This document shows, piece after piece, positions 1 to 64,000 of a stretch of DNA of 64,000 nucleotides. The position numbers and the translations under genes are program-made. The notes beneath the pieces are model-generated. The model was given only the letters and a program-made list of their open reading frames with translations, was not told where the DNA came from and searched no databases. Numbering within the stretch: the first letter of the stretch is position 1; each line of letters opens with the position of its first letter. Source of the stretch: an uncultured Enterorhabdus sp. (GTDB taxonomy: Bacteria; Actinomycetota; Coriobacteriia; Coriobacteriales; Eggerthellaceae); assembly GCA_947649205.1 (NCBI GenBank), contig CANSQM010000001.1, forward strand, positions 186,001 through 250,000. Direction: 5' to 3'.

Positions 1-66
1 CGGCGCCCAGCGGCCGGCCCGGGGCTTCCCGGAAGCGGGCCTGCGGAGCGCGAATGGGGGCCATAG
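1..66 (+). CDS. Possible 3' end of an upstream gene
   Basis: The frame starting at base 1 is open for 21 codons and stops at a TAG (64-66), five bases before the dtd ribosome binding site. The encoded tail is rich in Gly, Pro and Ala and ends in EREWGP. This would fit a gene co-transcribed with dtd. Open frames are common at this GC content, so the call is weak. Confidence 0.25.
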   Translation, partial: RRPAAGPGLPGSGPAEREWGP

Positions 67-81
67 ACGAAGGAGGTGCCC

Positions 82-528
82 ATGCGGGCGGTGGTGCAGT
101 GCGTGAGCGAGGCGAGCGTGACGGTGGAGGGGCGAGAGGTGGGCGCCATCGGCAAGGGGTTTCTGATCCTGCTCGGTGTGGGACACGGGGACACCGAGGC
201 CGAGGCCGATCGGCTCTGGCGCAAGATCGCCAAGATGCGCGTGTTCGACGATGCGGCGGGTAAGACGAACCTGAGCCTGGCTGACGTGGACGGGGAAGTA
301 CTCGTGGTGAGCCAGTTCACGCTGTACGCCAACTGCAAGAAGGGCAACCGTCCCTCGTTCACCGAGGCGGGCGACCCGGCCATTGCCCGACGGCTCTACG
401 AGTACTTCGCCGATTTGGCCCGCGCCGACGGCTTTACCGTGGCCACGGGCGAGTTCGGCGCCATGATGGACGTGGCCCTGGTGAACCGGGGCCCCTTCAC
501 CCTGGTGCTCGATACCGACACGTTGTAG
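82..528 (+). CDS. dtd: D-aminoacyl-tRNA deacylase
   Basis: A 148-residue cytoplasmic enzyme that hydrolyses D-aminoacyl-tRNA (and Gly-tRNA(Ala)), protecting translation from wrong-handed or misacylated amino acids. The N-terminus [15 protein letters not shown] and the two family motifs are clear: SQFTLYA around residue 78 and NRGPFT near residue 137. The usual Val of the GPVT motif is Phe here. The ATG at 82 follows AGGAGG at 71-76 with good spacing; a GTG two codons upstream overlaps that site and is less likely. Length matches the family. It faces the adenine deaminase gene across a shared terminator. Confidence 0.95.
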
Positions 529-536
529 GGCAGGGA

Positions 537-566
537 AGCGGGCCCCGGCTTCGGTCGGGGCCCGCT
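537..566. terminator. Bidirectional hairpin terminator between dtd and ade
   Basis: A perfect 10-bp GC-rich stem (537-546 with 557-566) and a 10-nt loop lie between the two convergent genes. No long T-run follows on either strand. Confidence 0.6.
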
Positions 567-582
567 CGGCATTCGGAAGGGG

Positions 583-2400
583 CTATTCCCCGTCCACCGC
601 CAGATCGGTGAACTGGAAGGTGGTGCAGTCCACGAGTCCCCGGTTGGTGAGGCGCAGTTCGGGCAGGCAGGCGAGCGGAATGAGGGCCATGGTCATGAAG
701 GGGGAGGGCATGGTGCAGCCGATCTCGGCCCAAGTGTCCTCCAGGTGATGCACCTTCGCGCTCATTTCCTCGGCGCTCAGCGCGCCCATAAGCCCGGCGA
801 TGGGCAGCTCCACGAGCCCCAGCACCTCGCCGTCGGCCACGACGACCAGGCCGCCGCCCACTTCGGCGAGGGTGTTGGCAGCCAGGGCCATGTCCTCGTC
901 GTTGGTGCCCACCACGAGCAGGTTGTGGGCGTCGTGGGCCACGGTGGAGGCCATGGCGCCGCGCTTGATGCCGAAGCCCTTGGTGAAGCCCGCGCCGTGG
1001 GTGCCCGTCTCGTGGTGGCGCTCGAAGACGAAGGTCTTCAGCACGTCCTGGTCAAGGTCGCTTTCCAGGGCACCGTTGCGCACGGTGAGGGCTACGTGGG
1101 CCTCGCGGTCGGGCACCGATCCGGGCAGAAGCTCGATGGCCCGCACGGTGACGGCCTCGCCGTCGGATGCACCCGCTGGCGCTTCCACGCGGAAGGTGTC
1201 GGGGGTGATGGTGCGCCCCAGGTGCATGGAATGGGTGACCCAATCCGGATAGTCGAAGGGCGCCAGATCGAAGGTGCAGGCGCCGTTCTCGGCCACCACA
1301 TCGCCGTCGATGAGCACGCGGGTGACGTTCAGATCCTCCAGGTTGTCCAGAAACACGATGTCGGCGCACTTGCCCGGCGCGATGGAGCCCAGCTCGTGTT
1401 CCATGCGGAAGCAGGTGGCGGTGTTGATGGTCATCATCTGGATGGCGGTGATCACATCGATGCCGCAGGCCACGGCCATGCGCAGGATGTAGTCGAGGTG
1501 CCCGTGGGCCACCAGGGTGTGCGGGTGGGTGTCGTCGGAGATGAGGTTCGCGAAGCGGGTGTCGATGCCGGTCTCGGTGACGGCGGCGGCCAGCTGGGGC
1601 AGGTCGAGCCAGGCCGAGCCGTAGCGCAGCTGGGCGTATTGCCCCAGGCGCATCTTGGCCAGGGCGTCCTCGGCGCGGGTGGACTCGTGGCAGCAGCGCA
1701 CGCCGCAGGCGATGTAGGCGTTCAGCCCCTGGTCGGTCTCGGGGATGGAATAGTGGCCCGTGATGACCTTGTCGGCCTTCAGCGTCTCGGCCAGCTCGCC
1801 GTGGGCATGATCGGTGCCGGCCAGCACGCCGGGGAAGTTCATCATCTCGCCAAGGCCCACCACGCCGTCCCAGGTCATGGACTCGGCGATTTCCTCAGGC
1901 CCCACGAAGGAACCCGTGTCCTCGAAACCGGGCACGGCCGGCACGCAGGAGGGGGTGGTGACCATGGCCTTCAAAGGGGTGCGGGCGGCGTCGTCCATCA
2001 TCACCTTCACGCCCTCAAGTCCCAGCACGTTGCACACCTCGTGGGGGTCCCAGTAGATGCCCACGGTGCCGTGGGGCACCACCGCGCGGGCGTACTCGCC
2101 GGCGCCGAGCATGGAAGATTCCACGTGGATGTGTCCGTCGAGGAAGCCCGGGGCGATAAAGGTGCCCGCAGCATCGATCACGAGGGTGTCCGCGCCGATG
2201 CAGTGCTCGGCACTCGGCCCCACGTAGGCGATGCGCCCGCAGGCGATGGCCACGGCGATGTCGTCCTGAATCTCGGCGGTGCACACGTTCACGAGCCGCG
2301 CGTTGGTGATGACGGTGTCGGCCGGCACCTGGCCTTGGGCCACGGCGGCCAGGGTGCGGGTGCACTCCCAGAGCGGTTGCTTGCAGAAATGGTTCAGCAT
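583..2400 (-). CDS. ade: Adenine deaminase
   Basis: A 605-residue amidohydrolase-superfamily enzyme converting adenine to hypoxanthine and ammonia (purine salvage). Visible motifs are the metal-binding HIHVESS after PGFLDG, the DPHE motif, GLGEMMNFPGVL, and SDDTHPH further on, all in the order known for Ade. The C-terminal half carries the usual Ade domain with HDAHN. The start follows a strong AAGGAGG with 5-nt spacing on the minus strand. The gene is a single unit, convergent with dtd and divergent from the aldo/keto reductase at 2611. Confidence 0.95.
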   Translation of the reverse strand: MLNHFCKQPLWECTRTLAAVAQGQVPADTVITNARLVNVCTAEIQDDIAVAIACGRIAYVGPSAEHCIGADTLVIDAAGTFIAPGFLDGHIHVESSMLGAGEYARAVVPHGTVGIYWDPHEVCNVLGLEGVKVMMDDAARTPLKAMVTTPSCVPAVPGFEDTGSFVGPEEIAESMTWDGVVGLGEMMNFPGVLAGTDHAHGELAETLKADKVITGHYSIPETDQGLNAYIACGVRCCHESTRAEDALAKMRLGQYAQLRYGSAWLDLPQLAAAVTETGIDTRFANLISDDTHPHTLVAHGHLDYILRMAVACGIDVITAIQMMTINTATCFRMEHELGSIAPGKCADIVFLDNLEDLNVTRVLIDGDVVAENGACTFDLAPFDYPDWVTHSMHLGRTITPDTFRVEAPAGASDGEAVTVRAIELLPGSVPDREAHVALTVRNGALESDLDQDVLKTFVFERHHETGTHGAGFTKGFGIKRGAMASTVAHDAHNLLVVGTNDEDMALAANTLAEVGGGLVVVADGEVLGLVELPIAGLMGALSAEEMSAKVHHLEDTWAEIGCTMPSPFMTMALIPLACLPELRLTNRGLVDCTTFQFTDLAVDGE

Positions 2401-2545
2401 GGCGCCTCCTTAGCGCTCGCGGGCCGGCGGATGAGGGGCCGCATCGGTGGCAGCCCGCGCTTGTCCGATGGTGCCAGTGTACGCTCGCCCGTAGGCGACG
2501 GGACGTCAATGATGGATAATGCAGAAGGGCTTCACGCTATAATCG

Positions 2546-2576
2546 TTGACCTGGAGTTAACTCTACATGGTTGAAT
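2546..2576 (+). promoter_or_regulatory. MerR-type promoter of the aldo/keto reductase gene
   Basis: TTGACC (2546-2551) and TTGAAT (2571-2576) are separated by 19 bp, the long spacing used by MerR-family activators. Between them is an imperfect dyad, CTGGAG-TTAA-CTCTAC. The same arrangement precedes the other aldo/keto reductase at 21892. No merR gene is present nearby. Confidence 0.55.
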
Positions 2577-2610
2577 GGGAAAGACGGGGAATTCGTTCGA
2601 GAGGAGCACC

Positions 2611-3771
2611 ATGGAATACCGCAAGCTGGGCCGCACGGGCCTTGAGGCGAGCGTCATCGGGTTCGGCGCCGAGTGGATCGGCCAGATGGAACAGGCTGAG
2701 GTGAATGCCATGGCCGCCCGGGGCGCGGCGGCGGGTGTGAACATCGTGGACTGCTGGATGAGCGACCCGGTTGTGCGCTCGGCCCTGGGCGAGGCGCTCG
2801 CGCCCACGCGCGACGGGTGGATCATCCAGGGGCACATCGGCAGCACCTGGCAGGACGACCAGTACGTGCGCACCCGCGACATGGCCCAGGTGCGCCCCGC
2901 CTTCGAGGACCTGCTTGCGCGTCTGCGCACCGATCATGTGGAAATCGGCATGATCCACTACGTGGATGCCTGCGATGAGTTCCGCGCCATCATGGACGGT
3001 CCCTTCATCGAATACGTGCGCGAGCTTTTGGCCGCCGGGCGCATTCGCCACATCGGCCTTTCCACTCACAACCCCGAAGTGGCGCTTCTGGCCTGCGACG
3101 ATCCGGAGATCGAGGTCGTCATGTTCTCACTGAATCCGGCCTTCGACATGATGCCGGCCTCGGAGAATCTGGAAGATTTGTTTGGCGATTACGAGAACGT
3201 GGGCGGCGACGGTATCGAGCCGGTGCGCGCTGCCCTGTACGCTCGGGCCGAGGCGACCGAGACCGCCCTCACGGTGATGAAGGGCTACGCGGGCGGACGG
3301 CTGCTTTCCGCCGATGCGTCGCCCTTCGGCGTGGCCCTCACGCCGGTGCAGTGCATCCACTACGCGCTCACGCGCCCGGCCGTGGCCAGCATCATGGTGG
3401 GCGTGGAAACCGTGGAGCAGCTTGACGAGGCCTTGGGCTACGAGACGGCCACAGCCGCCGAGCGCGACTACGCCAGCGTGCTGGCCGGCGCCCCCAAGCA
3501 CGCCTATATGGGCCAGTGCACCTACTGCGGCCACTGCGCCCCTTGTACCGTGGGCATCAACATCGCGCTCGCGAACAAGTTCTACGACCTGGCCGAGATG
3601 GCCGTCGGGGACGGCGCGGCTTCGGCGCCCGCCTCGGTGCGGGCCCACTACGAGGCCATGGCCGTGACCGCCGAGGCCTGCACGGCCTGCGGCCAGTGCG
3701 AGCCCCGCTGCCCCTTCGGCGTGTCCATCCCCGAGCGCATGGAGAAGGCCGCCGCGCTGTTCGGCTGCTAG
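2611..3771 (+). CDS. Aldo/keto reductase-like protein with two ferredoxin-type Fe-S motifs
   Basis: 386 residues. The N-terminal ~290 residues form an aldo/keto reductase TIM barrel (start MEYRKLGRTGLEASVIGFG, later RHIGLSTHNPE and MVGVETVEQLDEAL). The C-terminus has CTYCGHCAPC and CTACGQCEPRCPFG, which should bind iron-sulfur clusters. The classic catalytic tetrad is incomplete: the Asp is present (VDCW), but the Tyr that normally follows is absent and the Lys segment reads IIQGHIG. The His region is IHY. The ATG at 2611 follows GAGAGGAG; an in-frame ATG at 2575 lies inside the promoter and is rejected. Likely cytoplasmic redox role; substrate unknown. Confidence 0.85.
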   Translation: MEYRKLGRTGLEASVIGFGAEWIGQMEQAEVNAMAARGAAAGVNIVDCWMSDPVVRSALGEALAPTRDGWIIQGHIGSTWQDDQYVRTRDMAQVRPAFEDLLARLRTDHVEIGMIHYVDACDEFRAIMDGPFIEYVRELLAAGRIRHIGLSTHNPEVALLACDDPEIEVVMFSLNPAFDMMPASENLEDLFGDYENVGGDGIEPVRAALYARAEATETALTVMKGYAGGRLLSADASPFGVALTPVQCIHYALTRPAVASIMVGVETVEQLDEALGYETATAAERDYASVLAGAPKHAYMGQCTYCGHCAPCTVGINIALANKFYDLAEMAVGDGAASAPASVRAHYEAMAVTAEACTACGQCEPRCPFGVSIPERMEKAAALFGC

Positions 3772-3927
3772 GGGGCGCCCGAGGCGCGCGAGGAGAAGCG
3801 CGTGTTTCGCGAGATCATCGAGCCCTCTGCGAACTATTTCGTACCGCGCCGCGGCTACCGGGAGACCTTCGCGAATTGGGAGACCAAGGAGCGCGGCGCC
3901 GATGCGCGTGGGGATGCGGCCGGCTGA
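3772..3927 (+). pseudogene. Coding-like remnant in frame behind the reductase stop codon
   Basis: After the TAG at 3769-3771 the same frame stays open for 51 more codons to a TGA at 3925-3927. Its composition looks protein-like (EIIEPSANYFVPRRGYRETF). Family members normally end near the TAG, so this is probably the tail of another gene joined by a deletion. The rest of the interval to 4060 shows no gene. Confidence 0.3.
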
Positions 3928-4068
3928 GGCACCTCCCATCCGAAAGAGCCGATTCCTGCCCAAAGTGGGAATGACTTCCATCGGGAATAAGGTGTTTCCG
4001 CAAAGCGGTGCGGAGACCCTCGCTGGCGATTGCGCCACAGGGCTCTTCCAGAATGAAAGTATGCATGC

Positions 4069-4091
4069 TATAATAGAACAAATGTTTCTAT
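4069..4091 (+). promoter_or_regulatory. Promoter and palindromic operator of the toxin-antitoxin pair
   Basis: A consensus -10 TATAAT (4069-4074) overlaps a dyad, ATAGAA (4073-4078) and TTCTAT (4086-4091). The -35 is weak. A dyad on the -10 fits autorepression by the Xre antitoxin. Confidence 0.5.
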
Positions 4092-4152
4092 ATGGCTGGG
4101 CATTGCCCTAACTTCTTCTCGGAAGGACAGCCTTCGTCCGGGAGGGGGTACT

Positions 4153-4575
4153 ATGGGCAACGTAAAGTCTCAGACAAATAATATACCTGTTGACTTCTAT
4201 ACTGAAAACCGTATAATCAAGTGGAACGTGGATGCAAGCCGTATCCGAAAATGGTACGGAACGCTTGACCGGCCAACTCGGGAATCGGTGGCTGCGGCTA
4301 TTGAGCTTCTCTCAGAGCGAGGTCCGAACTTGAAACGGCCTTTTGTGGGCGAGGTGCAAAGTTCCCGATTTCCTAACATGAAGGAATTGCGCCCGGCGTC
4401 TCCGAGAGGTACGGAATTGCGTATTCTGTTTGCATTCGATCCGCTGCGTCATGCCATCCTGCTGCTGGCTGGCGACAAGCAGGGGCGGTGGCGCAAATGG
4501 TATCAACGGGCGGTGCCTCAGGCGGATCGCTTATACCAAGAGCATTTGGACTCGCTGAACAAGGAGGTGCGCTGA
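4153..4575 (+). CDS. RelE/HigB-type toxin (Gp49-like)
   Basis: 140 residues, resembling the phage-derived Gp49-like/HigB branch of the RelE mRNA-interferase superfamily. Seen are the conserved stretches VGEVQSSRFPNMKELRP and GTELRILFAFDPLRHAILLLAGDK, then WRKWYQRAVPQADRLYQ, in the usual order with the basic and aromatic residues typical of ribosome-dependent RNases. The start has a GGGAGGGGG site. The stop overlaps the antitoxin ATG by one base, so translation is coupled. The toxin-first order matches HigBA. Function is inferred from family resemblance. Confidence 0.85.
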   Translation: MGNVKSQTNNIPVDFYTENRIIKWNVDASRIRKWYGTLDRPTRESVAAAIELLSERGPNLKRPFVGEVQSSRFPNMKELRPASPRGTELRILFAFDPLRHAILLLAGDKQGRWRKWYQRAVPQADRLYQEHLDSLNKEVR

Positions 4576-4904
4576 TGTATACCCTTGACGATCTTATTGA
4601 AGAGTACAACGTTGATCGTGCTGGCATTGAGCGCGAGAAGCAGAAGCTGCTGGCGCAGATAGAGGCCTACGAGTTGGCGGAGATACGCAAGCAGGCGGGT
4701 CTTACGCAGGTGCAGCTGGCCGAGAGCATGGGGGTGAGTCAGAAGCGCATCTCCGAGATAGAGCATGGGCGGGCCGGGGCCATCAAGCTCAGCACGCTCG
4801 AGCGCTATGCGGCGGCCCTCGGCGGAAGGCTCAAGGTGGAGATCGAATGTCCCACGGCCGACGGCACGGTGAAGTCGCTGCCCGTTCCGCTGGTGGCTTG
4901 TTAG
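4575..4904 (+). CDS. Xre-family antitoxin
   Basis: 109 residues. An N-terminal helical stretch of about 40 residues (EREKQKLLAQIEAYELAEI) is followed by a helix-turn-helix domain (RKQAGLTQVQLAESMGVSQ) and a short tail. It should bind the toxin and repress the shared promoter. The AAGGAGG for this gene lies inside the end of the toxin gene. Organisation and size are typical for HigA-type antitoxins. Confidence 0.85.
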   Translation: MYTLDDLIEEYNVDRAGIEREKQKLLAQIEAYELAEIRKQAGLTQVQLAESMGVSQKRISEIEHGRAGAIKLSTLERYAAALGGRLKVEIECPTADGTVKSLPVPLVAC

Positions 4905-5185
4905 AGGCCGCGCGTCCCGCCGCTTCGAGCGCGCTCATCCGCGCTCGCGCGCGTCGGCTGCTGGGCCAGATCGCGTTTCAATCGGGTTGAATTTATCTCA
5001 CCCGTTCTCGGGTATATTTGGCGTTTTCCCAGGTGGCGTCTGGGTGAATACCCGAATGCGGGCGATGTGCGCCCTCGGGTTCCTTCGCTAAGATGCGTGT
5101 CGTTCGGTTCGCTTGTGGGAGGGCCGGATGCGCACCGTTCCCCGTGGGAGGGGCGGGCGCGAACCGATTCTTAGAGGAGGACACC

Positions 5186-6895
5186 ATGGAGACCAATCTT
5201 TCCCGTCGTGGATTTCTGACCGGCGCGGCTGCGGCCGGTGCTCTGGCGGCCATGGGCCTGGCGGGCTGCGCGCCCCAGGTCTCGGCCGAGGGCAACGCGA
5301 AGACGGCTGACACCGGCAAGGCGACCAGCTGGCGCGATAAGCCGGAGATGCCCACCGAGTTCATCGAGACCGTGGATGCCGACATCGTCGTGGTGGGCGC
5401 GGGCAACGGCGGTCTGGTGGCGGCCACCACGGCGGCCCAGAACGGCGCGAAGGTGGTCGTGCTGGAGAAGATCGGCACCATCGCCATGGCCCGCGAGGCC
5501 ATCGGCGCACTGAATTCCAAGCTGGCGCCCGACCACAAGGTGGATGTGCCCACGCTGCTGAACCACGCCAACATGACCCAGTCCGGCGATGCGAATATGC
5601 TCATGTACAAGACCTGGGCCGAGAAGTCCGGCGAGATGATCGAGTGGATGGCCGACACCCTGGGTCCCAAGGGCATGCTGTTCCCCTTCGAGTGGCACGC
5701 GCCCGACGACCCGCATGCCTACTATCCGGCCATGTGCTACAACCCCTGCATCGGCGAGTACAACCCCGACGGCCCGAACTACAACGCCTATGCGCACCTG
5801 GAGGTCATGGCCGACGTGTTCACCAACGATCTCGGCGGCGAGATTCGCTTCGAGTGCCCGGCCCAGCAGCTCGTCGTGGACGAGGCGGGCAAGGTCACCG
5901 GCGTTGTCGCTGAGACTGAGGAGGGCTTCATCCAGGTGAACGCCGCCAAGGGCGTCATCGTGTGCACCGGCGGCTACGGCGCCAACAACGAGATGCTGGC
6001 CGACCTGGCCCCGGGCAATTCCGCCTGGTGCGCCCTGCGCGACTCCGTGACCGAGACCGGCGACGGCATCCGCATGGCTCTCTGGGCCGGGGCCGAGCTG
6101 GAGGCCGGCGGCGCCTGCATGATCTGGAACCGCGCCATCCTGCCCGACGGCTTCGAGTTCAACGAGGACCGCATGGGCGGCGACATCTTCCTGCCCGGCA
6201 GCCAGCCCTTCCTGCACGTGAACGTGAACGGCGAGCGCTTCATGAACGAGGACCAGTGCTATCCCATGAGCTACGCCGCCGGCGCCAACCAGCCGCGTCA
6301 CTACAGCTGGATCGTGTGGGACGGCAACTACTGGGAGGACATCGCCCAGTTCGACACCTGCGGCTGCTCGCGTCTGTACCCGGCGCCCTCCGGTACTGCC
6401 TTCAACGCCGACGTGTACGACTGCGAGGCCATGAGCAAGGAGCATCTGGACGAGTTCTGGCTGAACCCGCGTCTGGAGGCCGGCACGCTGAAGAAGGCCG
6501 ACACCTTGGAGGAGTTGGCCGACCTAATGGAGTTCGACGCCGATCAGAAGACCACGTTCCTGGCCACGGTGGAGCGCTACAACGGCCTGGTGGCCGCCGG
6601 CGAGGACACCGATTTCGGCAAGCCGGCCTACCGCCTGTCCGATGTGGAGACCGCGCCCTTCTATGCGGCCCGTATCGGCGGCGAGCTCCTGGTGACCATC
6701 CACGGCGTCATCACCGATGTGAACTCCCAGCCGCTGAAGGGCGACGGCACGGTCATCGAGGGTCTGTACGTGTGCGGCAACGACCAGGGCGGCTTCTACC
6801 CGCACAACTATCCGAGTAACTTCACGGGAATCAACGCCGGCCGTGTGGCCACCTTCGCCCGCATCGCCGCCAAGCACGCTCTCGGCGTGGCATAG
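5186..6895 (+). CDS. Tat-exported FAD-dependent reductase (fumarate reductase-like flavoprotein)
   Basis: 569 residues. The N-terminus has a twin-arginine signal (SRRGFLTGAAAAG) with a lipobox-like LAGC, so the protein is probably exported folded and may be lipid-anchored. A Rossmann FAD motif follows (ADIVVVGAGNGGLVAATTAA). The C-terminus (GLYVCGNDQGGFYPHNYPSN, then TGINAGRVATFARIAA) is the usual FAD-binding end of the fumarate reductase/3-ketosteroid dehydrogenase superfamily. No FMN-binding domain is present, so electrons must come from a separate donor. In Eggerthellaceae such enzymes (e.g. Cgr2) reduce diverse alkenes; the substrate here is unknown. The start follows AGAGGAGG; the 281 bases before it show no gene. 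The LuxR gene at 7270 points towards it. Confidence 0.85.
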   Translation: METNLSRRGFLTGAAAAGALAAMGLAGCAPQVSAEGNAKTADTGKATSWRDKPEMPTEFIETVDADIVVVGAGNGGLVAATTAAQNGAKVVVLEKIGTIAMAREAIGALNSKLAPDHKVDVPTLLNHANMTQSGDANMLMYKTWAEKSGEMIEWMADTLGPKGMLFPFEWHAPDDPHAYYPAMCYNPCIGEYNPDGPNYNAYAHLEVMADVFTNDLGGEIRFECPAQQLVVDEAGKVTGVVAETEEGFIQVNAAKGVIVCTGGYGANNEMLADLAPGNSAWCALRDSVTETGDGIRMALWAGAELEAGGACMIWNRAILPDGFEFNEDRMGGDIFLPGSQPFLHVNVNGERFMNEDQCYPMSYAAGANQPRHYSWIVWDGNYWEDIAQFDTCGCSRLYPAPSGTAFNADVYDCEAMSKEHLDEFWLNPRLEAGTLKKADTLEELADLMEFDADQKTTFLATVERYNGLVAAGEDTDFGKPAYRLSDVETAPFYAARIGGELLVTIHGVITDVNSQPLKGDGTVIEGLYVCGNDQGGFYPHNYPSNFTGINAGRVATFARIAAKHALGVA

Positions 6896-7023
6896 GGCGA
6901 ACCGCTGCGACGAGCGCCGGGCAAAGGCGGCACGGGGTCATCTTCGCGCCCTTCCGCCCGGCGGTGTTGCGGCGCAATCAGTCGATCGTGCGCCTGCTCT
7001 CCCTCCCCGCAGGCGATCGTTCT

Positions 7024-7047
7024 GGGGCTTCCCTTCGGGGAAGCCCC
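7024..7047 (+). terminator. Intrinsic terminator of the flavoprotein gene
   Basis: GGGGCTTCCC, a TTCG tetraloop and GGGAAGCCCC form a perfect 10-bp stem, followed by TTTGTGTT. Confidence 0.85.
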
Positions 7048-7117
7048 TTTGTGTTCGAGGCTGTCGGTCAAACGTCCTCCGCTTCCGTTACGGGGAGGAC
7101 TTTCGGAAAGTGAGGGC

Positions 7118-7274
7118 GCTGAACTGCAAAGAAAACGACGGTTCTCGTAGTCGCCGGATGTCGAGGAGTCTGTTTGAAAACACGCGACCTGGGAAAACGA
7201 GCACGCCTATCGCAATGAGCCCTTGGGAGACGGCTTCGAAACTACGAGAACCGTCATTTTCGTTGCAGTTCAGC
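7118..7274. repeat. Palindromic element E1 (157 bp, 34-bp terminal inverted repeats)
   Basis: The ends 7118-7151 and 7241-7274 are inverted copies matching at 32 of 34 positions. The 89-bp centre is non-coding and contains CCTGGGAAAACG (7188-7199), found exactly in element E3. The right end overlaps the stop codon of the LuxR gene. Resembles a MITE or very long hairpin; relatives lie at 26869 and 48875. Confidence 0.75.
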
Positions 7275-8814
7275 GTTGGGTGAGATCGATGAGCTCCTGG
7301 CGGGAGTGCACGCCGAGCTTCGCGTAGATGTGCTTGGCGTGGGTGGCCGCCGTCTCGCGGCTGATGATGAGCTCGTCGCGGATGTAGGGGATGGAGCGGC
7401 CCTGGGCGAGCAGGGCGAGCACCTCGGTCTCGCGCGGTGTGAGGCCGCCGGCGCGGGCGAGCTCGGCGACGCGCTCGGCGCCTCCGGTCTCGGGGGCGGT
7501 ACGGGCCGAATTGTCGGAAGGGAGCGGGGCGGAAGCTGCATCGTCGCTCGAGTCGGGCGTCGGGGCCTTGTCGAGGTCGTCTTTCTGTTCTTCCGGAACC
7601 CGGAGGAAAGTGGCGGTGTCGCCCATGACGAGCATGGTGACGGTGACGAGGGCGACGATGCACCCCACGGCCGTAGCCGCTATGCCCCCCGGCAGCAGAG
7701 TGACCACGGGTTCGAGGGCGACCCACAGCATGGCGCCCAGCAGGTCGCCGCCGTGAACGAACAGCCAGCCGAGGCTCGAGGACTGGGCCGGGGTGGCGCG
7801 CCCCGCGGCGGCGTAGTTCGCGAAATAGACCTGGGCGATGAGGCAGAACGTGAAGCGGCCGCCCAGGGAGGCGGCCACCGCCGCAATGGCCCCCGCCTCG
7901 CCCCAGAGGATGACGGCCGAAAGCCCGATGACAAGGGTGGGGCACATCCAGCGGTAGAGGAAGAACAGGGACATGCGGCGCGGGCCCGATACGGCTATGA
8001 GCGCCACCACGGCCATCATGGCCGCGCAGAACAACAAAATGATTTGCAGCGGCAGGCTCGTTATGCGCTCGGGATGCAGCATGCCCGCGATACTGATGAC
8101 GGCGAACACTCCGAGAATGCCCGCTCCCGTGCGGCCGAGCCCGGCCAGGGGCGCGGGGTTTGGACTGGTGGCAGCGCCCCGCGCCCGGGCGAGCCGACGT
8201 TCGGCGCGTTCGGCCTCGGGGGTCCAGACGAGGTAGAAGCAAAGCCCCGACAGGAGGGGCAGCGCTGCCGCCACGGCGATGGAGACCCAGCCGTCCATGG
8301 CCGATACGAGCAGCACGATGAGGGCCGCCGACACGGCCGACGTCGGGGCCAGCAGCTCCGATTTTTCCCGCGGCAGCACGGCGTAGTACGCGCCCCACAT
8401 GACCCACAGCAGGGCGCTTCCGATGCCCGTGGCCACCGATCCCGCGCCGAAGAGCAGAGCGTTGGCCAGCGGGTCGGGGGCGGCCACGAACATGAGCGGC
8501 GTGCTGACCGCCGTGAGCAGGGGCGCGGCGACGATGAGGCGCCGATGGTCGGTGGGCGAGCCGAAGCGGGGCTCGGCGATGACGATGGCGATGAGGGTGG
8601 CCACCGAGGCGGCCAGGGGCATGGTGACGTAGAACAGCGTTCCGGCGACCGAGCTTGCGACGGCGCTATCGTTGCCCTGCACCGCCGCGCCGCCGGTCCC
8701 ATCGCACAACACTCCTGCGGCATTGGTGTAGAACACGCAGAACACCCAGGCGAGCAGGAACGCCCATCCCAGCTGCCGCAGCGGCACCCATTCCCGGGGC
8801 TCGTCCTTGACCAT
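7270..8814 (-). CDS. Membrane-bound LuxR-family transcriptional regulator
   Basis: 514 residues. About 420 residues of hydrophobic segments (roughly 12 membrane helices, MFS-like) are followed by an acidic linker and a C-terminal LuxR/NarL helix-turn-helix (GLTPRETEVLALLAQGRSIP, then SRETAATHAKHIYAKLGVHS). This layout is typical of the many Eggerthellaceae regulators that sit beside respiratory reductase genes, presumably sensing a substrate at the membrane. The ATG at 8814 (MVKDEPREW) follows GAAGGG; longer upstream frames lack a binding site. It converges on the flavoprotein gene and is its likely regulator by position. Its stop codon lies inside element E1. Confidence 0.85.
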   Translation of the reverse strand: MVKDEPREWVPLRQLGWAFLLAWVFCVFYTNAAGVLCDGTGGAAVQGNDSAVASSVAGTLFYVTMPLAASVATLIAIVIAEPRFGSPTDHRRLIVAAPLLTAVSTPLMFVAAPDPLANALLFGAGSVATGIGSALLWVMWGAYYAVLPREKSELLAPTSAVSAALIVLLVSAMDGWVSIAVAAALPLLSGLCFYLVWTPEAERAERRLARARGAATSPNPAPLAGLGRTGAGILGVFAVISIAGMLHPERITSLPLQIILLFCAAMMAVVALIAVSGPRRMSLFFLYRWMCPTLVIGLSAVILWGEAGAIAAVAASLGGRFTFCLIAQVYFANYAAAGRATPAQSSSLGWLFVHGGDLLGAMLWVALEPVVTLLPGGIAATAVGCIVALVTVTMLVMGDTATFLRVPEEQKDDLDKAPTPDSSDDAASAPLPSDNSARTAPETGGAERVAELARAGGLTPRETEVLALLAQGRSIPYIRDELIISRETAATHAKHIYAKLGVHSRQELIDLTQR

Positions 8815-8920
8815 CCCATCACCCTTCCTCGTAAAAGTCCCCCTATTGTACCTGAAGCGGCGCGGAGTGCTCGATCTGGGGGTCCGTGGCAACCGGGAAG
8901 GAGCGCTTCCCGTGGCATTC

Positions 8921-9110
8921 TCACTCATTCTCGGTGCACGCTTCGCGTAGGGCCTCGAGGAAGGCTTGGGCCTGACGGGCGACCATCGTCTTGCGCTAGA
9001 CGAGGCCCCGGGCCGATTCCAGAGTGGGGGGCAGGGCGTGCGAGTCTACGGGGCTGCGTACCTCGCTTAAATCGTAGAAGCCGCGCACGAAGATGTCCAT
9101 GGGACCGGCT
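8921..9110 (-). pseudogene. Remnant of the C-terminus of a LysR-type regulator
   Basis: The minus strand encodes a LysR-like tail (DIFVRGFYDLSEVRSPVDSH, then QAQAFLEALREA) interrupted by an in-frame TAG at 8996-8998. No matching DNA-binding domain is found upstream. A decayed fragment by inspection. Confidence 0.5.
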
Positions 9111-9430
9111 GAGGTGTTCGCCGCCCTGGCGACCCTTGTTCGTCTGCGCCCCTTCGGCTTCGACAACGCGGGCGGCGAGCCGGGCATCATGGGCACCAAC
9201 GACCGTCTGAGCATGCTGGAGAGCGATCTCATCGTTCTGCACGGCAACAACCCCGTGCACGCGGCCGCCGGCTCGCTTGCGCTGCTCGATTGCCTGAATG
9301 CGGGCCAGCTCGATTTCGTACTCGAAGTCGAGCATAGTGCGCGCCCCAGCTACGAGGGCTTGGTCTTCCCCGGTGCGGATGTTTGGGGCGTCTATCCTCT
9401 GCCTGACACGCCGCTTGGGGAAAAGAGCTC
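9093..9430 (+). pseudogene. Fragment of a molybdopterin oxidoreductase gene
   Basis: The plus strand reads SDLIVLHGNNPVHAAAGS, then LDFVLEVEHSARPSYEGLV and FPGADVWG. These resemble the NP-loop and the 'ldfvv..dhf.tPta..aDvvlPa' region of DMSO reductase family subunits, compressed into about 100 residues. No start, Fe-S motif or C-terminal domain is present. It abuts the LysR remnant, suggesting a deletion fused the ends of an old regulator-enzyme pair. Confidence 0.45.
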
Positions 9431-9592
9431 CGAAGGATCGTGGGCGGCGAGTGAGGGGTATGCCCTGCAGGTATGGAAAAGTATGAGAAGAGGGTATTGG
9501 CGCTTGTGCGACAGGATGCAGCATAATGGGGGTGACCCTTCCTCCCCTTGAGCCGGCCTTCGGATCGCCCTGTTTCGTTGAAGGGATGCCTT

Positions 9593-10222
9593 ATGGATAT
9601 GCAAGGTTATCTCGACCACCTCAATGGGGGTCTCGTCGTGGTCGGCGGCTCCGGGGAACACCAGATCATGCACCAGGTGAGCCAGGAGGTCATTCGCATC
9701 TGCATGGAGATCAGCAATCGCTACCATACGCCCGAAGAGCTGCGTGGGCTCATGGCCGAGCTGACCGGCCGGCCCGTGCCCGAGGGCTTTGCGCTCTTCC
9801 CGCCATTCAACAGCGACTGCGGCAAGAACATCCACCTGGGCCGGGACGTGTTCATCAACGTCGGTTGCAAGTTTCAGGACCAGGGCGGCATCTACCTGGG
9901 AGATCGGATGCTCGTGGGCCAGAACGTGGTGCTGGCCACGTTGAACCACGGCATGGATCCGGCCCATCGCGCCGACTTACACCCCGCGCCGATCCGCATC
10001 GGCGATGACGTGTGGATCGGCGCGAACGCCACGGTGCTGCCGGGCGTGGCCATCGGTCATGGCGCCGTGGTGGCCGCCGGCGCCGTCGTCACCCGGGACG
10101 TGCCGGCCATGACCGTCGTGGGTGGTGTGCCGGCCCGCGTCATCAAACGGATTGAGGTGGAAAACCCGAAGGATTTAGCCGCAACGGTGGGATCTGGTTT
10201 CGTCGACATCCGATTCGAATAG
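9593..10222 (+). CDS. Maltose/galactoside O-acetyltransferase family protein
   Basis: 209 residues, a left-handed beta-helix acyltransferase of the LacA/Maa type transferring acetyl groups from acetyl-CoA to sugars. The N-terminal helical domain is followed by hexapeptide repeats ([20 protein letters not shown] and [20 protein letters not shown]) and the catalytic His in LNHGMD. The C-terminal [13 protein letters not shown] is typical. The ATG at 9593 follows GAAGGGA; longer frames upstream lack a site. The exact sugar acceptor cannot be told. Confidence 0.85.
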
Positions 10223-10244
10223 ATCGGCTTCGGAAAGCTCTTCG

Positions 10245-11546
10245 CTACAACCAGAGGGCTGTGTTCCCCATGAGGTAGAGGGGCACATTAGTGAGCCAAT
10301 CCTGCGCGCGATAGTCGGAAAGCGAGAAGCGCCGGGCTTGAATATCGGGGTACTTCTCCTTGAAGCTGCGAAGGCTCTTAGCGCGCAGGTTCTCCTCGGC
10401 CTTCACCTCGATGCCGTAGACGGTACCTGCTGATTGCACGAGGAAGTCCAGCTCCCCTCGGGAGTTCTCGGCAGACCAGTAATAGGGGGCAAGCCCGCAG
10501 TTCGCTATGAGCTCTTGGCACGCGTACTGCTCGGTGAGGGCTCCCTTGAATTCCTCGAACAGCGTATTGCCTTCGATGATGCTCGCGCTGTCGAGGTCGC
10601 TCATGGCACCGAGCAGGCCCACGTCCAGCAGGAACACCTTGAATGCGCCCGGATCGCGATAAGCCTTGAGGGGTATGCCCGGCTTGGCCACACGCGGAAC
10701 CCGGTAGATAAGACCGGCTTGCCGAAGCCACGTGAGGGCGCTTTCGAATTCCTTCGCCCGCGCGCCTTTCGCGAGGCGTCCGAAGATGAACTTCTTGTTT
10801 TCCTGGGACAGATGGGTGACGACCGAGTCCCAGACAGCGAAAACCCGCTCGGCTTCGCGAGGGGGGATATGCTTGGAGAAATCGCGCTCGTAGTCCGCGA
10901 TGATTCGCTTTTGGACAGCGCGCGCGGCATCGTAGTCTCGACGATCGAGAAATACGCTGACCGCCTCGGGCATTCCCCCGACGAAATAGTATGTTTTCAA
11001 AAGGGCAATCGCTCGCGATTTGAACGCCTGGATGAGGGCCGGGTTTGGGCTCTGCAGTGAAGCGAGGAATTCCCTTCCCTCGACAGCCAAGGCGAATTCC
11101 TTGAAGCTGAGGGGGAAGAGGTCGAGCGTCTCCACCTTTCCCACGGGGAAACCCGTTCCGCTTTGGAGGAGGATCCCCAGCAGAGAACCTGCGGCTACGA
11201 CTGAGAAACCGCGCGGATCCTCGTCGAAGTACTTGAGGGCTGTAAGCGCCTTAGGGTTTTCCTGAACCTCGTCGAACACGATGAGGGTCGAGTCGGGGTC
11301 GATGGCGACGCCGGTTTGCAATTGGAGCCCGGCGATGAGGGTATCGACGTCGTACCCCGCCTCGAACAGATCACGCATGGCCGAGTTGTTGTCCATGTTC
11401 ACGTAGGCGACGCTTCTGTAATGGCGTTTTCCGAACTCCTTGATGAGCCACGTTTTTCCCACTTGGCGCGCCCCGTTGATGATAAGGGGCTTCCTGCGGG
11501 GGTTCTCGCGCCATGCTTCGAGGTCACGCATGAGAAAACGTTCCAT
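10245..11546 (-). CDS. AAA+ ATPase with C-terminal DUF4143 domain
   Basis: 433 residues. Walker A is GARQVGKT and Walker B is LIVFDEVQ in the N-terminal AAA domain (about residues 15-150). The C-terminal DUF4143 domain ends in a PD-(D/E)XK-like stretch (SRGELDFLVQSAGTVYGIEV, then KA). The biological role of this widespread family is unknown; it often occurs in multiple accessory copies. The ATG at 11546 (MERFLMRDLEAW) has AGGAGG six bases upstream; an ATG two codons earlier is too close. The promoter region carries tandem 32-bp repeats. Confidence 0.85.
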   Translation of the reverse strand: MERFLMRDLEAWRENPRRKPLIINGARQVGKTWLIKEFGKRHYRSVAYVNMDNNSAMRDLFEAGYDVDTLIAGLQLQTGVAIDPDSTLIVFDEVQENPKALTALKYFDEDPRGFSVVAAGSLLGILLQSGTGFPVGKVETLDLFPLSFKEFALAVEGREFLASLQSPNPALIQAFKSRAIALLKTYYFVGGMPEAVSVFLDRRDYDAARAVQKRIIADYERDFSKHIPPREAERVFAVWDSVVTHLSQENKKFIFGRLAKGARAKEFESALTWLRQAGLIYRVPRVAKPGIPLKAYRDPGAFKVFLLDVGLLGAMSDLDSASIIEGNTLFEEFKGALTEQYACQELIANCGLAPYYWSAENSRGELDFLVQSAGTVYGIEVKAEENLRAKSLRSFKEKYPDIQARRFSLSDYRAQDWLTNVPLYLMGNTALWL

Positions 11547-11575
11547 CGACATCCTCCTCATCCAGTTTTTTGGTA

Positions 11576-11581
11576 AGTATA
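11576..11581 (-). promoter_or_regulatory. -10 element of the DUF4143 ATPase gene
   Basis: TATACT on the minus strand, 30 bases upstream of the start codon and directly beside the 32-bp repeats, which would cover the -35 region. Confidence 0.4.
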
Positions 11582-11586
11582 CAAAA

Positions 11587-11666
11587 ACAAGGACGTAAAA
11601 ATGAATAAATTCACAATAACAAGGACGTAAAAGTGTTAAAACTCACACAAATCAGGGCGTAATGGG
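11587..11666. repeat. Tandem 32-bp direct repeats upstream of the DUF4143 ATPase gene
   Basis: Two full copies start at 11587 and 11619 with ACAAGGACGTAAAA, and a decayed third starts at 11651, all with an exact 32-bp period. The region is AT-rich. Three helical turns per unit suit an array of protein-binding sites over the promoter. Confidence 0.7.
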
Positions 11667-11726
11667 AGATAGTGCTGTGGTGATCCGTCGGCCTCGGCGA
11701 GAGGGCTCCGGGCGAGGCCAAGCGGA

Positions 11727-11966
11727 TCAGCTAGCTGTTTTCCGCTCCCGCTCCCATACAAAGCGGAGGTTGTCGGGGCCTTCGGCCCATTGACGGGAGG
11801 AGAAATCGAACAACAGCTCGTAGGTGCGCGACGAGGCGAAAGCATCAAGGGCCTCGTCGAAGGACGCGCCCGTGTCGTCGCACCAGTCTTCCAGCATGGT
11901 GCGCATGACCTCCACCGCGCAGGCTTCGCGCTGTGCGTCAGTTACCAGCTCCTCGTCAAATCCCAT
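11727..11966 (-). CDS. Small acidic protein linked to DUF3791-type modules
   Basis: 79 residues, acidic, with FDEALDAFASSRTYELLFDF and QWAEGPDNLRFVWE. From memory, similar small proteins occur beside DUF3990/DUF3791 genes in Firmicutes and Actinobacteria; function is unknown. The start has AAGGGAG at good spacing. It lies 45 bases downstream of the DUF3791-like gene on the same strand, so the two form an operon. Confidence 0.6.
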   Translation of the reverse strand: MGFDEELVTDAQREACAVEVMRTMLEDWCDDTGASFDEALDAFASSRTYELLFDFSSRQWAEGPDNLRFVWERERKTAS

Positions 11967-12011
11967 AGGGTTCGCTCCCTTTGAATTCCAGACATGCTAT
12001 GGCCGCCGGCG

Positions 12012-12269
12012 TCAGAAAACAGTACTGGTCTTCAAGTCGGTCCGGCGGCATGGTGAGCATCCTTTTGCGGCGAGGTAGTTTTCGACGTCATCAAGCGCTC
12101 GATCATAGCTGCTCAGATGCAACAGGTCATAAAGCTCGGAGATGTAGGCGTACACGCCGGCGTGACGGAAGATTCGTGCGATCTCGGCGGCTGGCAGGTT
12201 CCAGCGCTTCTGGGCCAGGCGCAAGAGCCAGCACTTCATATCGGCAATGTCGGGCTGTCGTGGCGACAT
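12012..12269 (-). CDS. DUF3791-like protein
   Basis: 85 residues. The core AEIARIFRHAGVYAYISELY, then DLLHLSSYDRALDDVENYL, fits DUF3791, a small family usually encoded next to a DUF3990 (ADP-ribosyltransferase-like) gene in presumed toxin-antitoxin or defence modules. No DUF3990 gene is found here. The ATG at 12269 follows AAGGGGAG; a start 12 codons earlier has no site. The Cys- and Thr-rich tail after NYLAAKG is not part of the usual domain. Confidence 0.6.
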   Translation of the reverse strand: MSPRQPDIADMKCWLLRLAQKRWNLPAAEIARIFRHAGVYAYISELYDLLHLSSYDRALDDVENYLAAKGCSPCRRTDLKTSTVF

Positions 12270-12411
12270 GGGGTCTCCCCTTGAGAATTGCAGTTGGACT
12301 AGCATCTATTGTAACGGCTGCCTCGACAGTCGGCTTTTGCGATCGGACGGAAAGTTTCCTTGCCCTACAATAGGAGCCGTGCAATGTTCGGTTCTCGAAA
12401 GGGAGGTTCCC

Positions 12412-12966
12412 ATGGATGCGAGCGTGGTGGTGTTTCTGGCCGATGGTTGCGAGCCGTTGGAAGTGGTGGCTCCCACCGACGTGCTCCGGCGCGGCGGTGT
12501 GGAGGTGGTGCTCGCGAGCATCGAGGACGATCTGACGATTCGCGCGGCCCACGGGGTGACGCTTGTGGCCGATGCGCCGCTTTCCGCCCTTGACCTGACG
12601 GACTTTGCCATGGCCGTGGTGCCCGGCGGCTTGGTGGGTGTGGACAATCTGGGAAAGAACGCCCGGGTCATGGCCGAGCTGACGCGCCGTATGGAAGCGG
12701 CCGAGCTCGTGGCCGCCATCTGCGCCGGCCCCATGCTGCTGGCCCGCGCCGGGTTGCTGAACGGCCGCAAGGCCACCTGCTACCCGAGCTGCGAGGAGGG
12801 CTGGCCGGCCGGCGTGTACCAGGCTGATGCGGCCGTGTGCGTCGACGGCAATCTCATCACCGCTACGGGCCCCGGCACCGCGCTGCCCTTCGGCATTCAG
12901 CTGCTGCGCACCCTCGCTGGCGATGAGGCCGCCGACACTGTAGCCGCCGGGATGCTGGTGCGGTAG
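12412..12966 (+). CDS. DJ-1/PfpI family protein
   Basis: 184 residues, cytoplasmic. The nucleophile Cys is in AAICAGPMLLARAGLL near residue 104, and the partner Glu in DGCEPLEVVAPTDVLRRGG near residue 14, as in the YajL/ThiJ branch of the DJ-1 superfamily (proposed chaperone, glyoxalase or deglycase roles). Length matches. The ATG follows GGGAGG. TACAAT at 12365-12370 could be the -10. It is monocistronic. Confidence 0.85.
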   Translation: MDASVVVFLADGCEPLEVVAPTDVLRRGGVEVVLASIEDDLTIRAAHGVTLVADAPLSALDLTDFAMAVVPGGLVGVDNLGKNARVMAELTRRMEAAELVAAICAGPMLLARAGLLNGRKATCYPSCEEGWPAGVYQADAAVCVDGNLITATGPGTALPFGIQLLRTLAGDEAADTVAAGMLVR

Positions 12967-13090
12967 GAAACGCAGCCCAAACCATTGCGGCGCTCCGCTG
13001 GGCGGATCCAGCGGAGCGCCGGTATTCTTTGCGGACCGACCTTGAGCCGCGGAGGCTCTGCGCGGTTCTCCGCCGCCCCGCTTCGCGTTC

Positions 13091-14203
13091 TTAGGCACCC
13101 AGTTTGAAGCGCATCATCACGGGGTTGTGGTCGGAGTAAGCGAAGTCCAAGTCCACGGTGGCGTACTCCAGGCATTCCACGTTGTCGGAGTAGATGAAAG
13201 TGTCCATGACCCAGCGGTCGTTGGTGCCGTCGTAGGGGCGCCCGGCGTCGCGGCAGGTGGCGGCATCGGGGAAGGCCTCGGTGCCGTACTCGTCCAACTT
13301 CGCCTTGGCGGCCACGGTGAAGCCGGCGGGAACGCCCTCGAAGTCGTAGGGCTTCGCCCAGCTCTCCACCGCATCCACGGCGTTGCCGTACACCTCGCCC
13401 GACGCGCCGATCATGTCGTGGTTGAAGTCGCCCCCGGCGATGACGTAGTTGCCCGCTTCCCGCTCGCGCACCATAACGTCGTACAGGCGTTCCTGCTGGG
13501 CCGCCATGATGGCGGCATCGGTCCCGTAGGCCGACAGGTGCACGTTGAGCAGCACCAGGTCGCGCCCGTCGCTTGCCGGCACGCGGGTCGCCGAGAAGCA
13601 GCGGTCCAGATCGAGGAACTTGCCGAATCCTTCCGAGATGGGCAGCTGGTAGCGTACGGCATCAGTTGCGGGAAAGGCCGAGAAGGTGGCGAGTCCCGCC
13701 CGGTTTGCCCCGTGGGGTGCGTAGAGGGGCCAGGCCAGGAAGGCCGAATCGTAGTTCTGGCAGAACACGGCTGTATCGGTGGGGAACTGCTCGCGCAGGA
13801 GGGCGTACTCGTCCACATGGTGGCTGCGGGTGCCGTCCACGTCAACTTCCTGGAACAGCACGAAGTCGGTGCCGAGATCCCGGACGGCCTCGGCCGTGCC
13901 GATGACGTCCTCGCGCACCACCTCGGCGCTGGCGGCCACCGAGCCGGTGCCGCCGTCCATGAAGAAGTCGAAGTCGCGGTTGTAGGCCCCGAAACCGATG
14001 TTCGCCGCCACAACGGCGAGCTCGGCGCCAGTCTCCACGGCGCCGGGGGCGGCGTCTTCGGCGGCCAGCGGCGCCTCGACCGCAAGGGACAGCTCGTCGC
14101 CGAGGCGCTCGTAGCTCAGCACGACGTAGGCGATGTAGGCGGCCACGACCAGCAGCAGGGCGCCCAGGGCGATGGCCACGGCCTTGAGAATCTTTTGAGC
14201 CAC
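13091..14203 (-). CDS. Membrane-anchored endonuclease/exonuclease/phosphatase family protein
   Basis: 370 residues. One N-terminal membrane helix (about residues 5-28) is followed by an EEP fold: ELAVVAANIGFGAYNRDFDF, FVLFQEVDV with the metal-binding Glu, the DFNHD motif, and YSDHNPVMMRFKL at the end. The catalytic domain should face outside the membrane. Substrate unknown; members cleave nucleic acids, phosphoinositides or sphingolipids. The GTG at 14203 (VAQKILKAV) has AAGGGAG ahead of it. Confidence 0.75.
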   Translation of the reverse strand: MAQKILKAVAIALGALLLVVAAYIAYVVLSYERLGDELSLAVEAPLAAEDAAPGAVETGAELAVVAANIGFGAYNRDFDFFMDGGTGSVAASAEVVREDVIGTAEAVRDLGTDFVLFQEVDVDGTRSHHVDEYALLREQFPTDTAVFCQNYDSAFLAWPLYAPHGANRAGLATFSAFPATDAVRYQLPISEGFGKFLDLDRCFSATRVPASDGRDLVLLNVHLSAYGTDAAIMAAQQERLYDVMVREREAGNYVIAGGDFNHDMIGASGEVYGNAVDAVESWAKPYDFEGVPAGFTVAAKAKLDEYGTEAFPDAATCRDAGRPYDGTNDRWVMDTFIYSDNVECLEYATVDLDFAYSDHNPVMMRFKLGA

Positions 14204-14431
14204 GGGATGCTCCCTTCTTGAGCAGTTGCACAACGACGCGCTCGGTGAGCAATCGTTATGGTAGGGAATCCCATTCTAACCCCTGGGAGCCATTGCGGCG
14301 CTGAAAAGGAGTCAAGTACAGGGGGTGATTCAGCCCGATGTGACGGCATGGCCCCTGAACGCGGATTCTTGAACCTTGATCTAAGGTGATCGGGGAAAAG
14401 TTCTTGCCTTTTATGGATGTTTCTGCACAGT

Positions 14432-14451
14432 CTGTCAACAGTTAATGACAG
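14432..14451. promoter_or_regulatory. Palindromic operator candidate upstream of the TetR gene
   Basis: CTGTCA and TGACAG with an 8-bp centre form a perfect dyad in the 368-bp space between the divergent EEP and TetR genes. TetR proteins usually autoregulate through such sites. The rest of this interval shows no gene. Confidence 0.45.
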
Positions 14452-14571
14452 TGCGGTAACAGAGAACTTACGAAGCGGTGGCATAAATTTGTGCAGACGT
14501 ATAGTCGTTTCACAGCTAAGACTCAATGAGCCCGGTCGGTTTCGGCGGGGCATGCGGGCGGAGGAGGATCC

Positions 14572-15192
14572 ATGCAATCGGTACGGAAGAACAGGCGCGC
14601 CGGCGCCACCCGCGAGGTCCTCCGCAGCAACGACACCGCCAAGCGCTCGGCCGAGATCGTCGTGGCCGCCCGCGAGCTCTATGAGGAGAAGGGCCTGGCC
14701 CACACCTCCATCCAGGACATCACCAACCATGTGGGAGTGACGCGTTCGCTGTTCTACCACTACTTCCAGAACAAGGAGGAAGTGACCTCGGCGGTGCTCG
14801 ATCAGTACATCACCGACTTCATCGAGGCCATGCAGCACTGGAGCGAGAGCCGTGCGGTGCAGGAGACCGACGAATCGCTGCACACGATGGTGAAGATCAT
14901 GCGCATGGTGCTCTTCGAGAAGAATACGTTCCGCATGGCCCTTTCGACCCAGGAGAACGCGGCGCTCTACCTGGACTTCCTCAATCGTTTTGCCGCCCAG
15001 GGCGCAGAGTTCATGGTGTCGCACCCCCTGGCCGGCCAGGAGAAGTACGGCGACGGATCCGACCACCTCTACGAGACTTTCTACGTGCTCATCGTGGGGC
15101 TCGTGAGTTATCTGCGCTCCCATCCCGACGCCGATGACGAGGTGCTCATCGCCATCGTCTCCCAGATGCTGCACTTGGAGCAGCCGGCTTAG
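14572..15192 (+). CDS. TetR/AcrR family transcriptional regulator
   Basis: 206 residues. The N-terminal DNA-binding domain is clear (AARELYEEKGLAHTSIQDIT and GVTRSLFYHYFQNKEEVTSA), followed by a helical ligand domain. The ATG follows GGAGGAGG. It precedes the galactose genes by 153 bases on the same strand, so it may control them, itself, or the divergent EEP gene. Confidence 0.9.
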   Translation: MQSVRKNRRAGATREVLRSNDTAKRSAEIVVAARELYEEKGLAHTSIQDITNHVGVTRSLFYHYFQNKEEVTSAVLDQYITDFIEAMQHWSESRAVQETDESLHTMVKIMRMVLFEKNTFRMALSTQENAALYLDFLNRFAAQGAEFMVSHPLAGQEKYGDGSDHLYETFYVLIVGLVSYLRSHPDADDEVLIAIVSQMLHLEQPA

Positions 15193-15278
15193 GGACTTGT
15201 CGGCAGCGGTGTGGCGAATCGGTTACGTTTGCCGCCCGGCCGCTCAAGTTAGCTATTATCGGGCTGTAAGGAAAATGC

Positions 15279-15292
15279 GGCGCCCGGGCGCC
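15279..15292. promoter_or_regulatory. Perfect 14-bp palindrome upstream of the galactose operon
   Basis: GGCGCCCGGGCGCC lies 53 bases before the beta-galactosidase start, downstream of a TATTAT (15254-15259) that could be a -10. Possible operator or 5' UTR hairpin. Confidence 0.3.
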
Positions 15293-15345
15293 CCTCCCGG
15301 CCCGTGGCGCGCCGGGCGACAGACCTGCGAGAGGACCGGCCTCCC

Positions 15346-17277
15346 ATGGATATCAGGCGCGTGCTGGCAAGCGCTCCCCGTAAACACGACCTGGGCCCCG
15401 AACGGCCCCTGCTCACCCCCTGGGGCGAGGTCCTCGATCCGGCTTCGGTGCGCTCGGAGCATCCCCGCCCTCAGTTCGCGCGGGAGGCGTTCACCTCGCT
15501 GAACGGCTGGTGGAACTACGCCATCGTGCCCGTGGGCGCCGGCCCGACCCTGCGCCAGCCGGAGCACTTCGACGGGCGCATCCTCGTGCCCTTCTCGCCC
15601 GAGGCACTGCTGTCGGGGGTAGGTCGCCAGTTGGCTCCCGACGAGCTGCTCTGGTACGTGCGCCGGGTGAGGCGACCGGTGCTGCGCGAGGGGGACCGCT
15701 GCCTGCTGCACTTCGAGGCCGTGGACTTCGCCTGTGCCTGCTGCGTGAACGGCCGGGTCGTGGGCACCCACGAGGGCGCCTACCTGCCCTTCACCTTCGA
15801 CATCACCGAGGCGCTCACCGCCACCGACGGCGATGCGGCCCTGGCCTGGCAGCAGGGCGGCGACTTCGTGGTGGCCCTGGCCGTGCGCGACCCGAGTGAT
15901 ACGGGGGTGCAGCTGCGGGGCAAGCAGCGACTCGAGCGCGGCGGCATCTGGTACACGGCCCAGAGCGGCATCTGGCAGCCGGTGTGGATGGAAGTGGTGC
16001 CCGAGCGCTCCATCGAGGCCGTTGCCCTGCGGCCCGATTGCGACCAGGAGCTTCTCATCGCCGACGTGGACGTGCGGGGCGCCTCGGGATTGCTGCGCCT
16101 CTACGTCTCCGATGGGGATGGCGTGCAGGTGGGCTCGGTGGCCGTGGCCGTGGAAGAGGGGGCGGTGCCCGAGGGCGCGAGCCCCGACGGGTCGCCGCGT
16201 CGCCGGGTGCGCCTGACCGTTCCCGTGCCCCGGCCGCGCCGGTGGAGTCCAGATGACCCCCATCTCTACGACCTCACCTTGCGCTACGGCTCCGATGCCG
16301 TCCACAGCTACACAGCCTTCCGCACCGTGGAGGTGGCCCGCGACGAGCAGGGCGCCTTCCGTTTTCGGCTGAACGGCGAGCCGCTGCTGCTACGGGGCGT
16401 GCTCGACCAGGGTTACTGGTCCGACGGCCTCATGACGGCCCCCTCCGACGAGGCTCTGGCTTTCGACATCCAGGCCATGCGCGAGGCTGGCTTCAACATG
16501 CTGCGGAAGCACCTGAAGGTGGAGGCTGACCGCTGGTACTACCACTGCGACCGGCTCGGCATGCTCGTGTGGCAGGACATGGTGAACGGGGGCGGCGCCT
16601 ACGGGTCCTGGGAGACGAGCTTCAGGCCGACGCTGTGGCGCGGCAGCTGGGGCGATTACGACGACTGCGACCCCGAGCACCAGGCGAAGCTCGGCGCCGG
16701 GGACGAGCGCTACCGCGACCAGTGGCGCCGCGCCTGCCGGGCCACGGTGGAGCATCTGCGCAACCATCCCTCGGTGGTCTGCTGGGTGCTGTTCAACGAG
16801 GGCTGGGGGCAGTTCGACGCGGCCCTGGCCACCGAGGCGGTGCGCCGGGCCGACCCCACGCGGGTCATCGACGCCGTGAGCGGCTGGTACGACCAGGGCT
16901 GCGGAGACTTCCTCTCGGTGCACAACTACTTCCGCAAACTCAAGGTGTACCCCGACGATGCCGCGCTGCGGGGCCGGGCGGCCGAGCGGGGAGGGCGCGC
17001 CTTCGCCATCTCGGAGTTCGGCGGCGCCACCTTCCGCGTGGAAGACCACAGCGCCTTCGCCGAGAGTTACGGCTACGACCGTTTCGACGACCGGGGCGCC
17101 TGGCGGGCGGCAGTGCGCCGCACCCTGGCCGAGGCCGAGGCCCTGGAGGGCGACGGGCTGGCGGCCTACGTGTACACGCAGCTGTCGGACGTGGAGGAGG
17201 AAGTGAACGGCATCCTCACCTACGACCGGCGGGTGAACAAGCTGAAGGAGGAGGCCCATGGAACCTGCGACGGCTAA
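15346..17277 (+). CDS. Glycoside hydrolase family 2 protein (beta-galactosidase-like)
   Basis: 643 residues, no signal peptide. The three N-terminal domains (sugar-binding jelly roll, Ig-like, TIM barrel) are recognisable. The acid/base Glu is in NHPSVVCWVLFNEGWGQ and the nucleophile Glu in FAISEFGGATF. LLLRGVLDQGYWSDG and FNMLRKHLKVEADRWYYHCD are GH2 signatures. The following galK and galT suggest a beta-galactoside substrate, although GH2 also includes glucuronidases and mannosidases. The ATG follows GAGAGGA. The 3' end overlaps galK by 20 bases. Confidence 0.85.
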   Translation: MDIRRVLASAPRKHDLGPERPLLTPWGEVLDPASVRSEHPRPQFAREAFTSLNGWWNYAIVPVGAGPTLRQPEHFDGRILVPFSPEALLSGVGRQLAPDELLWYVRRVRRPVLREGDRCLLHFEAVDFACACCVNGRVVGTHEGAYLPFTFDITEALTATDGDAALAWQQGGDFVVALAVRDPSDTGVQLRGKQRLERGGIWYTAQSGIWQPVWMEVVPERSIEAVALRPDCDQELLIADVDVRGASGLLRLYVSDGDGVQVGSVAVAVEEGAVPEGASPDGSPRRRVRLTVPVPRPRRWSPDDPHLYDLTLRYGSDAVHSYTAFRTVEVARDEQGAFRFRLNGEPLLLRGVLDQGYWSDGLMTAPSDEALAFDIQAMREAGFNMLRKHLKVEADRWYYHCDRLGMLVWQDMVNGGGAYGSWETSFRPTLWRGSWGDYDDCDPEHQAKLGAGDERYRDQWRRACRATVEHLRNHPSVVCWVLFNEGWGQFDAALATEAVRRADPTRVIDAVSGWYDQGCGDFLSVHNYFRKLKVYPDDAALRGRAAERGGRAFAISEFGGATFRVEDHSAFAESYGYDRFDDRGAWRAAVRRTLAEAEALEGDGLAAYVYTQLSDVEEEVNGILTYDRRVNKLKEEAHGTCDG

Positions 17278-18637
17278 CGGCGAGGGGGCGGGCGCGGCGA
17301 AGGTGGCCGCATTGCGCGCCCTCTTCGAGGAGGTGTTCGGAAGCGGCCCTGCTGCGGGCGCGGCGGCTGCGGTCGCTGGGTCGACGGGCGGGGTTCCCGT
17401 CGGCGCGGGAGCGGCCGGGGCCAGGCGCTCCTTCGTGCTGGCCTCGGCCCCGGGGCGCATGGAGGTGGCCGGCAACCACGTCGATCACCAGGGCGGCCGC
17501 GTCATCTCGGCGGCCATTGGCGAGCGCACCTGGGGGCTCGCGGCCGAGAACGGCCTCGGGCGCATCCGCGCGGTCATGGAGGGCTTCGGCACCGTGGAGG
17601 TGGACCTCGCCGATCCCCAGTGGGCGCAGCCCCATCCGGTGGAGGCCCTCACCTCTGCGGCCATCGTGCGTGGCATGGCCGCCGCCTTCGCCGCTGGTGG
17701 CGGCACGGTGCGCGGCTTCGATCTCGTCACCGGCTCCGAGGTGCCCCCGGGATGCGGCCTGTCCTCCTCGGCCGCCTTCGAGGTCATGATCGGCGCGTGC
17801 CTGGAGGGCCTGTTCGGCCCCGGCCCCTTCGCGAGCGCGGCGGCCGAGGATGCCGGGGGAACCCGCGCGGAAGAAGCGGAGGCGGTGCCCTTGGATGCCG
17901 CGGCCGTGGCCCTGGCGGCCGTCGGGTGCGAGCAGCGCTTCTTCGGGAAGCCCTGCGGCGCCCAGGACCAGCTGGCGAGCGCCTGCGGCGGCGTGGTCAC
18001 CATCGATTTCGGGCCGACGGTGCCCGTGGTGGAGCCTGTGGCCCTCGACGCTGCGGCGGAGGGCTTCCGCATCGTGCTCGTGGACAGCCGCCAGGATCAT
18101 TCCCTGCATCAGGACGAGTTCGCCGCCATTCCCGCTGACATGCGCATGGTGGCCAACCTGCTGGGGGTGGCCCGTCTCGGGGATGCGCCGGTGGGGGCGC
18201 TCTTGTCCCAACTGGGGGCGGTGCGCACCGAGCTGGGGGATCGCCGGGCCATGCGGGCGCTGCACTACTACGACGAAGTGGCCCGGGTGAACGCCCAGCG
18301 CGCGGCCCTCGACGGGGGAGACTTCGCCACCTTTCTGCGCTTCGTGCGACTTTCGGGCGCCTCGTCGGCCCAGTTCCTTCAGAACGTGTCCCTGCGCGAG
18401 CCCGGCAGCGAGGCGCGCCAGCCGGCCATGATCATCCAGAGCTTGGCGGCCCATCTGCTCGGCGAGGAGGGGGCTTGGCGCATTCACGGCGGCGGCTTCG
18501 GCGGCTCGGTACTGGTCTTCGTGCCCGCTGATCGGGCCGACGACTTCATGGCGACCATGGACGGGCTGCTCGGCTACGGGGCCTGTCGCGAAGTGGTTGT
18601 CGGCGCACCCGGCGTGCGGGCGGAGCGCCTGCGATGA
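17258..18637 (+). CDS. galK: Galactokinase
   Basis: 459 residues, a GHMP kinase phosphorylating galactose at C1. Motif 1 is APGRMEVAGNHVDHQGG; the usual Glu of GEHTDH is Asn, as in a Gram-positive subgroup. Motif 2 is GCGLSSSAAFEVM, and motif 3 is IHGGGFGGS. An Ala/Gly-rich insertion sits near residues 30-55 and a second near 190-205, making it longer than the typical ~390. The ATG has AAGGAGGAGG inside the GH2 gene, and the end overlaps galT by 4 bases, so all three are translationally coupled. Confidence 0.9.
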   Translation: MEPATANGEGAGAAKVAALRALFEEVFGSGPAAGAAAAVAGSTGGVPVGAGAAGARRSFVLASAPGRMEVAGNHVDHQGGRVISAAIGERTWGLAAENGLGRIRAVMEGFGTVEVDLADPQWAQPHPVEALTSAAIVRGMAAAFAAGGGTVRGFDLVTGSEVPPGCGLSSSAAFEVMIGACLEGLFGPGPFASAAAEDAGGTRAEEAEAVPLDAAAVALAAVGCEQRFFGKPCGAQDQLASACGGVVTIDFGPTVPVVEPVALDAAAEGFRIVLVDSRQDHSLHQDEFAAIPADMRMVANLLGVARLGDAPVGALLSQLGAVRTELGDRRAMRALHYYDEVARVNAQRAALDGGDFATFLRFVRLSGASSAQFLQNVSLREPGSEARQPAMIIQSLAAHLLGEEGAWRIHGGGFGGSVLVFVPADRADDFMATMDGLLGYGACREVVVGAPGVRAERLR

Positions 18638-19842
18638 TCGTCCGCGAGCCTGGGCCGCCGCCGGTGGCGAACCAGGAGTGGCGGGCGTTGTCGCCGGCGG
18701 GGCCCCTCGATATCACCATCAACGGCACCAAGCCGGAGAAGGACCCGCGGGCCATCGCGCGGGCCGCGAGCGGGGGCGCAGTGTGCGCGATGGCCGTCGC
18801 CGAGAAGACGGGGCGCCCCTCCGATGCTCGCGGCAACGATACAGCCTCGGATGCCGCCGCGGGCCCTCTCTGTGCGAATGGCCGCAGATCGGCACCGCTG
18901 GCCGCCGCTGACGGTGACTGTGTCCTCTGCTGGCATCGCCAGGCCGATGAGGGCCTTGTCTGCCGAGGCGCTGGAAGCGGGGAAGTGCGTTCGGTGGAGC
19001 TTGCCGGCGAGGAGTGGGCGTGGTGGTTCTCCCCCTATGGCTACTTCCCCGAGCATATCATTGCGGCGTCGCCCGAGCACCGGCCCATGGCCATCGACCA
19101 CCTGACCATTGCTCGGTTGCTCGACTTCGCCGACGCCTACCCCCGGTGGTTCATCGGTTCCAACGCCGATCTGCCCATCGTGGGCGGCTCCATCCTCGCC
19201 CACGATCACTTCCAGGGCGGCGGCTACCGATTTCCCCTCATGGAGCGGCCCATCAAGCAGCGTTTCGCCCTGCCGGGCCTGGGCGGGGTGGAAGCCGGTA
19301 TCGTGGACTGGCCCGCATCGGTGGCGCGTCTGCGCACGACGGATCGCACGGCCCTCGGCGAGGCCGCCTGCCGCCTCATGGACGCCTGGCGCTCCTTCTC
19401 CTTCGAGCCCTGCGCCATACGGGCCTTCTCACCCGGCAGCGTACAGGGGAGTGGCGCTGGCGAACTGGCCGCCGCGATCGATTGCCGTTCGGTCGCGTCC
19501 TCGATCGGAGCCGTCGTTCCCCACAACACGGTGAACCCCATCCTGTGGCGGGAGGGCGACGAGTATGTGATGGATATCGTGCTGCGCAACAACCGCACCA
19601 CGCCGGAGCGTCCTTACGGCCTCTTCCACGTACCAGAGCGGCTCTTTCCCATCAAGAAGGAGAACATCGGCCTCATCGAGATCATGGGCCGGGCCATCCT
19701 GCCCGGGCGCCTGGCCGCCAAGCTGCCCGGCATCAAGCCCGAATGCGACTGCGCCTTCTACGAGATCTTGCAGGCCACCGGCGTGTTCAAAGGCGACGAG
19801 GCCGGACGCGCCGGCTGGGACGCGCTGATCGCTGCCCTGTAG
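18634..19842 (+). CDS. galT: Galactose-1-phosphate uridylyltransferase, type 2, N-terminally shortened
   Basis: 402 residues. PLDITINGTKPEKDPRAIA, SPYGYFPEHIIAASPEH, FIGSNADLPIVGGSILAHDH and FQGGGYRFPL match the Gram-positive (GalT2) family, which exchanges UMP between UDP-glucose and galactose-1-phosphate. Usual family length is about 490-500 residues; here the first ~150 are absent because the gene begins inside the end of galK. A 50-residue Ala/Gly/Arg-rich insertion lies between KPEKDPRAIARAA and CVLCW. The His motif region is intact. It could be a functional short form or an impaired enzyme. No galE is in the window. Confidence 0.8.
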   Translation: MIVREPGPPPVANQEWRALSPAGPLDITINGTKPEKDPRAIARAASGGAVCAMAVAEKTGRPSDARGNDTASDAAAGPLCANGRRSAPLAAADGDCVLCWHRQADEGLVCRGAGSGEVRSVELAGEEWAWWFSPYGYFPEHIIAASPEHRPMAIDHLTIARLLDFADAYPRWFIGSNADLPIVGGSILAHDHFQGGGYRFPLMERPIKQRFALPGLGGVEAGIVDWPASVARLRTTDRTALGEAACRLMDAWRSFSFEPCAIRAFSPGSVQGSGAGELAAAIDCRSVASSIGAVVPHNTVNPILWREGDEYVMDIVLRNNRTTPERPYGLFHVPERLFPIKKENIGLIEIMGRAILPGRLAAKLPGIKPECDCAFYEILQATGVFKGDEAGRAGWDALIAAL

Positions 19843-19874
19843 GGGCGAGGCTTTCCGTCGGTGACGGCGGTCGG

Positions 19875-21593
19875 TCAGGCGCAGCGGGCGCCCCCGCCGA
19901 GGGTATGGCGCACTACCTCGAAGCGCTCCAGCTTCGCGTCCTCGTCGGGACGGATGCCGGCCTTCTTCTTGGCGATGGCGATCTGGTCCATGACCGTATC
20001 CACGCCGTCCAAGTCGGGGAGCAGCAGCCCCCGCCTGAAGCCGCGGGTGACGATGACGCCGTAGCGGGCCGGGTCAAGCTCCTCGAGCGAGTGCACGGGC
20101 TCCGGCTCGCCGAGCACGTCCACCGAGTAGGACAGGGCGTCCAGCTCATCGGGCCGCACCTGCGGAAAGCGCGGATCCTCGGTGGCGGCGGCCACGCCGT
20201 TCATGATGATCTCCTCGGCCAGGCACGACTGGGCCGGCGCGATGGTGCCAATGCACCCGCGCAGTTTTCCCTCCTTGTGCAAGCTCACGAAGGTGCCGGC
20301 CCGTCGTCTGGTCATGACATCGGGGAGCCCCTGAGGGGTGGGGAGCACCTCGCCGCTCCCCACGATGGATTCCACACTCAGTCGTGCAAGGGCCACGAGC
20401 GGGTCCACCTGGGGATCCAACACGAGCGAGAGGATCGCGCTGTTTTCCTCCCGCTCGCCCTCGTCGAGGGCCGTCTCGGCATCCCGATCCCACGCAAGGG
20501 GGTGGCGCCCCGTGCTCGGATCGGCAATTGCATGGGCCGCCTCGGGTGTCGCGCCGGCAATGCCGGCCGATGGGCCGGGTGCGCCTGCGGTCCTGGTGTC
20601 GGCAACCGTCGCACCAGCGTCTTCGCGCGCCCCGCTCTCGCACCGGTTGTGCCGCCCGCTGCCGTGCCCGGCATCGGGCGGTAGGCCGTCAGCGGGTTTC
20701 TCGGCCGTCTCTCCCCGTTCGCGGGCCGTCTTGGCATGGGCGCCGCGAATCTCGGCCTCCACTTCCTCCTCGGTAGTGGAAGGGCCGGCCTCTACCTCGA
20801 AGGCGGCGATGGCGTAGCCTACGCCGAAGGGGCCCTCGTAACTGAGCAGCTGGGGTGTGAAAGGCAGTCCCTCCAGCGCACCGGCCATGATCTCGAAAGC
20901 TCGCAGGCCGCACTCGGCGGCGCTCTCGCACATCACCGGATCCAGGGCGAAGAGCTCTTGCAGGGCCCCGCGGGCGAAGATCCCTTCCACGGCGCGGTCG
21001 AACCGGCGCCCGGCCGGATCGAAGCCGTAGGGGCCATCCTCGGTCAGCTTGTGGGAGAGGTCGCCGCTCGCGATGAGCACACAGCGCATGTCCAGACGCT
21101 CGGCGGCCCGAGTGATGGACTGCCCCAGGAAGTGGTGATCCGACGGCGAGAGCGCCGAGAGGCCCACGCGCAGCACGGGCACCTCCTCCAAGTCCACTGT
21201 TTGAGCGAGGAAGTGCAGCGGCACGAAGGCGCCGTGGTCGATCTCGGTCTGGGCCGCGGGTGCGCCGGCTGCGGGGATGGACCGTCGGGCGAGGCGGTCG
21301 GCCACCGCTTGGGTGAACTCGCCATCGCCGCGGGTGGTTACCGTGGCCTGGGGCTGTCCGAACGGGGCCATTGAGCCGGTTTCCTCGTCGGCATTGGAGA
21401 TGAAGAAGCCGTCGCGGTAGAACGGCGCGTGGGGCGAGGCAATGACGATGACGTCGGGGTCGTGGCTTGCCACGCGCCGGGCGATCTCCTCGTAAGCGGC
21501 GACCGTATCGGCGACGGTTTCCTCCTGGCCCTGACCCACGGCGGGCACGATGAGCGGCGGATGGGGCACGGCATAGGCGGCAAGAAGGCCCAT
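19875..21593 (-). CDS. AmmeMemoRadiSam system protein B-A fusion (MEMO-like plus AMMECR1)
   Basis: 572 residues. The first ~285 form a class III extradiol dioxygenase-like (MEMO/AMMECR) domain: VPHPPLIVPAVG, VIASPHAPFYRDGF, EIDHGAFVPL and LIASGDLSHKL, with the His and Asp metal positions. A low-complexity linker (about 287-390) joins it to an AMMECR1 domain (GTFVSLHKEGKLRGCIGTIA, EDPRFPQVRPDEL). These two parts plus a radical SAM enzyme form the AmmeMemoRadiSam system of unknown function. No radical SAM gene lies nearby. The ATG follows GGGAAGG. Confidence 0.85.
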   Translation of the reverse strand: MGLLAAYAVPHPPLIVPAVGQGQEETVADTVAAYEEIARRVASHDPDVIVIASPHAPFYRDGFFISNADEETGSMAPFGQPQATVTTRGDGEFTQAVADRLARRSIPAAGAPAAQTEIDHGAFVPLHFLAQTVDLEEVPVLRVGLSALSPSDHHFLGQSITRAAERLDMRCVLIASGDLSHKLTEDGPYGFDPAGRRFDRAVEGIFARGALQELFALDPVMCESAAECGLRAFEIMAGALEGLPFTPQLLSYEGPFGVGYAIAAFEVEAGPSTTEEEVEAEIRGAHAKTARERGETAEKPADGLPPDAGHGSGRHNRCESGAREDAGATVADTRTAGAPGPSAGIAGATPEAAHAIADPSTGRHPLAWDRDAETALDEGEREENSAILSLVLDPQVDPLVALARLSVESIVGSGEVLPTPQGLPDVMTRRRAGTFVSLHKEGKLRGCIGTIAPAQSCLAEEIIMNGVAAATEDPRFPQVRPDELDALSYSVDVLGEPEPVHSLEELDPARYGVIVTRGFRRGLLLPDLDGVDTVMDQIAIAKKKAGIRPDEDAKLERFEVVRHTLGGGARCA

Positions 21594-21891
21594 GGGACAC
21601 CTTCCCTTTCTGCTGGGGAGCGAATAGGCTGCGTTTCAGCGAGAACCATGGTGAGGGAAGCTCCTGCGATGAGTCTCCCCATCAGCGAATTGTCACGGGA
21701 TCGTTAGCCCATCTGCGCAGGAGGGCGGGGCCTGCGCGGCTCCTGCGCCGGTCGAGAGATCCGTCAGCCCTCCTGCACGATCCCTTTCGGTTCGATCTGG
21801 GTCGCGGGGAATCGTCCCGGCGCCCCGTCCGCTGCTGGCATTTGAATTTCGCACCGCTCACCCCGGATCGCCGGGTTTTCGCACGACCTCC

Positions 21892-21922
21892 TTGACTTGA
21901 AGTCGACTCCAAGGTTTACCCT
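21892..21922 (+). promoter_or_regulatory. MerR-type promoter of the second aldo/keto reductase
   Basis: TTGACT (21892-21897) and TACCCT (21917-21922) are 19 bp apart. A dyad CTTGAAG-TCGA-CTCCAAG (21896-21913, 6 of 7 pairs) fills the spacer, the classic MerR-family operator position. The rest of the 360-bp gap upstream shows no gene. Confidence 0.65.
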
Positions 21923-21953
21923 CCTCGGCGAGAGCAATCAGAGAGGAGCATTC

Positions 21954-23081
21954 ATGACCGCATCTTACGAGGGCGTGGCCAAGCTAGGCTTCGGCGCCAT
22001 GCGCCTGCCCCTGACCGATCCCGACGACGTTACCGCCATCGACATCGAGCAGGTGAAGACCATGGTGGACGAGTTCATGGCGAAGGGCGGCACCTACGTG
22101 GACACCGCCTTTGTCTACCACGACGGCGCATCGGAGACGGCCCTGCGCGAGGCCTTGGTGGAGCGCTATCCCCGCGAGGCGTTCACCCTGGCCACGAAGT
22201 GCCTGGCCTGGGCCTGTGCCAGCAAGGAGGAAGCCCAGGCCTGCCTGCCCACATCCCTGGAGCGGTTGGGGGTCGATTATGTCGACTACTACCTGCTGCA
22301 CAATCTGGGCGGCGCGCGCACGGCCAAGTTCGATGAGTACGATATGTGGAACTACGTGGCCAAGGCGAAGGCCGATGGCCTCATCCGCCACGTCGGCTTC
22401 TCCATGCACGACGGCCCCGAGACCTTGGAAGGGATTCTGACGGCCCACCCGGAGGTCGATTTCGTGCAGCTGCAGGCGAACTACCTGGATTGGGACGACC
22501 CGGTCACCCAATCGGCCCGCTGCCTGGAAGTGGCCGCGGCCCACGGGGTGCCGGTCATCGTCATGGAGCCGGTGCGCGGCGGCCGTTTGGCGAATCTGCC
22601 CGAGCGCGGCGCGGAGGTGCTGGCGGCGGCCGACCCGGACGCGAGCCAGGCTCGTTGGGCCTACCGCTTCTGCCTCGATCTGCCCGGGGTGCTCACGGTG
22701 CTGGCCGGCGCCTCTACGTTGGAGCAGATGCAGGACAATATGGACACCTTCCAAGCCCACAAGCCCCTGACCGAGGCCGAGCGCAGCGCCATTGCCGAGG
22801 TGGTGGCCGCCCTGCGCAGCGTGGATCTCATTCCCTGCACCAACTGCGGCTACTGCGTGAAGGACTGCCCCGAGGGCGTGAAGATTCCCATCGCCCTGAA
22901 CCTGCTGAACCTGGAGAAGCAGACCGAGGACAACGCCTTCGTGAAGGGTCTCTACTCCTGGCAGGCCGCCGAGGGCCCTGCATCGAAGTGCATCCAGTGC
23001 GGTTCCTGCGAGGCCATGTGCCCCCAGTCCATTCCCATCATCGACCGCCTCGCCGAGGCCGTCGAGCACTTCGAGGGGTAG
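21954..23081 (+). CDS. Aldo/keto reductase with two 4Fe-4S ferredoxin motifs
   Basis: 375 residues. All four catalytic positions of the aldo/keto reductase fold are present: Asp and Tyr in VDTAFVYHDGASE, Lys in LATKCLAW and His in DYYLLHN. The C-terminus has CTNCGYCVKDCPEGVKIP and CIQCGSCEAMCPQSIPI, consistent with two iron-sulfur clusters. It is likely a cytoplasmic oxidoreductase acting on an aldehyde or ketone with ferredoxin-type electron transfer. The ATG follows GAGAGGAG. Its promoter resembles that of the divergent paralogue at 2611, so a common MerR regulator is likely. Confidence 0.9.
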   Translation: MTASYEGVAKLGFGAMRLPLTDPDDVTAIDIEQVKTMVDEFMAKGGTYVDTAFVYHDGASETALREALVERYPREAFTLATKCLAWACASKEEAQACLPTSLERLGVDYVDYYLLHNLGGARTAKFDEYDMWNYVAKAKADGLIRHVGFSMHDGPETLEGILTAHPEVDFVQLQANYLDWDDPVTQSARCLEVAAAHGVPVIVMEPVRGGRLANLPERGAEVLAAADPDASQARWAYRFCLDLPGVLTVLAGASTLEQMQDNMDTFQAHKPLTEAERSAIAEVVAALRSVDLIPCTNCGYCVKDCPEGVKIPIALNLLNLEKQTEDNAFVKGLYSWQAAEGPASKCIQCGSCEAMCPQSIPIIDRLAEAVEHFEG

Positions 23082-23102
23082 GCGGCAGGAGATACGCCCA
23101 TT

Positions 23103-23140
23103 GCGATCAGGGGGGCTGCTATGGCGGTCCTCCTGATCGC
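23103..23140 (+). terminator. Hairpin after the second aldo/keto reductase
   Basis: GCGATCAGG (23103-23111) pairs with CCTGATCGC (23132-23140). There is no long T-run; it lies between convergent genes. Confidence 0.45.
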
Positions 23141-23173
23141 TTACACTCTATCGAGCTCTATGCCAGCAGTTTG

Positions 23174-23848
23174 CTAGCCCAGCCATTTTCTCCGGGCTTG
23201 CTTGAGCCAGTTCTTCTTGAACGAGCCGATGCCGCCGAAGAACTTGTCGTAGGTCGCTCCGTTTTCCTTGGCCGCGTATTTCGCTGCGGCAAGCTCAATG
23301 GTGCAGAGATAGTCTGCCACCTGGGCAAGACGATATTCAGTCATGGTCGTGCGCTTCTTGACTACGGCTTCTTTGGAAAGCGTCGAGCAGATCGCTTCAT
23401 CCAAGGCCTTCTTTACCAAGGCTTGCCCGTTGTCGTAGTAGAGTTTTACCTGATCGAAGCTCTGGAAGAACGTCAGATGGTCAATGAGCATGCACGACAC
23501 GTCGCGCTTCATGCGCAGGGCAAGTTTGCTGATATCGGAGAACTCTCGTCGCTTGTAGACAAAGGCTCTATATTGGATGGGAAGATATCTGACGAGCGCG
23601 CTGAATGACGACAGCAATTTCTTGCGTTGTCGTGGTTCGAGATCCTCATACTCGTCATGGCCATTGAGGAGAGGCTCGGAATGAAATGGGATATTCGGCA
23701 GATCGGCTGAAGCGAGGGAGCGTTCGTAGGCACTTATCTCGTTGGCAATGCCCTGGCTCTGATCGTGGATAACCAGAGTTAGGATGAAATAGCGCGCCCT
23801 GCTCGTTTTGTCGCCGCTCTCGTCGACGAATATTGAAAGATCTCGCAT
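23174..23848 (-). CDS. DUF3800 domain protein
   Basis: 224 residues. The N-terminal LSIFVDESGD is the hallmark of DUF3800, a predicted RNase H-fold family often found in mobile and defence loci. Further family-like positions are YYDNGQ in the middle and QVADYLCTIE with its conserved Asp towards the end. The gene has visibly lower GC than its neighbours, suggesting horizontal transfer. The start follows AGGGAG. A strong terminator sits just 22 bases upstream in its leader. Function is unknown. Confidence 0.75.
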   Translation of the reverse strand: MRDLSIFVDESGDKTSRARYFILTLVIHDQSQGIANEISAYERSLASADLPNIPFHSEPLLNGHDEYEDLEPRQRKKLLSSFSALVRYLPIQYRAFVYKRREFSDISKLALRMKRDVSCMLIDHLTFFQSFDQVKLYYDNGQALVKKALDEAICSTLSKEAVVKKRTTMTEYRLAQVADYLCTIELAAAKYAAKENGATYDKFFGGIGSFKKNWLKQARRKWLG

Positions 23849-23870
23849 TCAAACTCCCTGGCTCCAATAT

Positions 23871-23897
23871 AAAAATTGCCGGGGGACAGCCCCCGGC
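23871..23897 (-). terminator. Leader terminator in front of the DUF3800 gene
   Basis: On the minus strand GCCGGGGG, a 4-nt loop and CCCCCGGC form a perfect 8-bp stem followed by AATTTTTAT. It lies between the predicted promoter (23930-23958) and the ribosome binding site. Confidence 0.7.
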
Positions 23898-23929
23898 GCT
23901 TGGAGGCAGCATCGAGTGCCGCCACGAGT

Positions 23930-23958
23930 TTTATACCACGGATCTCTTCAACGATCAA
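23930..23958 (-). promoter_or_regulatory. Promoter upstream of the DUF3800 gene
   Basis: TTGATC (23953-23958) and TATAAA (23930-23935) are spaced by exactly 17 bp on the minus strand. The start site would be near 23923, giving a ~75-nt leader that contains the terminator. Confidence 0.6.
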
Positions 23959-24006
23959 GGAGAAATTAGTCGGATATGGAAAATTATCTATCACAATTCA
24001 ATAGCT

Positions 24007-24951
24007 CTAACTCATCCAGCCCACGAACTGCACCAGCAAGGGGATGCTCGCCAAAGCCAGTACGGTGGTGACGAAGGTGCCCTGGGCCATGACGCGGCTG
24101 TTGCCGCCGTACTGGTAGCAGAGCATGGTGCCGTTGGTGGCCACGGGCATGCCCGAGATGACGATGCATATGGACAGCAGCAGCCCCGCCGGCACGAATG
24201 GCTGAAACACCAGTCCGATGATGACCGGGGTGATGAGCAGGCGGAAGACGGCGCAGGCCCACAGGCGCGGACCGCCCACCAGGTCGCGCACGGGCATGTT
24301 CGCCAGCGACGATCCGATGATGAGCAGGGCCGCCGGGGTGGTGATGGAACCGAGGTTGTTCAGGGCATCGCCCAGGATGGGAGCATGGTGAATACCCGCC
24401 AGGGTGAGCACCATGGCCGCCACGCAGGACAGCATGACGGGCGTGACGAAGGTGCGCCAGGTGGTCTGCACCTTCACGTCGCCGTCGGTGTCCTGGGTGA
24501 GGAACCATGCCCCGATGGTGAACACAAAGAGGTTGAAGGGTAGGTTGAACACGGCGGCGTAGATGAGCGCCTCAGGGCCGAAGATGGCCGACAGCACCGG
24601 GTAGCCGATGAAGCCCACGTTGCCGAAGCAGAGCATGAACCGGTACACGCCCCGGTGCCCGTCGGGAATGCGCAGGATCGCCGTGAAGCCGTAGGCCACG
24701 GCCAGCAGCACGCCGTAACTGGCGCAGGACAGGGCCAGGGTGACGAGAATCTCCTCGCGGGGCGGCAGGGCGTCGGCGGTGAGCACCGATCCCAGGATCA
24801 TGCCCGGCAGGGCCAGGTTGATGACGAGCCGCGAGAGCAGGCGATCGAACTGGTCGTTCATGAAGCCGGTCTTCTTCGCCCCATAACCGACGCCCACGAT
24901 GATGAACAGCGTCACCATCTCCTTGAATATGCTAACGAGCCCCGCCTCCAT
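24007..24951 (-). CDS. AEC family transporter
   Basis: 314 residues with about ten membrane helices. LVINLALPGMILGSVL, FMLCFGNVGFIGYPVLSAIF and PAALLIIGSSLANMP, and the C-terminal SGMPVATNGTMLCYQYGG, match the auxin efflux carrier family, which in bacteria exports or imports small organic acids such as malate. The substrate cannot be told. The ATG follows GAGGAGAAGGG. Monocistronic, divergent from nfo. Confidence 0.85.
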   Translation of the reverse strand: MEAGLVSIFKEMVTLFIIVGVGYGAKKTGFMNDQFDRLLSRLVINLALPGMILGSVLTADALPPREEILVTLALSCASYGVLLAVAYGFTAILRIPDGHRGVYRFMLCFGNVGFIGYPVLSAIFGPEALIYAAVFNLPFNLFVFTIGAWFLTQDTDGDVKVQTTWRTFVTPVMLSCVAAMVLTLAGIHHAPILGDALNNLGSITTPAALLIIGSSLANMPVRDLVGGPRLWACAVFRLLITPVIIGLVFQPFVPAGLLLSICIVISGMPVATNGTMLCYQYGGNSRVMAQGTFVTTVLALASIPLLVQFVGWMS

Positions 24952-25060
24952 GCTGCCCTTCTCCTCTGTTGTTTCGAAGGTGCCCTAGTGTACGCCTTGG
25001 AAGGTCCGTCGTTGGCGTATACTGGCCAGCGCTCTACTTGTCCCGTTGAAAGGAAGCCCC

Positions 25061-25897
25061 ATGTTCACCATCGGTTGCCATCTGTCGTCTGCCAAGGGGT
25101 ATTTGAAGATGGCTCAAGATGCCGCATCCATCGGCGGGAACACCTTCCAGTTCTTCACGCGCAACCCGCGGGGCGGCCGCGCTAAGGCCATCGATCCGGC
25201 CGATGTGGCGGCCTTCCACGACTTCGCGGCCAACCACGGCATCGCGACGTTTCTCGCCCATGCCCCCTACACCATGAACCCGGCGGCAGCCAAGCCCGAG
25301 ACGCGGCAGTTCGCCATCGAGCTTTTGACCGACGACCTCATGCGCATGGAGAACACTCCGGGCCAGCTGTACAACATGCACCCGGGATGCCACGTGGGCC
25401 AGGGCATGGAAGCGGGCATCGCCCTTATCGCCGATGCCCTGAACCAGGTGCTGACGGCCGATCAGTCCACTACGCTGCTGCTGGAGACCATGGCGGGCAA
25501 GGGCACCGAGGTGGGCAGCCGCTTCGAGGATCTGGCGGCCATCATCGACGCTGTGGAGCTGAATGAGAAGGTGGGCGTGTGCCTGGACACCTGCCATGTT
25601 TGGGATGGCGGCTACGACATTGCCGGCAACCTGGACGGCGTGCTCGAGGAGTTCGACCGCGTCATCGGTCTCGACCGCCTGCGCGCCATTCACCTGAACG
25701 ATTCCAAGAACCCGCTCGGCGCCCACAAGGATCGCCATGCTCCCATCGGCGAGGGACATATCGGGTTCGATGCCCTGGCCGCCGTGACGAACCATCCGGT
25801 CCTGCGCGACCTGCCCTTCTTCCTGGAAACGCCCCAGGATGATCTGGCCGGCTGGGGCGCCGAGATCGCTGCCCTGCGCGCCGCCCATACCGCGTAA
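25061..25897 (+). CDS. nfo: Endonuclease IV
   Basis: 278 residues, a cytoplasmic AP endonuclease of base excision repair. The zinc ligands of the TIM barrel are visible in order: LAHAPYTMN, NMHPGCHVGQG, LLLETMAGKGTEVGSRFEDL, VGVCLDTCHVWDGGYD, HLNDSKNPLGAHKDRHAPIG, GEGHIGFDAL and FFLETP. Length is typical. The ATG at 25061 follows GAAAGGAAG; an in-frame ATG five codons earlier overlaps that site. Confidence 0.95.
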   Translation: MFTIGCHLSSAKGYLKMAQDAASIGGNTFQFFTRNPRGGRAKAIDPADVAAFHDFAANHGIATFLAHAPYTMNPAAAKPETRQFAIELLTDDLMRMENTPGQLYNMHPGCHVGQGMEAGIALIADALNQVLTADQSTTLLLETMAGKGTEVGSRFEDLAAIIDAVELNEKVGVCLDTCHVWDGGYDIAGNLDGVLEEFDRVIGLDRLRAIHLNDSKNPLGAHKDRHAPIGEGHIGFDALAAVTNHPVLRDLPFFLETPQDDLAGWGAEIAALRAAHTA

Positions 25898-25938
25898 CCG
25901 TTGCGGGCGGAGCCGTGCTCCCTTTCGCCTCATCGGCA

Positions 25939-25972
25939 AAGCGGGCCGCCCCTTCCCAGGAGCGGCCCGCTT
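25939..25972. terminator. Bidirectional terminator between nfo and the TrhA gene
   Basis: AAGCGGGCCGC (25939-25949) pairs perfectly with GCGGCCCGCTT (25962-25972), followed by TGTGTTT on the plus strand. Confidence 0.75.
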
Positions 25973-26006
25973 GTGTTTCGGCTTTCGGGGGCACCTGCCC
26001 TGATGA

Positions 26007-26747
26007 CTAGATTACGAAGAAGTACACGCTGAAGAACTGTAGGATGCTGGCTGCCAGCACGAACAGGTGGAAGATGGAGTGCATGTAGCGGATCTTCTTG
26101 AAGATGTAGAAGACGGCGCCCACGGTGTAGCTGATGCCGCCCGCGGCCAGAAGCCAGAAGCCCACGGGGTGCAGCTGGGCGTACAGGGTGGGTAGAAAGA
26201 ATACGATGGACCAGCCCAGGGCCACGTAGAGCACCGAGGAGATCCAGCGGGGGCGATAGGTCCAGAAGGCCTCGCAGGCGATGCCGATGAGGGACACCGT
26301 CCACACGAACACGGCGAGCCACAGGCCGCCCACATGGCCCAGGGTAATGAGACAGTAGGGCGTGTAAGTGCCGGCGATGAGCAGGTAGATGCCCGAATGA
26401 TCGAGCACCTTGAACACGCGCTTGGCCTTCTCGGCGGCCAGGGCGTGGTACAGGGTGGACATGAGGTACTCCACTAGCTGGGCGATGCCGTAGACCAGGG
26501 CCGCGGCTAGCAGAATGCCGCCACCGTCGGCCACCGATTTCACGATGAGCACCACGAGCGCCGCCACGGCCAGGCCCGCGCCGATGCCGTGGGTGACGGC
26601 GTTGAAGATCTCCTCGCCGAGGGTGTACTCGCGCACCGACTTCTTGCCAGAGCGGCGGATGAGCTCTCTGATCTCGGGGGACACCTTGGCCGCGGCAGCG
26701 GCGGCATCGGGGGAGAGCTCGGGGTGTTGGAAGGCGATGGCGGGCAT
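26007..26747 (-). CDS. Hemolysin III / TrhA family membrane protein
   Basis: 246 residues. A soluble N-terminus of ~45 residues is followed by seven membrane helices. Family motifs are EEIFNAVTHGIGAG, STLYHALAAEKAKRV, LDHSGIYLLIAGTYTPY and the C-terminal MHSIFHLFVL, which together hold the conserved His and Asp residues of the PAQR/TrhA superfamily (membrane homeostasis). The 'hemolysin' name is historical. Start has AAGGAG. Confidence 0.9.
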   Translation of the reverse strand: MPAIAFQHPELSPDAAAAAAKVSPEIRELIRRSGKKSVREYTLGEEIFNAVTHGIGAGLAVAALVVLIVKSVADGGGILLAAALVYGIAQLVEYLMSTLYHALAAEKAKRVFKVLDHSGIYLLIAGTYTPYCLITLGHVGGLWLAVFVWTVSLIGIACEAFWTYRPRWISSVLYVALGWSIVFFLPTLYAQLHPVGFWLLAAGGISYTVGAVFYIFKKIRYMHSIFHLFVLAASILQFFSVYFFVI

Positions 26748-26868
26748 AGGGGCTCCTTCGGCTGGGGGTATCCCTGCATCATAGACTACCGGGTCGGTTT
26801 TGGCGGTAACGGCGGGGAAACCCTAGGGGAAAGGCAACCTCGCCGCTCGTCCACGGGATCGATGGCTG

Positions 26869-27017
26869 AATTGCGCAGAAAATGCCGTTTCTCGTAGTTG
26901 TTTGAATGCGGAAAACTTGATCGAAAGCGATTGACCAGGGGAAATGCAGAGGAAGAAACGCGTGGGGCGGCGTTAGCACGAGGAAAAACTACGAGAAACG
27001 GCATTTTCTGCGCAGTT
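26869..27017. repeat. Palindromic element E2 (149 bp, 31-bp terminal inverted repeats)
   Basis: The ends 26869-26899 and 26987-27017 match at 30 of 31 inverted positions. They share TTCTCGTAGT with element E1. The centre is non-coding and contains CCAGGGGAAA. It lies between the divergently placed TrhA gene and the 3' end of queH. Confidence 0.75.
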
Positions 27018-27029
27018 GAAGGCCTCGGG

Positions 27030-28004
27030 CTAGCCCTGCTCGCCCTTTCGCTGCTCGCGCAGGGCCTTCAGGGTGGCGCGCTTTCTCGCCTGCTTGTCGG
27101 CATAGGCCTGCTTCTCAGCGCGCTTGCGGGCGCGCTCGGCCTCTTCGGCGGCGCGCTCATCGGCCCGGGCTGCCTTCTCGGCCTCGCGGGCGGCGTGGCG
27201 GGCGGCGGCGCGCTCTTCCCGCTCGGCGGCGGCCTCAGCCTCGGAGAAGCGGCAGCCGCAGTAGTTCTGGCGGTACATGCCGCCCTCGCGCGAGCGCCGG
27301 GTGGCCTCGTCGTAGTAGGGGCGGTAGTCCTCGAAGCGGGCCTCGATGCCCTCATTCGCGCAGGCCCGTTCCAGCTCCTCGCGGATAATGGATGTGTACT
27401 GGTAGGGGCTCACGGAAAGCGTGGTGCCCAAGGCGGCGAAACCGTGCTCGGCGGCGTAGCGGGCCGCTTCCGTGAAGCGCAGCCGGTAGCAGGCCCGGCA
27501 GCGGGCCTCCCGGGCCGCCCGCGCCTCGGAGGGCTCCCCCGTGAGGGCCGTTCCGAGGCCTAAAGTGCCGCCGCATTCCGCGGCGTTGCCTTCTGGGGTT
27601 CTGCCGTGCTCTTCCGCGGCCTCGCCTGTCGGCCCAGGGCCTCTTTTCACCGCTCCGTCCGCTGGCCCGGGGCTGCCGCCCCCGTCGCCCTCTTCCCCGC
27701 AGATCACGCCGAACGTGGCCGCAGCCGCGTCGCCGATACGGCCGACCGTGGCCTCCCAGGCCGCCACGTCATAGGCCCCCTCCACGACGGCCAGATCCTC
27801 CTCCGTGGCCCACTCGTGCAGCGTGGCCAGGCGCCGGGCGTACTCCTCGGCGGGATGGATGTTCCCGTTCGCGTAGAAGATGACGGGCTCGACGCCGCTC
27901 TCGCGCAGGACGCGCACGGGCTCCAACGAGCAAGGACCGCAGCATGCGTGAAGCAGGATGCGGTCCTTGGGAGCGGGCGCGGTATGGGTATTGGTGGCAG
28001 TCAT
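27030..28004 (-). CDS. queH: Epoxyqueuosine reductase QueH
   Basis: 324 residues, the last step of tRNA queuosine synthesis in organisms lacking QueG. Cys motifs are LLHACCGPCS, CRACYRLR and NYCGCRFSE, as expected for the metal centres of QueH. FEDYRPYYDEATRRSREGGM is a family signature. Two oddities: a Gly/Pro/Glu-rich insertion at about residues 108-165, and a highly charged Ala/Arg/Glu/Lys tail of ~75 residues that should form a helix. The ATG at 28004 is chosen by homology; neither it nor the ATG at 28013 has a good ribosome binding site. Confidence 0.85.
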   Translation of the reverse strand: MTATNTHTAPAPKDRILLHACCGPCSLEPVRVLRESGVEPVIFYANGNIHPAEEYARRLATLHEWATEEDLAVVEGAYDVAAWEATVGRIGDAAAATFGVICGEEGDGGGSPGPADGAVKRGPGPTGEAAEEHGRTPEGNAAECGGTLGLGTALTGEPSEARAAREARCRACYRLRFTEAARYAAEHGFAALGTTLSVSPYQYTSIIREELERACANEGIEARFEDYRPYYDEATRRSREGGMYRQNYCGCRFSEAEAAAEREERAAARHAAREAEKAARADERAAEEAERARKRAEKQAYADKQARKRATLKALREQRKGEQG

Positions 28005-28029
28005 GGCACCCATGCTATCACAGAAGGGG

Positions 28030-28059
28030 CGGCCGTGCGCCGACGTTGGGGCGCGGCCG
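28030..28059 (-). terminator. Possible terminator after the ferritin gene
   Basis: A GC-rich inverted repeat (CGGCCG arms with GCGC inside) lies directly downstream of the ferritin gene on the minus strand. No T-run is seen. Confidence 0.35.
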
Positions 28060-28090
28060 TCTCCTTGCCCGTAGGCAGATGCGCCGGGCG

Positions 28091-28606
28091 CTACTCGGCG
28101 GCCAGGGGGCTCGGCACGGAGTACACGCGGGCGGCGCACTCGCGATCCAGGTCGTAGAGGCCCTTCGGATCGCCGCCGAACAGCTTCATGTTGGTGATCA
28201 TGGTGTCGGCGTTGTCCTCTTCCTCCATCTGCTCGTCGATGAACCAGCCGAGGAACTTCTGGGCGCGGTAGTCGTGGGCCTCCAGCGCCGCGGCATAGAT
28301 GTCGTGGATGAGCGAGGTCACGTACTGCTCGTGCTCCATAGCGGCCTCCAGCGGCTCCAGGAAGTTCGCGAAGGTGGGGGTGGGCTGGTCGATGGCCAAA
28401 AGGCGCACCTTCTCGCCGTTCTCGTGCAGGTACTTGCGGAAGATCAGCGCGTGATCGCGCTCCTCGGCGGCCTGGATCTCGAAGTAGTTGGCGTAGCCCG
28501 AGAGGCCCTCCTCCTCGTAGTAGTCGGCGAAGGCGAGGTACAGGTAGGCGCTGTAGAGCTCCTTGTTGATCTGGTCGTTGATGAGTTCGTACACCTTGGC
28601 GTCCAT
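28091..28606 (-). CDS. Ferritin
   Basis: 171 residues, a four-helix iron-storage protein. Ferroxidase ligands are visible: the Glu in INDQINKELYSAYLYLAFAD, EERDHA with the E..H pair, and WFIDEQMEEEDNA with the later Glu residues. No signal peptide. The ATG follows AGAAAGGAC at normal spacing. The C-terminal ~15 residues are not part of the bundle. Monocistronic. Confidence 0.95.
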   Translation of the reverse strand: MDAKVYELINDQINKELYSAYLYLAFADYYEEEGLSGYANYFEIQAAEERDHALIFRKYLHENGEKVRLLAIDQPTPTFANFLEPLEAAMEHEQYVTSLIHDIYAAALEAHDYRAQKFLGWFIDEQMEEEDNADTMITNMKLFGGDPKGLYDLDRECAARVYSVPSPLAAE

Positions 28607-28786
28607 GGAACGTCCTTTCTGAGCCCGCAGGCTGGTCGGTCTGATAACGAAAATCAGGATACCCCAAACCCCTTCAACCATGTGAAGATAAGCCGTAATT
28701 CGATGAGAAAATCCGTCCTATTTGGAGCCGTGCCCGGCTGCTGTGTCACCATGGGTGAAATTTTGAGAAGAGGGAGCGTGCGACCT

Positions 28787-31700
28787 ATGCTGCAGCTGAG
28801 GAATATCTGCAAATCCTACCGGACCGGCGACTTCACCCAAGTGGCCCTCGACGATGTGTCCATCTCGTTCCGCGACAACGAGTTCGTGGCCATCCTCGGG
28901 CCCTCGGGCTCGGGCAAGACCACGTTGCTGAACGTCATGGGCGGCCTGGACCACTACGATTCCGGCGACATGATCGTGGATGGCATCTCCACCCACAAGT
29001 ACAAGGACCGCGACTGGGACACCTTCCGCAACAATCGCATCGGCTTCGTGTTCCAGAGCTACAACCTCATTCCCCACCAGACCATCCTGCAGAATGTGGA
29101 ACTGGCCCTCACCCTGTCGGGCGTGGGGAAGGCCGAGCGCACCCGCCGGGCGAAGGAGGCCCTGGCCTCGGTGGGGCTCGCCGACCACGTGAACAAGCGG
29201 CCGAGCCAGCTGTCGGGCGGCCAGATGCAGCGCGTGGCCATCGCCCGCGCCCTCATCAACGACCCGGAGATCGTACTGGCCGACGAACCCACCGGCGCCC
29301 TGGATTCCAAGACCTCGGTGCAGATCATGGAACTGCTCACCCAGATCGCCCAGGACCGCCTCGTCATCATGGTCACCCACAACCCGGAGCTCGCGGCCAT
29401 GTACGCCACGCGCACGGTGAACTTGGCCGACGGCGTCATCCGCAGCGATTCGGACCCCTACCTCCCCACGGAAGAGGAGATGCACCTGTCCCAGAAGCCC
29501 ATCCGCAAGACTTCCATGGGCTTCCTTACGGCGCTCGCCCTGTCTTTCAACAACCTCATGACCAAGAAGGGCCGCACCATCATGACGGCCTTCGCCGGCT
29601 CCATCGGCATCATGGGCATTGCCGCCATTCTGGCTCTGGCCAACGGCGTGGACAACTATATCGAGAAGACCGAGGAGGAGACGCTGTCGGTGTACCCGCT
29701 CCAGATCATGTCCACGGGCTTCGACATGAGCGCGCTCATGACCATGTCCACGGGTGGCGACAGCGGCGATGGGGAAGAGGCCGACGGAGGCGCCGCGGGC
29801 GAGGGGGACGGGGCCGCCGATGCCGCCGATGCTCTGGCGGCCGCCGGCGTGAAGGGGGGCACCTACGGCGACGAGAACGACCCGGCCGCCCGCACCACGG
29901 TGCCCGAGACCCGCATGGTCACCGACATGTTCGCCAGCCTGGAGAACAACGACCTGGCCGCGCTCAAGCAGTTCTTCGACGAGGGCGGCGACGGCATCGG
30001 CGACTACGTGAACTCCATCGAGTATCGCTACAACGTGACGCCCCAGGTATTCTCCGGCGACACGGAAGAAGAGGTGCGCCAGATCAACCCCGACACCACC
30101 TTCGAGGCCTTCGGCATGGGCGGCGGCTCGTCGTCCAACTCGCTCATGTCCACCATGTACAGCACCAACGTCTTCAACGAGATGATGGGCAACTCCGCCA
30201 TCGTGGAGGGCCAGTACGACGTGAAGGCCGGCCGCTGGCCCGAGGCCTACAACGAGTGCATCATCGTGCTCACTTCCCGCGGCACCCTGCCCGACCTGGT
30301 CACCTACGCCCTCGGCCTGCGGGATCATGCCGTGCTGGAGGACATGATCGACCAGTTCATGAACGAGGAGGAGGTGACCTCCCCCGACGACAGGCTGGAG
30401 TTCACCTACGAGGAGCTCATGGCCGTGCCGCTCAAGATGGTGGCCGCCGCCGACTGCTACACCTACGATGAGGAGAACGGGGTGTGGGTGGACAAGACCG
30501 ACGACGAGGACTACATGCGCGCCCTCGTGGACGCCGGCGAGGACCTGAAGATCGTGGGCGTCGTGCAGCCCAAGCCCGACGCGAAGGCCACGGCGCTGTC
30601 CATCGGCATCTACTACACCCCCGAGTTGACCCGCCACCTTATCGACCAGGCCCGCGAGACCGCCATTGTGCAGGCCCAGCTGGCCGATCCGGCCGTCGAC
30701 GTGTTCAACGGCCGCGACTTCGATGCCGAGGATGAGGAAGACGCCTCGGGCTTCAACATGGATTCCCTGTTCACGGTCGACGAGGACGCCCTGCAGGACG
30801 CCTTCCAGTTCGACGAGTCGAAGATCGCCGTGGACACGAGCTCCATCAGCGGGGGGCTGTCTGCCAGCGACTTGCCGGCGCCGCCCTCCCTGGATCCGAG
30901 CGATTTGGACGTGGATATGAGCGCGGCCTTCAGCCAGGAGGCCATGGGCGAGATGATGGCCGCCGCCATGGCCGGTTACGCCCAGGCCCTCGGCGCGGCC
31001 TACCAGGAGGCTATGGCCGGCGTGGTCGAGGGCGGAACGCCGCCGGACTTCCCGTCGTTGGCCCAGGACACTCTGCAAAGCTACATGGGCAGCGCCGAGT
31101 TCCAGGCCCTCGCGGGCCAGTACGCCGGCCAGATCGTGGACGCCAACGCCCTGCAGCAGGAGCTGGCGGGGAAGATCTCGGCGGCCTTGCAGCAGTCCAT
31201 GGGCTCCTATATGGAAGAGGCCATGGGTATCATCGGCTCCAAGACCGAGAGGGCGGTGCAGGGGGTCATCGGGCAGTTGCAGGCGAACATTCCCCTGGCC
31301 ATGTCCGTGGACGCCGATGCCTTCCAGAACGCCTTCCAGATGGCCATGACCGAGGACGAGCTGCGCGAGCTCATCCTGTCGCTCATGACCGACGGCACGC
31401 GCTCCTTCGACGGCAACCTGGCGAAGCTCGGCTACGCCGACCTGGCCAAGCCCTCCGAGATCGCCATCTACCCGGACAACTTCGAGGACAAGCAGCAGGT
31501 TATCGCCATTCTGGACGGCTACAACGACCGCATGGTCGAAGGGGGCCAGGAGGACCGGAAGATCTCCTACACCGACTTCGTGGGCACGCTCATGAAGTCG
31601 GTCACCACCATCGTGGACATGATCAGCTACGTGCTCATCGCCTTCGTGGCCATCTCACTCGTGGTGTCCTCCATCATGATCGGCATCATCACCTACATCT

Positions 31701-32023
31701 CGGTGCTCGAGCGCAAGAAGGAGATCGGCATCCTGCGGGCCATCGGTGCCAGCAAGGGCGACATCTCCCGGGTGTTCAACGCCGAGACCATTATCGAGGG
31801 TTTGGTGGCGGGCCTCATCGGCGTCGGGTTCGTGGCGCTCGTGTGCATTCCGGTGAACGCGCTCGTGTACTCGCTGCTCGATGTGCCCGATGTGGCGCTG
31901 CTGCCCTGGGCCGCCGCGGCCATCCTCGTGGGCATCAGCGTGTTCCTGTCCTTTGTGGCGGGCCTGTTCCCCGCCATGGCCGCCGCCCGCAAGGACCCGG
32001 TGGAGGCCCTGCGCAGCGAGTAG
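28787..32023 (+). CDS. MacB/FtsX-type ABC transporter, ATPase fused to permease
   Basis: 1078 residues. The N-terminal ~230 residues are an ABC ATPase: GPSGSGKTT (Walker A), LSGGQMQRVAIARAL (signature) and VLADEPTGALDS (Walker B). A first membrane helix follows at about 265-290 (GSIGIMGIAAILALANGV). A very large extracellular domain of ~600 residues then leads to three more helices within the FtsX domain (ERKKEIGILRAIGASKGDIS) at the C-terminus. The extracellular part is acidic and holds an Ala/Met/Gln-rich helical region near 690-830. It is of the mechanotransmitter type rather than a classical pump; substrate unknown. GAAGAGGGAG lies 11 bases upstream of the ATG. Confidence 0.85.
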   Translation: MLQLRNICKSYRTGDFTQVALDDVSISFRDNEFVAILGPSGSGKTTLLNVMGGLDHYDSGDMIVDGISTHKYKDRDWDTFRNNRIGFVFQSYNLIPHQTILQNVELALTLSGVGKAERTRRAKEALASVGLADHVNKRPSQLSGGQMQRVAIARALINDPEIVLADEPTGALDSKTSVQIMELLTQIAQDRLVIMVTHNPELAAMYATRTVNLADGVIRSDSDPYLPTEEEMHLSQKPIRKTSMGFLTALALSFNNLMTKKGRTIMTAFAGSIGIMGIAAILALANGVDNYIEKTEEETLSVYPLQIMSTGFDMSALMTMSTGGDSGDGEEADGGAAGEGDGAADAADALAAAGVKGGTYGDENDPAARTTVPETRMVTDMFASLENNDLAALKQFFDEGGDGIGDYVNSIEYRYNVTPQVFSGDTEEEVRQINPDTTFEAFGMGGGSSSNSLMSTMYSTNVFNEMMGNSAIVEGQYDVKAGRWPEAYNECIIVLTSRGTLPDLVTYALGLRDHAVLEDMIDQFMNEEEVTSPDDRLEFTYEELMAVPLKMVAAADCYTYDEENGVWVDKTDDEDYMRALVDAGEDLKIVGVVQPKPDAKATALSIGIYYTPELTRHLIDQARETAIVQAQLADPAVDVFNGRDFDAEDEEDASGFNMDSLFTVDEDALQDAFQFDESKIAVDTSSISGGLSASDLPAPPSLDPSDLDVDMSAAFSQEAMGEMMAAAMAGYAQALGAAYQEAMAGVVEGGTPPDFPSLAQDTLQSYMGSAEFQALAGQYAGQIVDANALQQELAGKISAALQQSMGSYMEEAMGIIGSKTERAVQGVIGQLQANIPLAMSVDADAFQNAFQMAMTEDELRELILSLMTDGTRSFDGNLAKLGYADLAKPSEIAIYPDNFEDKQQVIAILDGYNDRMVEGGQEDRKISYTDFVGTLMKSVTTIVDMISYVLIAFVAISLVVSSIMIGIITYISVLERKKEIGILRAIGASKGDISRVFNAETIIEGLVAGLIGVGFVALVCIPVNALVYSLLDVPDVALLPWAAAAILVGISVFLSFVAGLFPAMAAARKDPVEALRSE

Positions 32024-32161
32024 GCAGTTCTGTGACAGTCACGAGGGCACGCATGTCCGCTCGCCCTCGCAGCGACGGCTCCCCTTAGGCGGCCTGTGAG
32101 ATGGTTGCGAGGCGCTAATTGTCGTTGCCCACGAGGCCCGGGGACGCTGGCGACGAGGCCC

Positions 32162-32254
32162 GGGGGGGCGCCGGCAGCGGGGCCTGGGGATGTCGGCAGC
32201 GGGGTCCGGGGGGGCGCCGGCGGCGGGGCCTGGGGGATGTCGGCAGCGGGCTAA
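32162..32254. repeat. Two tandem copies of a 46-47 bp GC-rich repeat
   Basis: Copies begin at 32162 and 32208 with GGGGGGGCGCCGGC and continue with GGGGCCTGGGG and ATGTCGGCAGCGGG. Differences are single bases. Not coding by appearance. Confidence 0.6.
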
Positions 32255-32381
32255 CTGGCGGAATAGCCGGCGCTGCGGCATCGGCAAGCTGCGAGCCTCC
32301 CTGGGAGGGACGCTCGATACGCAGGGAGGAGGCCAAGGCACCCTGGCCGTCCTCGAGAGGCTTCTTCTCGTTGCAAAAAAG

Positions 32382-32550
32382 TACCCAACCCGCTGTTTCT
32401 GCCGGAGCTATTCCGAAAGATGGCAAAAACAGCGGGTTGGGTATCGAAAAGAGGCAGCTCGAGAAATTCTGACCTGGGGTTTTGCAATGATCGCGTACCA
32501 AACCCAGGGTTTCTGGCATACCAAACCCGGGATTTTTGCCGGGTTTGGTA
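32382..32550. repeat. Hairpin cluster built from TACC(C/A)AACCC units
   Basis: A perfect 17-bp inverted repeat, TACCCAACCCGCTGTTT, spans 32382-32398 and 32427-32443. A second perfect stem, TACCAAACCCGG, spans 32519-32530 and 32539-32550. Another direct copy starts at 32496. Five related units in 170 bp, in both orientations. Confidence 0.7.
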
Positions 32551-32619
32551 TGGACGGACTCCGATTCGGCTGTGCACCGCGATTCGACTGCGTGCGTCTC
32601 GATTCTCGCGAGCGTCCCT

Positions 32620-32991
32620 CTATGCGTCGTTGCCCACGAGGCCGTTCACGAGGGCGGATACGATGGAGATGACGATGGAGGCCACAAAAGCGCTGCCGAA
32701 GCTGGCGATATAGAAACCGGCGCCGAACAGGCCGTTGGCGAGCCACGCGGCAATGTAGAGCAGCAGCGTGTTCACGATGAGGTAGAAGATGCCCAGCGTG
32801 AGCACGGTCACCGGCAGCGAGAGCACCTGCAGGATCGGCTTGATGGACATGTTGACGAGGGACAGGATGAGTGCGAACAGCGCAATGCCCACCCACGAGG
32901 CGTCGGCGCTGATGATGTCGATGCCGGGTACGATCCATACGGCGGCGGCCACGGCGATGGCGGTTACAATCCAGCGAATGATGAAGTTCAT
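32620..32991 (-). CDS. Phage holin family 4-type membrane protein
   Basis: 123 residues with four membrane helices. VPGIDIISADASWVGIALFA, NMSIKPILQVLSLPVTVLTL and GIFYLIVNTLLLY are typical of the Phage_holin_4_2 (former DUF360) family, widespread chromosomal membrane proteins of unknown function. The ATG has a perfect AAGGAGG. The final codons coincide with one arm of the 17-bp repeats flanking the adjacent block. Confidence 0.85.
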   Translation of the reverse strand: MNFIIRWIVTAIAVAAAVWIVPGIDIISADASWVGIALFALILSLVNMSIKPILQVLSLPVTVLTLGIFYLIVNTLLLYIAAWLANGLFGAGFYIASFGSAFVASIVISIVSALVNGLVGNDA

Positions 32992-33035
32992 GATTACCTC
33001 CTTTTCCAGTGGCCCCATTATGTCAAAATGAGACT

Positions 33036-34676
33036 ATGACGAGAAAACATGACAACAAGCCGAAACGCGCCAGTAACCGCCCTGCCAAGCAGGAGGCGGG
33101 GAAGGGCTCGCACGACCGGGCGGAGGGCGGCTCTGCAAGGGCGGACGGCGGGAAGCGGCCCGCGCAGGACAGGAGGCGGCCCGCGCAGGGCGGGAAGCGG
33201 CCCGCAGAGAGCGGAAGGCGTCCCGCGGGCGACGCGCGGCCGGCCGGCTGCGCCTTGTGCCCGGTCTTCGGCCGTTGCGGCGGCTGTAGCGCCCTGGACG
33301 CGCCCTACGAGCAGCAGCTTGCTCGCAAGCAGCAGGCGGTGGCCGAGCTCTTCGCCGATCTGGCCCCGACCGAGGTGCTGCTGCCCATTCAAGGCATGGC
33401 GGAGCCCTTCCACTACCGCAACAAGGTGATTTCCCCCTATGCCTCGGCGAAGGGGAAGGGCCGCAAAGGGAAAGAGCGGCCGGGGAGGGGCTGCGCGGGG
33501 AAGAAGCACCAGGGGAAGGGCCGCGCGGGGAACGATGCCGGGGCTCGCGAGGCCATTCTCACGGGCATGTACGAGGCGGGTACCCATCGCCTTATCCCCA
33601 CCGACACCTGCGCCATCGAGAGCGCGGTGGCAAAACGGGTGATCCTCGCCATCCGCGACATCATGGCCCGCTGGTCCATGGAGCCCTACGACGAGGACGC
33701 CGGCACTGGTTTCGTGCGCCACGCCGTGGTGCGGGTGGGCCACGAATCGGGCGAGGTGCTGGTCACGGTGGTTACCAACGGCGACGAGTTCCCCGCATCG
33801 AAGGCCTTCTGCCGCGAACTTGTGCGCCGCGTGCCCGCCGTTACCGCCATCGTGCAGAACGTGAACACGCGTCAAACCAACGTGATCTTGGGCGAGAAGG
33901 AGCGGGTGCTCTACGGGCCGGGCTTTATCCTTGATACCCTCTGCGGCCTCAGCTTCCGCATCTCATCGCAGTCGTTCTACCAGGTGAATGCCACCCAGAC
34001 CGAAGTGCTCTACGACGAGGCCATCCGCCTGGCTGGGCTCACCGGGGCGGAGACGGTCATCGACGCCTACTGCGGCACGGGCACCATCGGGTTGGTGGCC
34101 GCCAGCCGCGGGGCCGCCCGGGTCATCGGGGTCGATTCCGTGCCCTCGGCCATCCGCGATGCCGCGAGCAACGCCCGCCACAACGGCATTCAGAATGCTG
34201 AGTTTGTCGCCCAAGACGCCACACAGTTCATGAAGGAACTTGCTGCGTCCCATGAGCGCCCCGAGCCGCTGGTGCTGCTGATGGATCCGCCCCGGGCCGG
34301 CTCCACGCCCGCGTTTTTGGAAGCCGCCGCGGCCCTGGCGCCGGAGCGCATCGTCTACATCTCGTGCAATCCCGCCACCCAGGCCCGCGATGTGAAGCAG
34401 CTGGTCGAAAGCGGCTATACGGTGCGCACCATCCGCCCCGTGGATATGTTCCCCCACACCGACCATGTGGAATCGATCGTTATGCTGGAACGAGAAGCCA
34501 AGCGTTCCGCCACAGTGGAAGCCGTGCGCGGAGGAGACGGCGGGTGTTCCGACCGAGCGAGTTCTGCAGCGACGGGAAGTGCCCGGTGGGCACTTCCCCA
34601 AAGCGAGGACTGTCTGAGCGAATCGGAATACCCGGCGGCTCCGACCGAGGAGCCGCTGCGAGAGGAAGAGAAATGA
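33036..34676 (+). CDS. 23S rRNA (uracil-5-)-methyltransferase, RlmD/RlmCD type
   Basis: 546 residues. A Lys/Arg/Pro/Gly-rich N-terminus (~70) precedes a 4Fe-4S motif CALCPVFGRCGGCSALD. The SAM-binding part has VIDAYCGTGTIGL, the MDPPRAG loop, and the catalytic Cys in YISCNPATQARD. A basic low-complexity insertion (GKGRKGKERPGRG) lies near residue 145, and a 65-residue tail after HVESIVMLERE is not part of the family. No ribosome binding site precedes the ATG; CAAAAT six bases upstream could be a -10 giving a leaderless mRNA. It overlaps tilS by 4 bases. Confidence 0.85.
   Translation: MTRKHDNKPKRASNRPAKQEAGKGSHDRAEGGSARADGGKRPAQDRRRPAQGGKRPAESGRRPAGDARPAGCALCPVFGRCGGCSALDAPYEQQLARKQQAVAELFADLAPTEVLLPIQGMAEPFHYRNKVISPYASAKGKGRKGKERPGRGCAGKKHQGKGRAGNDAGAREAILTGMYEAGTHRLIPTDTCAIESAVAKRVILAIRDIMARWSMEPYDEDAGTGFVRHAVVRVGHESGEVLVTVVTNGDEFPASKAFCRELVRRVPAVTAIVQNVNTRQTNVILGEKERVLYGPGFILDTLCGLSFRISSQSFYQVNATQTEVLYDEAIRLAGLTGAETVIDAYCGTGTIGLVAASRGAARVIGVDSVPSAIRDAASNARHNGIQNAEFVAQDATQFMKELAASHERPEPLVLLMDPPRAGSTPAFLEAAAALAPERIVYISCNPATQARDVKQLVESGYTVRTIRPVDMFPHTDHVESIVMLEREAKRSATVEAVRGGDGGCSDRASSAATGSARWALPQSEDCLSESEYPAAPTEEPLREEEK
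34574..34598. repeat. Perfect hairpin inside the methyltransferase tail
   Basis: GGGAAGTGCCC, GGT, GGGCACTTCCC form an 11-bp perfect stem within the unconserved 3' end of the gene, 75 bases before tilS. No T-run follows. Confidence 0.6.
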
Positions 34677-35800
34677 CCGACTGTTTGGAAAAGACGCTTG
34701 AGAAGGCCCGCGCCACCATCGCGGCTCACGACTTGGCCGCAACGGACGCGGCGGTGCTGCTCATGGTGTCGGGCGGTTCCGACTCCACGGCCCTGGCCTA
34801 CCTGGGCGCGGCCCTGCGCGACGCGGGCGATATCGGTCCCGCGGCCATGCTGCACGTGAACCACCAGCTACGCGGCGAGGAAGCCGACGGCGACGAGCGT
34901 TTCGTGGCCGGTCTTGCCGAGTTGCTGGGCATTCCGCTGTTCATCTGCTCCATCGACATTGCCGCCGAGGCCGCCCGCGCCCACGAGAACGTGGAGGCCA
35001 CGGCCCGGCGCGAGCGCTATCTGGCCGCCAACGAGGCGCTGCGGTCCATGTGCCAGCACGAGGGCTGCCCGCTATCCGAGGCCCGCATCTTCACGGCCCA
35101 CACGGCCGATGACCGCATCGAGAACTTCTACATGCGCTCCATCGTGGGCACCGGCCCGGGCGGTTTCCGCAGCATGCGCTACGAGAACGGCCCGGTGGTG
35201 CGCCCGCTTCTGGATATGACCCGCGACGAGCTGCGGGCCTACCTGGCCGCCCGCGAGGCCGCCGGGGCGCCCTGCGCGTGCGACGAGAGCGGCAGCCTTT
35301 GGCGCGAGGACGCCACCAACGCCCACACCGACCGCTTCCGCGCCTATGTGCGCCACAAGGTGGTGCCCCCAGCGAAGGAGTGGAACGAGGCGCTGCCCGA
35401 GGTGCTTGTGCGGTCTATGAACCTCATCGCCGACGAGGACGACATGCTGGAGGCCATGGCCGCCGAGCTGGCCGATCGGGATGCGGAATGGGTGGCCGAG
35501 GACGACACCTTCGGCCTCGATCGCTCCGAGGGTTTCCGCCTGCGTCCCGCCTTCGGGGCTGCAGCGCGGCCTCTGCAGCGCCGGGCCGTGCTCCAACTGC
35601 TCCAGGCCATGCTCGGCCCCGATGCCCGGGTGGAGACAGCCAGCGTGGAGGCGGTGCTCGACGGCTTTGCCGCGGGCAAGCCCCGCAGCGGCTATGTGAC
35701 CAATATCCAGCACGACCTGGCTGTCAGTGCCAACAAGCAGGGCGTTCTCGTAGAGCCCATGGCCTATTTCCGAGCAAGGAGGAAGAAACATGACCGATAA
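34673..35800 (+). CDS. tilS: tRNA(Ile)-lysidine synthase
   Basis: 375 residues, modifying C34 of tRNA(Ile2) to lysidine so that AUA is read. The P-loop is VSGGSDSTALAYLG; LHVNHQLRGEEADGDERFV, TAHTADDRIENFYMR and REDATNAHTDRFRAYVRHKV are family signatures. The C-terminal domain is short. The ATG overlaps the upstream TGA. Its 3' end overlaps maf by 11 bases, so translation is coupled. Confidence 0.95.
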   Translation: MTDCLEKTLEKARATIAAHDLAATDAAVLLMVSGGSDSTALAYLGAALRDAGDIGPAAMLHVNHQLRGEEADGDERFVAGLAELLGIPLFICSIDIAAEAARAHENVEATARRERYLAANEALRSMCQHEGCPLSEARIFTAHTADDRIENFYMRSIVGTGPGGFRSMRYENGPVVRPLLDMTRDELRAYLAAREAAGAPCACDESGSLWREDATNAHTDRFRAYVRHKVVPPAKEWNEALPEVLVRSMNLIADEDDMLEAMAAELADRDAEWVAEDDTFGLDRSEGFRLRPAFGAAARPLQRRAVLQLLQAMLGPDARVETASVEAVLDGFAAGKPRSGYVTNIQHDLAVSANKQGVLVEPMAYFRARRKKHDR

Positions 35801-36437
35801 CGCCCCCGCCTTCGAGGTGGTGCTCGCCAGCGGAAGTCCGCGCCGCCGCGAGCTGCTGGAGCAGGCCGGCGTGAAGTTCATCGTGCACACGCCTGAAACA
35901 CCGGTGGACGAGACCCTGGAGCCCGACCTGGCCGCCAACCCCGAGGAGGCGGCCAAGAAGCTCGCCGAGCGCAAGGCCGGGGCCGTGGTCCAGGAGGTGC
36001 TGGCCCAGAACTACACGGGCATGCTCATCGTCATCGGCGCCGACACCATGGTGGTGCTCGACGGGAAGATCTTCGGCAAGCCTCGCAGCCTCTCCGATGC
36101 CAAGCACATGCTGCGCCAGCTGTCGGGCCGTACCCATGAGGTCATTACGGCCGTGTCCGTCTGGATGATCGCCGCCCCGGCCGCCGAGGACATCTCGCTC
36201 GGCTTCCGCACCTTCGCCGACATCAGTCGCGTGACCTTCCGCGAGCTGACCGACGAGGAAATCGCCGACTATCTGGCCTGCGGCGAGTCCTTCGATAAGG
36301 CCGGCGCCTACGCCATCCAGGGGGAGGGCGCCGCGCTCGTGGACCACTACGACGGCGCCTGGGACACCATCGTCGGCCTGCCCGCCGCCCGCCTCATCCA
36401 GGAGTTCCCTGATCTTCTGAACGCCGAAGTGAAGTAG
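35790..36437 (+). CDS. maf: Maf family nucleotide pyrophosphatase
   Basis: 215 residues, hydrolysing non-canonical or dTTP/UTP nucleotides to monophosphates. The N-terminal VVLASGSPRRRELLEQAG, the GADTMVVLDGKIFGKP motif with its catalytic Asp, and AGAYAIQGEGA are diagnostic. Slightly longer than usual because of a loop near WMIAAPAAED. The AGGAGG site lies inside tilS. Confidence 0.95.
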   Translation: MTDNAPAFEVVLASGSPRRRELLEQAGVKFIVHTPETPVDETLEPDLAANPEEAAKKLAERKAGAVVQEVLAQNYTGMLIVIGADTMVVLDGKIFGKPRSLSDAKHMLRQLSGRTHEVITAVSVWMIAAPAAEDISLGFRTFADISRVTFRELTDEEIADYLACGESFDKAGAYAIQGEGAALVDHYDGAWDTIVGLPAARLIQEFPDLLNAEVK

Positions 36438-36442
36438 GGAAG

Positions 36443-36490
36443 CGCGCCTCGCGGGCTCTGGCGGTCGGGCCTGCGGGGCGCGGGCTTTTT
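36443..36490 (+). terminator. Intrinsic terminator after maf
   Basis: CGCGCCTCGCGGGC (36443-36456) pairs at 12 of 14 positions with 36469-36482, followed by GGCTTTTT. Confidence 0.75.
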
Positions 36491-36644
36491 ACATGCTGTG
36501 CTACCTGCCTTGCTCTCCGTTCCCCTTCTCGAATGAAACAACTGTGTTGCGTTCGCGTATCGCGGGCGTGCGTTTTCGGGGCAATGGTACACTGAACTGC
36601 GATCAAGGATTATCCGTGGGAAACATTCCGGATATGGGAAGAAA

Positions 36645-37202
36645 GTGGTTCACGTGCATAACGATATTTCTGAGATTCTCTTCTCCGAACAGGATCTTGC
36701 CAACCGCGTGCGTGAGATGGGCGAGAACATCACGGCCGATTACGCCGATCTTGCCGGCGGCGACGGCTTGGTGGTCATCTCCATCCTGCGCGGCGGCGCC
36801 ATCTTCACCTGCGATCTCGTGAGGGCCATCGACATGCCTCTCGAGATGGACTTCATGGCCGTGTCCTCCTACGGCAACGGCGTGAAGAGTTCCGGGGTGG
36901 TGCGCATCCTGAAGGACCTGAATACCGATATCCGCGGCCGCCATGTCGTCATCGCCGAGGATATCATCGATTCCGGCCTCACCCTGAAGTACCTCATGCA
37001 GAACTTGCAGTCCCGGGGGCCGGCGTCTATGACCGTGGCCGCGCTCATGAAGAAGAACACGGAGAACCAGGCCGACATCGAGTGCCGCTACGTCGGCTTC
37101 GAATGCCCCGACGAGTTCATCGTCGGCTACGGCCTCGACTACGCCGAGCATTACCGCAACCTTCCCTACATCGGCGTGCTGAAGCCCGAGATCTACCAGT
37201 AA
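36645..37202 (+). CDS. hpt: Hypoxanthine phosphoribosyltransferase
   Basis: 185 residues, converting hypoxanthine or guanine plus PRPP to IMP or GMP. The PRPP loop is VVIAEDIIDSGLTL; ISILRGGAIF and the C-terminal FIVGYGLDYAEHYRNLPYIG are typical. Adenine deaminase (583) would feed it hypoxanthine. The start is a GTG at 36645 or at 36654; GGGAAG upstream is somewhat close to the first and far from the second. It precedes ftsH as in many Gram-positive genomes. Confidence 0.92.
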   Translation: MVHVHNDISEILFSEQDLANRVREMGENITADYADLAGGDGLVVISILRGGAIFTCDLVRAIDMPLEMDFMAVSSYGNGVKSSGVVRILKDLNTDIRGRHVVIAEDIIDSGLTLKYLMQNLQSRGPASMTVAALMKKNTENQADIECRYVGFECPDEFIVGYGLDYAEHYRNLPYIGVLKPEIYQ

Positions 37203-37217
37203 AGACAGAGAGACACT

Positions 37218-39539
<2,322 letters not shown>

Positions 39540-39586
39540 GCGGTGACGCTGCGGCGGCTCGCCGCCCTGGCTGTATCTCGTGCCTG

Positions 39587-39613
39587 AGAGCGCCCCACCG
39601 GGGCGCTCTTTTT
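39587..39613 (+). terminator. Intrinsic terminator of the tilS-ftsH run
   Basis: AGAGCGCCCC, ACC, GGGGCGCTCT form a perfect 10-bp stem followed by a T-run. It ends the rlmCD-tilS-maf-hpt-ftsH stretch. Confidence 0.9.
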
Positions 39614-39806
39614 CTGTCCCATGCTGTCATATACATTTGCAAGCGGATATGTCATACTTGCTTCTCGAGAAACCTGCGGGAAAGTTCTGCCCTCGCGCCA
39701 CGCGGGGAGGCGCGATGACCTCGTAGGGAAAGGGCCGTGCCCTTTCCGCTCGGCGAAGACAGACAGGCTGGCGGCCATGGTCGGCCGGCAACGGGAGGAG
39801 GGCGCG

Positions 39807-40474
39807 ATGTTCGGCGAGCTCGTAGCGGCCTATCTCTTCCTGGCTGGTACCGGGGCCGGGGGCATCGGCGCGGCCGCCCTGGCCGATCTCGTGGCCGTGC
39901 GCACCCCCTTCGGCGGGGCGGCCGTGGGCGCGGTGGCCGATGGCCGACCGGCCGACCGCCTCGTGGCCTTCGCCCTGGCGGCATCGGTGGCGGCCCTCGC
40001 TCTGGGACCGCCGCGGTGTTTCTGGCGGGAGCCTTCGGCAGCGAGCATCCGGGGGTGGCGGCGTCGGTGGAAAGCCTGCTGCACGGCGCGGCGGCGCTGC
40101 CCTGGTGGTGCGGGTTTATGCTCTGCGGGGTGGTGCTGCCCCTGGTAATCGAGGCTGTGCTATGGTGGCGTGGCCGTGCTGACCGGGTGTCTTCCGCATT
40201 CACGGCGGCCTCGTTGGCCCCGCCGATCGCGCCGACGGCCCTCGCCGTTCTGGCGGCCTGCGTGCTCGTCGGAGGCGCGGGCCTGCGCTGGGCCATGATG
40301 GAAGCCGGGGAGTCGCGGCCTTTGGAGCTGCAGGATCCCGCCGCGTTCGCGGTCCCGGTGACCATCGGGCCATCGGATACCGTTGCCCGGCGACCCGATG
40401 TCGCGGTCGCCGACGCTTCCGCGCCAATGTGTTCCACCGCTGAAAGAGAGGAGTTAGTTCCATGGTCGAGTTAG
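39807..40474 (+). pseudogene. Broken NrfD-like membrane subunit
   Basis: The start (MFGELVAAYLFLAGTGAGGI) is typical of NrfD/DmsC-type quinol-facing subunits and follows GGGAGGAGGG. The frame breaks at about 40006: LALG continues in the next frame as TAAVFLAGAFGSEHPGVAA, explained by one missing base (CTGGG followed by ACC). The remaining part (PWWCGFMLCGVVLPLVIEAV) reads to a TAG at 40474. Total length is shorter than the usual ~300 residues. No catalytic or Fe-S subunit is beside it. A sequencing error is possible but the neighbouring genes are also broken. Confidence 0.7.
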
Positions 40475-40998
40475 GCCGAACCATTCCGGCTGGGGACTTG
40501 TTCGAGCTGGATAGCACCAGCTCCATCCCCGTCTGGCTGCAACTGAAGAACCGCTTCATCTACCTCATCACCGCGGGCTTCTATCTGCCCGGCGATCAGC
40601 TGCCCACGGTGCGGGGGCTCGCTGCCGAAGTGGAAGTGAACTACAACACCGTGAGCAAGGTGTACCAGAGCCTGGAGGAGGACGGCTACATCGTCTCGAA
40701 GCGTCGCCAAGGGGCGTTCGTGGCCGATGTGTCCGGCAAACCGGGAGTGGAGGCCGCGGTCACGGCCGAGATCATCACCGCTGAGTACCTCCAGCGGTGC
40801 GCCGAGCTGGGTATGACGTTGGAAGATATCGATGCGCAGTTCACTGCGAGCCTGGTGGCTGCGAAGGCGAAACGCGATAGGAGTGCGAGAAGTGAAGGAG
40901 CGGGCCATCGCACGCAAGGGGCAAAGCGCGGACGGGTCGTCGTATTCCCCGTCACTGCGGACGGTTCAGACGAACGTGCGACTGGAAACGGGGCGTAG
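40462..40998 (+). CDS. GntR family regulator (YtrA type)
   Basis: 178 residues. The N-terminal winged helix is clear (IPVWLQLKNRFIYLITAGFY, LPGDQLPTVRGLAAEVEVN and NYNTVSKVYQSLEEDGYIV). The C-terminal part is short, without a sugar- or acid-binding domain, as in YtrA members that control adjacent transporters or membrane genes. The ATG follows AGAGAGGAG. It overlaps the broken NrfD frame upstream and the SPFH-like gene downstream, so it was once part of an operon. Confidence 0.85.
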   Translation: MVELGRTIPAGDLFELDSTSSIPVWLQLKNRFIYLITAGFYLPGDQLPTVRGLAAEVEVNYNTVSKVYQSLEEDGYIVSKRRQGAFVADVSGKPGVEAAVTAEIITAEYLQRCAELGMTLEDIDAQFTASLVAAKAKRDRSARSEGAGHRTQGAKRGRVVVFPVTADGSDERATGNGA

Positions 40999-41670
40999 CC
41001 GCACCTCGCGCAACGGGGCTGTGGCGTTCACGCTCATCGTGTTCGCCCTGGCCTGCGGCACGGTGCTCGCCGCCTGGTTGCCGGTGCCGTCGGCTTGGCG
41101 GCCCTGGTAAGCGCGGCCGTAGTGGGCGCCCTGGCGGCCTCGTCGGTGCATATCGTCATGGAATGGGAGAAGGCCGTGGTCATGCGCTTCGGCAAGTTCA
41201 ACCGGGTGGTAGGGCCGGGGCTCGTGTTCACGTGGCCCATCATCGAGTTCTACACCGTGCGCATCGACCAGCGCGTGGCGGCCACCTACTTCGGCGCCGA
41301 GGAGACGCTCGCAGCCGATCTGGTGCCCGTGAACGTGGACGCCGTGGTGTTCTGGATGGTGTTCTCGGCGAAGAAGGCGGTGCTGGAGGTGGAGGGCTAC
41401 GGAAGCGTCGTATCGTGGATGGCCCAGGCCACGCTGCGCAAGGCCATCGGCCGCGCTACCCTGGCCGAGGCCGATATCTCCGCCATGCTGAAAGACGCGA
41501 GCGCCAACTACGCTGACGACCCGGAGGCCATGCGCCTGCGCACCATGCACCTGGCCTACGAATCCGTGAAGCAGTCCGGCGGCACCCTTGTCATCCCCAG
41601 TGCCTTTTCCGAGGGCTTCACCGATTCCGAGGCGGCCGAGAGGCTGGTGAAGGCCGCGAGGCAGGGCTAA
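40892..41670 (+). pseudogene. Broken SPFH/stomatin-like protein gene
   Basis: A GTG at 40892 with ATAGGAG upstream starts a frame containing a membrane helix (AVAFTLIVFALACGTVLAAW). The frame shifts near 41075-41085 into AVGLAALVSAAVVGALAASS and then the stomatin signature EWEKAVVMRFGKFNRVVGPG. The core between ISAMLKDA and YADDPEAMRLRTMHLAYESV lacks the ~65 residues found in normal SPFH proteins. Two defects indicate decay. YtrA-type regulators often precede SPFH or ABC genes, which fits the neighbour at 40462. Confidence 0.65.
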
Positions 41671-41696
41671 GGTTGTCAAGTTTCAATTCGACCGCA

Positions 41697-41730
41697 GATC
41701 CTCTTGCGGAAATGCCTCGCAAAGAGGATC
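41697..41730. repeat. Hairpin downstream of the SPFH remnant
   Basis: GATCCTCTTGCG and CGCAAAGAGGATC form a near-perfect 12-bp stem. No T-run; could end the toxin mRNA read from the opposite strand. Confidence 0.4.
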
Positions 41731-41765
41731 GCCGCCGTATGGTGCAGGTGCCTCTAGGAAAGATG

Positions 41766-41774
41766 TGTTACAAT
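41766..41774 (+). promoter_or_regulatory. Extended -10 promoter of the antisense RNA
   Basis: TGTTACAAT matches the extended -10 consensus TGnTACAAT. A start near 41781 would make an RNA of ~80 nt. Confidence 0.6.
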
Positions 41775-41780
41775 GGCCGT

Positions 41781-41860
41781 GCCTAGAAGACTTGGCCCCG
41801 AAGGGCCGGGACGCCGCAAGGACGTCCCGGTTGGCGAGGGTGCCTAGTCCTCGCCTTTTT
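41781..41860 (+). ncRNA. Antisense RNA of a type I toxin-antitoxin module (predicted)
   Basis: The predicted transcript has a hairpin (GGGACG with CGTCCC, 41807-41827) and ends in a perfect intrinsic terminator, GGCGAGG (41833-41839) and CCTCGCC (41849-41855) with TTTTT. It is complementary to the 3' untranslated region and the last 17 bases of the toxin gene on the other strand, the same overlap geometry as TxpA/RatA and BsrG/SR4. Existence is inferred from promoter and terminator signals. Confidence 0.6.
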
Positions 41861-41972
41861 GGTTGGAAGATCCGTCGTTCTGCGGCGGATCTCCGCTTTT
41901 CAGGGTCAATAGCGCAACCCCCAGAGTGGCAGCTCCAACAAGAGTCTGAACCAAGGCCAGGAAAACGCTCAT
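41844..41972 (-). CDS. Small hydrophobic type I toxin (holin-like toxin family)
   Basis: 42 residues. One membrane helix (VFLALVQTLVGAATLGVALL) follows a two-residue start and precedes a polar tail ending KGED. Size and pattern (MS.F.AL, then a helix, then a charged tail) match the holin-like/TxpA-type peptides that depolarise the cell's own membrane. The site TAAGGGGAGG lies 8 bases before the ATG and can pair with an upstream CCTCCC. An antisense RNA gene overlaps its end. An alternative ATG two codons upstream is too close to the site. Confidence 0.65.
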   Translation of the reverse strand: MSVFLALVQTLVGAATLGVALLTLKSGDPPQNDGSSNQKGED

Positions 41973-41980
41973 CTGCATCA

Positions 41981-42012
41981 CCTCCCCTTAGTTATCTAGA
42001 ATCCTTGGGAGG
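41981..42012 (-). promoter_or_regulatory. Hairpin sequestering the toxin ribosome binding site
   Basis: On the minus strand CCTCCC (from 42012-42007) can pair with GGGAGG of the ribosome binding site (41986-41981) across a 20-nt loop. Hidden ribosome binding sites are usual in type I toxin mRNAs. Confidence 0.5.
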
Positions 42013-42051
42013 GGTGGTGTATGCAGAGAGCCCTGCTCCCCGCTTAATGTC

Positions 42052-42092
42052 TATAATACAATCAAATGTTCGTTAATATAAGTCTTGACATT
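42052..42092. repeat. 41-bp direct repeat, copy 1 (DR1)
   Basis: Identical over all 41 bases to 42693-42733. It begins TATAATACAATC and ends TCTTGACATT. It lies 80 bases upstream of the type I toxin start and carries its presumed promoter on the minus strand. Confidence 0.95.
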
Positions 42093-42157
42093 CGAGGACT
42101 AGAATTTTTATAATCAACCCAACAACCCGGCGGTCCTGCTAATAGGAACGTCGGGTT
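42085..42157 (+). ncRNA. Predicted short transcript antisense to the 3' end of the nuclease gene
   Basis: TTGACA (42085-42090) and TATAAT (42109-42114) are both perfect and 18 bp apart. Just downstream, 42124-42136 pairs at 12 of 13 positions with 42145-42157, followed by a T-run. The product would be ~40 nt and complementary to the last codons of the nuclease gene. Only DR1 gives this promoter; DR2 lacks the TATAAT. Confidence 0.4.
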
Positions 42158-42659
42158 TTTCGCTTAGCGGGATGTCTATCACGCGACCTTCTTTCGAGAC
42201 AAAAAGCGCATCGGTGAATCCATGTTGCTCAAGTCTTTTTCTCAGCTCAGTTATGAGGTCGCTGTCATCAAGGGCGTGGTATCTTGCATTGAAGATGAGG
42301 CGCGGGTGGTAGGGCGAACCAAGGATCTTCTTGAATTGTTTCTGCGCTTTTCGAACGGCAGTTTCTACGCCTCGCAGTGTATCACCGTTGGGACTTTTTA
42401 TTTCCCAAAGCTGCCCATCCATGCAAAGGTCGATGTTTGCCTGTCCTGTTGGTGCATTTTCGGGAAGAACCTCGAATGAATAATTCGCAAGCACGAGTGC
42501 GGCATGCACGAAAAGATCGCGTGTGCTATCGCTTTTGAGAAAAGAATCGATGGGCTTGGAGTAGACGATTGTGCCTTCCTTGGTCGACTTTGCCAAGAAG
42601 TTGAGGAGTTGGTGCGTATCCCAGCATGAGATGCCCGGGTTAGAATTGAGAAACACCAT
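42114..42659 (-). CDS. Orphan CdiA-C-like PD-(D/E)XK nuclease
   Basis: 181 residues. The core APTGQANIDLCMDGQLWEIK, then SPNGDTLRGVETAVRKAQKQ, resembles the C-terminal tRNase domain of contact-dependent inhibition toxins (CdiA_C, PD-(D/E)XK fold), with Asp, Glu-x-Lys and Gln positions visible. There is no secretion or delivery domain, so it acts, if at all, inside the producing cell. The gene is much more AT-rich than its neighbours. It sits alone between perfect 41-bp repeats. The start follows GAGGAGG. No immunity gene is visible beside it. Confidence 0.5.
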   Translation of the reverse strand: MVFLNSNPGISCWDTHQLLNFLAKSTKEGTIVYSKPIDSFLKSDSTRDLFVHAALVLANYSFEVLPENAPTGQANIDLCMDGQLWEIKSPNGDTLRGVETAVRKAQKQFKKILGSPYHPRLIFNARYHALDDSDLITELRKRLEQHGFTDALFVSKEGRVIDIPLSEKPDVPISRTAGLLG

Positions 42660-42680
42660 GGCACCTCCTCAAGTACTGGA

Positions 42681-42703
42681 ATTGTATTATCTTATAATAC
42701 AAT
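42681..42703. repeat. Perfect 10-bp inverted repeat at the edge of DR2
   Basis: ATTGTATTAT, CTT, ATAATACAAT. Half of it lies in DR2 and half in the cassette. It is 22 bases upstream of the nuclease start codon, so it could be its operator or a recombination site. Confidence 0.65.
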
Positions 42704-42733
42704 CAAATGTTCGTTAATATAAGTCTTGACATT
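42693..42733. repeat. 41-bp direct repeat, copy 2 (DR2)
   Basis: Exact copy of DR1, 641 bp away. It lies directly upstream of the nuclease gene and supplies its presumed promoter region. Confidence 0.95.
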
Positions 42734-42811
42734 GCAAGATAGTGCAATTCTTGCTGTCGTGCTTGCTTGCTCAATACAACTTATGAACAGGCATTTCGTA
42801 GCTATATCATT

Positions 42812-42877
42812 TTTGTCATAGTTTGTCCTACATTTTATCTTGACAACCTATGACAGAGTATGACAAACTGTGACAAG
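42812..42877. promoter_or_regulatory. Three-site operator array upstream of the molybdoenzyme gene
   Basis: A 16-bp motif close to GACAAACTATGACAAA occurs inverted at 42812-42827 and direct at 42842-42857 and 42862-42877; each copy has at most two mismatches to it. The last two are exactly 20 bp apart, placing them on one face of the helix. A cognate regulator is not identified. Confidence 0.6.
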
Positions 42878-43027
42878 AAGAATCCGGCCGATTCTGTTCA
42901 CGCTAGAGGAGCCTCGCAAACCGGGTGTCGAAAGCATTGGGCGAGGGGAGGGGAAGGCCAGCGACTCCGCCTGCGGTGCGCACCGCAGCAAGGGTCGCGA
43001 GGACGCCCCGCTATCAGAGGGGGAGAG

Positions 43028-45555
43028 ATGTCGGAAACCAAGAGCCCGCATTCCGGACTCACCCGCAGGAATTTCCTGAAAGCCACGGCTGCGGTAACGG
43101 GTATGAGCGTCCTTGCGGGGTCGGCTGCTACGCTGGCCGGCTGTTCCACGGCGACCGAAGGGCATTCGCTGAGCTCTACCGGAGAAGAGCAAATTTTCTC
43201 GACCATCTGCCGATCCAACTGCTTCCAAGCCTGCTTGCTGAATGCCCACGTTCGCGATGGCAAGGTTGTGAAGATGTCCCGGGGCGACTATCCCGAGGAG
43301 ATATATTCTGGTTGCTGCCTGCGAGGACTGAGCATTCCCGAGCGAACCTATAGCGACAACCGGATCAAGTACCCGCTCAAGCGCGCCGAGGGCACCACAC
43401 CGAGGGGTCGGGCGAATGGGAGCGTATCTCGTGGGATCAAGCGCTCGAGGAGATTGCCGCGAAGATCAAGGGCATTCAGGAGGAATACGGTTCGGACGCG
43501 GTGTCCTTTGGGACGGCATCGGGCAACTACGGCAGAATTCAAGGCAGTGCCCTTGCCCGGTTTATCAACGTAGTGGGTGGCACGGTGCCCCAGCTCATGT
43601 CGGATTTCACCATGGGGTGGGGCACCAATCGCGTAATGGGTGGCGGGACGTTCGGCTACAGCAATGAGCCGAAGAGCATGATCGATGCCCGCCATATCAT
43701 CATCTGGGGCACCAATCCAGTGTGGTCGACGCCCCAGACGTGGCGCATCATCCTTGCAGCGAAGGATCGCGGTGCGAGGCTGCACTGCATCGATCCCATC
43801 CGCTCGGCCACGTCTCGCTACTGCGATGAGTATATCCAAACGAACGCCGGTACTGATCTGTATGTTGTTCTCGCCCTGCTCAATGAAGTGGTGAACAACG
43901 ACCGCATTGATGCGGACTATGCCGCTCGGTGCACAACGGCGCCGTTTCTTATTCGCGAAGATACGGGGCTCTTCCTGCGCCGCTCCAACCGAGAGGGCGG
44001 CGAGATGGCCGCGGTTCGCGATGCGGTTACGTTGAACACGCCGGAAAGCGGCAAGGCCGATCCCGCCTATGTGATAGATGCGGCTTCGGGGCAGGCCGCT
44101 TTGTACACTGAATGCGACGCGCCGGTGCTCGAAGGAGAGTTCGAGATCGACGGCGTAAAGGTGAAGACGGCCTATCGCGCACTTAAAGAGCACATCGCGC
44201 AGTACACTATTGCGGAAGCGTCCAAGCTTTCGGGCATTCCCGAAGATACACTGCGGGAGCTTGCGGCCATCTATTCCTGCGGCGAGGCGGTTACCACCTA
44301 CACGCAGTTCGGCATCGACCATTACCGCGAGGGCCATTTGTGGGGCCAGGCGCTGGCTATTTTGAGCGCCCTCACCAATAATCTCTCGCGGCCTGGAACT
44401 GGCATCGGTGGTCCGGGGGCGCCCAACGGGTCGCTCATTCCCATCGGGTGCAACCCGGCCGTGCTCACTGGGCTGAATCCGGTGAAGTTGGATGCGGTGA
44501 ACAAGCAGCTGTGCCTCAGCGCGTGGATCGAAACGGTTAAAACCGGCACGTTCAAGGGGGAGCCCTATACGATCAAGGCGTTCATTAGCAGTATCGGCAA
44601 CCCCTTCAGCAATAATGCGCAGCAGCGCATGTGGATCGAGGATGCGGTCGAGAACCTTGATTTGATCGTTTCGCTTGAATTGGAGATGACCGACACTGCC
44701 CGGTATTCCGATTACGTACTGCCCGTGTTCTACTGGCTCGAGCATACCGATGTGCGCGGCAATTTCTCGAACCCCTACATTGCCTACCAGGAGAAGGCCA
44801 TCGACCCTCTGTGGGAGAGCAAGACCGATAACGAAATTCTCTCGCTGCTGGCGGAGAAGATGGGGCTAGGCGAAGTGTTTCCTCATCTTACCGAAGAAGA
44901 ATAGGTCGATGTTCTCTTCGATTCCGACGCCATGCGCGAGAAGGGCATCACCAAGCAGCGCGTTCTGGAGGAGAAGGCCGTGCGCAGCTTCGGCACTGAG
45001 GAAGAGCCGTGGATTATCGGGGGATACGGGCAAGAGTTCCCCACTCCTTCGGGTCGTGCGGAGATCTATTGCGAGATTCCCCTTGCCCGATACGATTTCG
45101 GGCAGGACTGGCAAAGCGAGGCGAAGGAGCAACAGTTCCCCGTGTGGCTGCCTCCCTATGAGAATTGGCCGGGTTCCGAAGCGAAGAAGAAGTACCCGCT
45201 GAGTTATTTGCAGCTGCACGAGCGGTGGAGAACCCATTCCCAGTGGTTCGGCTGCGCGACGTTCCGGGAGATCGATAGGGAGCCGTTGTGCCACATCTCT
45301 CGCGAGGACGCCCTTGAGCGCGGCATCACCGATGGCGACATCGTCGAAGTGTTTAACGATCGGGACCATTGTGTGGTAAAGGGCATCATTGATGAGTCCC
45401 TGCCGTCGGGGGTCTGCTGTATCCCGAAGGGGTGGCAGCGCTATCAATTCATCGAGGGTGGCTTCCAAGAGCTTACCTCGAATGCCGTGGACGCCTGCTC
45501 GGGAGGATACGCATTCTACGATGCGACAGTTGATGTCAAGAAGTGGGAGGACTAG
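43028..45555 (+). pseudogene. Broken molybdopterin oxidoreductase catalytic subunit (DMSO reductase family)
   Basis: The gene begins with a Tat signal and lipobox (RRNFLKATAAVTGM, LAGC) and a 4Fe-4S motif (CRSNCFQAC and later Cys). Later parts match the family: IIIWGTNPVWSTPQTW, LSRPGTGIGGPGAPNGS, and the C-terminal cofactor-binding domain (HISREDALERGITDGDIVEV). Two defects are seen: a one-base loss near 43405 (the frame resumes at GEWERISWDQALEEI) and an in-frame TAG at 44902-44904. Repaired, it would be about 842 residues. The start has GAGGGGGAGAG. Substrate unknown. An operator array precedes it. Confidence 0.85.
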
Positions 45556-45558
45556 ACC

Positions 45559-46179
45559 ATGCGATACGGATTTGTCATTGATACAAAGCGGTGCATCGGC
45601 TGTCATAGCTGTTTGGTTGCCTGTCGCTTCGAGAACAACGTGCCGAGCAACGTGTGGTGGAACCGCATCCTCACCGACGGGGGAGATCGCATCGATATTC
45701 CCGAAGGGAGTTTCCCCAACGTTTCCCTTGCCTACACTCCTGTGGCCTGCCAGCACTGCGAGGACCCGGCCTGCGTGAAGGTGTGCCCGGTGGGCGCCAC
45801 CTACAAGGATCCCGAGACCGGCGTGGTGCGCCAGGACTACGAGAAGTGCATCGGCTGCCGCATGTGCATGTCGGCCTGCCCCTACAATGGCGTGCGCTCC
45901 TTCAACTGGGAGGAGCCGGCATACCACGTCGATGTGGCCTTCGGCGATGCGGCGGTGCCGAAGCATCAGAAGCATACGGTGGAAAAATGCACCATGCGCT
46001 GGCATCGCATTACGAAGGGCGAGGAGCCGGCCTGTATAAAGACGTGTCCTGAACGAGCACGTCATTGGGGCGATCTTGACGACCCTGATTCGGAAGTGGC
46101 GAAGCTCATTGCGTCGCGGGAATACAAGCAGCTGTTACCCGAGGAGGGGACAAGGCCCTCGGTGTACTACCTGGTGTAG
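45559..46179 (+). CDS. DmsB/NrfC-type electron-transfer subunit
   Basis: 206 residues, apparently intact. Four 4Fe-4S motifs are visible: CIGCHSCLVAC, CQHCEDPACVKVCPVGA, CIGCRMCMSACPYNG and a final set with C in EKCTMRW and CIKTCPERA. It should pass electrons between the membrane subunit and the molybdoenzyme at the outer face, exported with its partner. It starts three bases after the broken catalytic gene with GGGAGGAC ahead of the ATG. Without a working partner it may be unused. Confidence 0.9.
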   Translation: MRYGFVIDTKRCIGCHSCLVACRFENNVPSNVWWNRILTDGGDRIDIPEGSFPNVSLAYTPVACQHCEDPACVKVCPVGATYKDPETGVVRQDYEKCIGCRMCMSACPYNGVRSFNWEEPAYHVDVAFGDAAVPKHQKHTVEKCTMRWHRITKGEEPACIKTCPERARHWGDLDDPDSEVAKLIASREYKQLLPEEGTRPSVYYLV

Positions 46180-46193
46180 CGGCTCAATTCTAA

Positions 46194-47014
46194 CCGAACG
46201 TACCTTGCGGGCGGGGCGCGCTCGTTCCGCCCGCCTACCTGATCCTGTCCTGCGCCTACCTCTGGGCCCAGGTGCGGGCCGAGCGCGGCGCCATGTCGCC
46301 CACGGCCCTGCGCGTCATCTCGGTGGTGGCGCTCGTGTGCGCGGTGCTCGTGCACTCCGTGACCGCCTGGATCTTCGGCCTGCAGGCCGGCCGCGAGATG
46401 TGGCACACGGCCCTTCTGGCCCCCTGGTTCGTGTCCTCAGCGCTCGTGATGGCCGCGGTCATCGGGCTGCGCAAGGCGGGGTACCTCAAGCTCGACCAGG
46501 TCTATCTGGTGAAGCTCGCCAAGCTGCTCGGCGCCTTCGTGCTCGTGGACCTGTACTTCTTTGGCTGCGACCTCCTGACCGAGGGCTTCCCCGCAGGCTC
46601 GGGCCTCGAGGTGGTGCAGATGCTCGTCTCCGGCCCGCTCGCGCCGCACTTCTGGGTGGAGATCGTCGGCTGCGCGGCGTGCGCCGTCATCTGCCTCACT
46701 CCGGCCCTTCGCCGCAACGGCCTGCTCGTGGCGGCCTCCCTGCTTGCCATCGCCGGCATCTTCTGCAAGCGCGTGCAGCTCTTGGTGGGCGGCTTCCAGA
46801 TCTCTAACCTGGACTTGCCCGGCCCGCTGACCGCTATGCAGCACACCCCTGGGACTCCGGCCTGGCGGGCGTCTACGGGAGCATGATCTACTGGTCCACG
46901 CCGCTTGAGGCGGGCGTGACGCTCGGCGTGGTGGCCCTCGAGTTCCTCGTCTTCTTCCTTGGCCTGAAGTTCCTGCCGCTGAGGCCGGTGGGTGACGAGT
47001 GGTCTTCCCGATAA
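46194..47014 (+). pseudogene. Broken NrfD-like membrane subunit of the molybdoenzyme operon
   Basis: The N-terminal part is missing: the first recognisable residues are PAYLILSCAYLWAQVRAERG. About six membrane helices follow (AVLVHSVTAWIFGLQAGREM, KLLGAFVLVDLYFFGCDLLT, and others). Near 46848 the frame shifts by one base, from LPGPLTAMQHTP into WDSGLAGVYGSMIYWSTPLE, and ends in EWSSR at a TAA. So it has both a deletion and a frameshift. Confidence 0.75.
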
Positions 47015-47031
47015 CTGTCTTCCTTTCAGGT

Positions 47032-47065
47032 AGCCCGTGCCGTTTCTTCCCGGCACGGGCTCTTT
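47032..47065 (+). terminator. Intrinsic terminator after the NrfD-like pseudogene
   Basis: AGCCCGTGCC (47032-47041) pairs perfectly with GGCACGGGCT (47052-47061), followed by CTTTCG. Confidence 0.7.
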
Positions 47066-47088
47066 CGTTCAGTCGGAGAGGAGGCACT

Positions 47089-47490
47089 GTGAAGAAACTG
47101 ATTGCTGCGGCTGTGCTCGCTGTTGCAATAATGCTTGTTGTCGCTGTTGGTTTCGCGCTGGAGCCGCGGTCGGCCGTGCTGTCCATTGCGGCCGACTCGC
47201 CCTGCCCCGCGGCGGGCTGTGCGAGCGGGGAGTGCCATGGATTCGGCGCCGTGCCCGAGCCCGATGGCGTTCACGAGATGGTCTGCCCCGAAGCCGGTTG
47301 CGCCTATACGGTGGAGTGCCATGCATGGGATTCGCTCGCCGGTCGCTACCGTCAGGCCAGCGACGCCAGCTTGAACCTGTGGATCCTCATGCCCACAGTC
47401 CCCGTACTCGGTTTGTGGCTGATGGCGCGGCGCATGGGTCGTAACAGCCGGGCGAACACCGATAGCGGGGAGGTCTGTCATGAAGCGTAG
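47089..47490 (+). CDS. Small Cys/His-rich membrane protein of a molybdoenzyme cluster
   Basis: 133 residues. An N-terminal membrane helix (AAAVLAVAIMLVVAVGFAL) and a C-terminal one (LNLWILMPTVPVLGLWLMA) bracket an outward segment with CPAAGCASGECH and CPEAGCAYTVECH. The spacing CX4CH occurs in some multihaem cytochromes, so haem or metal binding is possible, but the second site (CX5CH) is unusual. Family not recognised. The GTG follows GAGAGGAGG. It overlaps the next gene by 11 bases, and TorD follows, so the three serve the same enzyme. Confidence 0.65.
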   Translation: MKKLIAAAVLAVAIMLVVAVGFALEPRSAVLSIAADSPCPAAGCASGECHGFGAVPEPDGVHEMVCPEAGCAYTVECHAWDSLAGRYRQASDASLNLWILMPTVPVLGLWLMARRMGRNSRANTDSGEVCHEA

Positions 47491-47941
47491 CCACGTGCTG
47501 TTCGATGCCGTTGTGCTGGTCGCGTATCTGCTCGCCGCCAATCCGCTTTTCACGGGCATTCCGCTGCACGAGTTCGCAGGCCTCGGCGCCGTCGTTTTCG
47601 TGGCGGTTCATGTTGTGCTGAGCGCCGACGGGCTTCTGGTCCGAGGGCGCAAGGGGAGTGCGGTGCGCGCGATGCTGAACGGTGTTCTCCTGCTGGCCTT
47701 GGCGGCTTGCGCGGTGTCGGGCGTCATGGTGTCGGGTGAGGTGCTGCCAGCGCTCGGGCTGTACGCCACGGGGTACTTCTTCTGGGACCCGCTGCACGCT
47801 CTGTCGGCCAAAGTGCTGCTGGCGGCACTCATCGTGCATATGGTCGTACGCGCTCCCGCCGCATTGGCGGTGCTTCGTCGGCGCACGTTCGCATCGACTG
47901 GCTGCGAGGGCTGCGAAGAACGCGAGCCTCTCGAGGCGTGA
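47480..47941 (+). CDS. DUF4405-like four-helix membrane cytochrome protein
   Basis: 153 residues with four membrane helices. His residues are positioned in pairs as in b-type cytochromes: IPLHEFAGLG and FVAVHVVL in helix 2, FFWDPLHALSAKV and ALIVHMVVRAP in helix 4. This resembles DUF4405 (flavinylation-associated cytochrome). The C-terminus ends with a CEGCEE motif. It would accept quinol electrons in the membrane. Start overlaps the upstream gene. Confidence 0.6.
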   Translation: MKRSHVLFDAVVLVAYLLAANPLFTGIPLHEFAGLGAVVFVAVHVVLSADGLLVRGRKGSAVRAMLNGVLLLALAACAVSGVMVSGEVLPALGLYATGYFFWDPLHALSAKVLLAALIVHMVVRAPAALAVLRRRTFASTGCEGCEEREPLEA

Positions 47942-47996
47942 CGCGAACATACACGCTATACTAGCGCCAAGCAAAATCGACGAAGGAGGAACTTCC

Positions 47997-48797
47997 ATGA
48001 CCCTATCCGCTGATATGTGGCAGGCCCGCGCGGCGATGTGCGAGCTTTTGGCCCTGTCGTTCCGCTATCCGGAGGACGAGGTGCTCGCCGGTGCCATCGC
48101 CTCGGGCGAATGGGGCGAGGCCGCCGACGAGATTGCCGCTGCGCTCGGCATTAATTGGACGGCCGCTGCGGCCCCCGGTGCCGCCGAGGCCGCCGCGCTC
48201 GCCGATCCCGCCGACATTCAGAGGGAGCTGCGCCCCGAGGCCACGCGCCTGTTCGTGGGCGCCCCCGAGGCCGCTTGCAGCCCCTACGAGGGTGTGTGGC
48301 GCGCGAAGGCCGAGGGCGTGCAGCCGCTGCTGTTCGTGAATCCGCATTCCATGGCCGTGGAGCGTTTCTGCAAGAGCTGCGGGCTGGGTCGCCCCGAGGG
48401 CACCAACGAGCCGCTGGATGCCGTGTGGACCGAGCTGGAGCTGCTGGAGTACCTGGCCCTGCGCGCCGCGGCCGACGTCATGGACGAGGCGGCCGAGGCC
48501 GATGTGGCCGCCGGCGGCGACGGTGCTCCCACCGAAGCCCAGGCCGAGCAGTACAAGGAGATCGGCGAGGAGCTGGACGAGTTTGACGGCGCGGCGGAAC
48601 TCGACGAGGGCGAGGAGCCCGGCGATGTGGTGGCCTCGGCCGACCTGCCCGGCGGCTCTCCCGAGGCGGCCTGGGACGAGTTCATGGCCGACCATGCGAA
48701 GGTGTGGATGCCCACGTTCGCCGAGGCCGTGCAGGACGACGCCCGCGCGCCCTTCTACAAGCAGGCCGCGAACCTGCTGGCGGCGTTCATCAAGTAG
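47997..48797 (+). CDS. TorD-family molybdoenzyme chaperone
   Basis: 266 residues, cytoplasmic and helical. FVGAPEAACSPYEGVWRAK and FMADHAKVWMPTFAEAV, then the C-terminal APFYKQAANLLAAFIK, match the TorD/DmsD group that guards cofactor insertion and Tat targeting. An acidic insertion lies near residues 165-220. The ATG follows GAAGGAGG; TATACT at 47956-47961 may be its own -10. It appears intact, and may serve other molybdoenzymes in the genome since the local catalytic gene is broken. Confidence 0.85.
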   Translation: MTLSADMWQARAAMCELLALSFRYPEDEVLAGAIASGEWGEAADEIAAALGINWTAAAAPGAAEAAALADPADIQRELRPEATRLFVGAPEAACSPYEGVWRAKAEGVQPLLFVNPHSMAVERFCKSCGLGRPEGTNEPLDAVWTELELLEYLALRAAADVMDEAAEADVAAGGDGAPTEAQAEQYKEIGEELDEFDGAAELDEGEEPGDVVASADLPGGSPEAAWDEFMADHAKVWMPTFAEAVQDDARAPFYKQAANLLAAFIK

Positions 48798-48823
48798 GCG
48801 CAGCGCCACTTCGCCACGTTGGC

Positions 48824-48860
48824 AAGGCCCTCGTTCCCTATGGAGCGGGGGCCTTGGTTT
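48824..48860 (+). terminator. Intrinsic terminator after the TorD gene
   Basis: AAGGCCCTCGTTCC pairs (12 of 14, plus G-T pairs) with GGAGCGGGGGCCTT, followed by GGTTTTG. Confidence 0.7.
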
Positions 48861-48874
48861 TGTTAAGGCTACTT

Positions 48875-49032
48875 TTTGTGCAACAAACTCCAGCAGAAAG
48901 ACACATGGGGGCATGCCGTGCGTCCAAGGCGGTTCTTTGCAGGGAAATTTCCTGGGAAAACGTTGCCTGACGAACCAGGTAACTTTGCTTGCGGAATGCC
49001 GCATGTCTATTTACCGAAGTTTGTTGCACAAA
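48875..49032. repeat. Palindromic element E3 (158 bp)
   Basis: TTTGTGCAACAAACT at 48875-48889 is perfectly inverted at 49018-49032, and the similarity continues inward imperfectly (AGACA, ATG, GGCA). The centre contains CCTGGGAAAACG (48951-48962), identical to E1. Non-coding. Confidence 0.65.
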
Positions 49033-49074
49033 TGAGGGCACTTCCGATTCCCGGCAATCGAAAGCGAGCGCTGG

Positions 49075-49902
49075 CTATGCAGGAGGAGCTGCGCGGTACT
49101 TCCTATTGAACTGCGCCCAAATGCCTGAGTACAAGATGGAGTCCAGAAGGTGCTTGTCCTGCACGAGGGGCAGGCGCTCGTAGGGCCCGGCTGCCTCGGC
49201 GGCGGCCAGGGCGAGGGTGGTGCCCATGGCCTCGGGGTCCGATCCCAGGGCGACGAAGGGGTTGTAGCTGCCGGTGCGCGCGTCGTCGGAGGCGTCCACC
49301 GCGGCGTCCATGAGGTAGATGAGTCGCCCGAGGCCGTTCCCCAGCGCCTCCATGTCGTCGGCCCAGAAGCCCTGGCCCCGGCCGAACAGGCGCCCGAGCA
49401 GCTGCCCGAACGCTCGGGCCGCGCCGTCGGGGTCGGCTGCCGCCCCTTCCCTCTCGATGGCCCGGATAGCGGCCATGGCCTCTTCGATATCGGCGCAGGC
49501 ATCGGGAGTGCGCTGCCGGGCCTGCTCGTAGGCGCCGGCCAGCAGCCGCCGGACGACCCGGGCGCCGGCTGAGCCGTCGTCGGCCACGTCATCGAGCACC
49601 TTGTGGTAGGCGAGTGCCACCGATAGGCCGGCGGCGTAGTCGGTCCAGGTCGAGTGCACCCACGGCCGCGGGGCGGCCGGGGCCGGGTGCATCACGCAGT
49701 GGCTCGCGCCGGTCTGTTCGGGCGGCTCGTGCAAGGAGTTGCACAGCAGCACGAAGAAGGTGAGGTCGTAGGTGAGGCACGCCCGCGACAGCTGCCCGTA
49801 GCGATCGCGCAGGGCCAGGCACAGCCCACAGTAGACGGCACGGTAGCGGTCCTTCTCCGCCTCGGAAAGCGCCCCGGCGTCGGCCACCACGAATCCGAAC
49901 AT
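49075..49902 (-). CDS. DUF5685-like protein
   Basis: 275 residues, mostly helical. YRAVYCGLCLALRDRYGQLS, then LTYDLTFFVLLCNSL, is typical of DUF5685, with further AYHKVLDDVADDGSAGARVV and GLGRLIYLMDAAVDASDDAR showing Asp-rich helices reminiscent of isoprenoid-synthase-like folds. Function unknown. No signal peptide. Start has AGGAGG. Monocistronic. Confidence 0.65.
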   Translation of the reverse strand: MFGFVVADAGALSEAEKDRYRAVYCGLCLALRDRYGQLSRACLTYDLTFFVLLCNSLHEPPEQTGASHCVMHPAPAAPRPWVHSTWTDYAAGLSVALAYHKVLDDVADDGSAGARVVRRLLAGAYEQARQRTPDACADIEEAMAAIRAIEREGAAADPDGAARAFGQLLGRLFGRGQGFWADDMEALGNGLGRLIYLMDAAVDASDDARTGSYNPFVALGSDPEAMGTTLALAAAEAAGPYERLPLVQDKHLLDSILYSGIWAQFNRKYRAAPPA

Positions 49903-50085
49903 AAGCCTCCTTCCGTTGAGCCCGTGTGCGCTAGGGGCATTCTAGCACCCCCGATCCTTAAGACGCGCTCGGGGGCTGATGACTCCAGGGAAGCCCCCGG
50001 TCGGTCGCTGTCTTTTGGGGTCTACGGAAGGCAGATAGTGTCTAGGATATATTTCCGTGCCCGGTCTCTCCTATCGCTTGTCGTG

Positions 50086-50124
50086 GTTGACAAATATCTA
50101 CAATTTAGGAAAAAATATGTCAAC
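50086..50124. promoter_or_regulatory. Inverted repeat and promoter of the AbiE locus
   Basis: GTTGACA (50086-50092) and TGTCAAC (50118-50124) form an inverted repeat; a TTGACA and a TACAAT lie within. AbiEi antitoxins are known to bind inverted repeats at their own promoter. Confidence 0.5.
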
Positions 50125-50151
50125 TGGCGATTAAGGAGGTATGATCGGGCC

Positions 50152-50778
50152 ATGGAGACATTCACTGATATATTGAAGTGTCGCTTCGGCGAAAATACGC
50201 CCATTCTCATCGAGGAGATTCTTGATGAGTTCTCTGCTATCAGTCGTCAGGCTGTGTACAAGAAAATAGATGCGGCCATGGCGGAGGGATCCTTGGCCCG
50301 CTACGATCGCGGCGTGTACTACTTGCCCACTGAAACGCGCTTCGGAAAATCCAGTCTACTGGGAACGCAGGTGGCGACTAAGCGTTGGCTGAAGTCGGGG
50401 AATGAGATTATCGGCTATGTCTCGGGATTCAACCTCGCCAATGAGGCGGGTATCTCCGATCAAGTTCCCAATACCCTGGAGGTCACAACGAACAAAGAAT
50501 GCACGCGGCTACGAGAGGTGAAGCCTTTCGGCGGTTGGAAGAGAATTATGCTGCGAAAGCCCCGACGTCCTGTAAATGCGAGAAACGTCAATGCTCTGCG
50601 CTTCCTCGATTTAATAACCGAACAGCAGATTCAGTTTTATGATGAATACGAGTTTGAGGCATTGAAGAGGCTTGCTCGCAAAGCGGGGAGGACGATGATT
50701 TACGATTGCTCGGCAAGTTATCCTGGTCGAACCGCCAAAAAGTTGGCAGAATGCGAGCGCTATCGTGTATTTGCATGA
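50152..50778 (+). CDS. AbiEi-family antitoxin
   Basis: 208 residues. The N-terminal winged-helix part (EEILDEFSAISRQAVYKKID, then GVYYLPTETRFG) and the C-terminal AbiEi-type domain (KSGNEIIGYVSGFNLANEAG, SDQVPNTLEVTTN) match the DUF6088/AbiEi group. In type IV systems this protein represses the operon and neutralises the AbiEii nucleotidyltransferase. AGGAGG lies 12 bases before the ATG. Lower GC than the flanks indicates transfer. It overlaps the toxin frame by 14 bases. Confidence 0.8.
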   Translation: METFTDILKCRFGENTPILIEEILDEFSAISRQAVYKKIDAAMAEGSLARYDRGVYYLPTETRFGKSSLLGTQVATKRWLKSGNEIIGYVSGFNLANEAGISDQVPNTLEVTTNKECTRLREVKPFGGWKRIMLRKPRRPVNARNVNALRFLDLITEQQIQFYDEYEFEALKRLARKAGRTMIYDCSASYPGRTAKKLAECERYRVFA

Positions 50779-51273
50779 GAAACAAGAAGACTTTAGAGAG
50801 TTGTTGCGTCTAACTGCAGATTGGGCGAGTTTGCCGCGGTCTTTCGTCGTCAAAGACTACTTCGCCGTTACTATGCTGAAGGAGGTAACCCGGAGAAACC
50901 CGGCCATCGTGTTCAAGGGGGAACGTGCCTCTCAAAGTGCTATGGCGTTATCAGTCGCTTTTCCGAAGATGTGGATCTCGGTATACAGGAAGAACACGCA
51001 ACGGAAGGCATGCGCCGTCGTGTAAAGCGAGCTGTTGTGGAAAGCACCGCCGATCTAGGTCTCTCCATTGCCAATCTCGATCGCACGCGAAGCCGGCGCG
51101 AGTTCAACGTCGATGTGGCGGCCGTGCTGCAAGAGATATTACGTCGGGAAGCCTATCGCGACGATTACGAGTGTGTGACAGCGCCCCTTCTTTATGAGGA
51201 GATGAACTACGAACGGGCCGCTTCTGCGGTTGGGGAAATAGCGGAGGCGCTCCGTAAGGCACCAGGGCAATAA
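50765..51273 (+). pseudogene. Broken AbiEii nucleotidyltransferase toxin
   Basis: Starts at GTG 50765 (YLHEKQEDFRELL, FVVKDYFAVTMLKEV). The frame breaks in the G-run at about 50918-50922: IVFKG continues in the next frame as GTCLSKCYGVISRFSEDVDL, the nucleotidyltransferase motif. Adding one G restores it. The C-terminal half is short and lacks the usual RHYyDl region, so there is also a deletion. Toxin activity is presumably lost. Confidence 0.8.
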
Positions 51274-51356
51274 AGGGCCTTTGACTGCGGCCCGCTTACT
51301 TACGGCGCCGCGGTCTCGGCTCGCTTGCGATGGCTCGGTGCGCGCCTGGGCCGACC

Positions 51357-52100
51357 CTACTCCGGCTTTCTCGCTACGTGGACGGCGGCGATGCCGCCGG
51401 TGTAGTTCTTCCAGGTCACATCGGTGAACCCGGCCTCTTCCATGAGGGCGGCTAAGCCCTCCTGGTCGGGGAAGGCCTTGATGGACTTCGCCAGGTACAC
51501 GAAGCCCTCCGCCTCACCGGTGATGAGGCCGCCCCAGAAAGGGATGAGGTGGCGCAGATAGAAGTGGTACAGGGCCCGCCAGGCCCCGTTCGGCGGCGTG
51601 GAGAACTCCAGGCACACGAGGGAGCCGCCGGGCTTGAGCACGCGGAACATCTCCGCGAGGGCGCGGGGCCGGTCGGGCATGTTGCGGATGCCGTAGGCCA
51701 TGGTGATGACGTCGTAGGAGGCGTCTCCGTAGGGAATATCCTGGGCGTCCACCACCTCGAAGTCGATGGGCACGCCGGCGCCGTCGCCCTCGTCGATGTG
51801 CATGCGGGCCACGTCCAGCATCTCGGGCACCAGGTCGGTGCACTGGATGTGGCGCGGGTGCTTGGTACGTGCCACGGTGAAGGTGACGTCCCCGGTGCCC
51901 CCCGCGATGTCCAGCACGTCGTGGTGCTCGGCGATGGGGGCCTGGCGCATCATGCCCGCGAGCCACAGCTTGTAGGCGCCGAAGCTGGAAATGGCGTTGA
52001 ACCGCTCGTACTTCCGGGCGATGGCGGAGAAGATGTCGCGCACGCGCTCGCTGGACAGCTCGGGCGGCGCCTCAAGGCCGGTGGCGGTATCGATGCTCAT
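51357..52100 (-). CDS. menG: Demethylmenaquinone methyltransferase
   Basis: 247 residues, methylating demethylmenaquinone to menaquinone, the quinone used by anaerobic reductases. SAM motif I is VLDIAGGTGDVTF; AYGIRNMPDRPRALAEMFRV and LKPGGSLVCLEFS are UbiE/MenG signatures, as is ARKYERFNAISSFGAYKLW near the start. The ATG follows AAGGAG. Convergent with the AbiE remnant. Confidence 0.95.
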   Translation of the reverse strand: MSIDTATGLEAPPELSSERVRDIFSAIARKYERFNAISSFGAYKLWLAGMMRQAPIAEHHDVLDIAGGTGDVTFTVARTKHPRHIQCTDLVPEMLDVARMHIDEGDGAGVPIDFEVVDAQDIPYGDASYDVITMAYGIRNMPDRPRALAEMFRVLKPGGSLVCLEFSTPPNGAWRALYHFYLRHLIPFWGGLITGEAEGFVYLAKSIKAFPDQEGLAALMEEAGFTDVTWKNYTGGIAAVHVARKPE

Positions 52101-52249
52101 GGAAGGGAACTCCTTGCGGTTCGCTCAACGTTCGGCCCTCAGTATACGCCCCCCGCGCCGCAAATCCCCCCTGCGTATCCGTGCGCGGCCGTCGGCCATG
52201 CTATCATGGGTCGCTGATCGCGTACCCTCCTCGCAAGAAGGGAGGCACC

Positions 52250-53611
52250 ATGCTCCTCTGTGCCCAGTACATCCTGCCCGTCACCTCCGAGCCCATCGTC
52301 GATGGCGCGGTGCTCGTGCGCGACGGCGTTATCCGCGACATCGGCAGCGCCGACATGCTGCGCCTGCGCTACCCCGACGAGGAAGTCGTCGACCAGGGGC
52401 TCGCGGCCATCATGCCCGGCCTGGTGGACCTGCACACCCGCCTCGAGCAGTCGGTGCTGCGCGGCGTGGTGAACGACGCCCCCTACGTGGAATGGCTCTC
52501 CGAGGTGGCCCGCAAGTCCGCTCGCCTCGAGGCAGTGGACTGGTTCGATTCGGCCATCCTCGGCGGTCTGGACGCCCTGTCCAGCGGCATCACCACCGTG
52601 GCCGACATCACCGCCACCGGCGCCTCCTGCACCGCCGTGAACAAGCTCGGCTTGCGCTCGGTCATCTACCGCAGCGTGGCCGCCATGGACCGCGACCGCA
52701 TCAACGCCGCTATGCAGCTGGCCCAGAAGGACATCCTGCACTGGCGCGAGGAGGTAGATTCCGATCGCGTCACCATCGGTATCGCCCCGGCGCCCCTGTT
52801 CACCAACCATCCGGCCATGCTCACGGCCGTCTCCCAGTTCGCCACCAAGGAGAATCTGCCCGTGGCCATGTGGCTCGCCGGCAGCCGCGAGGAATGCGAC
52901 TTCGTCAAGTACGGTTCCTCGCCCTTCCAGGTGCACGGCGGCGACGTGAAGCGCGGCTATGTGGAGATCCCGCCCTGGCTGCCCACGGGTGTGAGCCCCG
53001 TGCGCTACGCTCTGAACTGGAGCGCCTTCGACGCCCCCAACGTCATGATCGTGGGCGCCGTATGCGTCGACGACGCCGACCTGAAGAAACTGCGCAACTA
53101 CAACGTGGCCGTCTGCGTGTGTCCGCGGGCCTGCGCCCAGCTGGGTATGGGCATCGCGCCCCTCGATGAGTTCATCCGCGCCGACTTGCGCGTGGGCATC
53201 GGCACCGATTCGCCGGCCGCCACCGAGTCCACCGACATGCTCTCCGAGATGCGCCTCGGCATGCTGCTCCAGCGCGCTGTGAACCCGGGCCGCTTCCTCG
53301 ATGCGCGAACCATGCTGGAGGTGGCCACCATCGGCGGCGCCCGGGCCCTCGGCCTGGCCGACAAGGTGGGCTCGCTGGAGATCGGCAAGTGCGCCGACAT
53401 GATCGCGGTGGATCTGTCCAGCTCGCACCAGTCCTTCACCACCGACCCCGTGGCCGCTGTCGTGAACACCTGCACCACGGCCGACGTGCTCATGACCATG
53501 GTGGACGGCGCCGTGCTCTACGAGAAGAACCGCTGGCACGTGAAAGTGGAGGTGGCGAAGAACATCGCCCGGGTCATCGAGATTCGCAGCAAGCTGCGCC
53601 CCGAGGCCTAA
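52250..53611 (+). CDS. Amidohydrolase-family protein without canonical metal ligands
   Basis: 453 residues with the fold and order of the MTA/SAH deaminase (TrzN/MtaD) group: an N-terminal beta sandwich, IMPGLVDLHTR, GIAPAPLFTN, MGIAPLDEFI, GIGTDSPAATESTDMLSEMR and the C-terminal LEIGKCADMIAVDL. The HxH motif reads HTR; the positions of the other metal His residues read MWLAG and IVGAVCVD; only the Asp of GTDS remains. It may bind a ligand or have another reaction. The ATG follows GGGAGG. Confidence 0.85.
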   Translation: MLLCAQYILPVTSEPIVDGAVLVRDGVIRDIGSADMLRLRYPDEEVVDQGLAAIMPGLVDLHTRLEQSVLRGVVNDAPYVEWLSEVARKSARLEAVDWFDSAILGGLDALSSGITTVADITATGASCTAVNKLGLRSVIYRSVAAMDRDRINAAMQLAQKDILHWREEVDSDRVTIGIAPAPLFTNHPAMLTAVSQFATKENLPVAMWLAGSREECDFVKYGSSPFQVHGGDVKRGYVEIPPWLPTGVSPVRYALNWSAFDAPNVMIVGAVCVDDADLKKLRNYNVAVCVCPRACAQLGMGIAPLDEFIRADLRVGIGTDSPAATESTDMLSEMRLGMLLQRAVNPGRFLDARTMLEVATIGGARALGLADKVGSLEIGKCADMIAVDLSSSHQSFTTDPVAAVVNTCTTADVLMTMVDGAVLYEKNRWHVKVEVAKNIARVIEIRSKLRPEA

Positions 53612-53739
53612 GTTCTTCCCGACGGACCATGGAAATCATGCAGCGCCGCCCGGTGCCGGAGGTTTTCTCTGGCGCTCGGCGGCGCAATCTGCGATAATGG
53701 CGAATTTGCCAAGAGAGATGGAATCGAGGAGCGCAAGCG

Positions 53740-53952
53740 ATGTCCCAGAGGAAGAACAAGACCGGGTCGAAGAACATCACCCGCAAGCAGCAGGCCGAGC
53801 GCATCCGCGCGGCCGAAGAGCGGGAGCGCCGCGCCAAGGAGGCCGCCGAGGCCAAGGCGCGCACGAAGAAGATCTTCACCATCGTGGTCTGCGTCATCCT
53901 CGTGCTCGCCCTCGGTATTCCCACTATGGCTCTGACCGTGCTCTCGCTGTAG
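53740..53952 (+). CDS. Small single-helix membrane protein upstream of tatB
   Basis: 70 residues. A highly charged N-terminal 45 residues likely to form a helix (QQAERIRAAEERERRAKEAA) precede one membrane helix (IFTIVVCVILVLALGIPTMA). The ATG has GAGGAG at eight bases. Twenty-one bases separate it from tatB, so it is co-transcribed. Function unknown. Confidence 0.75.
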   Translation: MSQRKNKTGSKNITRKQQAERIRAAEERERRAKEAAEAKARTKKIFTIVVCVILVLALGIPTMALTVLSL

Positions 53953-53973
53953 GGCTGTAGAAAGGATCGCGAC

Positions 53974-54627
53974 GTGTTTGGAATCGGCGGATTCGAGCTT
54001 TTTCTCATCCTGCTGTTCGGGTTCCTCATTTTCGGGCCCGATAAGCTGCCTGCCATGGCGAAGACCATCGGCAAGGCCATCGCGAAATTCAGGAACGCCC
54101 AGGAGGAGATGAGCGGCGTGCTGAAGGGCGAGATGGTGTTCGACAAGGACGCCGAGGATCCCTTCAAGAACCCGCTCGACGCCCTGGACGATGTGGCCGC
54201 CAAGGCCAGCAAGGGGGCTACGGCCGCCAAGAAGGCCGCCAGCACCGCCACGAAGAAGGTGGGGGAGGCCGCGAAGAAGAGCGGTACCACCACCGCTGCC
54301 GCCGGCGCCGCTGCCGCGGCTGCCGCCAAGGCCGAGCAGGGCGAGGGCGCCCCGGCCAAGCCCGAGAGCTTCGCCGAGCGCAAGGCCCGCTACGACAAGG
54401 AGCGCCAGGCCAAGAAGGAGGCCGAGGCGGAAGAGGCCAAGAAGAAGGCCGAGGAGGAGCGCAAGGCCGCTGCCGAGGCGCGCAAGGCCGAAGCCGCTGC
54501 CAAGCGGGCCGAGGCCGAGGCGAAGCGGAAGGCCGAACAGGCCGCAAAGACCGTCTCCGAGGCCGCCGATGCGGCGCCTGCCGCGCCAACCGCCGATACG
54601 CCCGCCGCCGAGAAGAAAGAGGACTAG
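53974..54627 (+). CDS. tatB: Twin-arginine translocase subunit TatB
   Basis: 217 residues. The N-terminal helix FGIGGFELFLILLFGFLIFG, followed by PDKLPAMAKTIGKAIAKFRN, is the TatA/B signature; Glu at residue 8 favours TatB. A long Ala/Lys/Glu-rich tail (about 80-217) is predicted as extended helix. The start is GTG at 53974 after AAAGGA. Three bases separate it from tatC. It would export the flavoprotein (5186) and molybdoenzymes. Confidence 0.9.
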   Translation: MFGIGGFELFLILLFGFLIFGPDKLPAMAKTIGKAIAKFRNAQEEMSGVLKGEMVFDKDAEDPFKNPLDALDDVAAKASKGATAAKKAASTATKKVGEAAKKSGTTTAAAGAAAAAAAKAEQGEGAPAKPESFAERKARYDKERQAKKEAEAEEAKKKAEEERKAAAEARKAEAAAKRAEAEAKRKAEQAAKTVSEAADAAPAAPTADTPAAEKKED

Positions 54628-54630
54628 ATC

Positions 54631-55416
54631 ATGCCTATCGGACCGGCACGCATGCCCCTGTTCGACCACCTCGGCGAGCTGCGCATGCGCCTCGTGCGCA
54701 TCGTCGCCTGTCTGGCGGTGGCCGTCATCGTGTTCTACATGGCCACGCCCACCATGGGCCAGTTCCTGCTCATGCCCATCGCCGAGTACCTGCCGGTGAA
54801 CCCGGCCACGGGCTTGGCATCGTTGCAGGCCATCGATCCCTTCGAGGCCTTCGCCGTGCGCTTCCAGATATCGGTCTGGGCCGGCATCGTGGCCACCTCG
54901 CCCGTCATTCTGTGGCAGCTGCTCGCCTTCTTCCTGCCGGCTCTGAAGCCGAGCGAGCGCAAGTGGTTCGTGCCCACCTTCGCTGCGGCGGTGTCGCTGT
55001 TCATGATCGGCACGGTGTTCTGCTACTGCATCATCCTGAACCCGGCGTTCCAGTGGCTCACCGACCAAGCCATGGGGCTGGGCTATGTGGCGCCGCGCAT
55101 GAGCTCCTACATCGACATCATCATTAAGTTCGAGCTCGGCTTCGGCTTCGCCTTCGAGCTGCCGCTTATCGTGTTCTACTTGGTCATCTTCGATGTCATT
55201 CCCTACAAGAAGCTGCGTGGGAGCTGGCGGACGGTCTATGTGGTGCTCATGGTCATCTGCGCCGTGGTCACCCCCGATGCCTCGCCGGTGACCATGCTGC
55301 TCATGTTTGCCGCCATGATCGTGCTCTACGAGGGCAGCTTGCTCATCGCGCGGGTGGTGCTGGGCCGCCGCATCAAGGCCCAGAACGAAGCTCTGGCCGC
55401 CGAGGAAGACGAATAG
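54631..55416 (+). CDS. tatC: Twin-arginine translocase subunit TatC
   Basis: 261 residues with six membrane helices. FDHLGELRMRLVRI at the N-terminus, DPFEAFAVRFQISVWAGIV, and FGFAFELPLIVFYLV with its Glu, and PDASPVTMLLMFAAMIVLYE, are diagnostic. It recognises twin-arginine signals together with TatB. The operon ends at the terminator at 55438. Confidence 0.95.
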   Translation: MPIGPARMPLFDHLGELRMRLVRIVACLAVAVIVFYMATPTMGQFLLMPIAEYLPVNPATGLASLQAIDPFEAFAVRFQISVWAGIVATSPVILWQLLAFFLPALKPSERKWFVPTFAAAVSLFMIGTVFCYCIILNPAFQWLTDQAMGLGYVAPRMSSYIDIIIKFELGFGFAFELPLIVFYLVIFDVIPYKKLRGSWRTVYVVLMVICAVVTPDASPVTMLLMFAAMIVLYEGSLLIARVVLGRRIKAQNEALAAEEDE

Positions 55417-55437
55417 CAAAGGGACTGTGACGCTGTC

Positions 55438-55463
55438 GGGCGGGGGAGACCCCGCCCTTTTTT
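55438..55463 (+). terminator. Intrinsic terminator after tatC
   Basis: GGGCGGGG, GAGA, CCCCGCCC, then TTTTTT: a perfect 8-bp stem with a six-T tail. Confidence 0.92.
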
Positions 55464-55498
55464 GCATCGGGCCCGGGATGGGCCGGAAAGGGAATCTC

Positions 55499-55855
55499 AT
55501 GCACGAGTTGGGACTGATGACCGGCGTCATGGACGCGGCGGTGGCGGCGGCCCGCGAGGCGGGGGCCGCGCGGCTGCTGTCCGTGAAGCTCTCCATCGGC
55601 GAGGCCAACGAGGCTGTGGAGGATGCCCTCTTCTTCGCCTTCGATGCCCTGGCCGCGGCCGACCCCTTCACCGAGGGCGCCGCCCTCGACCTGACTATGG
55701 TGCGCCCTCGCAGCATCTGCCTGGAGTGCGGCGAGGAGTTCGAGCACGATCTCTACAGTCGGTTCTGCCCCGCCTGCGACTCCTTCGCTACCGAACTGGT
55801 GGCCGGTCGCGAGCTCTCCATCGAGTCTATCGAGGTGGACTTGCCGGAATCCTAG
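55499..55855 (+). CDS. hypA: Hydrogenase nickel metallochaperone HypA
   Basis: 118 residues. The nickel-binding MHE begins the protein, and the zinc site is formed by CLECGEEFEHD and CPACDSF. It inserts nickel into [NiFe] hydrogenase (with HypB). Residues 30-50 (KLSIGEANEAVEDALFFAFD) match the family. No hypB or hydrogenase gene is nearby. The ATG follows AAGGGAA. Confidence 0.92.
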   Translation: MHELGLMTGVMDAAVAAAREAGAARLLSVKLSIGEANEAVEDALFFAFDALAAADPFTEGAALDLTMVRPRSICLECGEEFEHDLYSRFCPACDSFATELVAGRELSIESIEVDLPES

Positions 55856-55983
55856 GGCCTCGGCAATCCCATGGAAACAAAGCGCTGCCATAGTGCAAGA
55901 CGGTGCTTTTGCTACGATGGGCGACGAAGGTCGCGGTTTGCGCCGTTTCCCTATGCAGCCGCCCGAGCCGGAAAGGAAGGTCC

Positions 55984-56826
55984 ATGGAGCCTTTGGAGAT
56001 GTACGATGCCTGCGCGGCCGCCCTCGGCGACTTCGTGCGCGGTGCCGGTTTTGCCGATGTGGTCATCGGGCTGTCGGGGGGCATGGACTCGTCCCTCGTG
56101 GCGGCCATGGCCGTCGATGCCCTGGGTGTCGGCTCCGTGCACGGGATCATGCTACCGGGGCCCTATTCCAGCGAATCTTCCCTCACCGACGCCCGCGCTC
56201 TGGCCGCCAACCTCGGCATCGCCACGGATACGGTGTCCATCTGCGAGCCCTTCGAGGCCTTCGAGATGGTTCTCGCCCGAGCCTGCGGGGGCGCGCTTGC
56301 GGGCTTGGCCGCCGAGAACACTCAAGCCCGCTGTCGCATGGTATGCCTCATGGCCCTCTCCAACGCCCATGGATGGCTGCTGCTGAACACGGGGAACAAG
56401 TCCGAGGCGGCCATGGGCTACTCCACCCTCTACGGCGACACGGCCGGGGCCTTCGCCCCCTTGGGCGGCGTCTATAAGACCGATGTGTTTGCCATGGCCC
56501 GGGCCCGCAATCGCCGAGCCGTGGAAGCCGGCGGAGTCGGCCCCATTCCCGTGAACGTGTTCGTGAAGCCGCCCTCGGCGGAGTTGTCGCCCGACCAGGA
56601 GGACGAGAAGTCCCTCGGCATCGACTACGCCACCCTGGACCGCATCCTCGTGGCCGCTGTGGAGCATGGGGAAGCTCCCGAGGCTATTGCGGCGGCCCTC
56701 GCAGCCGAGGGGCGCGAGGCCGAAGCGACCCGGCGCCTTGTGGACGACGTGCTCGCCCGCACGGCGGCCAATGCCTTCAAGCGGGCTTTGGAGCCCCCGT
56801 ACCCCGCTGCTCCCTTCTACGAATAA
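55984..56826 (+). CDS. nadE: NAD synthetase, ammonia-dependent
   Basis: 280 residues, the last step of NAD synthesis (deamido-NAD plus ammonia and ATP). The P-loop is IGLSGGMDSSLVAAMAVDAL; ENTQARCRMVCLMALSNAHG, LLLNTGNKSEAAMGYSTLYG and DTAGAFAPLGGVYKTDVF are typical. No glutaminase domain is attached. The ATG follows AAGGAAGG. Confidence 0.93.
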   Translation: MEPLEMYDACAAALGDFVRGAGFADVVIGLSGGMDSSLVAAMAVDALGVGSVHGIMLPGPYSSESSLTDARALAANLGIATDTVSICEPFEAFEMVLARACGGALAGLAAENTQARCRMVCLMALSNAHGWLLLNTGNKSEAAMGYSTLYGDTAGAFAPLGGVYKTDVFAMARARNRRAVEAGGVGPIPVNVFVKPPSAELSPDQEDEKSLGIDYATLDRILVAAVEHGEAPEAIAAALAAEGREAEATRRLVDDVLARTAANAFKRALEPPYPAAPFYE

Positions 56827-56860
56827 CGCCCTCGTAACTACCCCAACGGGAGTATGGCGC

Positions 56861-58123
56861 GTGGGGCCGCTCTCGTTTACCATGGTACTCATGGATGCGC
56901 TGCTGGGAAAGACCGAGAAACTCACCGCCACCGACTGGCTCATCGACGTGGTGGTGGCCCTCGGCGCCTTCGGCTTCGGTTGCCTTCAGTTCACTCTGGC
57001 GGTGAACTTGCTCATTCCCGACGAGTTCATGCGCCGGCTCATGGGCATCCAAGTCATGGTGCCCACGGCCTTCTCCCTGGGGGCCATCGCACTCACCACC
57101 GTGCCCCTTGTGGTTCGGCGCCGCTTGCCCTGGGTGGCGTTCGTCGGGTGCATCGTGGCCTGGGCGCTGCTCCAGTCCCAGCTCAACGGCATTGCCCTGT
57201 CGGTGGTGGGGCCGCTCGTGGCCCTGTTCACCCTGGCTGCCAGCCGCCCTCGGGGCGAGGCAATCGTGGCCTTCGCTCTGCTGGCCGTCCTGCTGTTCGT
57301 GGCACCGCCTCCGCCCGATCAGTCTCGCATCCTGACCCAGCTCACCCTCTTCCAGAACGGGGCTTTGGGGCTCGCCGCGGCCTTCGCGGGCTACGCCCTG
57401 CGCGAGCATCAGGAGCGTGCCCGGGCCATTGAGGAGCGGGCCGCCGCGGCCGAGCGCACCCGCGAGACCGAGGCGCGCCGCCGCCTCGAGGCCGAGCGGG
57501 TGTCCATCGCCCGGGAGGTCCACGACATCACGGCCCATTCCCTGTCGGCGGTGAGCATCCAGGCCGCCGCGGCCGAGCGGCTCGTGGAGCGCGATCCGGC
57601 GGCAGCTAAAGCGGCCATCGCCGAAGTGCGGTCCACGGCGAAGGAGGCCCTGGAGGAGATTCGCGCCATGATCGGCGTGCTGCGCAGCGGGGAGGGCCCG
57701 GCCGAGACCGCCCCCACCGAGGGCACCGACCGCATGGCCGATCTCGTGGGCTATCTGGAAGGGGCCGGCATCGAGACCTCTCTGGCCATGGAGGGCTACG
57801 ATCGCGCTCGCGTGCCGGCCTATATTGACGTGGCCCTCTTCGGCATCGCCCGGGAGGCGGTCACCAACATCGTGCGCCACGCCGGCGCCACCCGGGCCGC
57901 CATCACCCTTGTGGCCGAGGAGAGCGCTGTGGCCCGGCTCGTGGTAGACGACGACGGCCGCGGACCCGGCCCGACGCCGGAGGGCGGCCATCATGGCCTG
58001 GTGGGCATGGCCGAGCGCGTTCGCCTGCTCCATGGCACCTTCGCCGCCGCCGAGAGCCCCTGGGGCGGCTTCCGCATCGCCGTGGCCGTTCCCCTCGCCC
58101 CGAAGGAGGAGACCCATGGCTGA
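56861..58123 (+). CDS. NarL-type sensor histidine kinase
   Basis: 420 residues. Four to five N-terminal membrane helices (about residues 30-185) precede a coiled segment and the HisKA_3 box (SIAREVHDITAHSLSAVSIQ), then an HATPase domain (REAVTNIVRHAGATRAAITL, DDDGRGPGP, HHGLVGMAERVRLLHG). No extracellular sensor domain; the membrane part itself may sense. GTG at 56861 has GGGAG at eight bases; ATG at 56882 or 56891 are alternatives. It overlaps the regulator gene by 8 bases. Confidence 0.9.
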   Translation: MGPLSFTMVLMDALLGKTEKLTATDWLIDVVVALGAFGFGCLQFTLAVNLLIPDEFMRRLMGIQVMVPTAFSLGAIALTTVPLVVRRRLPWVAFVGCIVAWALLQSQLNGIALSVVGPLVALFTLAASRPRGEAIVAFALLAVLLFVAPPPPDQSRILTQLTLFQNGALGLAAAFAGYALREHQERARAIEERAAAAERTRETEARRRLEAERVSIAREVHDITAHSLSAVSIQAAAAERLVERDPAAAKAAIAEVRSTAKEALEEIRAMIGVLRSGEGPAETAPTEGTDRMADLVGYLEGAGIETSLAMEGYDRARVPAYIDVALFGIAREAVTNIVRHAGATRAAITLVAEESAVARLVVDDDGRGPGPTPEGGHHGLVGMAERVRLLHGTFAAAESPWGGFRIAVAVPLAPKEETHG

Positions 58124-58820
58124 GACCGATCCCATCCGCGTGCTTGTCGTGGACGACCAGGACCTCGTGCGCTCGGGGTTCAAGATGATCCTCTCCACCT
58201 ACGAGGGCATCGAGATCGTCGGCGAGGCCAGAAACGGCGCCCAGGCCGTGGAAGAGGCCCAGCGTCTGCGGCCCGATGTGGTGCTCATGGATATTCGCAT
58301 GCCGGAGATGAGCGGCATCGAGGCCTGCCGCGCTATCACGGCCAACCCGCTGCTGGCCAAAACCCGGGTGCTCGTGCTGACCACCTTCGATATCGACGAG
58401 TACGTCTACGACGCCCTGGGGGCCGGAGCGAGCGGCTTTCTGCTCAAGGATGCAGATCCCGACGACATTGCCGCTGCCATCCGCGTCGTGGCCGCCGGCG
58501 ATGCCCTTATCCAGCCCTCGGTCATGCGCCGGCTTGTGGAGACTTTCGTGGCCGCCCGGCCTCGGGGCGGCTGGGGGAGCGCCGAGGCCGCCGACGGCCG
58601 CCGAGCGGCCCTGGGCAGCCTTACCGACCGCGAGCGCGAGATCCTCATGCTGGTGGCCCGCGGCCTGTCCAACGACGAGATCGCCGAGGAGCTGTTCATC
58701 TCGCCGGCCACGGTGAAGACCCACCTGGCCCGCATCATGGCGAAGACCGATGCCCACGATCGGGCCCAGCTCGTGGTGTTTGCCTACGAGACGGGGCTTG
58801 TTTCCCCAGCGGCACGGTAA
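58116..58820 (+). CDS. NarL/FixJ-family response regulator
   Basis: 234 residues. The receiver domain has the acidic pair VVDDQ, the phosphoacceptor Asp in VVLMDIRMPEMSG, and KDAD near the end. A linker of 25 residues is followed by a LuxR helix-turn-helix (SLTDREREILMLVARGLSND, then EEIFISPATVKTH-like ELFISPATVKTHLARIMAK). Partner of the upstream kinase by overlap. Targets unknown; groES follows by 200 bases but is under CIRCE control. Confidence 0.93.
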   Translation: MAETDPIRVLVVDDQDLVRSGFKMILSTYEGIEIVGEARNGAQAVEEAQRLRPDVVLMDIRMPEMSGIEACRAITANPLLAKTRVLVLTTFDIDEYVYDALGAGASGFLLKDADPDDIAAAIRVVAAGDALIQPSVMRRLVETFVAARPRGGWGSAEAADGRRAALGSLTDREREILMLVARGLSNDEIAEELFISPATVKTHLARIMAKTDAHDRAQLVVFAYETGLVSPAAR

Positions 58821-58888
58821 TCCCTGATAAAAACCGTAATTGTAGGAAAGTTGAGTGGAAAAAACTCAAGTTTTCCTTCCGTCACCCC

Positions 58889-58916
58889 TTGTTTTCTCCG
58901 GCGTTGCTGTTATGAT
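58889..58916 (+). promoter_or_regulatory. Promoter of groES-groEL
   Basis: TTGTTT (58889-58894) and TATGAT (58911-58916) with 16 bp between, just upstream of CIRCE. Confidence 0.55.
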
Positions 58917-58926
58917 GTCTTCCTGT

Positions 58927-58953
58927 TTAGCACTCGTAGTTGCGGAGTGCTAG
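58927..58953. promoter_or_regulatory. CIRCE operator (HrcA binding site)
   Basis: TTAGCACTC, nine bases, GAGTGCTAG: the classical CIRCE with exact spacing and one mismatch at the last base. It implies heat-shock repression by HrcA. Confidence 0.95.
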
Positions 58954-59028
58954 CACTTAACCCGAGAGAGTGGTTAAATGAGAGGTTGTGCACCCGCACT
59001 ACGCAAACCATTGAAAGGACGGCAAGCT

Positions 59029-59316
59029 ATGAATTTGAAGCCTCTGGGCGACCGCGTCATCCTGAAGCAGGACGAGGCCGAGGTCACCACCGCGTCCGGT
59101 CTCTTCCTGGCCTCCGACGCCAAGGAGAAGCCGCAGACCGGTACCATCATCGCCGTGGGCGAGGGCAAGATGGACAAGGACGGCAAGCTGATCCCCATGC
59201 CCGTCAAGGTGGGCGACAAGGTCATCTACGGCAAGTTCGGCGGCACCGAGATCGCCCTGGACGGCGAGAATGTGCTCATTCTCCGCGCTGACGACATTTA
59301 CGCTGTGGTTGAATAA
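59029..59316 (+). CDS. groES: Co-chaperonin GroES
   Basis: 95 residues. MNLKPLGDRVILKQDEAE and VGDKVIYGKFGGTEIALDGE are typical, as is the mobile loop around TTASGLFLASDAKEKP. It caps the GroEL ring. The ATG follows GAAAGGA. A gap of 196 bases containing a hairpin separates it from groEL. Confidence 0.97.
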   Translation: MNLKPLGDRVILKQDEAEVTTASGLFLASDAKEKPQTGTIIAVGEGKMDKDGKLIPMPVKVGDKVIYGKFGGTEIALDGENVLILRADDIYAVVE

Positions 59317-59370
59317 ATTTTTCAGCCACAGCCGACGGCTTTCCGTGGCGGCCGCCTCGCGCTTCAGAAC

Positions 59371-59420
59371 CTGCGGTCTTTCGCACACAGCGCAAAGGCT
59401 GTCTGAGCTCAAGACCGCAG
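59371..59420. repeat. Hairpin between groES and groEL
   Basis: CTGCGGTCTT (59371-59380) pairs perfectly with AAGACCGCAG (59411-59420). It may protect or process the bicistronic mRNA. A weaker GCCAC/GTGGC hairpin precedes it. Confidence 0.6.
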
Positions 59421-59488
59421 AACCTTCAGCACGATGCGACTCACCACGAAAAGCCTGCTGTTTCCCCTGTTGATTTTTGAGAAGATAA

Positions 59489-61147
<1,659 letters not shown>

Positions 61148-61201
61148 GCCGGAGGCCCCAAGCTCTCCGGTTGGGTAACCGCTCAACAAACTAACGCGCG
61201 G

Positions 61202-61228
61202 AAAGGCGGCCCGAAGGCCGCCTTTCTT
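61202..61228 (+). terminator. Intrinsic terminator after groEL
   Basis: AAAGGCGGCC, CGAA, GGCCGCCTTT: a perfect 10-bp stem with the T-run of its own arm and CTT. Confidence 0.88.
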
Positions 61229-61229
61229 C

Positions 61230-61235
61230 TACAAT
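61230..61235 (+). promoter_or_regulatory. -10 element for a likely leaderless transcript
   Basis: TACAAT ends seven bases before the ATG at 61243, so transcription would begin at or next to the start codon. No ribosome binding site is present. Confidence 0.4.
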
Positions 61236-61242
61236 GGGCCCC

Positions 61243-62205
61243 ATGGAAGAATTTGCGCACATAGCCGAACACGTGCTGGAGCATTCGGTCTCCGACACGC
61301 TGTACCTCATCCCGTTTCTGTTCGTGACCTACCTGGCCATGGAATGGCTCGAGCACAAGACGGGCGGCAAGACCCAGCGGGCCATCCAGCACGCCGGCGC
61401 CGCCGGCCCCATCGTGGGCGCGGTGCTGGGCGTAGTGCCCCAGTGCGGATTCTCGGCGGTGGGGGCCACGCTGTGGGCGGGGCGCGTTATCACCCTGGGC
61501 ACCCTGTTCGCCATCTTCCTGTCCACCTCCGATGAGATGCTGCCCATCTTTCTCGCCGAGGCGGTGCCGGCCAACACCATCCTCTCCATCATGGGGGCGA
61601 AGGTGGTCATCGCCATGGTCATGGGCTTTATCGTGGACACGGTGCTGCGCCTCGCCCGGCGCGATAGGGAGCGCCTGCGCATTCACGAGCTGTGCGAGCG
61701 GGATCAGTGCGGGTGCAACGATGACTGCCATGCCTGCGAGCAGGCGCCCGAGCGCGCCTACGAGCACCACGATGATGTGGAGCATACCCACAGCCACGGC
61801 CACGGGTGGAAGGGCATCCTGCGATCCGCCACGAGGCACACCATTCAGGTGACGCTGTTCATCTTCATCATTACTGTGGTGCTTAACGCCGTACTGGAAG
61901 TGGTGGGGGAGGACGCTCTCGCCCAGTTCCTCGGCGACAACCCCGCCTTCTCGGTATTTGCCACGGCGCTCGTGGGCCTCATTCCCAACTGCGCCGCCAG
62001 CGTGATCATCGCGCAGCTGTACGTGGAAGGGGTGCTCGGCGCGGGCGCCATGCTCGCCGGCCTGCTCGTCAGCGCCGGCGTGGGCCTGCTCGTGCTCGTG
62101 CGCGCCAACCGCCACTGGAGGCAGAATCTCGCCATCATCGTCGCCCTCTACGTCATCGGCGTCTTCTGGGGCCTCATCTGCAACGCCCTGGGCGTGGTGT
62201 TCTAG
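61243..62205 (+). CDS. Putative heavy-metal (ArsP_2/manganese-type) exporter
   Basis: 320 residues with about eight to ten membrane helices. GAVLGVVPQCGFSAVGATLW and its repeat in the second half, ALVGLIPNCAASVIIAQLYV, are the paired signatures of the ArsP_2/putative Mn transporter family. A cytoplasmic loop (about 150-190) is rich in Cys and His (CGCNDDCHACEQ, HHDDVEHTHSHGHG), probably binding metal. ATG 61243 is chosen for the leaderless promoter; ATG 61234 is the alternative. Confidence 0.8.
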   Translation: MEEFAHIAEHVLEHSVSDTLYLIPFLFVTYLAMEWLEHKTGGKTQRAIQHAGAAGPIVGAVLGVVPQCGFSAVGATLWAGRVITLGTLFAIFLSTSDEMLPIFLAEAVPANTILSIMGAKVVIAMVMGFIVDTVLRLARRDRERLRIHELCERDQCGCNDDCHACEQAPERAYEHHDDVEHTHSHGHGWKGILRSATRHTIQVTLFIFIITVVLNAVLEVVGEDALAQFLGDNPAFSVFATALVGLIPNCAASVIIAQLYVEGVLGAGAMLAGLLVSAGVGLLVLVRANRHWRQNLAIIVALYVIGVFWGLICNALGVVF

Positions 62206-62277
62206 CTCTCCGCGCTTGGGCGCTGCTTCCCTTTTTCGGAAACGGCTTTTCCGAACTGACAATTTGCCAAAAAAACT

Positions 62278-62336
62278 CCTTGCGCTGGCGGAGAGATCGT
62301 ACTAATCTCGTAACGTTCATCCGCAAGGTCTTTTTT
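62278..62336 (+). terminator. Leader terminator (attenuator candidate) upstream of the cstA operon
   Basis: CCTTGCG (62278-62284) pairs with CGCAAGG (62322-62328), an inner AGAT/ATCT stem sits in the loop, and TTTTTT follows at 62331-62336. It lies only 18 bases before the next start codon, so it either ends upstream transcription or attenuates the downstream genes. Confidence 0.6.
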
Positions 62337-62353
62337 GGAAGAAGGCGATGGTC

Positions 62354-62986
62354 ATGGCTGGCCGCATGGAAGTCATCGAGCGACTTCTCGCCGCCCATGA
62401 GGCGTGGTTCGATGTCGAGCGCGATCATCGCTTCGCAGGCCGCGCCTTTCCGGGCTATGCCGAGTTTCACTCATCAGCTTCTCAGTACGTGCTCGTGAAG
62501 CGAGCGAAGCTGTGGGAGGCTTCCAGTCACGAGTATCTGTTCTTCTGGCCGACGGCTCGCCTGACCGAGGCGGAATTGAACGACTTGCTGCACTTCATGG
62601 CCCGTGAGGCCCTAGCCAAAGTGCAGCTTGCCCCCGACCATATGTGTTCGTATCTTTCGCTGGTCGTGGTGGCTGATGGGGTGGACGAGGCCGTGCCGCG
62701 CCTCGTGCGCAGAGCCCGGTTTCGCAAGAGCTTCTCCTTCGGGCTGAAGGGCTGGGCCGACATGCGCGTGGCCGTCGTCGATCTGTCGGCGCGCCGCGTT
62801 TGGGCCAATACTCAGGGAAAGCCACTCGTGGAAACCTTGGCGGCGAACGCGTTTGCCGAAGGGGCTCCGTCGGCGGAGGACGGAAGAGGCACGGCCATGG
62901 CGGAGGCCGTGATCGATTCCGCATCGGTTGCGGAAGTGCCAGTGACAGAGGCGTCGGCCGTGAGGGTTTCGCCCGTGGTGAGATAA
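62354..62986 (+). CDS. Hypothetical protein encoded with cstA
   Basis: 210 residues, soluble, family not recognised. The first 150 residues are conserved-looking (FHSSASQYVLVKRAKLWEAS, then HEYLFFWPTARLTEAELNDL and MCSYLSLVVVADGVDEAVPR), the rest is Ala/Val/Glu-rich. ATG 62354 has GAAGG at eight bases; ATG 62348 is too close. It lies 24 bases before cstA and probably belongs to the same mRNA, behind a leader terminator. Confidence 0.7.
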   Translation: MAGRMEVIERLLAAHEAWFDVERDHRFAGRAFPGYAEFHSSASQYVLVKRAKLWEASSHEYLFFWPTARLTEAELNDLLHFMAREALAKVQLAPDHMCSYLSLVVVADGVDEAVPRLVRRARFRKSFSFGLKGWADMRVAVVDLSARRVWANTQGKPLVETLAANAFAEGAPSAEDGRGTAMAEAVIDSASVAEVPVTEASAVRVSPVVR

Positions 62987-63010
62987 AGGGAAAGGAAAGG
63001 AAGGACAGGA

Positions 63011-64000
63011 ATGAACGCACTGGTCATTCTCATCGTAGCCATCGTCGTGCTCGTCGCGGGCTACATCTTCTACGGCGGTTGGCTCGCCCGTCAGTGGGGT
63101 GTGAGGCCCGACCGCCCCACGCCGGCCCATGAGTTGGAGGACGGCAAGGACTATGTGCCTGCTCCGCCCTACGTGGTGCTCGGCCACCACTTCTCGTCCA
63201 TCGCCGGCGCGGGCCCCATCAACGGCCCTATCCAGGCTGCCGTCTTCGGCTGGGTGCCCGTGCTTCTGTGGGTTCTCATCGGCGGCATCTTCTTCGGCGC
63301 CCTGCACGACTTCGGCGCGCTGTTCGCCTCTATCCGCCACAAGGGGCAAACGCTTGCCACGGTCATCGCCCACAACATCGATGACACGGCCAAGAAGTTG
63401 TTCTGCACCTTCGCCTATCTGACGCTCATTCTGGTGGTGGCCGCTTTCGCCTCCATCGTTGCGAGCACCTTCGCCGTCACGCCCGTGCCGCTCGATGATG
63501 CCGCCAAGGCCGCTGCCGCCGAGGCGGCCAATATGGCGAATATGCGCACGGCCATGATCTCGGTGCTGTTCATCGTGGTGGCCGTCATCTACGGTCTTGT
63601 CACTCGCGGTCGCAAGATTCCCGCGGCGGCTAACATCGCCTCGGCCATCGCCATTATCGTAGTCGTGGTGGAGCTTGGCTACAATCTGCCGGTCATCGCT
63701 CTGGACAACACCACGTGGATGCTCATTGTGGGCCTTTATATTCTGGTGGCCTCGGTGGCTCCGGTGTGGATTCTGCTGCAGCCGCGCGACTACCTGTCGA
63801 GTTATCTGCTCTACGGCATGATTGCCCTGGCCCTTGTCGGCATTATCGGCGCGGGCCTGACCGGCGACGCGGCATCGCTTGAGATCCCGGCGTTTACGGG
63901 CTTTGCGGCTGTTGCGGGCGAGAGCAAGGTGGCCGCCTCGGGCTTTTTGTTCCCGGCCCTGTTCATCACCATCGCCTGCGGCGCCATCTCCGGTTTCCAT
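63011..64000 (+). CDS. cstA: Carbon starvation protein CstA (partial)
   Basis: 330 residues are visible before the window ends. YVVLGHHFSSIAGAGPINGP and IQAAVFGWVPVLLWVLIGGI, then FFGALHDFGALFASIRHKGQ, are diagnostic of CstA/BtsT-type transporters for peptides or pyruvate. Eight or more membrane helices are seen. The ATG follows AAGGACAGG. Confidence 0.95.
   Translation, partial: MNALVILIVAIVVLVAGYIFYGGWLARQWGVRPDRPTPAHELEDGKDYVPAPPYVVLGHHFSSIAGAGPINGPIQAAVFGWVPVLLWVLIGGIFFGALHDFGALFASIRHKGQTLATVIAHNIDDTAKKLFCTFAYLTLILVVAAFASIVASTFAVTPVPLDDAAKAAAAEAANMANMRTAMISVLFIVVAVIYGLVTRGRKIPAAANIASAIAIIVVVVELGYNLPVIALDNTTWMLIVGLYILVASVAPVWILLQPRDYLSSYLLYGMIALALVGIIGAGLTGDAASLEIPAFTGFAAVAGESKVAASGFLFPALFITIACGAISGFH

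Follow-up and report, generated by a model that had tools for sequence, protein, structure and literature searches.

The stretch of DNA analysed here (64,000 nucleotides from an uncultured Enterorhabdus sp., hereafter "the window") encodes two AKR-domain proteins, AKR1 and AKR2, each with two C-terminal 4Fe-4S motifs and each preceded by a promoter of the stretched type (Table 1). Read directly from the sequence, the AKR1 site at 2546-2576 is TTGACC-TGGAGTTAACTCTACATGG-TTGAAT and the AKR2 site at 21892-21922 is TTGACT-TGAAGTCGACTCCAAGGTT-TACCCT; the spacer is 19 bp in both, in both, counting from the first base of the -35 element, the dyad is centred between bases 13 and 14, and the distance from the -10 element to the reductase start is 34 bp for AKR1 and 31 bp for AKR2. 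MerR-type promoters are recognised by 19-20 bp between -35 and -10 and by a dyad within that spacer, features that both window sites possess, and the positions and spacing ascribed to these dyad promoters in an initial annotation of this DNA are borne out by the direct reading. As far as sequence can establish it, the two sites are confirmed as real 19-bp MerR-type promoters of the form TTGAC-N19- -10, with a dyad. The -10 hexamer TTGAAT of the AKR1 site is unchanged in 5 of 6 aligned genus genomes. A TATAAT-containing block at 2521-2545, GCAGAAGGGCTTCACGCTATAATCG, abuts the AKR1 -35 and is conserved in the genus nearly as well as the site itself; the block could represent a second promoter, a point that counts against the regulon proposed below, or could belong with the divergent adenine deaminase gene. 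An RNA element at 2400-2700 was also considered and was rejected, since 0 Rfam families matched.

Table 1. Promoter elements and genes of the two AKR loci in the window
Feature	Position	Strand	Evidence
AKR1 promoter, -35 element TTGACC	2546..2551	+	sequence read directly, matrix
AKR1 promoter, 19-bp spacer with operator dyad, core GGAGTTAACTC	2552..2570	+	sequence, matrix
AKR1 promoter, -10 element TTGAAT, weak	2571..2576	+	sequence, genus alignment
AKR1, 386-aa divergent AKR-fold protein, two C-terminal Fe-S motifs	2611..3771	+	domain search, alignment
AKR2 promoter, -35 element TTGACT	21892..21897	+	sequence read directly, matrix
AKR2 promoter, 19-bp spacer with operator dyad, TTGAAGTCGACTCCAAG region	21898..21916	+	sequence, matrix
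AKR2 promoter, -10 element TACCCT, weak	21917..21922	+	sequence, genus alignment
AKR2, 375-aa Fe-S aldo/keto reductase, full catalytic tetrad	21954..23081	+	domain search, alignment

The core TTGACNTNNAGTNNACTNNA, sought in the window with at most one mismatch, occurs at exactly two places, the AKR1 and AKR2 sites, and is absent from all of 100 dinucleotide shuffles of the window. The notion that ordinary promoters here carry palindromes by chance, with no relation between the two sites, draws something from their weak -10 hexamers and from the TATAAT upstream of the first, but its probability is close to nil in the face of the shuffles, of the 0 matches to the reversed pattern across 119 genomes of the family (Eggerthellaceae), and of the way in which invariant alignment columns are distributed within the genus. 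Such columns are denser inside the AKR1 site (19/31) than outside it (28/122; 6 genus genomes, G110 left out) and denser inside the AKR2 site (18/31) than outside it (7/122; 6 genus genomes, G117 left out); for the merR site described below the figures are 27/31 inside and 20/122 outside in 7 genus genomes.

A search of the whole host genome (2,735,181 bases in 70 contigs, 99.6% complete) found the exact core at three places, namely the AKR1 and AKR2 sites and a third on the minus strand of contig C22 (C22:8142-8161), and found the reversed pattern at none. The third site sits 65 bp upstream of a gene for a 127-aa MerR-family protein (merR) of the NmlR/AdhR-like kind. The initial annotation, which proposed a genome scan for this pattern, had made its reading depend on the genome holding a MerR gene with a matching motif, and the third exact core, lying upstream of merR, provides one. 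Its remark that no regulator lies nearby also holds: the 263-kb contig to which the window belongs is without a MerR-family gene, all five PF13411 hits of the genome being elsewhere. When the dyad and the -10 element were required and the -35 was dropped, five places were returned (AKR1, AKR2, merR, larB and C20:33787), and none with the reversed control. At the larB site (C22:7598-7622, minus strand) the GGAGCCAACTCC stretch is perfect and TATCAT stands at the 19-bp distance, but the -35 is poor; the place at C20:33787 has 11.0 bits and is without a -35. Allowing two mismatches adds C1:149118 (minus strand, TTGACTTCGAGTTAGCTTTAAGGTTTAGGGT), which lies ahead of a lipoprotein gene. The weak two-mismatch matches at loci L022-L028 were rejected as regulon members, nothing there exceeding 6.6 bits, as was C13:66845 (L021), which has 0.9 bits and lies within an apparent coding frame. 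The third Fe-S AKR gene of the genome, on C13, is without a site. By eye, the lipoprotein (L020:753-1472, contig C1) joins a flavodoxin-like start to a cupin-like end, and its counterpart in L032 (genome G051) is without most of the CMD part, which L031 and L033 have, a pattern suggestive of decay of this regulon gene through internal deletions.

The sites were also scored with a matrix built from 56 distinct sites near NmlR-like genes outside Adlercreutzia (loci L191-L264), a training set that takes in other Eggerthellaceae and also L191 and L193, which are Adlercreutzia by title, yet are 67-70% relatives and were kept. The matrix, whose consensus is TTGACT TGGAGTnaACTCCAaGTGg TAtAaT, gives 37.0 bits to the AKR1 site, 35.3 to AKR2, 34.6 to merR, 30.6 to the lipoprotein gene and 11.8 to larB; the next best place in the window has 0.7 bits, and the top score in 40 random 128-kb sequences is 10.6 bits, a null maximum to which the larB score comes near, and this we count against the regulon proposed below. 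Because the training sites were initially picked up with a core pattern that came from the window itself, the independence of this matrix is incomplete. A matrix from the 42 sites outside Coriobacteriia only gives the window sites 29.8 and 36.8 bits. These 42 were selected on their first 20 bases only, the -10 being unused, and TAnnnT lies exactly 19 bp past the -35 in 42/42 of them (0.00 at 18 and at 20 bp), which is independent support for the stretched-spacer architecture. Neither the distance of 19 bp to the -10 nor the location next to MerR genes was built into the selection of sites.

The regulator encoded on C22 has a MerR winged-helix domain (PF13411, 61.1 bits against a cut-off of 21.6). 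Its best NCBIfam model is NmlR, at 146.4 bits, which is under the equivalog cut-off of 175, and for this reason it is named here NmlR/AdhR-like and not NmlR. It is 83-99% identical to records named Adlercreutzia, including A. muris, A. caecimuris, A. equolifaciens and A. hattorii, and the host genome, judged by this protein, groups with that genus. The regulator has two cysteines only, Cys44 and Cys52, of which Cys52 is found in 80/80 named relatives and Cys44 in 70/80. Formaldehyde sensing by the AdhR protein of B. subtilis needs Cys52 (PMC4776306, in excerpt), and the invariance of this residue makes it likely, by analogy, that the signal of the C22 protein is a thiol-reactive aldehyde or redox one. 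There are five MerR_1 hits in the genome and more than one MerR subgroup reads the motif (see below), and one might suppose that regulation is by SoxR or by a different MerR-family protein of this genome, the C22 protein sharing no more than the motif. We regard this as most improbable: among the five MerR_1 genes only that on C22 has a site, the hit on C12 is an HspR-like gene flanked by a dnaJ-like and a clpB-like gene (names by eye), and the stretches around the remaining three (two on C4, one on C7) contain no site above 6.8 bits. SoxR promoters are also of the 19-bp MerR type and have a similar AGTTAACT centre. The C22 protein differs from SoxR in lacking the four-cysteine cluster motif, and SoxR identity was rejected for it (33.8 bits against a cut-off of 116.9); with two cysteines only, it could not hold a SoxR-type cluster.

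In the 119 family genomes the exact core is found at 49 places in 34 genomes. A MerR hit lies no more than 200 bp from 25 of the 49 sites, and an AKR1/AKR2-type gene follows within 60 bp at no fewer than 6, a lower bound in that the AKR hits used were part of all hits. Thirteen further places were read, with downstream genes labelled by eye: four are of cupin type, four of flavodoxin type, one of AKR type and one is LarB (confirmed by search), the rest being one DUF362-like, one alpha/beta-hydrolase-like and one nucleotidyltransferase-like gene, the last of which may owe its site to chance; 5 of the 49 places were left unread. Upstream regions scoring above 15 bits by the matrix were obtained for 30/30 merR genes (30 of the 89 listed MerR places) and, among the best 30 of each, for 26/30 AKR2, 14/30 AKR1 and 16/30 LarB genes, with none of the reversed controls above 3.8 bits. 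That only 14 of the 30 tested AKR1 orthologues have the site is counted against the regulon.

Beyond the family, 63 sites with at most one mismatch were found around 80 named NmlR-like genes, and none in the control. A site lies no more than 250 bp upstream in 41 of 79 readable regulator genes; 38 are without one, and some of these are the last genes of an operon that is itself headed by a site. Judged by eye, 11 of the 49 loci outside Coriobacteriia have an AKR hit next to the regulator and 5 have LarC there. The gene order is site-merR-AKR-larC in Terrisporobacter, site-larC-merR-CMD-flavodoxin-site-AKR in Clostridium algifaecis, merR-larE-larB-larC in Slackia, and larB-larC-larE-merR, with no site at the one-mismatch level, in Extibacter muris; flavodoxin, CMD/cupin and FMN reductase genes are further genes linked to the regulator in relatives. 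The regulator, reductase and lar genes, being neighbours in these taxa, appear to travel together, which is further evidence of a functional link.

Since the reductase genes, merR and the adjacent lar genes have the same stretched promoter, they very likely form one small regulon, which in the host genome would consist of merR, larB-larC, AKR1, AKR2 and the flavodoxin/cupin lipoprotein gene. From the operators and their genomic neighbours we hold it highly probable that both window sites serve as operators for a single MerR regulator of the NmlR/AdhR-like kind, the one on C22, and we infer that they are bound by it and activated through it. The suggestion already made from the window, that a single MerR protein encoded at a distance governs a small regulon of aldehyde or redox type, gains support from a merR gene that is on another contig, carries the site and encodes Cys52; the inclusion of larB-larC, which are outside the window, goes beyond that suggestion. 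According to a review (PMC9909328, in excerpt), dimers of the MerR family bind within 19-20 bp spacers, where they act as repressors until the signal arrives and then kink the DNA. By this model, a dimer of the C22 regulator would sit on the dyad between -35 and -10 elements whose 19-bp separation is 2 bp over the reach of sigma-70, and would keep the promoter silent while the signal is absent; once Cys52, perhaps with Cys44, meets the signal, the DNA would be kinked and undertwisted and RNA polymerase would start, predictably near 2583 for AKR1 and 21929 for AKR2.

The catalytic tetrad of the AKRs is Asp-Tyr-Lys-His. The tetrad of AKR2, aligned with solved AKRs, is complete; AKR1, in an alignment of its own, keeps Asp47 and His116, has His74 at the place of the catalytic Lys, and is without a counterpart of the Tyr. 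AKR1 reaches 48 bits only against the AKR family, its first cysteine motif is CX2CX2CX2C and not of the ferredoxin type, its motifs DCWM and QGH(I/V)G are identical in 9/9 aligned AKR1 proteins, and a search for a solved structure of a close relative returned none (best E 8e-12). Of the two Fe-S aldo/keto reductases announced in the initial annotation, then, the two Fe-S motifs of each and the full tetrad of AKR2 stand, but AKR1 lacks the Tyr and Lys and is probably other than an ordinary NAD(P)H aldo/keto reductase, a non-canonical character that it took alignment to see. Elsewhere in the window, at 19875-21593, a single gene fuses LigB/MEMO-like and AMMECR1 domains (AmmeMemoRadiSam system).

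LarB (272 bits, cut-off 175) and LarC1 (181 bits, cut-off 90) are encoded beside merR, larB-larC being located just downstream of it in the host genome. The LarC2 domain is absent from this LarC, and no LarC2-like stretch was seen in the Adlercreutzia loci examined; LarE was sought within 4 kb of merR in Adlercreutzia loci and none was found, and LarA (PF09861) is present in 0/9 genus genomes. The same PF09861 search, run as a control, found the domain in 2 of 14 named genomes, those of Thermotoga maritima and Methanosarcina acetivorans. The host LarC (L012:5854-6777, minus strand) is a protein of ~300 aa with a His-rich insert; in the Adlercreutzia and Parvibacter loci examined LarC has no LarC2 part, and in Slackia and Bacillota it is full-length. 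According to a recent paper (PMC11796402, in excerpt), larB, larC and larE occur without larA in about 15% of genomes, from which cofactor-binding proteins of unknown identity have been inferred; the same source gives a mass shift of about +450 Da for holo-LarA. The LarB and LarC1 described here either represent a LarA-less case of that kind or make something else.

A linkage of larB-larC to the regulator is seen in some Bacillota and, by eye from tables, in 24 of the 119 family genomes (8 genera), where larB is no more than ~1.1 kb downstream of merR. Such a linkage also suits a reading in which the regulator and its sites stay the same, nickel or the condition of the nickel-pincer pathway acts as the signal, and the reductases serve nickel-cofactor metabolism; the nickel-responsive MerR protein NimR of H. 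influenzae makes a nickel signal conceivable (PMC7055735, in excerpt). NimR is alike, as described there, in being a nickel-connected regulator of the MerR family, but its target is a nickel importer, whereas the targets here are lar genes and reductases. We think a nickel signal unlikely, as the invariant cysteine is the one that AdhR requires for aldehyde sensing, and the links to flavodoxin, CMD/cupin and FMN reductase genes recall the AdhR electrophile regulon of B. subtilis (PMC4776306, in excerpt). A further reading is that, in LarA-less bacteria, the regulon marks the client of the nickel-pincer cofactor, or of a related nicotinate-derived compound (the product of LarB plus a LarC1-only LarC). 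AKR1, with its Fe-S AKR fold and altered active site, would be the foremost candidate among the co-regulated proteins, the cofactor serving in carbonyl or hydride chemistry that the electrophile-sensing MerR protein switches on. This is a long shot. The shared regulon gives a short list of cofactor-using candidates, by which the question of the unknown client becomes testable.

The class of regulator and the type of promoter are already known. The AdhR regulon of Bacillus subtilis (adhA, yraC, yraA) and the NmlR regulons of Haemophilus and Neisseria are alike in their small MerR regulator with Cys52/54 and in the CMD-type proteins among the genes linked to relatives of the host regulator, a CMD protein belonging to the B. 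subtilis AdhR regulon (PMC4776306, in excerpt); they differ in their targets, which in the host are lar genes and proteins of the Fe-S AKR-fold kind. The Lar system (LarA, LarB, LarC, LarE) is alike in the LarB and LarC1 found by merR, which LarE joins in Slackia and Extibacter, and differs in the features of the genus given above, i.e., no LarA, a LarC without LarC2, and no LarE near merR. The literature searched, whose coverage leaves many journals outside, yielded no paper that connects regulators of the NmlR/AdhR type with lar genes or with Fe-S AKRs, and within it the target set of Fe-S AKR-fold proteins and nickel-pincer genes appears to be undescribed. Two promoters read by eye have in this way been assigned a regulator, an operator and a conserved target set, and the pairing of nickel-pincer cofactor genes with an aldehyde/redox type of MerR protein, a pairing that recurs in Eggerthellaceae and Bacillota, offers new leads on the role of that cofactor in bacteria without its known enzyme.

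Two minor observations concern the operator itself. In the merR promoter the -10 region is overlapped by a second, partial copy, TTGACGTGTAGTCTG (L012:8088-8131, minus strand), and a copy like it is present in 6/7 genus genomes. In some family genomes, MerR proteins only 30-37% identical to the regulator also adjoin such sites, so that the motif appears to be read by more than one MerR subgroup, and two subgroups may share one operator; the second subgroup, at 30-36% identity to the regulator, is divergent to the site in G023, G012, G105, G118, G035, G094 and G095.

Follow-up and report, generated by a model that had tools for sequence, protein, structure and literature searches.

The window, i.e. 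the whole 64,000-nucleotide stretch of DNA analysed, contains two 41-bp direct repeats (DR1 and DR2) which, judged by their sequence, are copies of one LexA-type (SOS) promoter, the first in front of a small hydrophobic peptide and the second in front of a nuclease gene with a putative small RNA gene at its 3′-end. With moderate confidence, the locus is read as a type III-like module of nuclease and RNA antitoxin that came under SOS control next to a type I toxin, itself SOS-controlled, in which the RNA would neutralise the nuclease and DNA damage would induce both toxins. The features of the locus are as follows.

41781–41862, plus strand: predicted antisense RNA directed against the type I toxin, whose gene it overlaps at the 3′-end; conserved in five congeners
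41844–41972, minus strand: predicted type I toxin MSVFLALVQTLVGAATLGVALLTLKSGDPPQNDGSSNQKGED; its strong Shine-Dalgarno sequence could be masked by a complementary stretch upstream
42052–42092, minus strand: DR1, putative LexA-box promoter of the small toxin (box 42059–42072, -10 TATTAT 42053–42058)
42085–42090, plus strand: TTGACA at the end of DR1, putative -35 of the RNA gene
42085–42114, plus strand: putative sigma-70 promoter of the RNA gene, TTGACA-18-TATAAT, 12/12 consensus positions
42114–42659, minus strand: solitary CdiA-CT-like PD-(D/E)XK nuclease of 181 aa, with predicted catalytic residues D77, E86 and K88
42121–42160, plus strand: predicted hairpin RNA of about 40 nt, candidate RNA antitoxin (stem 42124–42157, followed by a T-run)
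42681–42703, no strand: 10-bp inverted repeat across the edge of DR2 (arms 42681–42690 and 42694–42703), not conserved in congener G008
42693–42733, minus strand: DR2, putative nuclease promoter (LexA box 42700–42713, -10 42694–42699)

The first-pass annotation had described two identical repeats bracketing one AT-rich gene for a CdiA-C-like nuclease, and this description was confirmed. The repeats were identical at 41/41 bp, 641 bp apart, and the ORF list gave a single minus-strand ORF between them, in an AT-rich dip with a GC content of about 0.47–0.54 compared with about 0.65 around it. DR1 immediately precedes the small toxin ORF and DR2 the nuclease, likewise as first described. Within the 2.7-Mb genome, a search allowing up to three mismatches found no copy besides these two. 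The perfect inverted repeat reported at the edge of DR2 does exist, but it is missing in G008, a relative with the same cassette, and is therefore probably due to chance.

A LexA matrix was built from the lexA and recA promoters of nine congeners (a genus of nine species, g1), which had conserved boxes such as CAAACAAATGTACG, AGAACCTTTGTTCG and CATACGTTTGTTCG; in the recA promoter of the genus, the box directly abuts the -10 TATAAT. The minus strand of the repeat has the same layout, with CGAACATTTGATTG directly abutting TATTAT. Each DR box scored 15.7 with this matrix, compared with 13.8–20.0 for the lexA and recA boxes, and was without two symmetric positions of the best LexA boxes. In simulated 41-bp sequences of the local AT-rich composition the score was reached with a p-value of about 0.001, and in the 64-kb window the two DR boxes ranked second only to one other site. 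Type I toxin loci of the genus, including paralogues located elsewhere, had a LexA-type box at the promoter in 11 of 12 cases (score up to 20.0 among the paralogues), which in six of the loci was CGAACATTTGTATG or a close form.

On the basis of the box match, the recA-like layout and the boxes at 11 of the 12 toxin loci, the repeat is a copied LexA-type (SOS) promoter, at which LexA would bind and which DNA damage would induce. As in members of the LexA regulon, a box matching the lexA/recA type of the lineage overlaps the promoter. The first-pass annotation had missed this identity of the copied element, as well as the putative -35 hexamer that DR1 also provides to the RNA gene. A LexA-like site was present upstream in just one of 60 other solitary CdiA_C nucleases, and SOS control thus appears peculiar to this cassette.

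Two further sites of this kind were observed. Of all LexA-like sites in the window, the highest-scoring, AGAACAAATGTTTC at position 4075, follows immediately after a TATAAT and lies upstream of a Gp49/HigB-like toxin (4153–4575) and an ORF for an HTH antitoxin (4488–4904), so that region 4060–4904 is apparently a second toxin-antitoxin pair, of type II, under SOS control. In another genus, locus L026 (1480–1540) has a DR-like promoter with the LexA-type box AGAATATTTGTTCG abutting TATAAT in front of a HigBA-like pair.

The small ORF behind DR1 encodes a hydrophobic peptide of 42 aa, for which no family was matched in Pfam. Its Shine-Dalgarno sequence could be masked, and the convergent RNA, which is conserved, has both an extended -10 promoter (TGTTACAAT at 41766–41774) and a terminator (41833–41860). 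Peptide and RNA together have the anatomy of a type I toxin-antitoxin pair, with the peptide as the predicted toxin.

The nuclease of the window scored 18.2 bits against CdiA_C (PF18451), below the Pfam cut-off of 26.6, and its assignment follows from homologues above that cut-off (L096, 35.7 bits; L101, 64.3 bits; L012, 39.7 bits) and from the fold. In the AlphaFold2 model (mean pLDDT 81), the best structural match was the CdiA-CT toxin of Burkholderia pseudomallei 1026b (4g6v) with a Z-score of 11.2, the next match having 6.1, and residues D77, E86 and K88 were invariant in the family alignment A1. The protein is, on the basis of the model, of CdiA_C-type fold with catalytic D, E and K. The CdiA-CT of B. 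pseudomallei 1026b is a tRNA nuclease (PMC5576092). Residues after about 165 were of low confidence, and the last 15 or so, encoded by the hairpin region, were predicted to be disordered.

Outside the genus, the closest relatives were found in other Coriobacteriia, as the C-terminal domains of MuF-like phage head proteins, with MuF-type fusions in L096 (VG15 domain) and L097, whereas the window protein is solitary and without an N-terminal MuF/VG15 head domain. No immunity ORF adjoins the gene. Tblastn with the window nuclease against phage and plasmid records returned no relatives, PADLOC gave no match, and NCBIfam only a single chance match below cut-off. A profile scan of contigs with the window protein alone had no match, and the same scan with the family alignment found eight loci; only two matches outside the class were obtained in a phylum-wide search.

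Five congeners (G001, G002, G004, G005 and G007) have the small toxin with one promoter and the same upstream intergenic DNA, but without the nuclease. When positions 42093–42733 are removed from the window, the flanks align straight through with the congeners, best with G005, and the five single promoters are homologous to the repeat, though clearly diverged. The comparison with relatives proposed at first pass thus found the cassette-free locus with one (diverged) promoter, and it supports the earlier suggestion of a duplicated promoter, with two potential toxins under one copied control region.

Another congener, G008, has the nuclease together with DR2 at 40/41 identity. Its left edge retains no more of the repeat than GTCTTGACTTT (11–12 bp), and the nuclease contig, which ends there, does not include the small toxin. 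With an ftsH identity of 88–89%, compared with 91% for G004, G008 is not the closest relative of the window genome. Between the two nucleases the amino-acid identity was 70%, with dN 0.20, dS about 2.6 (synonymous sites saturated) and dN/dS about 0.08, which indicates purifying selection; the 40/41 identity of DR2 despite saturated synonymous sites implies that the repeat is either strongly constrained or homogenised.

The alternative offered at first pass, in which a single-gene cassette is mobile and the repeats serve as its sites of recombination or attachment, was rejected as very improbable. The direct repeats are perfect, relatives have empty sites, and identical repeats would permit precise loss by homologous recombination. 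Yet no recombinase is encoded between them (ORF list), the repeated element coincides with a promoter, the left repeat of G008 is reduced to its short remnant, and the single promoters of the relatives are diverged and do not form perfect excision scars. The proposed search for the repeat beside other cargo, carried out family-wide, met only the same locus in G008. Even harder to credit is a selfish, homing-like nuclease that would cleave the site with one promoter and insert a copy of itself and of the promoter there: the identity of DR1 and DR2, and of DR2 in G008 at 40/41, is what recurrent conversion would give, but the nearest fold is that of a tRNase toxin and not of a homing enzyme, and the relatives, whether in phage head genes or at scattered solitary loci, have no repeats of this kind.

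Additional observations concern the surroundings of the cassette. In G008, the same intergenic locus (L071 1–420, G008:C57) has an ORF which by eye resembles a Phd/YefM antitoxin, and this suggests that the spot collects toxin-antitoxin genes. On the other side of DR2, a molybdopterin oxidoreductase gene (42860–44904) is split between two frames near 43390–43500 by a frameshift, which may be genuine or due to faulty sequencing. Upstream of it, inverted repeats common to the congeners were found at 42734–42749 (TTGCAAGATAGTGCAA) and 42812–42867 (TTTGTCATAGTTTGTCC...TATGACAGAGTATGACAAA), which are probably regulator sites.

The putative plus-strand promoter has its -35 at the end of DR1 and its -10 inside the cassette, and is directed into the 3′-end of the nuclease gene; the corresponding TTGACA in DR2 has no -10 downstream. 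The hairpin behind it had a folding energy of -20.7 kcal/mol. G008 has TTGACT-18-TATAAT at the same place (11/12), and the 34-nt hairpin core is identical in the two genomes though the nucleases are only 70% identical. As the spacer, the remaining left repeat and the gene had diverged in G008 while promoter hexamers and hairpin core were kept, the CdiA_C family was examined for similar RNAs.

A promoter and a hairpin of fitting size were found at the 3′-end of 57 of 64 solitary CdiA_C genes, compared with six of 111 control gene ends taken from the same loci, and several of the seven genes scored as misses show the RNA by eye. In this solitary family the RNA is located downstream of the nuclease on the same strand, with its own promoter. 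Rfam gave no relevant match for the CdiA_C-adjacent hairpin RNAs. The main RNA type (A, 37 sequences) had 94.9% of its alignment cells paired, 11 of 15 pairs changed on both sides, and the covariation score was 0.485, compared with 0.206 for shuffled and at most 0.109 for slid alignments. Solitary nucleases from Endomicrobia and from further Coriobacteriia are accompanied by a second type (B), which has a CUGGAUAG-like loop. The hairpin in the window falls outside type A, the strongly covarying one, and is tied to type B solely by the short loop motif CUG..AUAG.

A covariance model found the main RNA type (A) in 65 of 137 genomes of the family. At loci without an intact adjacent nuclease, the promoter was kept in 25 of 31 cases, with the -10 mostly 9–10 nt before the RNA, and a nuclease remnant was present upstream in four of the 31 tested orphan loci. 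Some of the RNAs stand in tandem, as pairs spaced by about 50 nt. Members of this RNA family without an intact nuclease gene were observed as orphans in the window's own genome (L208–L209; G000:C19 and C16) and in L211, L212, L214 and L215; in L211 the nuclease ORF overlaps the RNA, one of these loci has a nuclease remnant, and tandem pairs were seen among them.

These hairpins might be mere intrinsic terminators behind CdiA_C genes, with TTGACA an accident of the C-terminal codons and the repeats still SOS promoters, which we regard as rather unlikely. A T-run ends many of the hairpins, and most -35 boxes overlap the codons (ATT GAC AT) of a conserved C-terminal motif ...IDIK. Genes lacking TTGACA, however, often carry an extended -10 (TGnTAnnnT), and the window has its -35 in DR1, where there is no coding sequence. 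Conservation of the internal loop and of the sequence moreover goes far beyond the needs of a terminator, and the RNA structure with its own promoter is kept at loci without an intact nuclease and in tandem pairs. For the window and G008, where the hairpin is inside the nuclease reading frame, an alternative view is that it could be a fossil phage terminator.

Persistence of RNA and promoter beyond the nuclease, the tandem pairs, the constant adjacency and the absence of an immunity ORF all argue that the hairpin RNA is probably the antidote of the nuclease. That this antidote works simply as an antisense (type I) antitoxin, directed at the 3′-end of the nuclease mRNA, is unlikely. The window RNA is fully complementary to the last 14 or so nuclease codons, its loops are complementary too, and the neighbouring toxin has the same convergent layout. 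The RNA is antisense to the nuclease mRNA in the window and in G008; in the solitary family it is on the nuclease strand, downstream of the gene, and cannot pair with the mRNA as an antisense RNA. The RNA is therefore not generally antisense, and direct neutralisation or decoying of a tRNase-like enzyme is favoured, with antisense pairing possible in the window.

A convergent hairpin like that of the window also accompanies phage MuF-CdiA_C toxin genes. Read on the strand opposite to the nuclease, the hairpins from MuF phages, from G008 and from the window have the type B loop motif in common, and in seven of the first eight of them folding was better on that strand because of G-U pairs; in several further MuF loci the strand preference was weak, absent or reversed. 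MuF-CdiA_C genes of Mycobacterium and Tsukamurella phages have no room for such an RNA, and the hairpin DNA pattern had no match in viral contigs. In L096, L097, L098, L099 and L103, the hairpin is followed by a tRNA-Trp(CCA) gene about 30–90 bp after the stop codon of the MuF nuclease (for L103, an Rfam search identified the tRNA and the CCA anticodon was recognised by eye); should the nuclease cleave tRNA-Trp, the gene could supply a replacement.

About even weight is given to the broader reading in which a large CdiA_C toxin family, solitary proteins and MuF fusions alike, is neutralised by a structured RNA of about 40 nt in place of an immunity protein, orphans and tandems act as RNA immunity, and the pair in the window was rewired to SOS control by copying the promoter of its neighbour, with one 41-bp sequence serving both directions.

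Promoter copies, LexA boxes, empty sites, the RNA promoter with its hairpin, and covariation and adjacency in the family were read from sequence; from these we infer LexA binding, SOS induction, toxicity and neutralisation of the nuclease by the RNA. The ancestral locus would have held one SOS-controlled type I toxin, in front of which a phage-derived CdiA_C nuclease arrived with its small RNA gene, leaving the promoter present twice, so that DR2 would drive the nuclease and DR1 the type I toxin. DR1 would serve a double duty, as SOS promoter of the small toxin and as -35 of the antidote RNA on the other strand. LexA would repress both toxins in the undamaged cell, and the hairpin RNA from its presumably constitutive plus-strand promoter would restrain residual nuclease, by binding the protein, by acting as a decoy, or by pairing with the mRNA. 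After DNA damage, repression would be lifted and toxin synthesis would exceed the RNAs, leading to growth arrest or altruistic death.

Two ingredients of the locus have precedents: type I toxins under LexA control, such as TisB, and protein toxins countered by an RNA antitoxin (type III). TisB/IstR-1 of Escherichia coli comprises a small hydrophobic type I toxin under LexA control and an antisense-type RNA, and the small toxin of the window is alike in size and hydrophobicity, putative SOS promoter and predicted antisense-type RNA. The window peptide is, however, unrelated, its antisense RNA overlaps the 3′-end of the toxin gene, and an exact copy of its promoter serves a second toxin. RalR/RalA and SymE/SymR are toxins other than small peptides with RNA antitoxins, SymE being SOS-controlled; they resemble the proposed nuclease pair in the RNA antitoxin of a non-peptide toxin and, for SymE, in SOS control, but belong to other protein families, and their RNA pairs with the toxin mRNA. 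TisB acts after DNA damage (PMC11997105).

Type III systems (ToxIN, CptIN, TenpIN and AvcID) similarly combine a protein toxin with a small structured RNA gene, sometimes in tandem copies. The toxin fold of the window is that of CdiA-CT PD-(D/E)XK nucleases, and not that of ToxN or AvcD, and the CdiA_C RNA, usually a single copy with a promoter of its own, is placed downstream of the gene or convergent to it, unlike the type III operon order of RNA repeats upstream of the toxin with a terminator between. As toxin family and operon order differ, and neutralisation is a proposal, the CdiA_C/RNA pair was not filed as type III; it is described here as working in the manner of such a system. With CdiA-CT 1026b (4g6v) and the phage MuF polymorphic toxins (PMC5576092) the nuclease has the fold and catalytic residues in common, and its nearest relatives are C-terminal domains of MuF-like head proteins; those toxins act after delivery into other cells and are matched by immunity proteins, whereas the window domain is solitary and an RNA gene takes the place of the immunity gene. 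A literature search did not find a CdiA_C nuclease paired with an RNA gene.

The locus illustrates how a toxin may be put under DNA-damage control through a copied 41-bp promoter. Should the RNA indeed be the antidote, there would be an RNA-based immunity to polymorphic toxin nucleases which protein-centred searches overlook, with orphan RNAs as the counterpart of orphan immunity genes. It would also explain the seeming lack of immunity in solitary CdiA_C genes and in MuF-CdiA_C phages.
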